From contig MU130626.1 in assembly GCA_015039465.1 (NCBI GenBank), forward strand, positions 353,523-406,276: a stretch of DNA of 52,754 nucleotides. Direction: 5' to 3'. The notes under the pieces were generated by a model. The model had not been told where the DNA came from and searched no databases. It was given only the letters and a program-made list of their open reading frames with translations. This document shows, in pieces, positions 1 through 52,754 of this stretch. This DNA comes from Phlegmacium glaucopus. Lineage: Eukaryota; Basidiomycota; Agaricomycetes; Agaricales; Cortinariaceae. A program made the position numbers and the translations under genes. Position 1 is the stretch's first letter; each line of letters starts with the position of its first letter.

Positions 1-1530
1 AATGAGTTGAGATCCATATGTATATTTGCTAGATTCTGTTTCATTATCCCTTATGCTTGAATGGTCACTACCACTGCCACAGCAAATGTTTTCCAGAAGG
101 ATTTCCAGTGCCAGTACCAGTGAAGTTGTGTCATTGCTGGACACTTTATTTTCATCCCAGTGATCAGCGAGCAGCAGGGCAATTGGCATTAGAGGTTGAA
201 AAATCTCCTGGCTGCCAGGCTCGTCATTGTCGCTCCAATTATCAGCCAGAAGCAAGGCAGGTGCCAGTGCCAGTGTTGAGGCCTTGGCATCAGAGGACTG
301 GACCATCACTCCAGATGTCGGCGAGGCCAAGTGCACGTGTCTTGAGAGGTTCCTCCAGGTTAGAGGTATCACTATCAGTCCAGACATCTGCTAGACCAAG
401 TGGCAGTGGCAGTGACTCCGGTGATACACTGTCAGTACGCTAAGTGCTGTACCAACTAAGGGTGTAATGGGGCTTGGGGCTTTGGTGGCCTAAACACTGA
501 GTCAAGTGTATGCAGAAAAGTTCCAACTAAGGAAGGGTGACGAGATATGAGATGAGTGAAATGAGGAGTGATGTAATGACAAAAGGGCAATGAAATAACG
601 CAGGGGCGATGCAGTGATGAAGTATAATTGCTGTATGGGTGATTTGCAGTAAAAATGCAATGAAACAATGGCAAACAATGAGAGAGACAATGACAAGACT
701 TAATTATAAACTCTGGGGAGAGAGGCAAATACTTTCTTGTTGTCCTCTGTAACTAAATTACAGGAGGTTTTTTATAGTAGGTAAAGGAGATCACATGGCT
801 AAGTTGCACATGGGTATCTATAAAACAAATCAAAATGATGAAACAGGAGTCCAGGAGGGACTAGGCAAAATGGGGAGGCAAAACATCAGGGATAGTGGAA
901 GATAAATGAAAGAGGACTGGTCGTTGCTCCGAGGACTGGCAGGAGACATGTGGTATAGAGAGGTGATCAAGGAGCGATGGTAAATGTATCAAAAATAAAG
1001 GGAATGAAGTGTTTGAGGGAACAGAAGAGAAATAAAAGAATATAAATGATCAGCGACCTAAAATACCCAATGGTGTTAAGGGACTTCTCGATCTGGTGAT
1101 TGTCGCTGGATAGGAATGGCTGGTAGGGTAACAACAACATTTTAACATAGAACAATTCAGTGTAGTGTAAGAGGATGTCGGCCTGGGCAGTGGACGTGCC
1201 TACAACTCCTAGACAAGTGAGTGTTACCAAATATGGAAAAAGTGTGACTAGACACATGACCAATGGCAAAAGGGAGCAAAAGGGAGAGAACACATAACAT
1301 CGTCTGGGTACTGCTGGAAAAGGGGGCGATAGTACGAGCAAAATATATAGCCAAGGCATTTAGGAAGCTTCTGGAACAGTGGGGGCGACAACCAAATAGC
1401 CAGAGACTTATCTATGTGATAAAATAGCAAATAGTCAGTGTTAGGGGCGATGTAGGGCGACATCGCTGCCAAAAATGTGAAAAATGAAGGCAGGGAACCA
1501 GCATGTTCATCAGTGTATTCATTGTTGTAT
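1..1530. other. Non-coding, no gene recognised
   Basis: I see no gene here. The open frames (for example plus strand 57-443, minus strand 967-1359) have no recognisable domain, use proline/serine/histidine-rich simple sequence, and lack a convincing start context or introns. The DNA is rich in short degenerate repeats such as variants of GCCAGTGCCAGT near 105-125 and 260-275, and later GATGAAATGAGGAG-like words. This fits decayed repeat DNA. Confidence 0.5.
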
Positions 1531-1539
1531 GGGCGTATT

Positions 1540-2480
1540 TATTGTTGTACAGGCCATATTTGTTGTTGTATGTGCATCATACATGCATGAAATGGGTAGG
1601 CTGATATGGGTGGTGGTAGCGTGACGTGGTGACGTGGAAGGGAGGAGGTAGTGGTGGGTGGTGGTGGGGTGGCCGTAGTGGTGGTGTTGTCGTTGTAGGT
1701 GCACATTTGTTGTCGTACAGGTGTGTGCCAGGTGTTGAAATGGCCATTTGGGCACCAAAAAGGGGGACTGAGATGGGTGGTGGGTTATGGGTAGCGTGAC
1801 ATGGCAGCGTGGCAGAGGGTAGTGGTGGTGTTGTTGTAGTCAGGGTGCTGACATGGCAGATTGTGGTGGCAGGTTGTCGTGGGGTTGTTGTCGTTAGCCA
1901 TAGTGGTCGTTCGTAGCTAATAAGTAAACTGTGAGTGTAATGAAATTAAAAAAATTAAAAAAAACAAACCCACCCCCCTAGCGAGAGGGGTAGAACTGTT
2001 GTTGTTGTTGTTCGATGTGGCAGGGGAGGTGGTGGTGGTGGTGTTGTCAGCGTGCTGACGTGGCGAAGGTGTGGTGGGTTGTCATGGGTTGTTGCCATGG
2101 GTTGTTGCCATGGGTTGTCGTCGGTAGTGGTTGTTGTCATTTGTCGTGGTAAGTTCAAAACTAATAAAAAAGAGGTTAGTACACTGAAATAATTTTTTTT
2201 TTAAAAAAACCCACCCCTAGTGAGGGGGTAGAGCTGTCCGTCGTGGTCGTTGGCCATCGTGGCTGTTCGTGGCACTGTTTGAAGCTAATAAATAACCAAA
2301 TGTTAGTATAGTGAAATAAAAAGAAAAAGAAAAAAACATACCACCCCAGTGAGGGGGGTAGAGCCGTCATTGCTAGCCATAGTTGTCACTGTGGTTGCTA
2401 GCCGTTGTCACTAGTTGTTGTTGTCATTGTAGTTGTTGTTGTTGCTAGTTGTTGTCATTGTCATTGTCGTCATCGCGGTT
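1540..2480. repeat. GTT/GTG trinucleotide-rich region with three A-rich repeat units
   Basis: The plus strand is dominated by runs of GTT, GTG and GTC triplets, which generate the His/Thr-rich minus-strand open frames. Three diverged copies of one unit are embedded at about 1921-2000, 2162-2245 and 2288-2375. Each has an AATAAA-like start, a GTTAGTA-type word, an A-rich stretch, then a CCACCCC...GAGGGGGTAGAGC end. A related reverse-oriented version, with CAACAATGACAA and CCCTCACTAGG words, occurs near 6230-6330. No protein function is inferred. Confidence 0.6.
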
Positions 2481-2734
2481 GTGGGGTAGGCTGTACCAGT
2501 CACGGTGGTTGTAAAGGTGGTGAGGATGTGGGCTGTGATGACAACAAAGGGTTGTGACATGGGAACATATCCTGTTTAGGGTACATGTTCCCAGTATAAA
2601 TCATTGTTTGTGTTGTTATAAAACACCAACCAGAGAGCAATGGACTAGCCCTTAAGTCAAAAGCCTCCCTGTTGTTTGTTTAGGGAAGGTGTAACCTTGA
2701 CTTGTAACACACAGAGATAGGGGGTGGTAATAGA

Positions 2735-2938
2735 GATGAGAAGGATGAGGATGAATGAGAAAGAGTCTTCAGTAAGACTATAGCAGTAGACAATTGGTTG
2801 ACAGTAAGGGACTGAAAAAGTGAACTTAGAGGGATTAAGGAGGAGGATGAGGATGGATAAGAAAGAGTCTTCAGCAAGATTATAGCAGTAGAGGGATAGA
2901 TTGACAGTAAAGAGACAAAAAAAGCGAACTTGAGGGAG
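2735..2938. repeat. Tandem duplication, period about 102 bp
   Basis: Two adjacent diverged copies share GAGGATGA, AAGAGTCTTCAG, TATAGCAGTAGA and TTGACAGTAA in the same order. The AAGAGTCTTCAG word starts at 2761 and again at 2863, giving the period. The DNA is purine-rich with no recognisable coding capacity. The flanks (2480-2735 and 2938-4030) also contain no gene I can support. Confidence 0.6.
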
Positions 2939-4030
2939 GAATTCACTGGAATTCTACTGAGAGGATGACTGTGGGGAGTAAGAATGAATTGAGATAAACT
3001 ACCTATCCTGGTACAAAAGAGCAGTATTTACACCCTAAGGATGAGGCTATGTAGAACAATAAAAAGAAAGAAGTACGTGCTGTCAAAGGAAGAAAGATAA
3101 AGAGAGGACAGCTGCGAGAAGAAAAGAACAATAGAAAAGAAGAAGGAACAATAAAAAAATCTGTAAAGTGTCAAAGTGCGAGAGAAAAGAAAAGAAGGCA
3201 GTGTACATAGTCCAATAGCAAAAATACATCAACTCCATAGGCATGTGGTCATGTCAAAAATGTGAAAGGTCCTGAGTCAACACTTGAAAGGCACAGCCTT
3301 GTTCCCGAGAAAACACTACTTGCCCATGATCCCATGTTGTGCAGCATTGATAACACTTGACACACTGCAAGAATAATCCTCTGCTGCTGATTCATCTGCA
3401 ATTCCTGCTTAGTTGTGATCCTCCTGGACTTCCTAAGTTGTCATAAAGAGGGTGGGAAGGCTTCATGTACTGCGTGAATGATGGTTTTGGCAGTGAATGA
3501 TAAGATAAGAGGTAAATAATTGAGGATAGGGGTCCAAGAGCAAGGGATGGCAAGATAGATGGCTGAAGCAAAAACTTGTGGGTCATAGTCACAACAACAA
3601 TGACAAAGCCTCTGACATAATGGGAGATGTGGCTGATGTGTCCATAAAGAGGCCGTTCTTGAAATGATGGACCAAAGATACGATCAAATGCGAGCCAATG
3701 ACCAATGCGAATAGTAGATTGATCGCTTTGTTGGATCACTAGCCAAGGAACAAATGGATGGTATATGCTTAGGAGCATGTCAATAGTGTAAACAATAGAG
3801 AGCATAGTGTGAGACATTGAGAATATGATGAGTGATGAGGGTGATAACATTGAACAAATGATTTGTCGACCAGGAACACAATTCAGGGCTGCTTCCAAAA
3901 TAGGTAAGTGAATTCAAAGTCCACTTATTTTCATGATGGCAACTTTTAAGCTTTCTTCTCACACTACCAATCAGTATTGGTGTGCGATACCGGGTGCTGA
4001 TATATTGACTAACTTTTCTCACTAAGAAAG

Positions 4031-4410
4031 TGCCACTGTGGCTCAGCTGTTATATTGCTGATTAGGATCACTACTATATCAATGGTTCAACTCCTGGAGT
4101 ATGTGATTTTTTTTAAATTAGTAGTAAGGATAAACCTATTAAGGTGTAACATTAATTCTGCTTGGAATCCAAATGGATTCAAAGTGGGTTCAAAGTGGAA
4201 TCTACTTGGATTCCACTTGGAATTGAGAAGAAATTCTCAATTTGGACTTGGAGTCTGAGTGGATTCCAAGCGGAATGTGTTCTGACCAAAGTTGAGGGGG
4301 TTACCTGCCAGAAAATATTCTGCTCAGAGTCCGAATAGGCTCCTCGGAATGCTTGGAATCCACTTGGATTCCATTCGGATTCCGAGCAGAACTGTGGGGC
4401 ACTGTAAAGA
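4031..4410 (+). mobile_element. tRNA-derived SINE with GGATTCC-rich body
   Basis: The head resembles an RNA polymerase III promoter: an A-box-like TGGCTCAGCTG at 4039-4049 and a B-box-like GGTTCAACTCC at 4084-4094. No cloverleaf can be folded, so it is not a tRNA gene. The body (about 4150-4390) is built of variants of GGATTCCAAGTGGATTCC. The element ends with GAACTGTGGGGCACTGTAAAG. A reverse-oriented, diverged relative lies at about 18967-19262 with the same order of parts, which supports a dispersed family. Exact ends are inferred. Confidence 0.6.
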
Positions 4411-4411
4411 C

Positions 4412-4850
4412 CTCATGGACAGCCATATGCTAAGCAAGCCTTTAATACACAGGTTTGTGAACAGCTCAATGCATGGCTTGGAGGATTTGAATCAATCCTT
4501 AAATGCATGACTCCTGGAAATTTCAACTGGTTTTTGCATGTGATGCTTTTTTACCATACCCAATGTGTCATAAATTGACAAAAGCAAAAGGCTGGATCTC
4601 AGGAGGATGGTGATGAAGAAGATTTGGGACTGGATGTTGAAGACTCATCAGAGAGTAATAGTGAATCAGGGAGTGACAATGATGATTCTAGCTCTAGATA
4701 AACAGTGTACAGTAGTGTAACCATATCTCTAAATGTTAAAAAAAATAGCAGTCATTAACCCCATGTAAAAATAAATTGTATGAATTGTCAATTAGTATGC
4801 AGAGTCTGCCGGAGTCCGACAGGAATATGTGGGGGAGGGTAAAGTACTGA
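4412..4850. other. Spacer, no gene recognised
   Basis: Only short frames are present. An acidic, Asp/Ser-rich reading near 4600-4700 looks like the end of a decayed gene but is too short to identify. The GTGGGGGAGGGTAAAGTACTG word near 4830 repeats the 3' tail motif of the SINE-like elements. Confidence 0.4.
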
Positions 4851-4852
4851 GA

Positions 4853-5480
4853 AACCGCTTCATCCTGCCGATGAGAACCATGGTTCATGGCAGCAATAGG
4901 AAATCAGTACAGAGTACCATGTATGCATTAATTACTATAAGATATACGGGTAGTAGGGAGTCCAGAAAATGAGAATTTTGACAAGAATGGAACTGCTCTT
5001 TACATGTCAGATCCTTAAACAATTTGGCTGTATTCTCATATATTGTGCCCAAACCGGCTACATTACCATTCAGCCGATCACCTTGCCGTATCTTACTTAG
5101 CCGGATTGGCAGTCATCTTCATATCTGAGATGCCCAACTCAGCATCAGAGATCAGTGGTCAGAAGCCGCTGCATCCTGCTGATGAGAACCACAGTTCATG
5201 GCAGCAATAGGAAATTACCATGTATGCATTAATTACTGTAAGATATATGGGTAGTAGGGAGTCCAGAATATGAGAATTTTGAAGAGAATGGAGCTGCTCC
5301 TTACATGTCAGATCCTTAAACAATTCAGCTGTATTCTCATATATTGTGCCCAAACCGCCTACATTACCGTTCAGCCGATCACCTTGCCATATCTTACTTA
5401 GCTGGATCAGCAGTCATCCTGGTCTCTCAAATGCCCGACTCGGCATCGGAGATCAGTAGTCAGAAGCCGCTTCATCCTGA
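4853..5480. repeat. Tandem repeat, about 311/301-bp units
   Basis: Unit 1 (about 4855-5165) and unit 2 (about 5166-5466) match along their whole length by eye at roughly 90 percent. Each starts with CCGCTTCATCCTG or a close variant. A third partial unit begins near 5467. Both contain GCAGCAATAGGAAAT, GTAGTAGGGAGTCCAGAA and ACATGTCAGATCCTTAAAC. No coding function is apparent. Confidence 0.75.
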
Positions 5481-5625
5481 TGCTTAGGACAGCATAGGAG
5501 TTGGGCAGCACAGCACATACACTGAGGCCATAGTTCTTTCTGTTACAGTCTGGTTCTGTTCTGTCTGGTTCTGGATTCCATCTGATGTTTTCCCTCAACT
5601 TAACATGTACCATGACATGTATATG

Positions 5626-5905
5626 CATACTATGTTGAAATTTGTAATGTCGGTTTGAAGTATACGTATCTAGACGAGAGCGCTAACGATGTGGAGCTTA
5701 AGCTAGAGGGGGAATCCGCAGTATATTGGTTCAAACCGATGGGGTATTCCGTCCCCAAAGGTTTAGTACTTATACATATGTGTCGTGGCTATGTAGATAC
5801 GAGTACATATCGCTATTGGCTACTTATTCCTGCTATCTACTCTGGTCCATATTGATATGATCAGCTCGCACTGTAACTGATAATTTCAACATACTATGAT
5901 CTGTA
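5626..5905. mobile_element. Small element with imperfect inverted ends (candidate MITE)
   Basis: The left end ATACTATGTTGAAATTT and the right end AATTTCAACATACTAT are inverted relative to each other. The interior is richer in CG and TA steps than its neighbours and holds one 66-codon plus-strand frame (5655-5855) without a recognisable domain. No clear target-site duplication was found, so the mobile-element label is tentative. Confidence 0.35.
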
Positions 5906-6195
5906 TACACATGCCATACATAATGTATCCACAACCCATACATGACCCATACACACATACCAAACCCATACATGACCCATACACATGTACCACAACCCTA
6001 CACATGTACAATGATGTGTACATGCATACAATGACAAAGCACCATGTGTACAATAATGTACAATGATGAGTAGACATGTATGATGATGTGTAGATGCATA
6101 CAACAGTGAGTACAGGTATACAATGACAAGTACAGGCATATGATGACACATACATGCCTACAATGATGAGTACATGCCTATGATGATAAATACAT
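5893..6195. repeat. Minisatellite with about 20-bp degenerate units
   Basis: A run of degenerate units of the type ACAATGATGAGTACATGC fills about 6000-6195. A related run of CCATACATGACCCATACACA-type units precedes it at 5920-6000. The Tyr/Cys/His-rich minus-strand open frames here are products of this repeat and are not called as genes. Confidence 0.7.
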
Positions 6196-6199
6196 GCAC

Positions 6200-6993
6200 T
6201 TATCCCTGCCCCCACCCCCCTCCCTTTTTTTAGCTACAACAATGACAATGGCTGCAACCCCTCACCTGGGGCTTTCATTTATTTTAATAGATTACAACAA
6301 TGACAACAGTAACCCTCCCTCACTAGGTAGTGTTAGAGGATGTGTGAACCCAGGAATCAAGTTAAATACAAAGGTGGTTATCTTCAATAGCCACCTTATG
6401 CCTATATACTACAAGCGTGTGAGCTAATTCAACTATATGCGGCTAGAGCTTAATAGAAGGTAGGGTGAGGTAAATACCAAATATAAGTACGACATTGGTT
6501 ATGATGTCATTGGTGAAGTGACTACTACTACAATGACAAGGGGGTGCACACAAGGAGTAGGATGAAGGTAATGCAGCATAGGATATGATCATAGAGTAAG
6601 AGAAAGTAAATACATACCAAGCATTTGTAGAGGCGGATACAACAAGTATCCCCTAACAGGGAGGGTATTTATTTTATTTTAGTATTTTAGTAGGCTATTA
6701 ATGTTAATGAAACAAATAACATTGAACCTATTCTATATCCAAGAAAGCTATAGAGTTTCTACTTAAAATTTGATCAGAATTGAATATAATATATTATCCA
6801 AGTCATGACCTGTTTCTGGTCAGAATCTGATCAGAACTGGTGGGGGGCAGTAAAGTACTGTCTGAGCCAATCAATGGATTGCAACAAGTATTAATCACCT
6901 ACAAATGTGTAGATCAGAAAATCAGGCCACTCCTCCAGGTATTTCTGGAAAATATCAAGGTGCACCAGCAGCCCATTCAGTCAAATATATGGA
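6200..6993. other. Spacer with SINE-like fragment, no gene
   Basis: No gene is recognised. Around 6760-6860 a TCTGATCAGAATT-rich stretch ends in GGTGGGGGGCAGTAAAGTACTG, the same tail motif seen near 4836 and 18970. It probably marks a SINE-like remnant. Confidence 0.4.
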
Positions 6994-7001
6994 GTTATTC
7001 C

Positions 7002-7619
7002 TAGTGATCACCATGGGTAACCTATGGGTACACTGGGCCTGACCTGTACCTGTACCTGTACCTGTGCATACCCTACCCATAACCTGTAGTGTGGCCAAAG
7101 TTCAGTTCAGTCTGGTTCTCTGCCATTTTTGGCGAACCCTGAACCAAACTATTGGTCCGGTTCAGGCAATAGTCTGAACCTTGAACCCGGTTCTGGTCCA
7201 GTTCTTGGTTCTAAACTGAACTAATTACCATATAAGGCAAGCATTCAGGCAAATTATGCCTCATTGAACCTCAAAACAGGTTTGGTTCAGCCATGCTGTG
7301 AACTTTGAACCGAACTTCGGTCCGGTTCTCAAAAGTTCAGGTTCGAACTTCGGCTCAGAACCGGACTGCGGCAACACTAATAACCTGTGGGTTTTTCCAC
7401 AAAAAACATGACCTTGAGCATCCAAAACCAGTAGGAAATGATTAAGATATGCTAAAAACAATGTTTTAGCAATATCTCATCAACTTCTGGTTCATTTTGG
7501 ATGCTCCTGGGCTCATTTTAAAGGTTGCAGGTACAGGAATCCATACCTGTACCTGTACCTGTACCTGTGCTTACCCACCTCGAAAACCTGCACAGGTTGG
7601 CATAACTTGGTGAACACTA
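7002..7619. mobile_element. hAT-type non-autonomous element A
   Basis: The element is flanked by an exact 8-bp direct repeat GTTATTCC (6994-7001 and 7620-7627), the target-site size of hAT transposons. Its ends are imperfect inverted repeats: TAGTGATCACCATGG on the left, and TAGTGTTCACCAAG as the complement of the right. The interior consists of CCTGTACCTGTACC-type repeats and has no coding capacity. A second element is inserted inside it at 7087-7379. Confidence 0.85.
7087..7379. mobile_element. hAT-type non-autonomous element B, nested in element A
   Basis: This 293-bp element is flanked by the exact 8-bp direct repeat ATAACCTG (7079-7086 and 7380-7387). It starts TAGTGTGGCCAAAGTTCAG and ends CGGCAACACTA. 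The interior is made of GGTTCAG/GAACCGG words, as in the element at 32845. Removing it and one repeat restores an uninterrupted element A, so B inserted later. Confidence 0.88.
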
Positions 7620-7627
7620 GTTATTCC

Positions 7628-7851
7628 ATGAAAATGAGTTTACTTTACCCTCCCCAGGTTAATCCATATGGATTCCATAAAATATCTGTATACTCCATGG
7701 AATGGCATATTTTCTCTGACACTGAGGCTATGCCCTGTCATAGGTAGGTCATATCAACAAATGGGGTGATTTTATTTTTTGATTAAGCATTTCAATACTC
7801 ATTTCAATACTCATTTCATAGTCCAAAAGACTATTTATTTAAACAATAACT
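7628..7851. other. Spacer before the duplication, no gene
   Basis: No gene is seen. ACTTTACCCTCCCC at about 7648 is the complement of the SINE-like tail motif. A short direct repeat, CAATACTCATTTCA, lies near 7793-7815. Confidence 0.4.
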
Positions 7852-10800
7852 CAACAACAAAAACAGTATAACGAGGATAGAGCTACATTGTTGACTGCAG
7901 GGGACTTGCCTTGAAAGCCATAATAATGCATATCAAGGTGGGGTGATAAGTGATATATATCCATGATGAGAGAGGGCTTGTCAAGGGGGGGGGAGAAAGG
8001 GAACTAAGCCAGATATGAATAATTGGGTTGTGAATGATCACAATGAAGAAGGAAACGATGCAATATTCATCTTCACAAACAGCGTTGAGAAGAGATATTG
8101 TGATAGTTGAGAATCATGCAAAGGCAGATGACGATGCCCTAAGGAAACCGCTAAGTCAGCAACCAACCAACACATATTCAGGCAAAAGGAGGGTGCACCA
8201 TGTTGCAAGCTTCCAAGAGAGGCGCAGTAGACTGCTAGTGGTTCTTCCCCATCCTTATCTTCCTGTCTCACCACAAATCGCACAAAAACTAGATCAATCA
8301 TATCTCCCACACAATCAAATGTGATACGAAGTTTCTCCTCCCAAACAGGGTTAAACCCGTTCTTCTTCACCACGCTCGTTCGTGAGGAGATGGAACGAGC
8401 AGGGGTAGAGGACATTCCTGGCGGTGATGATGGTAGCGGGGTTGGGGGCGGGGTTACCTCGCTGTTGAGTCCAGCTTTGTCATCGGTATCGTCCCCAGTC
8501 TCCTGTATTTTCTTCTTGCCTTTATCTTCACCCACGACATGGACCGGCCAATCGGGAATATAGAGCGTAACCTCCACGTATGGATCCACAATCGCCTTGT
8601 CTAACACCTCCAGCCCCGAAGCATCTCTCGGCCTAGGCAATTGTTGTGCTGAGATGATCGTGACTTCAAAAGAATGGAGCGTTTTTTGTGCCAACAGATC
8701 CTTCTTGTGCGATAGACGGACGGCAGGAGGTTTGAGGACGTAGCCAGATCGACCGTTACGTTGGAACATGGCGTGGTTAATCATATATCCAAGATCTACC
8801 CCACAAAAAGTATTAGTATGTCAAACGAAGGGATGCCTTAGAATATAGAAAATAATAATTACCGAATGTCTGCCAATTGATAGATACCAACTGCATACCC
8901 CCGGCCCAAAACCGATGCGGCTCATAATTCGTCGAACTCAACCTAGTACCCTTAGGGTAAGTCCTCACCAAATGCGTTCTGGTATGCTTGATCAACTCTC
9001 CCATCCCAAACTTCATCATCTTGTTCGCCACATTCTCAGAAAGGGAGAACATATGTGAAGGAGCATATTCTTCCTTTTTGTTAAGACCGCGGCATTTGAC
9101 ACCAACCGTGTAGACGAGGAGAGAGAGGAGGGCAAGCGACATGCGTGGCTTGGATGTGAATGAAGGTCGAGAGAAATCAAAAGGCGAAGCAAGGACGGAA
9201 GATTTAGGGGAAGTAGGAGAAGAAACAGGCGATGATACCAAGGGAGGAAGAGAGGGAGATAGAGGTTTTGAGGATTTTCCAGCGCTTCTAACACGTTTCA
9301 ACATCGATGTACGTGCATTCAATAGTTGGCCTTAATAAAGGGGAAAAGAAAAGATGAAAAAATTAGGTGACAATGAAGCAATAGAAACGTATATGCAACG
9401 TACCTCTGTAAGTGGACTCTCAGTGGCTCCATCTCTGCTTTCTCTGTCGCATATATCGAGTTGGGCCATATCCGTCAACGCATCCGAATCCGACGCAGAT
9501 GAAAAAGGATCCGTATAGTAACCGTCACCATCTGATGAATCAACCTCGAGAAGCTCCAATTCTTAGCCTACAAGAAAATCAGGAAAAAGTAAAAAAAAGT
9601 GAACTCCTTCATACACACACCTTGAGGAGTATCTTCCCTTTCAATTCTTCTGGACTCGGCAACTCCTCCACCTCTATTTTCTTGCCTGATAGCGCTAGGC
9701 CGTCCTTGTCACTTTCGCCATCCAGCGGCATCCTCACTAACCTCTCCCCAAATATTTCTATCATAATCGCCGCAATGAGATCCTGCTGACCTATCGAGCA
9801 GTGGATCTCTGCAGAGATGATGATCGGATAAGGCGAGGCAACAAATCCATATTTGAGTATAGCTTCGCATAGTGAGACTTTGGAGGTAAAACTCTTCCCA
9901 TCAAAGACCATAGGCTCTTGGTCGCTATCGTATATATCCACTTATGAAGGAATGACTGAGTAAAAGATGGTCGGACGATGGGGTGGGATGGCTTACCTTC
10001 AACACTCCTACAACTATGCAATAGCGCCCTTATATACCCTTCGAGGGTACTAACTCCAACAAGTTGATGTCCTACTAGAGAGGTATTATATGACGATGAT
10101 ATATAGTATTCCGATAGTGGATGGGTCATATCTTGCCACGTGTTGTTGTGCTGGTCCGAAAAGGCGCAATTGTCGGGAGACATGAGAAAGGCATTGAAAG
10201 ATTCGAGAGTCATGATTACGGCGTTATCGACGTTCGTGGAATATTTAGTGAAAAGGGTTGTTAGGTCGTTAGAATCTAAAGTAGACTTACGCAGGGCAAA
10301 GTTCAGCCCACAAAGTCCAAGTAGAAAACAATTGAAAAACAGCACACCTTTTGGTCGTTACGCATGAAATTGTCATATACTCTAGAATCATCTTAAGCTC
10401 GCTGTAAAGTCGATTGATGTCTGGACGTCCTTTTAATAACTTGACGAAGTGACGACAATCATCAAAGTCAAGAAAACCCCGTCCCCGCGAGTCAGCTTGC
10501 TAAAATGATAAAAATAAGAATAGGAACAGAACCACAGCGAAGTAACACGCACCTTGAATAGACCGAATGAATCCTCATGGCTAGAAATGATATTCAACCT
10601 CCCAGCTTATGGTCCCTCTCCTCATCCGCTCCTGTCCAATAATGTTCTCCCATAAAGCTTGCCTTATCTGGTCATTTCCTAAGCCACGCATTAGCTCCTG
10701 GCGGATGGCGTGTAGCTCGCGGAGTGTCTTGTCCCACATCCTAAAAACATCCTTGGTAGCTGGTATAAGATGTAAAGTCTTGTAATTCCCATCTAGCAGG

Positions 10801-11815
10801 TATATAATGGTGAGCCAGCGGTCCTGGTAGTCTTGTGAAAGTTGGAATTGTTGTCGATAATAACGAGCGTCTTCACCCGAACGAATTTCCTTGATGTTTT
10901 CGATAGGAACTGGCAAAAGAAATATTAGCCATCTGTAGAACATGCAAAATAAGCAGAGAAAACGGAAAGGAAAAACAGTGAGGCTGGCAAGCCTGAAACC
11001 AAGGCAGGAAAAAAGAGAGAAAGAAAGAAAGACAGAAAAAAGCAATACGGGATCAACGGAAATGATAGAAGGGCGAGGTAGGCGTCGAAAGTTGTCAAGG
11101 TTGTGAGGACTAACTGATTTTATGCCGATTAGATTCCCAAACAATCTGCCCGAGGTCGGCATCCAAACGGAAGACAAATTTCTTATGTCTCTTCAATGAA
11201 ACTTTGGTCATGGGTGTTCCTTGTTGCAGCAACAGAGGTACTCGAATGTCGCCCACAGTGGGAGAGGGGGATATGGAGGATTCCGATGACTCGGTGACAT
11301 TCTGCACAGAGATGGTAACGCTCAGGAGGTTGAGCAGAATGTCGTTTCGATGTGGTTATTGGTTCAGTGTTGGAATGTGCATAGGTGGGTGCGTGGATGG
11401 TACCAAGACTTGGAGTGAGGTCGATGTCCAATGTCGGTGCTTGAAGAACTAACGGACGTGTTGAGGGAACGGCCGAGCAATTTTGAATTGTCCTTGAAAT
11501 TTTGTAGTCTCCGCCTGAAGGAGTCACCAAGCCCTTTGCGGCTAGTCGAAGGAGAATTTGCTGCAAGTGGCTTGACAGTCTGACCATTGTCGTTCAGGAA
11601 ATTACCGGCCCTACGGAGGAGTCCAACAGGTGGTGAAGGATCCTGCATTATATCTAGAGACTCAAAACCCAAAGAAAGAAAAAAGCAATGCGGGATCAAC
11701 GGAAATAATAGAAGGCTGAGGTAGCTGGCGTCAAGATTGTGAGGCGAGAAAGAGACTGATAAGTGGATGAACGGAAGTTGCAAGGAAGTTGTAACTTTGG
11801 AGGTTCCCCCTCACC
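7852..11815. repeat. Segmental duplication, copy 1
   Basis: This stretch is closely similar to 33779-37580 plus 43688-43858. Similarity begins near the ACAACAAAAACAGTATAA word at about 7855 and ends near 11815, just past TTGGAGGTT. Differences are scattered substitutions and small indels. Copy 1 lacks the 6.1-kb retrotransposon present in copy 2 and so supplies the empty insertion site at 11637/11638. Confidence 0.9.
8038..11648 (-). pseudogene. PLC1: Phosphoinositide-specific phospholipase C, delta-type, copy 1 (catalytic histidines lost)
   Basis: The domain order matches fungal PLC-delta enzymes, which cleave PIP2 to IP3 and diacylglycerol: serine-rich N-terminus from ATG 11646-11648, PH-like region (11300-10600), EF-hand-like stretch (10520-10370), X box (10345-9610), Y box (9320-8720, with NKKEEYAPSHMFSLSEN and STNYEPHRFWAGG) and C2 domain (8690-8038, with VVKKNGFNPVWEE). 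Short GT-AG introns separate them, for example within the C2 domain near 8210-8150. Both catalytic histidines of the X box are replaced: SSSYNTSL instead of SSSHNTYL (codon 10088-10090) and VFDGKSF instead of VFHGKSF (9900-9902). Two deletions of about 11 bp near 11320 and 11410 break the N-terminal frame. I could not join the X-box exon to the linker near 9560 with one intron in frame, in either copy. Copy 2 is at 33963-37580. Confidence 0.88.
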
Positions 11816-12349
11816 GCGCATTTACAATAAACAAAAACCACGAAAGGGATGATCAAGCAGTTTCCGGGGTCTCTTATCTCTTTTGTTCGCAGTGGCATTC
11901 TACAATATACTCTTTATTCTCACCGAACATCCTTTCATGCTCCTTTTTATTTTACATTATCAATTAAACTATTAGCAAGCATAACCACTGTTATGCCATG
12001 TAGTTTCTCAAAGGCTCACTCAGTCGTTTGCGCAGCAAACAACCGAGCTTCAAGCTCGTACTCTAGGGATCCAACATTCATCGCGTATTACCTCCAATCA
12101 GATTCTTCTCTCCACTAATCGTGTGAAGCAGCACAACTCCTGGACAAGTGTTAGTGTTCTACGTGCCAAAAAAGATCTCCTACCTTACTAGTTGCTTCGC
12201 AATGTGACATCTCGGGGTATTATTCCGAGTGGGTGAAAATTTCATCGTGTCGCATGGGTACTCATTATTTTCCATCTGTTCGCAAAAACATGATCCCATG
12301 TGGAGGATTAGCGCTATACTGTACTATTATGACCGATCGCTCACGTCAC
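11816..12349. other. Spacer beyond the duplication, no gene
   Basis: This is unique sequence past the duplication edge. Plus-strand frames at 11767-12118 have no recognisable domain, and no gene is supported. Confidence 0.4.
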
Positions 12350-13680
12350 TGCCCGTTGTATTCATACGACGACCTTTTCCCAGACAATTGGTTCGACTTT
12401 TTGATTTTTTTAAATTATCTTGGCCAAACTCGACATCCTCGGCGGCGGATTTTTGAAGAAGACTCCCATCTTCGGAGACAAGAACCCCGTCGTCAACGGA
12501 CCCAGATGCGATGTGCCTCTTGACGACGTCGACGGGAATATCACTAGTATCCTCGAAAACGCTGACCCCCCCTATCGTCCTTCAACGTCATTGAAGGCGG
12601 ACGAATCATGCGAGAGCTTGAAAAGGGTGGGATTTGTCTTGTGGAGATTTGGAAGGGTGGATAGAGCTTCTTGGGAGGTAATGCTTACTTGCGAGAGGTT
12701 GAATGATCCAACACGACATAAATGCCTACGACAATCAATAACATTAGGGTTTAAACAGGAATGAAGAAATTTCTCTACTTGCCTTGTAGACGAGAACCTT
12801 GTTGCTTATCTCTGGCGGCTGAATTCATCGAGTTGTCGAACTGTGGTAGAATCTGGGGTGGGTAGTTCTCGGAAATGGTTGATAATGTTGTCCAAATTTT
12901 GACATGAATGATGATCATTGAGATCTTCAATCTTTGGGAGTTGGTCGCGAATTTGGGTGTCTGTTCCGGCGACGATAGTTACGCTGAGCAATGACACAGG
13001 GACAATACTATCATGGACCAAGGTCTTCATAGAGTTGTTTCTCTGTTTCTACGTGTTTCTCATCGGAGAGTTGCTTGAAAGGTTCAACGATAATTCACAT
13101 TTCTGCGATACCCTGTACGCAAGAATAATAAGGAAAAAATAGGGAGGGTAGGAATGGAAGATATACCTTGCCAGGCATGAAGTCGCATTCCATTAATCTT
13201 AGTCCTTCAGTCATTCGATTTCGAGGTCGGCATTACCAAGTTAAATGGGAGCGTTTTCGTAAGATGCTATTAATGATACTGCAAGCCATCAGTTTACACC
13301 TTCAATGAATCAGGAGAGAGAAGGCAAACAGACCTTCAAATTTCTCAACAGTGGCAAAATCGTTATTGCATATCGGATATCCGTTCACGATGTTCTAGAC
13401 CCGTTTCTTGCGTCGTGTCTCGCAACCTGACATCCAAAAGGTTATATGGTGGAATAACGATCGGTATAAGAGACCCCATACCATGAGAGCCTGACTGAGT
13501 GGTTCATTTTGTTTCTCGCACCAGACGATTTCTCCTCAAGTTGTTTTAACTCTGCTCCAGCCATCTCTGCCCTCTCTCACGCAGCTTCCTTTAGTCTGCT
13601 CGTGGGGCTTCCAGAACGCGGAATTTTGGGCATAATTTTGGAGTTCTTGATCATCGCTTGCAGGTTGCGAATTTACTAGG
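12350..13680 (-). pseudogene. Decayed protein gene, coiled-coil-like, unrecognised
   Basis: Several minus-strand stretches have protein-like codon use and follow each other in order but are broken by stops and shifts. One near 13640-13500 reads LKEAA-stop-ERAEMAGAEL. One near 13080-13020 reads QLSDEKHVETEKQLYEDLG. 13030-12806 is an open 74-codon frame containing SVTIVAGTDTQIRDQLP. Further on come RVGSFNLSQVSITSQEAL (about 12730-12680) and IPVDVVKRHIASGSVDDG (about 12540-12480). A possible 60-bp GC-AG intron lies near 12730-12790. The Glu/Lys/Gln-rich pieces suggest a coiled-coil protein, but I do not recognise the family. The plus-strand frame at 12420-12764 is probably its shadow. Confidence 0.4.
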
Positions 13681-13712
13681 CGTCCTCAGTCAAGGATCAA
13701 AAATTTATCAAT

Positions 13713-14019
13713 TTAGGTACCACTGGGAGAGGTGAGGGACCTAGAGGGAGGTTTCATGGAGAAGCCTGTCGAGGGGGCAAACTCAGGGGTGACGAGGTTC
13801 GTCCATTGGCCGATGGTGTTTTGGTGGGTGATTCCTAGCACGGGATATTGGAAGAACTGGATAGAAAATTGACGAGAAGTGCGCAGGCTGTGAGTGTGGA
13901 GTTTGGTGGGTATTATGGACCTAAAGTGGTTAGATTGTTGTTTATGTAATCGAGAGCGTCTTTCTTTCTGACTCCCACCATCCAACTTCATCCCTCACCA
14001 CAACTCACTGTTCAACAAT
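13713..14019. other. Intergenic region upstream of the NB-ARC gene
   Basis: This lies immediately upstream of the NB-ARC-TPR start codon and presumably holds its promoter and 5' leader. A 92-codon minus-strand frame (13713-13991) shows no recognisable domain and is not called. No clear TATA element was identified. Confidence 0.35.
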
Positions 14020-17000
14020 ATGAAGCGCATTTTCAAGAAAATTTTCAAGCCCAAGAAATCGAAATATTCATCTCAGACCGTCAACGATGCTCTGGGTTCC
14101 AACATCGAACCAGCTTCGACTTCGACCATCAAAACAAGCACCGCAAATCCCATGCTATCCGTTCCCGCTAATGCTGCCGCTGAAAGCGCACAAGTTATTC
14201 AAGTCGCTGGCGTGACTGTGAGCGTTCAACTCCTCCCATCGCATCCCTAAGTATTAACCATCGTCATCGATCAGGCTGCCCATGACCTAGTCTCTCCTTC
14301 GGTCTCTGCCTTGGTGATCAATGAGCCAGACGTAAGCATTCCAGACACTAGCGTTAATGTGAGCGTTCAACTTCGCCGATCGCGTCCTTAAGCATTTAAC
14401 CATCGCCATCGATCAGGCCGCCCATAACCTAGTCTCTACTTCAGTTTCCACTTTGCCGATCAATGATCTTGCTCCTGTAAGCACTCCAGCCACCGACGTT
14501 AATGTAAGTGTTCAACTTAGTCCATCATATCCATCACTACTCAATCATCCTCGTCGATCAGAGTGACCATGAACTTCAAGTCTCTGCTTCGGTTTCTGCT
14601 CTGGCTGTCGCTCCTGTAGTCCATCCGGAAGAGGGTTCATCCTCACCTGATGCTGTAATGCAAGCCAAATTGGGATCTATAGAATCGCAACAAAATCCCT
14701 CAGTGAGTTGCCTACACAATGTGTTCTCGGCTTTCACTGATAATCAGCAGACTCAGGATTCTGATTTGTGTCTTCCAACTCCCTTTGCAAATGCCCAGAC
14801 AGTGTTCATCACAGGTGGTACTTTTGTAAGTCATTTTTTTTGTAGGCTGTGTAGATAATTTAACAATATTTTGTCTGCCAGTATCACATTATCAATAATT
14901 TCCCTGCCAATACCAATGAACAGCAGACAAAGATTCCTGTACCTCAGCAACCACTTTCCAGTCTATTCTTTACTGGATGGAAAGCTGAACTTGACAAGCT
15001 TGGGAAGATTTTTGTTGATCGTGCTAATAGTAGACCAAGATGCTCTTGTCTCCTCTGGGGAACAGGAGGCATTGGAAAGACTCAGATCTGTCTTAAGTTC
15101 ACAGAAGAAATGTCTGGCAGGTAAGTAGTTTCATATTACCATTCACAACACTGGATTCATTCCTTACTCTAGTTTTTCACATGTGTTCTGGGTTGATGCC
15201 TCCTCTTATGAGAGCATTACTATATCTCTGAAGGGTATATCTAGCATTCCTGCTGCACAAGCTTCAGGTGTGAAAGGCTCAGTTGACTCTGTCCTCCAGT
15301 GGATATCTTGTATTCAAGGGGAATGGTTGATTATCTTTGATAATGCTGGTGATCCTCCTCCAGAGGTGATGGCCCAGTTCATTCCCCCAGGTAACAGAGG
15401 TAATATTCTGATTACCAGCAGAAACAGATCTGTAGGAAGGGTCATAGGCTTTCAGAATGTGATTGAGATCAGTGAAATGGAGGAGTCAGATGCTATAACC
15501 CTACTTCTCAGGGCTAGCTGTTTGGATCCTTCACCTGAGCATGTACAGGTTGCCAAAAGTATTGTGACTGAACTTGGTGGCATTCCTCTTGCTGTTGATC
15601 ATGCTGGTGCTTATATTGATGCTGGGAAATGTGATATCAATGAATATCTGACCCAATTGTCCTTACACCGTCAGACCCTTATGTCAGATGGTATATTCAA
15701 AGGAGCATCAAATTATAATCAAACAGTGTATGGGACTTGGGATCTATCTTTCAAAGAGATCGAAAAGAGAGCTAGTGGACAGTCCACTGCTGGAGATGCA
15801 CAGGCAGCCCAGGCTGCAATCCTAATTCTCCAAATATGTGCTTTCTATCATCATAGCAATATTTCTAAGGACATATTTGAATCTGCTGCTGAGGAAGCTA
15901 TAAAAGATGTTGTTGATAGTGACATAGCAGAAAAGATGCCTCTGGCAGTCACTTCACTGGATCATACTTTGCTTGACCTGAAAAATGATGGTCACTGGGA
16001 TGATTTCATCTTTGGACAAGGGATTAGTGTCCTTCTCTCATTCTCCTTGATGAAAAGAGGACAATCATCTAAAATGTTTTCTGTTCATCCTCTGGTGCAC
16101 AACTGGAGTCGAGAGAGAATGTCAGAGTCTGAGCAGCAAAGAATGTGTGAGATGGGAAGCATAATATTGTCCTGTGCAATTCCAGGGAGACATGAAAGCC
16201 AGGATTATGCACTGCGACGATTGATTTTTCAACATATTAAAGCAAATGAGTTATGTGGAAAGCAGATAGGACATATTACACAGTACTATGATGATAAATG
16301 GAGCAATTTCTCACTAGTAATGTGGGAGAATGGAGACTGGAACAATGCAGAGCAGCTGGAGGTTCAAGTTATAGACATGAATGTTCATGTTATGGATGTG
16401 AGGAAGAAGCTGCTTGGTGCAGAACATCCATCCAGACACCGTCAGCAGTATGGGAAATCTAGCAAGGACATACAGCAATCAGGGAAGGTGGAATGAGGCA
16501 GAGCAGCTGGATGTTCAAGTTGTGGACATGAGGAAGAAGCTGCTTGGTGCAGAACATCCAGACACCCTCATCAGTATGGCAAATCTAGCAAGTACATACA
16601 GGAATCAGGGAAGGTGGAATGAGGCAGAGCAGCTGGAGGTTCAAGTTATGGACATGAGGAAGAAGCTGCTTGGTGCAGAACATCCAGACACCCTCATCAG
16701 TATGGCAAATCTAGCAAGCACATACAGGAATCAGGGAAGGTGGAATGAGGCAGAGCAGCTGGAGGTTCAAGTTATGGACATGAGGAAGAAGCTGCTTGGT
16801 GCAGAACATCCAGACACCCTCAGCAGTATGGGAAATCTAGCAATCACATACAGCAATCAGGGAAGGTGGAATGAGGCAGAGCAGCTGGAGGTTCAAGTTA
16901 TGGACATGAGGAAGAAGCTGCTTGGTGCAGAACATCCAGACACCCTCATCAGTATGGCAAATCTAGCAAGCACATACAGCAATCAGGGAAGGTGGAATGA

Positions 17001-17814
17001 GGCAGAGCAGCTGGAGGTTCAAGTTATGGACATGAGGAAGAAGCTGCTTGGTGCAGAACATCCAAACACACTCATCAGTATGGCAAATCTAGCAATGACA
17101 TACAGCAATCAGGGAAGGTGGAATGAGGCAGAGCAGCTGGAGGTTCATGTTGTGGACATGAGGAAGAAGCTGCTTGGTGCAGAACATCCAGACACACTCA
17201 GCAGTATGGGACATCTAGCAACAACATACAAGAATCAGGGAAGGTGGAATGAGGCAGAGCAGCTGGAGGTTCATGTTATGGACATGAGGAAGAAGCTGCT
17301 TGGTGCAGAACATCCAGACACCCTCATCAGTATGGCAAATCTAGCAAGTACATACAGCAATCAGGGAAGGTGGAATGAGGCAGAGCAGCTGGAGGTTCAA
17401 GTTATGGACATGAGGAAGAAGCTGCTTGGTGCAGAACATCCATCCACACTCATCAGTATGGCAAATCTAGCAATGACATACAGGAATCAGGGAAGGTGGA
17501 ATGAGGCAGAGCAGCTGCAGGTTCAAGTTATGGACATGAGGAGGAAGCTGCTTGGTGCAGAACATCCAAACACACTCATCAGTATGGCAAATCTAGCAAT
17601 GACATACAGCAATCAGGGAAGGTGGAATGAGGCAGAGCAGCTGCAGGTTCAAGTTATGGATATGAGGAAGAAGCTGCTTGGTGCAGAACATCCAGACACA
17701 CTCATCAGTATGGGAAATCTAGCAGTGACATACAGCAATCAGGGAAGGTGGAATGAGGCAGAGCAGCTGAAACTTCAAGTCATGAATATGGAAATGAGAA
17801 TTGGAAGAGATTGA
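14020..17814 (+). CDS. STAND NTPase: NB-ARC domain with C-terminal tandem TPRs (fungal NLR-like), frameshifted
   Basis: Signal-transducing ATPase of the STAND class; fungal members act in self/non-self recognition and programmed cell death. I infer seven exons: 14020-14217, 14275-14358, 14417-14503, 14562-14702, 14748 or 14751-14825, 14882-15120, and 15173 onward, all with GT-AG introns of about 45-58 bp. The N-terminus is basic (MKRIFKKIFKPKK). NB-ARC motifs are clear: Walker A GTGGIGKT (15058-15082, about residues 254-262), Walker B-like EWLIIFDNAGD, ILITSRNR and GGIPLAVDHAGAYI. The C-terminus is a 42-residue kinesin-light-chain/NPHP-type TPR array. A tandem ATCC duplication at 16426-16433 shifts the frame: one frame stops at 16496 and the array continues in another to 17814. 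It is either a pseudogene, a switchable allele or a sequence error. The N-terminal effector-like part is not recognised. Confidence 0.82.
14218..14561 (+). repeat. Triplicated intron-exon unit in the NB-ARC gene
   Basis: Introns at 14218-14274, 14359-14416 and 14504-14561 (57, 58 and 58 bp) are near copies: each begins GTGAGCGTTCAAC or GTAAGTGTTCAAC and ends CATCGATCAG or GTCGATCAG. The exons that follow start with related words encoding AAHDLVS, AAHNLVS and SDHELQVS. All are phase 0 at both ends, so units can be gained or lost without a frameshift. Confidence 0.8.
16434..17780 (+). repeat. Tandem array of eleven 126-bp TPR units
   Basis: Eleven units of 42 codons, each containing LLGAEHPDTLISMANLA or a close variant followed by TYSNQGRWNEAEQL, run head to tail with few differences. 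Variation is concentrated at a few positions: AEHP followed by D, N or S; ANLAS/ANLAM/GNLAI; YSNQ/YRNQ/YKNQ; and EVQVMD/EVHVVD/QVQVMD. DNA-level identity across units is very high. This indicates recent expansion or ongoing homogenisation, as known for fungal NB-ARC-TPR genes. Copy number may be miscounted in any short-read assembly. Confidence 0.92.
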
Positions 17815-18044
17815 AGTAGCTCAATCATCTAAAAATGTTTGTACTCTATTTTACTTACTTTCAATTGCACTATGTTTTGTGACAAACAATCAAATTGCAA
17901 TTTTTTAGTAGGAAATAACAGGAAAGCCTGACTTTTCAACAGAAATAGAACCTAGTCTTCTGAGGTCTTTACTGTTCCCCACAAGATCTGATCATATGTT
18001 GAAATTATTGTTCTAATCATGTCATAATCATGTAATATTGCATC
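17815..18044. other. 3' flank of the NB-ARC gene
   Basis: AT-rich sequence presumably containing the 3' untranslated region and polyadenylation signals. No clear AATAAA signal and no gene are seen. Confidence 0.35.
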
Positions 18045-18052
18045 ATCATTAG

Positions 18053-18515
18053 TAGTGATGTTCAAGGGTATGAGGGTAAGAGTAAGAAGGTAAAGGTGAA
18101 GGTCAGGATTTTCATACCCTTACAAAACCCGTACCCATGACAAAGGGTCAGGGTTTTTGCAAGGGTTATTCAACGGTTGTTTTTAAAATCAAAAGCCATC
18201 TATTATGGTTACCAACAAAGATATTTAGCATAAAAAACATAATTTCCACTATCTGGATTATTTTTCATCCTTTTAGCCTATTACATCAGTATTCTGCTCC
18301 TGAAAAATGAGTGATAGCTATTTTACTGTCCACAATGTGATTTAATAATCAACCCTCAGCCCTAATCAAAGGGGTTTCTACCCTTGAACCCTCCACTCAC
18401 CCTTACCCATACCCTCTAAATCTAAAACCTTACCCTTCAAAAGGGTCAAGGGTAGAGGTGGGTCAGGGTCAGGATCAGCCTGATAACATCCCTGGGTTAC
18501 CCATGCCCATCACTA
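18053..18515. mobile_element. hAT-type non-autonomous element C
   Basis: This 463-bp element is flanked by the exact 8-bp repeat ATCATTAG (18045-18052 and 18516-18523). It starts TAGTGATGTTCAAGGGT and ends ACCCATGCCCATCACTA, imperfect inverted repeats. The interior is rich in AAGGGTCAGGGT-type words and has no open frame of interest. Terminal bases and target size match elements A, B, D and E. Confidence 0.88.
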
Positions 18516-18523
18516 ATCATTAG

Positions 18524-18966
18524 CATTGTGGATACTGACCACTAGTGGAATTCTGTTGTAGTCACATAGCCACTATAAATATCCACATGTCTTAGGATGG
18601 ATTCCTCATCAGCATGAACCAATACATATTGTATCCCCACTCTCTCTAGCCCTACCTTGTGTTAAGTGACCAGACCAGTTTTGTTCTTCACACTGACATC
18701 CCAACTTTCTACATCAGATTCTGACCAATTACCTTGCCAGTCTAATTGGCAGATAATAGGACAAGTTTTTCTTATCAGATGCTCAGAATCTGACCACTTA
18801 GTTTTGGAGTGAAATCTGATGAGTTCTGACCAGAATTGAAATTTCAAGAAAATACAATTTATAATATACTAGTATTTGATAGAAATGTCATGTTGCTATC
18901 AAAATCATGTATTTTGTTCAGTGTGCAGGGTGTAATCACATGGATCACATGTGATGTGATCATCCA
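18524..18966. other. Spacer with TCTGACCAG-rich repeat fragment
   Basis: No gene. About 18660-18850 contains repeated TCTGACCA/GAATCTGA words similar to those at 6760-6850 in opposite orientation, probably a dispersed repeat fragment. Both ends are unclear. Confidence 0.35.
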
Positions 18967-19262
18967 GTACTTTACAATGCCCCACAGTTCCAAGTGGAAT
19001 CTGAGTGGAGTCTGAGCATTCTAAGTGGATTCCAAGTGGATTCCAAGCAGAGTCTGAGTGGAATCATAGATTCTGAATGGAGTCCACTTGGACTCCACTC
19101 AGACTCTGCTTGGAGTCCAACTCACTAAGTAGATTCCAAACAGAGTCCAACTGGAGTCCAACTGGATTCCAACTAGACTCCAAGCTCAGGTTTTACAAGT
19201 TATTTCTCCAAGTTGGTTAAAAAATTTTAAGCAATACCAGGAATTAACCCCTAATTATGTAA
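18967..19262 (-). mobile_element. SINE relative, 5'-degraded, minus orientation
   Basis: Read on the minus strand, a B-box-like GGTTAATTCC (19250-19259) is followed by a T/A-rich stretch, a body of GGAGTCCAA/GGATTCCAA variants, and the tail GAACTGTGGGGCATTGTAAAG near 18970. The order of parts matches the plus-strand copy at 4031-4410, but the A-box region is missing or degraded. Confidence 0.55.
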
Positions 19263-19268
19263 GCAATA

Positions 19269-20165
19269 TCAATTCAGACTGGCTAAGGCTTCATTCCCAG
19301 TGAAACTCAAGTAGTTTTTTAGCAGTGCGATGGGATTAATGGGATTCTGTTGTTCAACAATTATGATATCTTGACCTCGGTGATGGGTTTTTGTGTGTGG
19401 CAAATGGAGTGTATAGGCTGAGGCATTGCGAGGCGACCTTTTAAGGTCAGTACAAGATGGCAACAAAAGAGTGGAAGCATCGGAAATACAGGAAGGTAGT
19501 AGTTCACCAAGATGACACTGTCCCCAGAAGGCAGTGAAAGTGGCGTCTAAAGGATCTGTCAAGTCTAAAGTGTTAATAAATTGGATAAGCATGATGGCAT
19601 TTATGGGCATGTGAAGGGGTTTTTTGGAATGAGCTGGGGTGAGGTGGTCCACACCGTTTAAGATGAATTATAGTTGAGCACTTCCTTTCCAGGCAATGTT
19701 ATGGATGGTGTGCCATGTCTTTATAGCAGATATTCGTCCCCGTGCCATGTTTCCTGCATGTTTTCCTGCACTTGAAGCTGCAAAAGTGCATAGAACAAAC
19801 TCGTCAGCCGGTAGTCGTAGATGATTTGGAATGTCTTCTAAGTCACAAAATTGAATGAAGTCTTTGACAGTACTGGAGTAACGGCTAATAGTAGCGCTAG
19901 CCCATCCTTTTTGTAATACTTTGTAAATGTGTGATTGGGTCTTAAGAGAAAAATGATGATTTTGAGAATAGAGCTGGTGACGTGGCGAATTCAGGGTCTG
20001 AAAAAGAATGGGATTAGGAAGCAATTGTCCTGATGTGTTTGATGGTATAGTGTATTTTGCCGGATGATAGTCAGGTGGATGATTAGAGTGGGTATGGGCT
20101 AAAGGTATGATAGGGATAGGAACATTAGAGTATGTGATAGTGGAGGAGGTGGTCAATGAACGCAT
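19269..20165 (-). pseudogene. Tyrosine recombinase, truncated and frameshifted
   Basis: Two frames, 20165-19668 and 19652-19269, together resemble the N-terminal and central parts of the recombinase at 41436-42926. Shared features are an N-terminal SAM-like segment (WASATISRYSSTVKDFIQFC compared with TRSTYAAGLKRFTQFC) and the AFWGQCHLGEL region, where the first catalytic Arg of GCRRLGE-type motifs is replaced. The C-terminal HxxR and Tyr boxes are absent, so it cannot be active. Confidence 0.7.
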
Positions 20166-20199
20166 AATATGTTAATTGATAGAGAACAATAAAACTGTA

Positions 20200-22060
20200 T
20201 TAGTAAGCAGGGATTAAGGTAAAGTAGCTAAGGTCAAAAAAGGCGTCAAAACTGACGGTAATGTGAAGGTATCTAAACTATGTGGCAAATTAGCGGTGGG
20301 TAAGCCTCGCAAAGGTCTATCTGCAATGTTTGAGGCAGATGGTACGTATAAAGAGGATATCCATATGCTATGGGTACTTAAAAGCGAGGTTATCTGTTGT
20401 AAGACTGAATTTTGTTCTGGACTGCATGATTTTCCTCCTTCAATAGCATGAATAACTAGGGAATGTCACGGGTTTACAAACCCATACGGGTTGGTACCAC
20501 GGGCGCCTGCGGGCACGGGCACGGGTTGCAACTTTGTAACCCCTGCCTAACCCATACCCATGACATGGGTTTGACGGGTGTCCCACGATTTGCCAGTCAG
20601 TGTGATTAAGTCACCCGCGGTTGATTTACTACCAGTAAATACAAAGTAAATAATAAATTAATAATTAATATTAATTATAATGTCAGTTTTGGACATGTAC
20701 CCATCCATGGGTTATATACCCTCGGGTTTTTGCAAAACCTGCACCCGTGCCTGTCGAAACCCGCACCCGTGGACGTGGGTACAGGTTTTGATGGGTACAG
20801 GTGCAGGTTGCCCTGGAAAACCCCAGGGTAGCCCGTGACATTCCCTATGAATAACTCCTTGGTTGTCTGACTTTATAGTAAAATGGATGTTAGAGAAACC
20901 ACAGAAAATTGCGAGCATTAGACCAATTTCGATGGCAATAAATTCAGCCCAACCTATATTTCGACCATTTTTGTTCCAACCATCTTTTAGCATCCAGGAG
21001 TCCCATTCTCCATTGAAGACTACCCCAATGCCCCAAGAGGATGATGTATCAACCCAAAATTCTATATTGGAAGCTACAGAAGGTGATGCTAGGATCGAGC
21101 TGCAGAAGTTAAGTGACAACTTTTCTTGCCACCATTGTACATCTGATAGTACGCTGTGGTTAGGTGTCTTGCATGAAAAAGGCGAGTGTGAATGTGAAAA
21201 GGAGGAGGTGAATCGCGAAATTGCCGGTAAATGCGAGCGACCATCGGGAAGTGCTAGGGAACAGTGTACAAGTGTTCCTAAAAGCGATTCAGCATCTTTA
21301 ATGGCGAATTTCTTTTCTGACGTCCAAAAATCAAGCTTTGTAAGGTATCGAGTTTTCTTCTCTTGAGGAATTTCAACGGTTTTTGATGGTATATCCCAAA
21401 TAAAACCTAAGTATTTGAAGCTGGATGCAAACGGCCTAGTCTTAGACTCTTTCCATGGCCATCCAAGTTGGTCTGCTAGATCATATAGATCTTGTAATGA
21501 ATATGAATATGTATATGGAGGGTTGGAGATTGAGTAGAGTGGGTAGCGAAAGAAGGCAAAGTCGTCCACCCAGTTTTTGACTGCTCTTGGAAGATGAAAC
21601 TGCCGTCATAGCATCAGCCATTTGACCAAAGATGCCTCCTGAGCTAGCAGCTCCAAAAGGAGCATTGTGATCTATGTAGAAGAGATCATTCCAATGTATG
21701 ACAAAATTTTGCTGTTGAGATGGGATGATTGGGCAGCGGCAGTATGCTGCATCAACATCGAGTGTAGCTGCCTCTGTTCCAGCGGGTGCATTAATTTTAA
21801 TTTTTCTAATGTCGTTGAACATACCCCAGTCGCATCTGAAGTTCTCCATGTCAATTTCTGCATTGACCCAGGAGTGAAGTGGATCATTTAGAGGAAACGA
21901 GAAGTCTTGTACGACTCTAAATTCGTCAGTGGTGTGTGGTTTTAAAATGATTCCTAGCGGTGATGTTCAGAATGGACCCTATTATAAGTTCTAATCTGGA
22001 GTGAGAGAAAGGACCAGTGTATCATTTTAATGAGAGTTCTTTGTTTATGTGTGATGTTAT
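20200..22060 (-). pseudogene. Reverse transcriptase-RNase H fragment
   Basis: Minus-strand reading gives TGPFSHSRLELIIGPF-stop-TSPLGIILKP near 22020-21940, then ATLDVDAAYCRCPIIP and APFGAASSGG (RT palm motifs). RNase H follows with FWVDTSSSWGIGVVF and IKSDNQGVI. The SDNQG codons run directly into the 391-bp hAT-type element D, and the frame resumes on the other side near 20456 with ADRPLRGLPT. A shift near 21570 and the stop in GPF-TSPLG inactivate it. The stop is TGA where relatives carry Arg. Confidence 0.75.
20457..20847. mobile_element. hAT-type non-autonomous element D, inserted in RNase H
   Basis: This 391-bp element is flanked by the exact 8-bp repeat TGAATAAC (20449-20456 and 20848-20855). 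Its perfect 16-bp terminal inverted repeats read TAGGGAATGTCACGGG on each strand. The interior has CCCGTACCCATGAC and GGGTACAGGT-type words like element C. It interrupts the RNase H coding sequence of the older retrotransposon. Confidence 0.93.
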
Positions 22061-23115
22061 GATCTCAGGCCATGATGTGGCTAAGCTATAATTAGGCAGT
22101 GATAGGTTGACTATGAGGATGGCGTGTAATGATATAAACCACACACACACACCAACACAATATATTAAATGCGATACGGGCTTCCTAGGAAGTATAGCCG
22201 TTCAGATTTATTAGATTTGTCTTCACACTATAATATATTGTTTATTGTTTCACTTTTAAGTTGTGAGGAACTATAATGATTTCACTGACTTCAGAGACTA
22301 ACTCTGTTGTCAAAAGTTGTGCAGCCAATGCACCAATACAATTATTCTGACTTCAATAAATTCCGAAGACCAATTTGGATTCCAATATTTCTTAATAGTG
22401 TAACCAATACACTAATATTTCTTTTCCTTCTTATAGAACGACTGTTCCTTATTTCTTAGCACACAAATGTGGGTGGTAAGAAAGAAACAATTCAATGATT
22501 TTATTTACAAGTTTTCTATCCTATTTATACAAGTTTAAAAGCTGATTTACATGTGATTGTTATGACCCATTTATTGGCCACTCCGTAGTTCCCCTTATTA
22601 TTCTCATCATTATTCCGACTATTTGTTTGTAACCATTTCACAAACATCCATTTTGGGTTTGTTCCCAGTAGCCCGGCTCCCTTTATTTACTTGTGTAATC
22701 TTTTTGTAACACTTGTGACCCTTGTGACTTCCTCAGTTTTCAAAGCACAAGTCTTTGTCCTATCCCTTTAGATAGAGTTTTTAAATGCATGGATAATTTC
22801 CCTACTTTACTATAGACTTAGTAATGACATAAATTGCAATATATTCCTTATTGACTGTCACGGTATTCATGGTTTCAGTCAGGAAATCCTGTGAATTGGA
22901 CAGTATGACAATTAGGTGATGTCTCACCATAATTATCTCCAGCCCTGTGTTATGAATTATTTCATTGCAATATATGTTTTAATCAACTGGTATAGTCAAT
23001 ACCAATGATTCTTTACTGTATCAGATTGCACTCATAGTTTAGTTTTTAATAATCAAATTAGGGATATTTCCAGTAAAATAAATATATCTGTGCATATATA
23101 TATTTCCACCGTATC
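22060..23115. other. About 1-kb insertion in the RT gene, unidentified
   Basis: RT-like coding on the minus strand stops near 23115 and resumes near 22060, so this AT-rich stretch is an insertion. It contains a short (CA)n tract at 22139-22150. One boundary pair starts TGTGATG and ends CGTATCA, LTR-like, but I found no matching target-site duplication. A solo LTR is possible and unproven. Confidence 0.4.
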
Positions 23116-24370
23116 AGCGGAGTGAAAGTAACTGAAGGAGAATTATAAACACCCATATTGAAGCCATTTTTTAAACTTTTTGGGATTTCTTGGTGAAGAT
23201 TATATACATTAGTGTTACGAAGCGCCTTTTCCCACTCATCTGGGTGAAATGGCATCACTATTGGGAAAAAATCATGAAGAGGCTCCACAATGTTGAGCAT
23301 TGTGGACTCTGGCTCTGCAAAGGGAACACCAGTGCTCTCCTCGCTGACAAGGAAGGACTTGCTCGCAGCCTGAGTAACCGTTCCAGGCAAAACAGTATGA
23401 TTTTCCTGATTTGTCTTGTCTAGCGCCGGCTGGGCCAAGCTTGAGCAAGTGGCATGCTGCCCCGTTGACGAGTGTGACAGTGTTACAGTTTCGTGAGATG
23501 TGGGATTTAGTGGTGTCTCCACAAAAAATGCATCTTCCTGTTTTGTGGTTTGACTGTGCAAATCATTGGGATAGATTTTGAAAGGGCTGATTTTGAAAGG
23601 ATCCACGTGCAGCAAATGGCGAGTGGTCATGGCTGTGTTGGCCTTGTGTGTGAAAATGAGACTGAGATGGCAAATTTAATGTATAAGATGAGCTAGCCTG
23701 GGTGGAGTGATTTTTTAAATCACTCTGGACTTGTGTATATACTTTCTTAGCCATGTAACAAGTCTCTAAATCATTCCAAATTCCGATGGAGAATTGTGAT
23801 GGGTTGATAGGAAATTGGGTGGCTTGTTTACAGATTTCAATGTTGTAAGCAAGATAAAGAGGCCACATTTCGGCTTGGTTGTCATTATTGAGTATGAATA
23901 GGTGATGAGCATGCCACATTGCAGCTTTATCAGGCAAGAAAACTTCAATAAGATCCTGTAGGCGTCTCCAAGCCTGATGCCATTCATCAAAAGTGGGTTC
24001 GATTTCGCCATCGTCAGATAAAGGCTTAGCAGTAGATATGATGCATCCATTTGATTTGTCGATAGTGATTACATTGTGTGAAGCATTTGGTAATGCCTTG
24101 CCTTTGAACATACATCCTTTGTCCATTAAGTAGGTAAGTGGTATGTGGGTATTCCATCCATCTATGAATTTCTTCCGTATGTGATCAGGCACTAGGAAGG
24201 CAGCATTATTTGCTGTAAAACCAGGAATACACGCTGGTCATTTTCGAAGTGGCGTAGTGCTCGTCTGATGTGGAGTGTCTAGGGCAACAGTTGGCAAAGT
24301 TGGAACAATAGCAGGTACGACAACTGGTTCCTCTGGTATCATTTGGAATACATCCACTGGAACTGTCTAT
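23115..24370 (-). pseudogene. Gag-like region of the degenerate element
   Basis: Minus-strand frames 24192-23563 and 23630-23058, plus about 60 upstream codons beyond a stop near 24230, form a Gag-like protein. Recognisable parts are PDHIRKKFIDGWNTHIPLTY, TFDEWHQAWRRLQDLIEVF and a Gln/Ser/His-rich tail before the RT start (HPDEWEKALRNTNVYNLHQ). Length and position match the Gag of DIRS-order elements in Agaricomycetes. Frames are shifted relative to each other, so it is a relic. Confidence 0.6.
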
Positions 24371-24530
24371 TCCTTATTTTATTTTATTGTTTTGTATCTA
24401 CATAAGTACATAGTTATAATAATGAATACCCTCATGCCTCATGTGATTGTAAGGGTCAACTACTATCCCAAGTGAGCTTGTAGACCAGCTCTGTTAGGGC
24501 ATCTGTGGTATTGACTTAGTCAGACTAGCA

Positions 24531-24878
24531 CATCAGAAAAAAATAACCTTGGCCTGGCCAGCCCTGGCCAGCCCTGAACATCTTTGGCTAGGTTTAAAAA
24601 TCTGAAAAAAGTTTAACAAATCACAGAAATATTTATAGTACCCAATTCCAAAAAAGGTAAACAATTACATAAGACAGATGCTGAGATATTCAAGATATTA
24701 AATTGTTTAAAAGTCTTGAATATCTCAGCATCTGTCTTATGTAATTGTTTACTTTTTTTGGAATTGGGTACTATAAATATTTCTGTGATTTGTTAGACTT
24801 TTTTCAGATTTTTAAACCTAGCCAAAGATGTTCAGGGCTGGCCAGGGCTGGCCAGGCCAAGGTTATTTTTTTCTGATG
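24531..24878. repeat. 348-bp near-perfect inverted repeat (fold-back element)
   Basis: The left arm (from CATCAGAAAAAAATAACC) and the right arm (ending GGTTATTTTTTTCTGATG) pair over about 160 nt each with two mismatches noticed by eye, leaving a loop of roughly 20-25 nt near 24695-24715. Each arm includes a GGCCTGGCCAGCCC stretch. No clear target-site duplication was found. A fold-back MITE is the likeliest identity. Transcripts would form a long hairpin. Confidence 0.85.
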
Positions 24879-24884
24879 CAGGGG

Positions 24885-25190
24885 ATCCAAAGAGGAAAGG
24901 ATGTGGATCTCTGCTAAGCAAGAGGACATTTAAGTGCTAATAAGGAGATAATGGAGTTATGGAATAATAAAGAAATAGTGTGATGTGAAAATAATAATAT
25001 CAAAATGGTGTGATGCCAAAATAAAATAAATAAAATAAAAAGGACTGAGTGTGTCTGCCCCTTGAAAAGTGTTGTCTTGGCACAACTGGTATAGGTGTGA
25101 AAGCATCAAGTTAAATTCAGTTGTTCTGATGTGTTGAGGAGCCTCCAGGGTTTTTGCAGTGGAAATCAGCAAACCTGATTGGGGACATGT
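24885..25190 (-). pseudogene. 3' part of an old chromovirus pol, minus strand
   Basis: The minus strand just left of the intact gypsy element encodes FADFHCKNPGGSS and then a stop, the usual C-terminal tail of Ty3/gypsy chromodomain polyproteins. It continues in register, across the insertion and one copy of its 5-bp target duplication, with the chromodomain coded at 32588-32830. This is therefore a pre-existing element into which the younger element jumped. The rest to 24885 is AT-rich, possibly its 3' non-coding end. Confidence 0.65.
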
Positions 25191-25750
25191 TGTTACATTC
25201 CATCATACGTTACTCCGGTCCGACTCTGACGGAGTTGTTTCTGGTAGTCCGTACTCCTTTCCAGTACTCTCCCTTGTTTTCAGTTCTACTCCTACCTACG
25301 TCTGACTCCGAGACTTTTCCATATCATTCCAACTCTTCTGACGTCACTCCAAACTCATTACCACTTCTTCACCACTACCACTATTCTTTGTCATCATCCT
25401 TCCCACCATCAGTCAGCATACCCGCCAAGGATTATTCACCCAAGAATGCAGGACCTCTTCCGGGAGCAGAACGCAGCACTTATATTTATCTTTTATATTT
25501 CGGTTGCTATTCCTTTATTTATTTAAGTACTTGAAACTTGTATGTTTTCCCTCAGTTTGAATATCAACTTTGTTTCCTCCTCTTGTTCGTCCTCTAAGTC
25601 ACTGAGGTCTTTCATCTTTACTTCTTCTTCCGTTCCGAAATCAGGACACCTTAGGAGCTGGGCGGCACAGCACACATGCTGAGGCCAACGTCCTTTCCAC
25701 TTACTGTTCCGGAGTAACTCCAAGGTGACTTCCTTGTTTTAAACTTAACA
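25191..25750 (+). repeat. 5' LTR of the gypsy element
   Basis: 560 bp, beginning TGTTACATTC and ending AAACTTAACA. It aligns with 32028-32587 without gaps. I count about 17 differences by eye (about 3 percent), of which about 15 are transitions, most changing CG to TG or CA. A TTTATATTTATCTTTTATAT stretch near 25479 could serve the promoter. Confidence 0.95.
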
Positions 25751-25777
25751 GTATATTCGAACTTCTCACCCACTCCT

Positions 25778-26942
25778 ATGCAAACTCGTTCTAAAACTTC
25801 CAAAACACAATTACTGATACAAGAAAATATGTCCCATGAAAACACTCCCGTTCCCGATGTAGTCGAAGAGGCTAGTCATATTGATGAACCTCAGAGTACT
25901 ACGGACGAAGTTGAGTCTCCAACTATTCATATCAATCAACTCATTTCCGCTTTAAATTCCCTCGGGAAATCTTCAGCCAAGTCCGATTCGGCTGGCAGAC
26001 TTAGAGAGCCCGAACCCTTCATGGGTAAGGATCCTAAGAAACTAAAAGCTTTTCTTTTCCAGTGCAAGCTCTATTTCTGGAGCTCTTCCGACACATTCCA
26101 AGATGACTCCAAGCAAGTAACATTTGCTTTGTCCTATCTCCGGGAACGTTGCTCAGGAATGGTTCAAACCTGGAATTTCCGGTCTCACCAACGAGCCTCC
26201 GTCTTGGCTTGAAGATTGGGATCTCTTTGTCAGCAAACTTCAGTCTAACTTCGGTCCTTACAACGAGTCCGCCATCATAGAACACAAACTCACCAATCTC
26301 CGAATGAAGGACGGCCAATGTATCTCTAATTACTTAGTCCGGTTCAACTCCTTGGCAGTCTGCTGTACTTGGGGCGAGCCTGCTCTGAGGTATAGGTTTT
26401 ACAAAGGTTTACCTTCCCGAATCAAGGATGAAATTAGCAAAGGTGATGGCAAGCCCCGGTCCTTAACCGCGATGCATCAAAAAGCTCAAAATGCTGATGC
26501 TCACTACTGGGAACGTATGCAAGAACGTTCTCGGGAACCCGCTCTGCAGCAACGCCAAAACCCTCCAAAAGGTCCTACTCCTTCTTCATCCTCCTCCGTA
26601 CCCTCTTCCAACCCTTCTTCCAGTTCCGGTAAACAGTCTCGGCCTTCGGATCAAAAATCTGCTAAGCCCGCAGACTCCGGTAAGGCTTCCACCTCCTCTC
26701 CTCCTAAACCTAATCTAGAAGGCAAGCTGGACTCACGGGGTAGACTTACCCAGCAAGAAATGCAACGCTGGATGGATAATAAACTTTGTCTTTTTTGTGG
26801 CAAGCCAGGACATCGCGTTCCTGACTGTAACCTTGCCAAGGCAAGCTCTGCTAAAGGCCGAGCCTCTACCGTTTCTGATTCCGCTTCCAAGTCCATTCCA
26901 GCTAAGCCAAAGGACTCCGGTTCGGAGAAGAAAAAAGACTAA
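25778..26942 (+). pseudogene. Gag of the gypsy element, frameshifted
   Basis: The start codon ATG 25778 gives MQTRSKTSKTQ. The first frame runs to 26212, the second from about 26124 to 26942, so a frameshift lies between. The second part contains the conserved AQEWFKPGISG and SWLEDWDLFVSKL Gag motifs, a Ser/Pro-rich stretch, and a CCHC zinc knuckle (CLFCGKPGHRVPDC near 26786-26828) that binds RNA during particle assembly. It is unlikely to make functional Gag without the shift repaired. Confidence 0.85.
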
Positions 26943-26959
26943 GCAATTCACTGGACTCA

Positions 26960-29900
26960 GCACAGACGGTGAATTGCGAGAGCCCCTGTGCTGAACTTGT
27001 TGCAGTTCTCAATGCAATAATCTCTCCAGATACCCGAGCAGTTTTTGTTTCTCTTCTTTCTCTTCAATTTCTGAATATCAATTTTTCTGCTTTCATTGAC
27101 AGTGGTTCCACTCACTGTTTCATGGACGAGCATTTCACAAAAGTCCAATGACTTTCCTATTTTTCCAATTACTCCTATGACTCTCCATCTTATTGATGGT
27201 TCTTCTCCGGGCATGATCACACATGCTACTGTTGTTTCTGTTCGTTTCTCTTGTGGTTCCGTCCACAAAAGCTGGTTTTTATTAACCAAGCTGGATTCTG
27301 ATTTTCCTGCTGTACTCGGGCTTGACTGGCTCACCCAACATAATCCGTTGATTGACTGGGTCGATAGCAGTGTAACCTTCCGAGACCGTATAGTTATCCT
27401 TCCAGTTCCCGTTTCCATTTCCGCTGAGGCACCCGTTCCGGTATCCAACATTACCATGTCCGATACGGTTTCCGCGAAAACGAAGGTTGAAATACCTTCT
27501 ATTCCGGAACCTCTTCATGATATTCCATTTGTTCTGAAACCACTGACCGCTCCTAAAATTGCCTTAGTGTCTGCTGCAGCTTTCATGAGGTCCATTCGTT
27601 CCGAAGGAGCCCAATGCTTTTCCATTTCCATTCATGATCCGGTCGAGGCTGCTAGCCGTTCCGCGACAGCCTCCACATCTTCCAATTCTGACTTGGAGGG
27701 TGTTCCGGAAATATACCACGAATTCTCGGACATCTTTTCAAAGGGTAAAGCCAACACCCTAGCGGCTCATCGAGAGTATGACTTAAAAATCGAAATCGAT
27801 GAGTCCGCAAAGCCCCCTTTGGGTCCAATTTATCCGCTCTCTGAATCCGAGTTGGGTACACTCCAAGAGTTCATTGACGAGCACCTAAACATGGGTTTCA
27901 TCCGTCCATCAAAGTCTCCTTTCGGAGCACCCGTCCTGTTTATCAAGAAGAAGGACGGGTCTTTGCGACTTTGCGTTGATTTCTGAAAACTCAATGCCAT
28001 CACTTGGAAGGACAAGTATCCTTTACCTCTTGTTTCCGATCTACTTGATGCTCCCCGCAAATCTGGGATCTTTTACTAAAATTGACTTAAAGCATGCCTA
28101 CCATCTCGTCCAGATTGCTGCCAGAGACGAGTGGAAGACTGCTTTCCATACCCGCTATGGCTCCTTCGAGTGGCTCGTCATGCCGTTCGGACTTACCAAC
28201 GCCCCTGGCGCTTTTCAAAGATTCCTTAACACTATTTTTGCTGACCTTTTAGATGTGTTCGTAATCATCTATCTGGACGACATCCTCATTTTCTCCATCA
28301 ATGAAAAAGATCACATCAAACATGTCTCCGAGGTCCTCCGATGGCTCCAAGATAATAATCTCTTCACTAATGGTAAGAAATGTGTTTTCCACTCCAATTC
28401 CATTGAGTACCTGGGTCACATGATCGGTCCTGATGGCCTTTCTATGGATCCAGCAAAAGTCCAAGTCATTCAAGACTGGCCGGAACCTTGGAAAGTCAAA
28501 GATGTCCAATCCTTCCTTGGTTTTGCTAATTTTTACAGGCGTTTCATCCACAACTACTCCGATATTGTGGTTCCATTGACTCATCTCACCCGGAAAAATA
28601 TTCCGTGGGTTTTTGATGACAGTTGTCGCCTTGCTTTTAAGACTCTCAAGGAGGCTTTTATTTCCGCTCCGGTGTTAACACACTGGAAGCCTAACTGTCC
28701 TATCATTGTGGAAACTGACACATCCGACTACGCTTTAGCAGCTATCCTTTCCATCCGTGATTCCGATGGAGAAATCCATCCTGTCGCGTATCGTTCTTGT
28801 ACCTTTTCTGGGGCAGAATGGAATTACGACGTTCACGACAAGGAGTTGCTGGCCATTTTCAAAGCTTTTAAAGCTTGGCGTCACTACCTTGAGGGTGCTA
28901 GTTTTCCGATTGATGTGGTTACTGACCATAAGAATCTAGAGTATTTCTCGACCACCAAAATCTTATCCCGGCATCAAGCGCAGTGGTCGGAGTACCTTTC
29001 TGCTTTCAACATGGTTATTCAATTTCGCCCAGGCCGTCTCAGAACAAAGCCAGACACGCTGACTCGTCATCCTGACCTCTATCTAAAGGAGGGAGGGAAA
29101 TATTACGGTGAAGTCAATCCACACAATTTTAAACCTATCTTTTCTTCTAAACAACTTTCCACTTCTCTCCAAGCTACTTCATTACTTCCCACTGTACTCC
29201 ATGGTGTCTTTACCATGGATGTCGAAGAGCTCAACAAGGGGATTCTTTCCGCTCTTTCCACGGATCCCCTTGCACAGTCCTACTTATCGGATCTAGACAA
29301 TCCGAAGTATGCTAGATGGTCAAAGGACTCTTCCGGATTTGTTCGGATTGATCAACAGATCTATGTTCCAGATTCTGGAGATCTTCGTCTTTGTGTCCTT
29401 CATTATTATCATGACCATCCTGTCTCCGGACATTTTGGTGTCAATAGGACTCTTGCGGTTATCCGTCAAGAGTATACTTGGCCCAGTGTTCGTGTTTTTG
29501 TCACTGACTATTGTAGGACTTGCACCACCTGTTCTCGGTCCAAAGCCAAACATCATAAACCATACGGCTTACTCCGACAACTTCCTGTTCTGTCCTGTCC
29601 CTGGGACTCCATCTCCATGGATTTCATTGAACACCTTCCAGACTCCGAAGGGTTCACTGCGGTCTTGGTCGTAGTAGACCGTTTCACGAAACAATCCATT
29701 TTCATCCCCACATACGACACCATCACTTCCGTGCAACTTGCTGAACTATTTGTCATCCACGTGTTTTCCAAGCACGGTGTTCCGTCCCATGTAACCTCCG
29801 ATCGCTGTTCCGAGTTTGTATCTCACTTCTTCAGATCCCTCAGAAAAGCCCTCGACATGAAGTTGCACTTCACCTCTGGATACCACCCGGAAGGTGACGG

Positions 29901-30700
29901 ACAAACGGAATGTGTCAACCAAACCTTGGAACAATACATCCGCATCTACTGCAACTATCAGCAAGACAACTGGAGTTCACTTCTCCCATTAGCAGAATTC
30001 TCCTACAACAATGCTCCGAGTGCCACTACTGGTGTATCTCCATTCTTCACCAACAAAGGCTACAATCCAGCTATCACTATCCATCCAGAGTACGACCTCA
30101 TCTCCTCCCGTGCTCACAAGTATGTTACAGACCTTAACGAACTCCATGAGGAACTCTGAAAAGCTATCCTTACTTCCCAGGAACAATACCAATGTTCCGC
30201 AGACAAGCGTCGGATTCCTCCTCCGGACTTCAAGGTTGGAGATCGAGCCTTTGTCAAAGCACAATTCTTCCATACGACCAGACCTTCAAAGAAACTCTCT
30301 GAGAAGTATCTTGGTCTGTATGAGATTATTGCTCAGGCAGGTCCTTTGTCCTGGACCCTTCGTCTTCCCGACTATATGCGTGCCGTCCATCCCGTCTTCC
30401 ATGTTTCCATGCTAGAGCCCTCCGTTCCGAACACTATTCCAGATCATACTCAACCTCCGCCTCCTCCGGTCGTCATTGACGGAGAGCAGGAATTTGAGGT
30501 CTCCGAAATTTTGGACTCTAAATTGGACAACAGACGACGTGTATGCAAACTTCTGTACCTAGTCAAGTGGTCTGGCTATGAAGGTAACCGATGAAGAAAC
30601 TTCCTGGTTACCAGCTAACGAATTAGGACACGCGTCCGAACTTGTTGCTGATTTCCACCAGAGCTATCTGACTAAACCCGGACCTCTTCCACTCTCTTGA
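26960..30700 (+). pseudogene. Pol of the gypsy element: protease, RT, RNase H, integrase, chromodomain
   Basis: Protease has the active-site FIDSGSTHCF (about 27084-27116). A shift near 27150 moves the frame to 27096-27986. RT motifs include GSLRLCVDF before TGA 27984-27986 (relatives have Arg there), IDLKHAYHLVQI, and the catalytic YLDD near 28270. RNase H has VETDTSDYALAAIL and GRLRTKPDTLTRHPD. Integrase has an HHCC-type zinc finger (ending CRTCTTC) and DDE-type residues in the MDFIEHLPDS, TSDRCSEF and ECVNQTLEQYIR regions. A second TGA lies at 30157-30159. A chromodomain (FEVSEILDS...LVKWSGYEG) follows, shifted near 30586, and the frame ends near 30700. Confidence 0.9.
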
Positions 30701-30875
30701 TTCCTTTTCCATCTCTTTCCTTGTTTTTTCCGTTCCTTCCCATGTCTTTTCTGTTCTAATCCTTTCCGTTTATCTTACTCTTCTGTTTCACAAAACAAAG
30801 TCAATAAAACAAACTTTTTTATAAACAAAACAAAAAAAATTAACAAAAAAAAATATATACAATTTATTGTTTAAT

Positions 30876-31886
30876 CTATTTTTTTTCTACTCCTTCCATC
30901 CTTTCTTCCTCCGCTCCTTCCACCCTCTCCGTCTCCACTTCCAACCCTTCTTCCACCTCCTCATCTTCTCCATCATCTGACTCCTCATCTTCCGTCTCCT
31001 CTTGCACCTCCGTTTCCACTCCCTTCTCCGCTTTCATCACCTCCTTCTGCTTCATCTCCTCTTTTCTTCTTTCCTCTTCCCGTCTCTCCTTCTCAAACTC
31101 CCTCCGCATCTGCACCTCCATCGCCAACTTGATCTCCACCTGCGTCTCCGCCAACTTCTTCAGCCACCCTCCTATCGTCTCCAACGCATCCGCCATCCGA
31201 TCTGTTCCTTCCGTTTCCATCTCCACCACTTCCTTTGCCTTCCCTTTTCCTTTTGCCTTCCCTCCAACCTTTTCCACTGCCATCTCCACCGCCACCGTTC
31301 TCTTTTTCCCTCCGACTATGCTACAGCCCTTCTTCAGCTGGTAGCACCTATAGCACCCCAGCCCCCACGTCTTTCCGTGGCACATAGCACCTGCGCTCAT
31401 ACATTGGGCGCAGGCTGGCCGGTTTTCCTCCATGGTCGGAGTGACTTGGTCCTATGATTCCTTTAGCGATACATTTTCTTTTGTTTACGGAATTCACTTA
31501 CTTTGTCATTTAGTTTCCTTTTTTTAGGGACGCTGGGCCCCAGCTCCGTTCCATTGTTCTCCAGCTCTTCTTCTGCCTCTTCATCATCCAAGTATATTAC
31601 CTCTGCTTCTCTCCTCTTCTTTTCCTCTTCCTTTCTAGCCCGCTGCATTTCCAGCAGCTTCCACTCCTGCTCCACTCTACTTCTCTGCTCTGCTTCTACT
31701 CTCTTCCTCTCCTCCTCCGCTCTCCGGTTCTCCTCATCCCGCTGCCGCTGCCTCCAACTCCATCAACTCCTTTTCCTCCGCCTCCCACGCTCACTTCTCC
31801 GCCTCCTGCTTGCTCTGAATTCGAGCCCGGGCCTCTTCCAACTTTGCTTGTTGGGAAGAGCCAGTGTTGTTGTTGTTGTTGGTCAT
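30876..31886 (-). pseudogene. Antisense two-exon gene between pol and 3' LTR: Lys/Glu-rich coiled coil plus Cys-rich domain
   Basis: Read on the minus strand, ATG 31884-31886 begins MTNNNNNTGSSQQAKLEEAR. A highly charged coiled-coil region follows, broken by a TGA at 31791-31793 and a one-base shift near 31740. A 50-bp GT-AG intron begins GTAAGTGAATTC (next to 31501) and ends AATCATAG. It joins LNDK in frame to DQVTPT and then a Cys-rich segment (CAQCMSAGAMCHG and GCYRCYQLKKGC) resembling a small zinc-binding domain. The protein ends in an acidic Glu-rich tail. The function is unknown. An RNA-polymerase-II antisense gene carried by the retrotransposon is inferred. Confidence 0.7.
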
Positions 31887-32027
31887 GGTGTTTGTTTAAG
31901 AGGATGGGGGTTTGGGAAGTTAACCGAAGTGAAGAGTCATCACCAGTCTCCGACGGCCTTTATACCACGTCAACCTCGCATGGACCATCACATGGCCTCG
32001 AGGGTCTCGGCCTTGACAGGGAGGTAC

Positions 32028-32587
32028 TGTTCCATTCCGTCATATGTTACTCCGGTCCGACTCCGACAGAGTTGTTTCCGGTAGTCCGTACTCCTTTCCA
32101 GTACTCTCCCTTGTTTTCAGTTCTACTCCTACCTACGTCTGACTCCGAGACTTTTCCATATCATTCCAACTCTTCTGACGTCACTCCAAACTCATTACCA
32201 CTTCTTCACCACTACCACTATTCTTTGTCATCATCCTTCCCACCATCAGTCAGCATACCTGCCAAGGATTATTCACCCAAGAATGCAGGACCTTTTCTGG
32301 GAGCAGAACACAGCACTTATATTTATCTTTTATATTTCGGTTGCTATTCCTTTATTTATTTAAGTACTCGAAACTTGTATGTTTTCCCTCAGTTTGAATA
32401 TCAACTTTGTTTCCTCCTCTTGTTCGTCCTCTAAGTCACTGAGGTCTTCCATCTTTACTTCTTCTTCCGTTCCGAAATCAGGACACCTTAGGAGCTGGGC
32501 GGCACAGCACACACGCTGAGGCCAACGTCCTTTCCGCTTACTGTTCCGGAGTAACTCTGACGTGACTTCCTTGTTTTAAACTTAACA
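32028..32587 (+). repeat. 3' LTR of the gypsy element
   Basis: 560 bp, beginning TGTTCCATTCCG and ending AAACTTAACA, followed by target duplication CATGT (32588-32592). It is colinear with the 5' LTR. Confidence 0.95.
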
Positions 32588-32836
32588 CATGTATGTGGTC
32601 CCAAGGTTCCCAAGAGTTGTATTCAATCCCAAAACCTTGCCATTTCACAGGTACATAAATGTCCTGTTGATTATGTTGCTGTCTGGATTTCCTCAACAAT
32701 CCACTCTTCTTCCCCATCAATGATTTCTGGAGGTGGGGGAGGTGGGATGCATCTATGGGTGTAGCTGGAGCTGGTGGGCATTGTTGTTAACTCATCTTTC
32801 AACCTTGAAACCTAGGTGCCAGTGGGACAGTGTCTT
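32588..32836 (-). pseudogene. Chromodomain of the old, interrupted chromovirus
   Basis: The minus strand encodes a proline-rich linker with EIIDGEEEW-type spacing (in shifted frames) and a chromodomain core, VKWQGFGIEYNSWEPWDHIH. This matches the C-terminal chromodomain of Ty3/gypsy integrases, which binds modified histones to direct insertion. The frame would continue into 25190-25090 if the younger gypsy element were absent. The other end abuts hAT-type element E. Confidence 0.75.
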
Positions 32837-32844
32837 GGTATTTA

Positions 32845-33453
32845 TAGGGTTACCAAAGTTCGGTTCAGAACTGACTCATGAACCTGAACTGAACTGAACT
32901 GAATTATCAGTTCAGTTCAGTTCAGGTTCAGGCATTTAGAGATTTATGGTTCATGCAGTTCAAACTGAACTGAACTGCTGAACCATTAGGTCCTAGAAGG
33001 CCAGGCAATTGTCTTCTTTTGACTTAACATTTTCTGGAAAGTGATCCTTTAGTAATTTGTGAACATTGGAATGGTTTGGCAGTCCTTTTTAGTATGAAAA
33101 ATGGCTAAGGAAGGAGGTAACGGCCAGACTTGGTATGTGATGTTATTATGTCAGCATAGATTAATACTGCCTATTTAGGAAAATAAATATAAATCAATGG
33201 TTTTCTGTGTTCTAGAGGAGTTCTGAGATCATATATAAGTGGAAATCAAGTGGCTAAGGGCTAAGGAAGGTCTTTGTACAATAAATTTTCAGAAAAAGGT
33301 AAAATTTCAGATTTTATAATGGTTCTTCAGTTCAGTTCAGTTCGAACCAGTTCTTAAATGGTTCAGTTCAGTTCAGGACCATATACAAACAGTTCAGTTC
33401 AGTTCAGGCTGAGGAGGTGAAGAACTGAACTGAACTGAACTTTGGTAACCCTA
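32845..33453. mobile_element. hAT-type non-autonomous element E
   Basis: A 609-bp element flanked by the exact 8-bp repeat GGTATTTA (32837-32844 and 33454-33461). The terminal inverted repeat TAGGGTTACCAAAGTTC is matched by the complement of the right end GAACTTTGGTAACCCTA. Subterminal runs of GTTCAGTTCAG/CTGAACTGAAC occupy both sides, like element B. No transposase is encoded. Confidence 0.93.
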
Positions 33454-33461
33454 GGTATTTA

Positions 33462-33778
33462 AATTTGTCTGTGGCAACTTGTAGCAAAGGTCCTTTTGCA
33501 TGCTGTGGACCATCAGTACAAATACCTGGACTCCATCAAATCTTGGATGATTTCCTTCAAACATACATCTTATAAAATTATTGATTTTTCAGATATGGCT
33601 ATGAAAACTATATGGTGCAGTAAATCTAATCCATGCTACTCCAACACATAAAATTACCATGACTGGGTGGCTTGCTATAGAGATATGGCTTGCACAAGTT
33701 GTAGTGTTGGAAATTGCACATTTTGATTGATTTTACACAAACACCAACTAATATGCAAATGGCAATAAATGATACCTT
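33462..33778. other. Spacer between hAT element E and the duplication
   Basis: No gene is recognised. It may contain more of the old chromovirus on the minus strand, but no motif is clear. Confidence 0.35.
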
Positions 33779-36700
33779 GACAACAAAAACAGTATAATGA
33801 GATAGAGCTACATTGGTTGCAGGGGGTTTGCCTTGAAACCATAATAATGAATAGTAAGGTGAGATGATAAGTGATATGTCCATGATGAGAGAGGGCTTGT
33901 TGAGGGGGGGGGTAGGGGAATTAACCCAGGGATGGATAATTGGATAATTGGATTCTGGATGATCACAATGAAGAAAGGAATGATGCGACATTCATCTCCA
34001 CAAACAGCATTGAGAAAAGGTATTGTGATAGTTGAGAATCATGCAAAGGCAGATGACGATACCCTAAGGAAACTGCTAAGTCAACAACCAACACTTATCC
34101 AGGCGAAAGGAGGGCGCACATGTTGCAAGCTTCCAAGAGAAGCGCAGTAGACTGCTAGTGGTTCTTCCCCATCCTTATCTTCCTGTCTCACCACAAATCG
34201 CACAAAAACTAAATCAATCATATCTCCCACACAATTAAATGTGATACGAAGTTTCTCCTCCCAAACAGGGTTAAACCCGTTCTTCTTCACCACGCTCGTC
34301 CGTCATGAGATGGAACGAGCAGAGGTAGAGGACATTCCTGGCGGTGAGGAAGGTAGCGGAGTTGAGGGCGGGGTTACCTCGCTGTTGAGTCCAGCTTTGT
34401 CATCAGTTTCGTCCCCAGTCTCCTGTATTTTCTTCTTGCCCTTATCTTCACCCACGACATGGACCGGCCAATCGGGAATATAGAGCGTAACCTCCACGTA
34501 TGGATCCACAATCGCCTTGTCTAGCACCTCCAGCCCCGAAGCATCTCTCGGCCTAGGCAACTGTTGTGCTGAGATAATCGTGACTTCAAAGGAATGGAGC
34601 GTTTTTTGTGCCAACAGATCCTTCTTGTGCGAAAGATGGACAGCAGGAGGTTTAAGGACATAGCCAGATCGACCGTTACGTTGGAACATAGGGTGATTAA
34701 TCATATATCCAAGATCTAACCCACAAAATTTTTTGAATAATTAGTATGTCAAACGAAACGATGTCTAGAATAAAGAGACAATAATTACCAAATGTCTGCC
34801 AATTGATAGATACTAACTGCATACCCCCGGCCCAAAACCGATGTGGCTCATAATTCGTTGAACTCAACCTAGTAAGTACCCTTAGGGTAAGTCCTCACCA
34901 AATGCGTTCTGGTATGCTTGATCAACTCTCCCATCCCAAACTTCATCATCTTGTTTGCCACATTCTCAGAAAGGGAGAACATATGTGAAGGAGCATATTC
35001 TTCCTTTTTGTTAAGACCGCGGCATTTGGCGCCGACCGTGTAGACGAGGAGAGAGAGGAGGGCAAGCGACATGCGTGGCTTGGATGCGGATGAGGAAGGT
35101 TGAGAGAAATCAAATGGCGAAGCAAGGACGGAAGATTTAGGGGAGGTAGGAGAAGAAACAGGTGATGATGCCAAGGGAGGAAGAGGGGGAGATAGAGGTT
35201 TTGAGGATTTTCCAGCGCTTCTAACACGTTTCAACATCGATGTACGTGTATTCAATAGTTGGCCTTAATAGAGGAGAAAAGAAAGGATGGAAAAATAAGC
35301 TGACAATCAAGCAACAGAGACGTATATGTAACGTACCTCTGTAAGTGGACTCTGAGTGGCTCCATCTCTGCTTTCTCTGTCGCATATATCGAGTTGGGCC
35401 ATATCCGTCAAGGCACCCGAATCAGACGCAGATGAAAAAGGATCCGTATAGTAACCGTCACGATCCGATGAATCAACCTCGAGAAGCTCCAATTCTTAGC
35501 CTACAAGAAAATCAGGAAAAAGTAAAAAAAAGTGAACTCCTTCAAACACACACCTTGAGGAGTATCTTCTCTTTCAATTCTTCTGGACTCGGCAACTCCT
35601 CCACCTCTATCTTCTTGCCTGATAGCGTCACTTTCGCCATCCAGCGGCATCCTCACCAACTTCTCCCCAAATATTTCTATCATAATCGCCGCAATGAGAT
35701 CTTGGTGACCTATCGAGCAGTGGATCTCTGCAGAGATGATGATCGGATAAGGCGAGGCAACAAATCCATACTTGAGTATAGCTTCGCATACTTCGCGTAG
35801 TGAGACTTTGGAGGTAAAACTCTTCCCATGAAACACCATAGGCTCTTGGTCGCCATCGTATATATCCACTTATAAAGGGATGGGTGAATAAAGGTAGTGA
35901 GCGGATGGGATGGGAAGGCTTACCTTCAACACTCCTACAACTATGCAATAGCGCCCTTATATACCCTTCGAGGGTACTAACTCCAACAAGTTGATGTCCT
36001 ACTAGATAGGTATTATGTGACGATGATATATAGTATTCCGACAGTGGATGGGTCATATCTTGCCACGTGTTGTTGTGCTGGTCCGAAAAGGCGCAAGTGT
36101 CTGGAGACATGAGAAAGGCATTGAAAGATTCGAGAGTCATGATTACGGCGTTATCGACGTTCGTGGAATATTTAGTGAAAAGGGTTGTTAGGTCGTTAGA
36201 ATCTAAAGTAGACTTACGCAGCGCAAGGTTCAGCTCACAAAGTCCAAGTAGAAAACGATTGAAAAACAGCATACCTTTTGGTCGTTACGCATGAAATTGT
36301 CATATACTCTAGAATCATCTTGAGCTTGTTGTAAAGTCGATTGATGTCTGGACGTCCTTTTAAAACTTGACGTGACGAAAATCATCAAAATCAAGAGATC
36401 CCGTCCCCGCGAGTCAGCTTGCTAAAACGACAAAAATAAGAATAGGAGCAGAACCACAGCGAAGTAACACGCACCTTGAATAGACCGAATAAATCCTCAT
36501 GGCTAGAAATGATATTCAACCTCCCAGCTTATGGTCCCTCTCCTCATCCGCTCCTGTCCAATAATGTTTCTCCCATAAAGCTTGCCTTATCTGGTCATTT
36601 CCTAAGCCACGCATTAGCTCCTGGCGGATGGCATGCAGCTCGCGGAGTACCTTGTCCCATCCTAAAAACATCCTTTGTAGCTGGTATAAGATGTAAAGTC

Positions 36701-37580
36701 TTGTAATTCCCATCTAGCAGGTATATAATGGTGAGCCAGCGGTCCTGGTAGTCTTGTGAAAGTTGGAATTGTTGTCGATAATAACGAGCATCTTCACCCG
36801 AACGAATTTCCTTGATGTTTTCGATAGGAACTGGCAAAAGAAATATTAGGCATCTGTAGAACATGCAAAATAAGCAGAGAAAACGGAAAGGAAAAACAGT
36901 GAGGCTGGCAAGCCTGAAACCAAGGCAGGAAAAAAGAGAGAAAGAAAGAAAGACAGAAAAAAGCAATACGGGATCAACGGAAATGATAGAAGGGCGAGGT
37001 AGGCGTCGAAGTTGTCAAGGTTGTGAGGACTAACTGATTTTATGCCGATTAGATTCCCAAACAATCTGCCCCAGGTCGGCATCCAAACGGAAGACAAATT
37101 TCTTATGTCTCTTCAATGAAACCTTGGTCATGGGTGTTCCTTGTTGTAACAACAGAGGTACTCGAATGTCGCCCACAGCGGGAGAGGTGGATATGGAGGA
37201 TTCCGATGACTCGGTGACATTCTGCACAGAGATGGTTTCAGAGAGAGCGTTGACAGGAGGTTGAGGAGAATGTCGTTTCGATGTGGTTATTGGTTCAGTG
37301 TTGGAATGTGCATAGGTGGGTGCGTGGATGGTACTAAGGTCACTCATGGACTTGTAGTGAGGTCGAAGTCCAATGTCGGTGCTTGAAGAACTAACGGACG
37401 TGTTGAGGGAACGGTCGAGCAATTTTGAATTGTCCTTGAAGTTTTGTAGTTCTCCGCCTGAAGGAGTCACCAAGCCCTTTGCGGCTAGTCGAAGGAGAAT
37501 TTTCTGCAAGTGGCTTGACAGTCTGACCATTGTTGTTCAGGAGATTACCAGCCCTACGGAGGAGTCCAACAGGTGGTGAA
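33779..37580. repeat. Segmental duplication, copy 2 (main part)
   Basis: Colinear with 7852-11637. The similarity resumes beyond the inserted retrotransposon at 43688-43858, matching 11638-11815. Differences include the indels listed under the phospholipase copies. Both copies lie in the same orientation about 26 kb apart. Confidence 0.9.
33963..37580 (-). pseudogene. PLC1: Phospholipase C, delta-type, copy 2 (catalytic His kept, frames broken, start cut off)
   Basis: Domain order is as in copy 1. The X box keeps both catalytic histidines: SSSHNTYLVGHQL (codon 36015-36017) and VFHGKSFTSKV (35828-35830). It is nevertheless broken. A 14-bp deletion near 35626 shifts the X-Y linker, an AGTAAGTA duplication at 34871-34878 shifts the Y box and gives a stop, one base is lost at the C2 intron donor near 34120, and one base is gained near 37451. 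A 6.1-kb retrotransposon separates the first codons (ATG 43696-43698) from the rest. As an enzyme it would cleave PIP2, but no full-length product is expected. Confidence 0.88.
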
Positions 37581-37587
37581 CTCCACG

Positions 37588-37748
37588 ATGAGCTAGCCCG
37601 AGGAACGAGGGCTAGCTCATTATCGGATAAGATAACGCCCGCGTCAGAACAGCTTCTTCCTTTGAAAATCATATGCGTAAATAATGAATAAATTTGATTG
37701 CTATAGGGAGTGCTTCTCCCCATCGCTTTGGACCTGGTTCTGACGCGG
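37588..37748 (+). promoter_or_regulatory. Structured 5' end of the retrotransposon: hairpin plus spaced inverted repeat
   Basis: A perfect 12-bp hairpin, ATGAGCTAGCCC (37588-37599) and GGGCTAGCTCAT (37609-37620), has a 9-nt loop. A second perfect 12-bp inverted pair, CCGCGTCAGAAC (37639-37650) and GTTCTGACGCGG (37737-37748), spans 86 nt. They lie between the left border and the Gag start, where a promoter, recombination site or RNA structure would be expected. The role is inferred. Confidence 0.6.
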
Positions 37749-37862
37749 AAAAAAACCATTTACGAACCCTCACAAAGTTTTTTCAAGTTTTAAAGCTTAT
37801 AACCAACCTTCCACTACCTTCATACACACTCTCACATTTTTTCCCGTCTTTTCCTTGAAAGA

Positions 37863-39302
37863 ATGGTCCAAAACACTAACGATGGAGAAACTCCAGTCTT
37901 ACCAGTCTTACCAAATTTACCAGTAGTAGTACAACGCCGTCCGCGCACACATACCTCCCCCACCGTCATCCAAATGCTCAGAAATCTCTCCTTAGCATCT
38001 ATCTTACAGAAAAACAAGAAGATTGAGGCTGATAACGACGCCAGGGCACTCCTGACCTTGGCGCACGCAGAGGATCCTGTTGCCAATCCTGCACCCGGAT
38101 CAGAGACGGCATCGCTCGTCACTATCGAACCTGAAAATCTTAGTCGCCTGAAGGTCCCATCCTTCTACAACTCCTTCCGTGAATGGATCTATCCCAGTTT
38201 AGCTAATCGCCTCGCGGACGAAGAACTAAAAGACAGGGAGGAAAAGTTAAAACGAAAAGGGGCTTCTGAATCCGCTGATGGGCAGTCGGCCGAAGAGGTC
38301 ATTCGCGCTAAGAGGCGATGCATGGACGGCAGTAACCAGGTGGAAAGAATCATGGGGGCTTTCATCCCGCTGGAATTTGCGCAGAGTCTTTTTGACACTG
38401 AGCTGCACGTTGCGGTACCTCTTCCATTCTTTTTGAACAAGAACTTACAAATTTTGGTTGACGAAGCATCGACCCTCCCAACCATAAAATCCAATCCGTT
38501 ACCGGGCGAGACAAAAGGCACATATATTCTCGACATTGAGAAGCTTTCAGTCCGGTTTGGAAAGGAGCTCTCTCTTACCTGTAGCCAGTGGTCCGAAGCC
38601 GCCCTTAATATGTTCAAATTCCAACAGGCGCGTGACAAGAAGGGTGACGACGGGCAGCATGCGGCATGGTTTGATGAACATTTCAATTTCTTTAATGTAC
38701 ACAGGGAGAGAGACGAACTTTATGATGCCTGGAAGGTCGTTGAGCTGCGACTTCGTAAAGAACACCGTAGCTTGAAGACATTATTCAACTCGGGTGACCA
38801 TGACGATGCCTTCAGGGAAGCGGCGTCCAGCCATAGGCTCAGGCTGGAATTCCAGGGCCTTCTCACAGCCTGTCAGGCACCGAAATTCCCACCGAATGGC
38901 AACCGTGGTTTTGGCAATGTCAACAAGACCTTTTCGAAAATATTCCCTCGCCCCCAGTCCAACTCACACCCCTTTCCATCAGGCAGCGGGAAGTCAAGCT
39001 TCTCTAATTCCAACTGCCTCATCTGCGCAGAGAGAGGCCACAACGTCTTTTCACACCAGGACTCACAAGTACAGGTCAAGTTCCCTGACGGCAAACCAGC
39101 ATGGTCAAAATGCACATCCCGAGGTCTCGTCACCCCCGACAACCGCCCTCTCTGTGTTAACTGGAACGTTCGTGGCAGCCGTGCAGGCCCCGGCTCTTGC
39201 ACCCATCCCAAGGACGAACGCGCCCACCAATGCTCCTTCTGCGGGGCCAAGGAGCACTATGCTCTTTCCTGGACCTGCCGTGCCAGCTCCTCCCTCGCTT
39301 GA
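37863..39302 (+). CDS. Gag-like protein of the tyrosine-recombinase retrotransposon
   Basis: 479 residues from ATG 37863 (AAGAATGG context). The N-terminal half is charged and helical. The C-terminal part has Cys/His clusters, CLICAERGHNVFSH (near residue 383) and CSFCGAKEHYALSWTC (near residue 457), probable zinc-binding nucleic-acid motifs. Proteins of this architecture precede RT in Agaricomycete tyrosine-recombinase elements. The RT frame overlaps its end in a different reading frame, so RT expression probably needs frameshifting or re-initiation. Confidence 0.8.
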   Translation: MVQNTNDGETPVLPVLPNLPVVVQRRPRTHTSPTVIQMLRNLSLASILQKNKKIEADNDARALLTLAHAEDPVANPAPGSETASLVTIEPENLSRLKVPSFYNSFREWIYPSLANRLADEELKDREEKLKRKGASESADGQSAEEVIRAKRRCMDGSNQVERIMGAFIPLEFAQSLFDTELHVAVPLPFFLNKNLQILVDEASTLPTIKSNPLPGETKGTYILDIEKLSVRFGKELSLTCSQWSEAALNMFKFQQARDKKGDDGQHAAWFDEHFNFFNVHRERDELYDAWKVVELRLRKEHRSLKTLFNSGDHDDAFREAASSHRLRLEFQGLLTACQAPKFPPNGNRGFGNVNKTFSKIFPRPQSNSHPFPSGSGKSSFSNSNCLICAERGHNVFSHQDSQVQVKFPDGKPAWSKCTSRGLVTPDNRPLCVNWNVRGSRAGPGSCTHPKDERAHQCSFCGAKEHYALSWTCRASSSLA

Positions 39303-41449
39303 GGACTTCTTCTCAGCAGCACGCTCTCCTCGCCTTTCCTATATTGATTTTTCACAATCCATCTCTCATCGTTTTCCACTTCCTCATACATCCTCCGAGC
39401 ACTCATTACTTTTTGACCTTATTTTTCATCCTTACAATGCCGACGCTTTTGAGTCATTCCTTCTTAAACATAACCTTCTCTCTGATTATCCTTTGCTTCC
39501 TTTTAACCTACGACATGGTTTCCCTCTTGGGCGCATGCCCCTTCTCACGCAGACAGTCATCATCCCTAACAACCCATCAGCACTGGTCTATGCAGACACC
39601 GTCGCCGAATACTTGCAAAAAGAGACTACATCTCGTAGGATGTCCGGTCCTTTCTCTCGTGAGGAGGTCGAACTTATCCTTCGAGGCCCATTCCAGTCAT
39701 CCCCCCTCATCGTCTCTGTTCAACCCCAGGAACCTGGCACCCCTGACAAGTTACGAGTCTGCCAACACCTGTCAAAGAACACAAAAATACACCCATCCGT
39801 CAATTCCTATATTCACAAAGATGACTTCCCCACACGATTCGATATGGCTTCCAAAGTGGCAGATATGGTGAGTGTTCCTATCCTCCCTCTCTGTTTTTTT
39901 TCCCCCTCCTTTCGTCCATACTATTTGTCTCCTTTGCGTTTCGTGCGTGGGGATTTCTTCTTTCATTGCTACAATCTCAATCGTAGCTTGAGGTATTTGT
40001 ACAACATGTGCGTTACCTTGGACATTATGTCCTCATCATTACGGTCCCTGAAGCACCTCGGGTCTTCACTGGACTTCATCCATCTAGGATTGACCTCGGG
40101 TCTCACCTAGGGCCAGCACGTTGAGCGCTGGCAGCCATCATTGAGGGGCTTTTGAGCCCTCTCACCCACTTGCTCATCACTATCTTCATTATTATGTTCC
40201 GAGACCGCATGGCTCATACAACCATTCGCAGATCGCACTCGCACCACCTGGAGTACAGGCGTGCACATTAGACATCGAAAAATTCCACCGCACTTGTCCA
40301 GTCATACCTTCACATAAACCTTGGCTGGTAGTCCAGGGGGCACCAGGCCAATTTTACATCAATCACGCCTACCCATTTGGTGCTGCCAGTGCCAGTAGCA
40401 ACGCTGGTATGATTGGAAACGCAATAGTCGACATCTGGGAGGGAGAAGGAGTCTCTCCAGCTCTGAAATATGAAGACGACCTTAAAGTCTTCCGTGTGCC
40501 TTCTACCACAGGCACTTTCATTGAGGGTGATTTCCGCTACGATTACGATCGTTCCGAAATGTTACGCCGTATTAAACCACTGGGTGTTCCTTGGCACGAG
40601 GAGAAAGGGGATGATCATTTCACCTTTATAACGACATTCATTGGTTTCCTGTGGGATATTCCCCAGAAACTGGTTAGCCTCCCTGAGGTAAAACGACTCA
40701 AGTTTCATGAGCGCGTACGCCGTTTCCTCAATGATTTTGTGACATACGACCACCCATGCCAACTTCTCGACGTCGAGAAAATCCATGGCTCATTATGCCA
40801 TGTGGCATTTGTCTATATTAATGGCCGCTCCCACCTTCCTTCACTCTCCAACTTCGCAGCTTCCTTCCAGAGCACAGGCAGGAACTTCCTGACAAGATAT
40901 CCGCCTCGCGCTGTGGTCAGAGATCTCGAATGGTGGCTCAAGGAGCTCTCATCACCCTGTGTTGCTCGCCCACTCCGGCCTCGTGGTCCTTTGCAAGACC
41001 TTGGTCTCTACGTTGACGCCTCGACTTCATGGGGTATTGGGATCGTCATGGGGGAGTTCTGGGCTGCATTCCGTTTGTCGCCCACCTGGAAGATCCCGGG
41101 CAGAGACATCTGCTGGTTGGAGACACTCGGGGTCGAGCTCCTGGTATATTTCCTTGAGCAAAACGGTCTTCATGACTGTCGACTGCTCATCCACTCCGAT
41201 AACCAAGGTACCATTGGTGCTATGGCTAAAGGCCGAAGCTCTAATACCCACATTAATCTATCTATTCGACGCACTTACTTAGTCCTCATGGACCTTTTCA
41301 TCACACCTGATATCATTTACATCGAGTCTGAAGCCAATCCGGCTGATCCTATCTCGCGCGGAGAACCAGGACCTGTCGGAAAGCAAGTTTTTCCCACATT
41401 TATGCTCCCAAGTGAGCTCGCCAACTGTTTCGTTGATGTCCAGCCTTGA
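39284..41449 (+). CDS. Reverse transcriptase-RNase H of the retrotransposon
   Basis: Copies the element RNA into DNA. Reading begins in the frame overlapping the end of Gag (LEDFFSAARSPRLSYIDF). It continues through the RT fingers (KLRVCQHLSKNTKIHPSVNS) to GTGAGT at 39868. A 364-bp GT-AG intron (39868-40231) is inferred because the palm resumes in frame at 40232: ACTLDIEKFHRTCPVIP, YPFGAASAS and the catalytic KYEDDLKVF. RNase H follows with YVDASTSWGIGIVMG, LETLGVEL, IHSDNQGTIGAMAKG and ANPADPISRG, so the acidic residues are in place. It stops at TGA 41447-41449. The start codon is uncertain. No inactivating change was seen. Confidence 0.82.
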
Positions 41450-42926
41450 ACGGACTTTCCCATCGGCAGCCCGTGCTGTCGAGAGGTCAGTGGGTGAGAA
41501 GAAGACTTCAGTTCCCATCTCACCGCGCCCCACTCGTCCTCGAAATTCTTTTCATCCCTATCAAACCCACTCCGCACCAATCCCTACTATTCCCGCTATC
41601 TTGTCCACCTCAGCCTCATCCCACCTGACCCCATCTTACTCAACCCCGCCGCACCTAGATCATGAGTCTCATACATCAACCATAAACTTAACCCCCATCA
41701 TTCCTCACCTCATACAACCCCGTAAACCACAGAACGGTCGTTCCATCACATCTAGCCACTTCCGCCCTCACGTCGCAGCTGCTGACCGCATCTTTTCATG
41801 GGACACCCCTTTTGGCGCTCGTCATAGGGCTGAACTGGCCCGGACTCTTCCTCCTCCTCTCGTCGAGTCTGCCTTGATGGCAATTAGAGGTGGCTACGCT
41901 CCTAACACCAGATCTACGTATGCCGCTGGTCTGAAACGCTTCACGCAGTTTTGTGACAAGTGGTGTATTGTGGAAGAGGATCGCATGCCAGCACAATACC
42001 CTCTCCTTTGCGCATTCATCGGAGAGCACAAGGGATTAGTTGCTGGGGGCACAATCCGGTCATGGATGTCGGGCTTACGCAGCTGGCATATCGTACATCA
42101 CGCACCATGGTACGGTGATGACAGCTGGGTCAAATTGGCTCGCGTATCTGCAAACAAAGAGGGTACTGGCCACAAGATGGCTCTCAGGGCGCCTGTATCT
42201 ATCGAGCACCTGTTAGCCCTCCATCGCGTCATCAACCTATCAGACCCATTCCATGCAGCAGTTTGGGCTACTGCCTTAACTACCTTCTGGGGCTGTCGTC
42301 GGTTAGGCGAGACCACTGTCGCCGTGGCAGCAGCTTTCAACGGGAGGTACAACGTACTCCGCTCAGTCATCATCACTACTCGCACATTGCGTGACGGGAC
42401 TCGTTCAGCAAGCTTCCCAATCCCTTGGACGAAGTCCACCAAGGAAGTGGGCGGCTCCGTGGTCCTCACCGCACAAGAAAATTCGCCTTTATGCCCTGTC
42501 AGAGCCCTCGAGAACCACCTTGCTACCAACTCACCCATTCCCGCTTCCTCAGCTCTCTTCGCATATATAACGCCTTCCGGCCAACCTAAAAATCTGCTCA
42601 GACACGAATTCCTCACATTCGTCACCGGTATCTGGTCCTCCGCCATGCTCGCACACGTCCTCGGTCACAGCTTCCGTATTGGCGGTGCTGTTGAACTACT
42701 CCTTGCCGGGGTATCTCCTGAGGTCGTTGCAGCTATCGGTGGCTGGACCTCTCTGGCCTTCCTCCTCTACTGGCGTCGCATGGAGGAGATCCTCCCCATG
42801 AGCACCTCAAAAGCATATAGAAAAGCCCATATTGATGATCTCGCAGCAATCTTTGAACAATTCCGTGTCAGCAACAACATCCCTTCCGCACTCATCACCG
42901 CTTCGGACGGTTCGCTTTCGATATGA
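41436..42926 (+). CDS. Tyrosine recombinase of the retrotransposon
   Basis: Integrates the circular cDNA without target duplication. ATG 41436 overlaps the RT-RNase H stop by 14 bp. An N-terminal Ser/Pro-rich segment is followed by a SAM-like core-binding region (NTRSTYAAGLKRFTQFC). The catalytic domain has FWGCRRLGET (first Arg), HVLGHSFRIGGA (HxxR) and IGGWTSLAFLLYWRR (Trp and nucleophilic Tyr). All expected catalytic residues are present, so activity is plausible. The degenerate relative on the minus strand at 19269-20165 lacks this C-terminal half. Confidence 0.9.
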   Translation: MSSLERTFPSAARAVERSVGEKKTSVPISPRPTRPRNSFHPYQTHSAPIPTIPAILSTSASSHLTPSYSTPPHLDHESHTSTINLTPIIPHLIQPRKPQNGRSITSSHFRPHVAAADRIFSWDTPFGARHRAELARTLPPPLVESALMAIRGGYAPNTRSTYAAGLKRFTQFCDKWCIVEEDRMPAQYPLLCAFIGEHKGLVAGGTIRSWMSGLRSWHIVHHAPWYGDDSWVKLARVSANKEGTGHKMALRAPVSIEHLLALHRVINLSDPFHAAVWATALTTFWGCRRLGETTVAVAAAFNGRYNVLRSVIITTRTLRDGTRSASFPIPWTKSTKEVGGSVVLTAQENSPLCPVRALENHLATNSPIPASSALFAYITPSGQPKNLLRHEFLTFVTGIWSSAMLAHVLGHSFRIGGAVELLLAGVSPEVVAAIGGWTSLAFLLYWRRMEEILPMSTSKAYRKAHIDDLAAIFEQFRVSNNIPSALITASDGSLSI

Positions 42927-43687
42927 TATCTTAAATTAGACAGTAGACCTACCTTATCCAATCAGTTAACCATAGCTCCCCGTAGCTCACCATTGCATCT
43001 TCATCTGTACTGCCCACTCGCACTCCTGTAGAACCAACTCATGCCGTGTACCCATGTCTCATACTTACTCACTACTTACTGCCTGCATTCCCTGAATCCC
43101 GCATTGTGTACCCAGACAGAATATTATCGAATTTACCTTGCCCATTTCACGTACTATGAGACCAATGACACGATTCTGGCAGCCCGAAACAATATGTCAG
43201 CACTATCAATCCTTCAAATACTGGCTGGACCCACGGGACACCAGAGCGACGCTCGATTGGGTAGCCAGTTTGCCTCAGTTCTGCCTCACCAACCTGCCGG
43301 CAGGAGCTTTCACTCTGGTGGTACAGCCGGTTGGTTTCGGCATTTGTTTGCCACAATCGAGCGCACCAGACGCTCAGGTCTTGCTCGGACTCCTCTTCAG
43401 ATCATTTCTGAATTGATTTGGATCAAACGATTGGGCCGCTATCTCAGGCCAATCAAATTTCTCCCGAAAGACTACGCCCAGCTCAGGCTCTGGCCAAATC
43501 TTTCGGCGCGATTGGGACCACGCACAGACCAATCCCCTTCGCCTTCCGAGATCCAAACCTGAGGAGCCCGGGCAAGCCCTAGGCACAAACAAGGAATCTG
43601 TACCCACAGATTCCCTGTTCCATCAGTTTTTACTAAAACTCCTTACATACACTCCCATCTGTATAAGACGCGACAGTTAACTTATTT
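42927..43687 (+). other. 3' non-coding region of the retrotransposon with terminal hairpin
   Basis: No gene is supported; the overlapping open frames at 43041-43562 have no recognisable domain. A 9-bp hairpin, GGAATCTGT (43593-43601) and ACAGATTCC (43606-43614) with a 4-nt loop, lies near the right end. I could not match this region to the left end directly or inverted, beyond 8-bp words. Confidence 0.5.
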
Positions 43688-43858
43688 GGATCCTGCATGA
43701 TATCTAGAGGCTCAAAACCCAAAGAAAGAAAAAAGCAATGCGGGATCAATGGAAATAATAGAAGGGTGAGGTAGGCGTCAATATTGTGAGGCGAGAAAGA
43801 GACTAATAAGTGGATGAACGGAAGTTGCAAGGAAGTTGTAACTTTGGAGGTTTCCCCT
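43688..43858. repeat. Segmental duplication, copy 2 (distal part), with the phospholipase start codon
   Basis: Matches 11638-11815, including the ATGCAGGATCC start (minus strand, 43698-43688). It is separated from the rest of copy 2 by the retrotransposon. Confidence 0.88.
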
Positions 43859-44127
43859 AATAGACCATAAACGCCAGAAATAGAAACGTATGTTTTCATA
43901 CTAGCGGTCGACTCCGTCGACAAAAAACCTTGCTGAGTAATCCTCCTTCCTTTTCGCAACATAAAATTAAGAGTTATGTACGAGATACAATACAAAGCCG
44001 AATATATGATTTGATTCTGCACACTGGGTATTCCTTTGTATATATAATACATAAAGATGTCGTGGCCTGACGATGAGGTTTGTTTAGAAGTTTTATATAC
44101 ATCGTAAATGCCCTTTTCTTACCAATT
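43859..44127. other. Spacer, no gene
   Basis: Unique sequence past the duplication edge. No gene or repeat is recognised. Confidence 0.35.
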
Positions 44128-45607
44128 TTATTTCACTGCCTTTTTTTTTTTCCTGATTGAATTGGTGGCGTTTGAGGCTTCGCCTTCTGTTGCTGTAGCC
44201 TCCTCGTCATCGTCTATCGCCCTTTTTTTGCCTTCTTTGGATATTGAAAGAGGGCCGGATCCCCCTGGGTTGGAAGTATGGGGACTCGCGAAGGAGGAAT
44301 GAGTCACCTCGTTCGGCGTATTCGGAATAGTGATAGGTTTGTTTGAACTTGCTTTTGTTCCTGTACCCGGGTGAAAAGCGTTAACGGCCTCTACTTGTTC
44401 TTTATGTTTCGTGGGCGATCTGGGCAGGTTGATAGGGCCTTTCAACATTTGGGTCTTGTATGGCGATGTGTTCCGCTTCGCAGCACGTTCGAGAATTTTT
44501 ATTTTGTTGGACTTACCAGTCTGTGGTCAGGACGTCTATCACGCTTCGATATCACGTGTCTGCAACGCTCCCTTATATACCGCGTTTTGGCTTTGTTTAC
44601 AGTTTTCCTCAGTTGTCATTTACTTTATTTCCCGACACTGAGGATGTGAGTTCATTAGACGTTATCTTCATATCTTTATGTAGCTAACTCTGACTCTAGC
44701 ACGCCCTGTCGTGTCTAAGTGAATATATCAGTTGTCATTTACTTTATTTCCCGACACTGAGGATCACGCCCTGTCGTGTCTAGATTACATATTTGTGTAG
44801 CGATGGCAGTGAAAGTATTTCCCAGAACACCGTTTGAGTTTCTGTCTTTGATTGTGTAGTGTTTAAGCTGGAAATAAACAAGGACTAACGCTCCTTTGAG
44901 GGTAAGTTCGTGATCTTGAATCTTGATGAAGTTTCCAGACTCATCATAAGCCGGTAATGGGGTTGCACGCCATTTAGGGAGGATGGCCTTGAATGCTTTT
45001 TGGTGAGCATCCGTTATTGGGTACCCGTTCGACCAATCTTCTTCGTCTTGAGCTGCATACTTGGTTGTAAGGCAGTACTTCTGTTAATAAATGCAGTGTA
45101 CTCACAGTCGTATTCAAAATCCTTAATTTAAATCAAGGGTGTAAACGGTTAGTCTAATATAACAAAGAAAACTTTCGACTCGGTGCGACTCACTCTTTTC
45201 TCAAATAGAGGCCATGAGAATTTCAAGCCTGTCTGATCTCCGTCAGTCACAATGAAATATTGAGGATGTGGTCCTTCCGAGACGGCTTTGTTTTGGATTC
45301 TTTCGATGCGTTCGATCCCTGTTTTGAAGTCTGAATGGAAAATTCCATCTGCTGACGGAGCGACAAGCATGAATTGTGCTTTCGCATTTTCCAAAGCGCC
45401 GTTATTGAAATTGGGATTGAAATTTCCGTGTGGCTCCAGAAAGAGTCGGTTTGACGAGATGGTTCCAACGACCGCACATGTTGCCCGTTCCGTAGGCTTG
45501 TCGTTTCGATCTTCCGAAACCATCATAAGCTCGCTTTGACGGGAAGTCTTCAGCCACATGAGCTGAGACTCGAAATCATCCGAAGCAATATAGGTAGGAG
45601 TGTTCAT
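44128..45607 (-). pseudogene. Conserved fungal hypothetical gene, three exon pieces, middle rearranged
   Basis: Exon 1 (45607-45194) begins MNTPTYIASDDFESQL and includes FLEPHGNFNPNFNNGALENA and QYFIVTDGDQTGLKFSWPLF. A 113-bp GT-AG intron (45193-45081) leads to exon 2 (45080 to about 44792), which holds WSNGYPITDAHQKAFKAILP and GALVLVYFQLKHYTIKD. A C-terminal piece (about 44515-44128) starts KILERAAKRNTSPYK and ends in an acidic/basic low-complexity tail with a possible nuclear signal. Between exons 2 and 3 there is no good intron: 36-bp and 18-bp sequences are duplicated there and a TATATAAGG word is present. I recall similar proteins as hypothetical in Agaricomycetes. No function is known to me. 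Confidence 0.6.
44611..44782. repeat. Short direct repeats at a rearranged junction
   Basis: A 36-bp sequence starting CAGTTGTCATTTACTTTATT occurs at about 44611-44646 and again at 44729-44764. CACGCCCTGTCGTGTCTA occurs at about 44700-44717 and 44765-44782. The second copies are nearly adjacent to each other, as after a partial duplication with an internal deletion. Confidence 0.8.
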
Positions 45608-45829
45608 CAAGTCCGCTCGCGTCCATGGGGCGCTGAAAGCAGACTCACGGGAAGATGATGTACTTTTGGGATCAATTGCTTTGAGCGTTCACTCATTTCA
45701 TTTTTAGATGACCTACTTTGAAGGTTCCATAACTTTGACGACTGAATGGTATACAGGCAGAGTAGGTTTTGGGTGGATTTGGGGAAGGAGATAATGATTT
45801 TCTCTCGTCTGTTCTCCCTCTTTGTTTTC

Positions 45830-45832
<3 letters not shown>

Positions 45833-45863
<31 letters not shown>

Positions 45864-46182
45864 TGTAGATTGGAGAATTTCACCAATCATTCTATATCCG
45901 CCGTTCTATCATTGGTCGTAAACTCTCCCCTGTTTAATATTCGCATGATCAAAAATTTACCAATGCAAAATTTAGCAATGAAACGATCGAGTATGCACCG
46001 GACCCTAAGACTTCATGTTCATGACTTCCTGATCGTTTACCTTTTTTTTTTTTTTTTTCCTTTTTTTTTTTTTTTTTTGCCGAGTATTGAATCGATGGCA
46101 CTTTTCAACGTGGTACTTTTTAAAAATCGAAGCATACACCAATTGGCTCTCCAACAAAAACAATGAAAAAAAAAAAAAAAAA
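45833..46182. repeat. Long homopolymer tracts
   Basis: A T tract of about 30 nt lies at 45833-45862. A double T tract interrupted by CC spans about 46040-46078, and an A tract of about 18 nt lies near 46164-46182. The Lys- or Phe-rich open frames here are products of these tracts. Tract lengths are unreliable in most sequencing methods. Confidence 0.85.
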
Positions 46183-46365
46183 AGGAGAAGACGAGCTGGA
46201 CAGAGAAAAATTGGCATGTATTGTTGTCTGATTATTGTTGTTAGGGCCTTAATTTTCACTAAAATTAGAATTCAAACTTGAGGTTACCATGTGCGTTCAT
46301 ACCTCTAACGCAAGCTTATGTAAGACTTATGGAATGTAGCTCAAGATCGCATTTCAGTCTTGTAG

Positions 46366-46656
46366 ATGTTGTTTTCTCGTTACTTTAAAGAATCCATTGT
46401 CCCTTTCGTCATGGTCAGCATGCTCCATGATTTTGTTTTGTGTTATCCCGCAGTCACTCTTGCTTATGCTCAATACGGTCAAGATTTCCATTTTGGAAAC
46501 GCTAGTCAACTGTTATCTTCTCCCATGCAACATTTTCAATCGTCCGTAGAAAGTGATGGATCGGCATATCATTTTATTGTTATCGGACAACTCACAGGCT
46601 TTAAAGTTATGGATGATTGTGGACATTCCCAATTACTTGTATCTAATCTAATCTAG
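46366..46656 (+). CDS. Hypothetical ORF, 96 codons
   Basis: Starts MLFSRYFKESIVPFVMVSML, a hydrophobic N-terminus, and ends QLLVSNLI. It includes SAYHFIVIGQLTGFKVMDDC. Codon use looks plausible, but no domain is recognised and no introns or relatives support it. It may be the remnant of a longer gene. Confidence 0.25.
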   Translation: MLFSRYFKESIVPFVMVSMLHDFVLCYPAVTLAYAQYGQDFHFGNASQLLSSPMQHFQSSVESDGSAYHFIVIGQLTGFKVMDDCGHSQLLVSNLI

Positions 46657-46833
46657 TAGATAAGATAACTACTCGTTTAACAATTCGGTGAGTAGAATAC
46701 TTTAGTGCATATTCTAAATTTTTATATGACTTTCATTGTTGTTCAGTTTGGCCGTTGTCTTTCACTCAACATTGGTTGAATGGAACCGTCGTCGTCTATG
46801 GCAGCTCTGTTTCAGGCACAGTTGGATAATCTG

Positions 46834-47631
46834 GAACAAATTGAAGAAAATGATGCGGTAGACAACGCAGTTAAAGCTCAAGCAAGTTCTTAGACTTAAC
46901 TTTTTTGAAAAAAAATTATATTGATTGTTTAACGAACCAGCACATTAAATGGCGTGTTTCAAACAATCAGTTGAGTTTAAAGGCTCATGGAGAACACAAT
47001 GTGGTGAAATGTACATTGTCGTCCTCTGACGTCGGTTCTTTCATAGTCACCGTTGTTGAACTCCGTTGTTTAGACGTTGGTTGCGGTACATCAACATTTT
47101 CAAGGGTTAGAAAAGGTTTTCATTTATAGATTGTAGGTGCTTGACTGAAGTTTAATATCATATAGACGTATTGGATTGAGACATGTAGTCTTCAGCCGTT
47201 CACTCACAACGACGACTCTCTTGATACAGAATGAACAAATTGAAGAAAATGATGCGGTAGACAACGCAGTTAAAGCTCAAGCAAGTTCTTAGACTTAACT
47301 TTTTTGAAAAAAAATTATATTGATTGTTTAACGAACCAGCACATTAAATGGCGTGTTTCAAACAATCAGTTGAGTTTAAAGGCTCATGGAGAACACAATG
47401 TGGTGAAATGTACATTGTCGTCCTCTGACGTCGGTTCTTTCATAGTCACCGTTGTTGAACTCCGTTGTTTAGACGTTGGTTGCGGTACATCAACATTTTC
47501 AAGGGTTAGAAAAGGTTTTCATTTATAGATTGTAGGTGCTTGACTGAAGTTTAATATCATATAGACGTATTGGATTGAGACATGTAGTCTTCAGCCGTTC
47601 ACTCACAACGACGACTCTCTTGATACAGAAT
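46834..47631. repeat. Perfect 399-bp tandem duplication
   Basis: Unit 1 (46834-47232) and unit 2 (47233-47631) appear identical throughout, from GAACAAATTGAAG to TTGATACAGAAT. Each contains the same 74-codon plus-strand frame (46905-47129 and 47304-47528) with no recognisable domain. The identity implies a very recent duplication or an assembly error. Confidence 0.9.
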
Positions 47632-47960
47632 ATGTACAAAATATTTCCAAACTTTGGCGAGTATGTAAGCCGACCGTTAATCCAATTTGATCATCGACAT
47701 TTTCTATCTTTGCACAACACAGCTCATCATGGTAAAACGGTATCAGGCAAGAATAGTGATATTGCAAAAGTTAACATTGGGTTTTTTTTTTTTTTGCAAC
47801 CTGAACGACAATTGTTTCGCAGATCTCCATGGTAGCTTTTTAAGTTCATTGAAATTTCAGCTGTGTATTCATTTATCATGTGTCATGATGTGTCAATAGT
47901 TATATCAGAGCGACATTCCTGTTATTTGGACAAGTGTCATTAACACAGCGTAACCCCAGT
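47632..47960. other. Spacer, no gene
   Basis: A T tract lies near 47781-47794. Plus-strand frames at 47575-47899 have no recognisable domain. Confidence 0.35.
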
Positions 47961-47962
47961 CT

Positions 47963-48921
47963 TCACTTGTAATTTAAACCATCAACTGCATCAGTTGTCA
48001 AATTAAGTCCGTTATGAGACATCTCATGCCCTCCCCAACGCATAACTCCAACCCCTTCAAGTTCTTTCGTTCGTCTCCAGATTGGCAAACAAGCGTTTCC
48101 ACAAGGTATGGTACGTGCAGACCTCGGCCCAAAGCATCGGATACCCCTTCTTTCAAGCCGATGGAGCTCAGATGCATATACCAGAGGCAAACCACGGATC
48201 GTTTCCCGCACAGACAGCTGCTTAGGATAGAAGCAATAGAGATGATTTGCCGTGAAGAAAGTGAATTGAGACGTGAATGAAGACGAGATGACGACAGGAA
48301 TGATGGATTGAGTTTTCGCAAGAGTTATCGTAATTGTCACACCCTATACAAAACATGAGACAATTTTTTTTTCCGTCATTTTATTTCAATGAGAACTTTA
48401 AATCTTACCGAGGTTCATATTAACTTTATGAAACGGCATGCACACTCATCATAGGCCATGCCAGGCAGACCATCAAAAGCAACAACTGTTCCCGAAGGGC
48501 TAAGGAGCAACTTCAGCCCATCAGCCACGTATGGTGAGTTGTTCGGGACAACAATGTTAAGGTCCCGGGGATCAATGTTATCCACAGTCATGAAATTCCA
48601 TGCAGCAGATCCGACGATTGCGGATTTGGTTTTCTCAATCAGGTGAAAGAACGGTGAGAGGTCATCGACAAAGGGGGTGAGTATTCTGTGTATGCATTGT
48701 CGGATTGAGGTATATACGACGTCCCGGGCGTGCATGCTAGAGTGAGCGAGGTTGACAGTACTCGTCCACGAGCAATGGCGTATGATTTCAGACAGGAGCT
48801 TGGTAACTCGAAAGACAACGGTTGCTGCCTTTGGTTTATTGAAGAGCTTCTCTTTTTTCTCTTGAAGTCGAGCGGATTGCCTTGGATATTTTTTTTTCAT
48901 GGGAGATTGTCCGTACGCCAT
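47963..48921 (-). pseudogene. Nucleotidyltransferase-fold-like Agaricomycete protein, with in-frame stop
   Basis: ATG 48921-48919 gives MAYGQSPMKKKYPRQSARL. The pattern IVGSAAWNFMTVDNIDPRDL followed by NIVVPN resembles the G-S...D-x-[DN]-hydrophobic core of nucleotidyltransferase folds, though the second acidic position is Asn, so catalysis is doubtful. Exon 1 reads to TGA 48417-48415, then two more codons to a GT-AG intron (48408-48344). Exon 2 continues in phase with VTITITLAKTQSIIPVVISS, FTSQFTFFTANHLYCFYP and CLPIWRRTKELEGVGVMRWG, the usual tail of this family as I remember it. The TGA makes it a likely pseudogene. Molecular function is unknown. Confidence 0.6.
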
Positions 48922-49020
48922 GCGAAGGGCTTGCGCAGATAGAATATATACCATAAAAAAAGGAAAGAAAAATTCTTTCCTTTCCGAACTTGTCCATTTC
49001 ACCGTGAAGTTACTATTCAA

Positions 49021-49434
49021 AAGACGTGTGCCAGATAAATTTTGATCATTTGCGTGCTATGGTTGTGGGGGTTGGCGGGGGGGTTTTGCTAGATTTCGAT
49101 TTGACGCCCCATCATTGCAAATTATCATGTGTGAATATTGTTGATTCCTACTTTCCTATTCCACGCTAGAGTTCATAATTTCGGCCTGATGCATGAGTCT
49201 AGTCAGACGCCTTATCTCGAGATTGAACATATGACATACCACTCAATGTTATCATTGGGTGTCCAATGTGCGTTTCGATCGTCCACGTGTGTGTCTCATT
49301 GTCATGGTCGTTGTTCAACATCACGCAACGATGTCACTCTGAGCTGATTTTCTGTTCGGACGCATGAGACAGGTATATATCAAGGATTCTCATTATCGTG
49401 GACACAACATCAAGACTGCAAAAGAAAAAGCAAG
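49021..49434. other. Spacer, no gene
   Basis: No gene is recognised. A G-rich GGCGGGGGGGTTTT tract is near 49073-49087. Confidence 0.35.
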
Positions 49435-49671
49435 TTATTTAGAGGTGACAGGAACATTCATTTCCGATTTGTTAATGAGGAGGAAATTTAGCGCGTCGTG
49501 TCCACGCCCGTTGGTGACCATCTGAACAATTGGAAGATAGAAACACGTGTGACACCTTAAATTTCCTCTTTTTTCTGAATGATTATGCCTCCTTTTTTTG
49601 GTCGCTCTGAACACATGATTTAAGGTGGAAGAAGGGGATACCAAATATTTTATCCATTCTTGCAATCTCAA
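49435..49671 (-). CDS. Hypothetical minus-strand ORF fragment
   Basis: A 78-codon open frame including NHVFRATKKRRHNHSEKRGN and ending DALNFLLINKSEMNVPVTSK. The ending looks protein-like and may be the last exon of a larger gene, but no ATG start, intron or relative confirms it. No domain is recognised. Confidence 0.25.
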   Translation of the reverse strand: MRLQEWIKYLVSPSSTLNHVFRATKKRRHNHSEKRGNLRCHTCFYLPIVQMVTNGRGHDALNFLLINKSEMNVPVTSK

Positions 49672-49879
49672 ACGAGTACCTGTCAGTTATCTCTTCGCGT
49701 CTCTTATTTATAGAGCAATTTACAAGCCATTTAAAGTGAAAAATTGATTATTTATTTATGAATCATATGATTAATGTATGTTGTCTCTATCTTCGTCCAT
49801 GTTATTGTTGAAATAGACTTGGATAAATCTTTAAAATGTTAATTCAGGTTGGTAACATGATTTCAAATATAATTTTCAT

Positions 49880-52030
49880 ACCTCAGGAGGCGTTCACGGA
49901 CCTCTGGGATATCGGATGTGCGGACGGCCGTACGTAGAAAGCCCTTCTAAAAAACCAGGTTGTTTACATTATGGTTACCATCGCCGTTCCTATAAGCGAC
50001 AACCACCGTAATGGCTTGGTAGCTAGTACCTGCGCTAGACACAAACTAGATCGGCCATTCAACTGTGCAAGGGGAAATCTGGTGACACGTAGACTGCCGA
50101 TAGGGTCATCGCTCGTGGTCGGAAAAAACCTATTTCGAATTGTTACATACGTCGGCCTTTCATAAACCGATACTCATACACAAGGCCGTTACAGTTTTTT
50201 CGGTTGAGAACACCTTAGGCAGGATAGGTGTCCAATAACCGGTCCCGTACGTAGCCGTTCCTCAGACAAAACTCGCTAGACTATGTAAGCTCTGTATATA
50301 CACGCAAAAGCGGCAGGCTTTAAGGTCCACCTACATTATCGTAAGGTAGTATGTCCAGTACTGACCTTACCTGAAGACATCCAAAGTTAGTTACACCTAA
50401 ACCTTATCTTGCCTCCCTTTCGAAACAATTCAGGAAACTTATACAAAGAGTTCGCGTATGCCGTGTTTGAGGTTGAAAGTCCCGTCGCAATGATCACGCC
50501 AGCTATTTGAGCCGTTACCGCAACAGTTGTTGAAGAAACCACCCGCGGAAGTACTTGCTTAAGACTGTGTTTAGTATCTGCAAACCGACTAGCTGCCTGA
50601 CAACATCCTATAGCGGGAAACTTCTTGGGAGTCTGTACAGTATTTAAACTAACGGCGGTACTCTCATAAATACATAAGGGACGCGTTAAAGTAATAGGTG
50701 TAGTTGTGCTTAAACCCGGACATGACCGTAGCCGCGAACGTACTATTCTCTCATATAACGTTTTACACAACAGCGAAAACTTGTGGCGTATACGAAGTCC
50801 GTCTAAGAAAATTCGGCACATTTACACGTAACCGTATTTTGACATAGGTAGAAAACGGGTAGTTTTTTTCATTCACTTAGTAACTAAAAAACTGACTTTT
50901 AAATTTAATTGTTACACATTTCGGAGATAAGTTCATCATCGTTCATGGAAAACAACTTCTACTACAAACTTCGTGAGCGTAAAGGTTGTCACAGAGGAAG
51001 TGGGCGCTGTGTGTGTAGGTAGTTGCACGCGCTTAACGAACTTCAGCTTCCGAGGCTGCTGCGTCTCGAACGGTCGCTTCGTAACCATCAGTTTCTGTTG
51101 TGTTAAACGGCTTGTCAGTAGACGTACGGATGTAGGCTGCTGCTTTCCTTGACCATGTTGAAAAACGTACTTGACTAGGAGTGGGTGAAGCAAAAGCGTT
51201 ATAACAATGTATAGCGTGTATTAAACAGTTATAACTCGAAGCGATTGAGGAGTACCTGTCCTTGAGGTAGAAACTTACAGGTCACTCTGTCTTAGAGTGA
51301 ACTGTCAATGCAGTTACTGAATGAAAGTATAGTGGTTTTATTTTTGAATGGAGAGGAGATTGCTATAAAAGAGGCGGTAACCAACAGGAGTCATTCTACA
51401 ATGTTAAGGTGGCCAAAATACTTCCAGCGTACTGTGAGTAACAAATACCATGCTTACCTCACTTTATTTATGTTTTTAAATTTTTTCCTCCTTTCACTTT
51501 GTCTCGCACGGGGATAACAATATTTGCACATTCGGAGGCTAATAAGCATAGTAGATTGAATGCGGGATGTAAATGTGACGTGTCTACCTTCTAGGACTCT
51601 AGCTGCAGTAGGTATCCTTTTAGTCCGTAGTCTGTGGCCATGCGAACAGTGTAACGGTTGTGTTTTGAGTATTTTTTTTCACTTTATTTCTCGAATTAGA
51701 CAAAGAGATGTCGTTTGGCTGCAAATGGTACCTCGAAATGAACGTCTTGCACGTAGTTCTTAAGTTAACATAGATAGGGTCATCTGCAGCCTTAGGTTGT
51801 ACGTGCCTTTGGAGTTCTATACCGGCAACTTGCAACCAACTCGTCTCTCAATATATGTTGGGATTTACAGCAGCTGAACCTGTACGTAAAGTTTGGGGAC
51901 GTAAGCTTGTTGAGACTGCCTTTTGTGTTGCTTTGTGACATATGCAACCAATACTGAAGTGTTCAAACAGCTTAAAAAAAATTTTTTTATTTATTTAACC
52001 CCATTGTAGTTTTGACTTAAAACGGTGGTT
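49880..52030. other. Segment that reads as a Helitron-associated gene only when reversed without complementing
   Basis: Read right to left as written, without complementing, 50893 to about 49921 encodes an almost open frame of about 320 codons. It contains in order GVCAVCA-stop-ETYSKDL, SHDLYDGMLLHPPG, ENAHICLECI, LPMHALANNLWIG, IPQELAFLTLPEHILIAKY, FPAAYIVKLYPKKAGARYW, MHSGLKGNVSTYRLDQTQIA, GSVMPPTANILAA and IGITFVGPKNLPE. These are hallmark motifs of the protein region upstream of fungal Helitron helicases (DUF6570-type). Upstream in that direction, a GT-AG intron (50947 down to 50894) joins in phase to more coding. Neither real strand encodes these motifs. The dinucleotide bias here favours AC/GT and TA over CA/TG and AT, opposite to the flanks. 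Ends are estimates. Confidence 0.9.
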
Positions 52031-52080
52031 GATCTGCTCTTGAGCGTTTGGGTATGAAGTAGCAGTTTTAGTAGATTATT

Positions 52081-52754
52081 CTCTGAACCAAGGTAGCAAA
52101 GACAATGTAAGGCAGTGTAAGACAGTGTGCAATGAGGCCAGGCTGAGGTATCCTCAGCAAAGGCCATCAGGCATGAGGCAAGGTCATGAGAGGGAACAAA
52201 GGCTGAGATGAGGAGGATGCAGGCTGAGGCTCTGTAGAGGCATAGTAAGGCTGAGAAGGCTGCTATAAGGTTTGTGGAATGGTGTGGAAGCAGTTAGTTG
52301 ATAAGGAAACAGTAGTGAAAGGGTGATAGTCAGTCGTGTGGTCGGTACCTAATAAGTGGGTTCTTACGTCCTGGAAAGGGCCCTCGTCTTGCGTCGTGAA
52401 TATAAATATAAGATATAGAGCCAACGTTAAGGAAAATATAAATTTCATGAGCTTGAACATACAAAAGGGAATCAAGCTTATAGTTGAATCAAGGGGAGGA
52501 GAACAAAAAGGAGATTCAGTGACTCCAGAAGGCTGAATAATGAAAGAAGAAGGCAAGGCTTTAGTCCTGTGGAATCCTCGACCCGCCGTGTCGTGTATGC
52601 GACTCCGGTTGCAGGAAAGGCCCAATGACAAGGCCAAGGCAAGGCCTCATTGAGGCTGCACTGAAGAGGAAACGAAATTTGAATTGTCAAAGGTCAAAGT
52701 ACCAACCCTTTGAACAATCACAACTTTACCTTACTTCTTGTTCCTTACTACCTG
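52081..52754. repeat. AGGC-rich low-complexity end region with inverted repeat
   Basis: The plus strand is dominated by AAGGC/GAGGC words. CAATGAGGCC (52130-52139) and its complement GGCCTCATTG (52643-52652) lie near the two ends and may mark an element. The dinucleotide bias of its left part is again normal for this genome. The minus-strand frame 52263-52637 has no recognisable domain. Confidence 0.4.

Follow-up and report, generated by a model that had tools for sequence, protein, structure and literature searches.

Helitrons are rolling-circle DNA transposons whose termini consist of TC at the 5' end and CTRR with a hairpin at the 3' end, and which insert between A and T. Gaps in an assembly can be narrowed with long reads, and the description of flank extension by PBJelly states that the procedure leaves a smaller N gap (PMC3504050). 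Hybrid assemblies of mycorrhizal fungi by JGI are described as having been produced with ALLPATHS-LG and PBJelly (PMC7550596). A literature search found no paper whose title or opening lines of the abstract describe assembly sequence that is reversed but not complemented, and sections of two publications (PMC4776415, PMC12288543) concern other matters.

The Helitron copy described here lies near the end of a 52,754-bp stretch of the Phlegmacium glaucopus genome (C226:353523–406276), which is referred to as the window and whose numbering is used unless a contig is named; the genome searched comprises 60.5 Mb in 259 contigs. The left flank of the copy (48580–49925, plus strand) is in normal orientation and stops where a block of 2829 bp (49926–52754, assigned to neither strand) begins, whose letters are plain-reversed, i.e., reversed without being complemented, and whose right end abuts an N gap. 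There is very little doubt that the block derives from an unremarkable Helitron segment that was reversed in the assembly file without complementation, most probably during a step that extends the edges of gaps. The reversal is an assembly artefact, a data error rather than a real biological feature.

The reversal is readily seen in the coding content of the block. The initial annotation had claimed that a long coding frame with several Helitron motifs and two TGA stops is present in the plain reverse and that neither real strand encodes a recognizable protein, and both claims are borne out. The part of the frame that bears DUF6570 (49926–50901, no strand) is readable in the plain reverse alone; it comprises the last 325 codons of the frame, which run from position 50901 down to 49926 and contain two stops, both TGA; in the related copy on contig C241, the frame is open across the corresponding region. 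When 272 residues of the reversed frame were compared with known proteins, 310 of the 506 candidates had E ≤ 0.001 (best match, E = 1.7e-100), and all 120 among the protein matches listed carry PF20209 (DUF6570). Forty of these 120 homologs were combined into a local profile, which yields 448.8 bits for the plain-reversed frame and 598.9 bits for a real strand of the C241 relative, whereas it finds nothing at E ≤ 10 on the six real-strand and three plain-complement frames and reaches a maximum of 1.5 bits on 600 frames from 200 dinucleotide-preserving shuffles. The comparison with real strands and shuffles that the initial annotation had proposed thus favors the plain reverse. The Pfam model of DUF6570 scores 84.7 bits (cut-off, 24.3) in a scan of the reversed frames only, the real strands having been assessed with the local profile. 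A resemblance due to chance or low complexity, with no reversed gene at all, is practically inconceivable in view of the difference between 448.8 bits and the 1.5 bits that the best of the 600 shuffled frames attains, and because another locus of this genome matches the block at 97.7% DNA identity over 2.2 kb.

That locus is the Helitron copy on C241. Read in reverse, the block aligns with it at 97–98% identity (97.7% over 2177 bp to C241 525138–522981; 100% over 66 bp to C241 525200–525135), and matches in normal orientation to C241 flank the block and the gap on either side. The left flank (48580–49925) is 98.3% identical to C241 526546–525200, with zero gaps, and the sequence to the right of the gap (55809–59277 in window numbering, beyond the window) is 97.4% identical. 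Since the flanks match C241 in normal orientation and the block in reversed orientation, the loci on C226 and C241 are two copies of a single element, and it is the portion next to the gap that is mirrored. A search of the whole genome with the deposited letters of positions 49880–52030 retrieved only these letters themselves and, in C241, 50 bp that belong to the normal left flank.

In the C241 copy, DUF6570 (93.5 bits), Helitron_like_N (PF14214; 114 bits), and a PIF1-like helicase (PF05970; 77.3 bits) are encoded in this order on one real strand, in separate ORFs. In the C226 copy, the PIF1 ORF is located to the right of the gap in normal orientation (73.5 bits); a counterpart of the Helitron_like_N portion of C241 was not detected next to the gap. 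Judged by these predicted domains, this is a Helitron-type element of the ordinary kind.

The borders of the block, which the initial annotation had placed at 49880 and 52030, have to be shifted, the left one by 46 bp and the right one by 724 bp. When the block is reversed in place from position 49926, the sequence across the left junction matches C241 without gaps in 120 of 120 bases; the other 59 of the 60 candidate borders tried with the left flank and the in-place reversed block reach at most 82 matching bases of 120. The perfect match at the left junction identifies the error at this border as a reversal and not a complementation. On the right, the last base of the block (52754) is directly adjoined by a run of 1436 N (52755–54190).

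The Helitron copy is itself interrupted by a repeat insertion of ~590 bp (~52101–52690, edges approximate; no strand), which is plain-reversed too. The C241 copy has no counterpart at the same point, but the plain reverse of the insertion is 83–93.5% identical to six copies in normal orientation within the portion of C226 that was analyzed and 86% identical to C241 509730–510249. Because it holds a mirrored insertion that is absent from C241, the block looks like the own sequence of the C226 locus and not like a copy pasted from C241.

The composition of the block points in the same direction. The ratio (CA+TG)/(AC+GT), whose use had also been proposed in the initial annotation, is 0.88 in the block vs. 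1.12–1.76 in all 17 equal-sized pieces from the rest of the window, and TA/AT is 1.40 vs. 0.56–0.91, which places the dinucleotide ratios of the block outside the range of the 17 control pieces. A log-odds reversal score based on k-mers (k = 6) marks C226 403440–405648 as the segment for this block. The last 700 bp of the block are unremarkable by this score (36 of 261 control pieces are equally low) because they consist mostly of repeat; here, the reversal is evident from homology.

The window has other features of note. A region encoding NB-ARC and a long TPR array with tandem units of 126 bp is present at 15183–17814, and related arrays occur on C241 and also past the gap in C226. Two similar phospholipase C-like gene regions (8038–11177 and ~34000–37000) lie ~26 kb apart; their match to PI-PLC-Y is under the Pfam cut-off and that to C2 is over it. 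For one ORF of the window, the nearest hits from named species are those of Hebeloma cylindrosporum (76%), Phlegmacium glaucopus (71%), and Gymnopilus junonius (63%), which points to the Agaricales.

The block is not the only stretch of this kind on its contig. The k = 6 reversal score was run over C226:153523–418941 (265 kb, six gaps with 12 edges), and the gap edges were compared with 261 control pieces of 700 bp taken from other positions. Among the five segments with the highest scores (168–451), four are located at gap edges or in the window block and one is in gapless sequence (181140–185397); 10 weaker reversed-like segments (227–732 bp; scores, 45–76) may be noise. Five of the 12 gap edges, at three of the six gaps, look reversed. 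The gap next to the window block accounts for two of them, and the other five gaps contribute three of their 10 edges, at two gaps. The remaining seven edges appear normal, and so do the two edges (zero of two reversed) of the one gap in C241:508001–538000. None of the 261 controls scores as low as three of the reversed-looking edges; for the edge to the right of the gap at 210142–214146, which is identified solely by its k-mer score, four of 261 do, and the fifth is that of the window block itself, whose reversal is shown by homology. Two gaps are reversed on both sides. The suspected reversed spans sum to 13,637 (5.5%) of the 247,363 non-N bases examined in C226.

These observations bear on the question of whether the block might be physically reversed in the chromosome as a mirror copy of the same polarity, formed by some unspecified mechanism. 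The deposited sequence does read that way, and computation cannot inspect the DNA itself. Yet such a copy would require a flip of strand polarity, for which no enzyme is known, and neither the reversal of five of 12 gap edges nor the exact halt at the N run is expected of a biological process, which makes a physical reversal extraordinarily improbable. The view of the initial annotation that no rearrangement yields a plain reverse is upheld, and so is its preference for a data-handling error or an artificially reversed block, given the contact with the N gap, the restored left junction, and the recurrence elsewhere; its additional proposition that the block would be unprecedented if physically real is rejected.

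The individual stretches differ in their content. On the right side of the gap that adjoins the window block, C226:407713–409330 (54191–55808 in window numbering) is plain-reversed, and its plain reverse matches a repeat at C226 172622–173672 (92.7% over 1059 bp). It was considered as the missing middle of the Helitron and rejected, as it matches C241 there in neither orientation; it is either a further insertion or a repeat read that was recruited in error. Another gap-edge block, C226:298957–300803, encodes a KDZ-associated CxC6 domain in its plain reverse (88.9 bits); an upstream KDZ frame was not seen by eye in its left flank, and part of the block has a second match of its deposited letters in C164 (99% over 796 bp). 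The plain reverse of a third gap-edge block, C226:310320–311148, equals the reverse complement of its own adjoining flank (311167–311879; 99.3% over 714 bp), and this pair reflects either a genuine inverted repeat or an artefact of extension. A fold-back caused by a missed adapter was rejected for this block because a fold-back in a raw read should be far less similar; it is also disfavored by the fact that inspection of the block by eye revealed no SMRTbell adapter.

At some of these other blocks, the error might instead have been an in-place complementation without reversal. A plain reverse pairs with the corresponding plain complement in one incorrect duplex, so that only the junctions can discriminate between the two, and those of the blocks at 310320–311148 and 298957–300803 are not decisive. 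With the left junction of the window block deciding for reversal (120 of 120 bases), complementation elsewhere is rather improbable.

Two repeats of the window, at 52098–52690 and 2844–3987, which are mutually unrelated, were used to trace reversed sequence through the entire genome. The repeat at 52098–52690 has 64 reversed vs. 1142 normal first-look candidates; 40 candidates of each kind were scored and gave 43 match rows in each case, one of the reversed rows being the window itself. The repeat at 2844–3987, whose reversed probe comprised 1064 of its 1144 bases, has 76 reversed vs. 855 normal candidates, and the 40 scored of each kind gave 41 reversed and 51 normal match rows. The reversed-letter rows of both repeats have identities of 79–100% and are spread over dozens of contigs. 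The reversed share amounts to ~5% and ~8% of the candidates, which are rough values because most normal candidates are unscored and fragments are possibly counted. The deposited letters of the repeat at 52098–52690 thus do have matches elsewhere (43 rows, including the window); those outside the window are interpreted as additional reversed copies. In four contigs (C144, C145, C195, and C206), reversed copies of both repeats are located less than 2 kb apart, as expected if whole blocks were reversed. For the Helitron block itself, which serves as a negative control for these counts, a second reversed copy was not found genome-wide, and most of its normal form yielded 10 match rows.

Reversed copies of the repeats also occur within 8 kb of the contig start in C237, C148, C183, C235, C164, and C178. 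Such positions account for five of 41 reversed rows vs. one of 51 normal rows in the case of the repeat at 2844–3987, and for two of 43 vs. one of 43 in the case of that at 52098–52690. Scaffold ends may be affected besides gaps.

The assembly carries reversed but uncomplemented sequence in many places, which is probably caused by the extension of gap edges. A program for the extension of flanks with long reads, such as PBJelly or a similar tool, would have written extensions into the gaps and thereby shrunk the runs of N. For extensions that came from the strand opposite to that of the contig, the order of the letters would have been turned and the complementation omitted, leaving mirrored edges. 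If only opposite-strand extensions were mishandled, only part of the edges would be affected, which matches what is seen. The description of PBJelly, whose use here we infer, makes no mention of reversal without complementation in its account of flank extension (PMC3504050). A clear error signature of long reads is absent from the block (four indel events in 2177 bp relative to C241), which counts against an origin from raw reads; the flanks have zero events in 1346 bp, zero in 3469 bp, and three in 2832 bp of other flank sequence.

Pieces of sequence could also have been reversed by a manual or scripted patch, e.g., during the incorporation of finishing reads, the editing of scaffolds, or a file conversion, rather than by a gap-extension program. 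Such an origin would accommodate the one reversed stretch that is located in gapless sequence (C226:181105–185397; 4.3 kb), which is plain-reversed-like by both k-mer score and homology. Its plain reverse is 76–94% identical to other places in C226 and 96–98% identical to C241, and in-place reversal at 181105 did not produce a continuous match on the right side. A patch would also agree with the fact that the signature of a program is not visible. However, the occurrence of reversed sequence on dozens of contigs and on both sides of two gaps speaks for an automated step at gap edges, so that a patch is an unlikely but not negligible source, and the extension of gap edges by a program remains the favored origin.

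Biologically, the finding means nothing, because the Helitron is ordinary and nothing physical in the fungus is reversed. It is nevertheless an issue of data quality, since plain-reversed DNA escapes ordinary searches, which cover only the two real strands, and therefore passes for unique non-coding sequence. The reversal probably corrupts a few per cent of the assembly; if C226 is typical, the extent would be in the order of 3 Mb. We give slightly less than even chances to the proposition that a published mushroom genome has been written in reverse at its gap edges, to an extent of several per cent, by an unreported software fault that has gone unnoticed also in other assemblies from the same pipeline. 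If true, these assemblies would be expected to contain spurious orphan sequence and disrupted transposons and to lack genes. Blocks of this kind can be detected by a search with reversed letters or by a k-mer reversal score, which are applicable also to other gap-filled assemblies, and the artefact is worth reporting to the maintainers of the assembly.

As in known Helitrons, DUF6570, Helitron_like_N, and a PIF1 helicase are all present in the C241 copy; unlike the norm, the DUF6570 part of the C226 copy is stored plain-reversed. The succession of contig, extension, shortened run of N, extension, and contig, which is the outcome of flank extension according to the description of PBJelly (PMC3504050), fits the anatomy encountered here.
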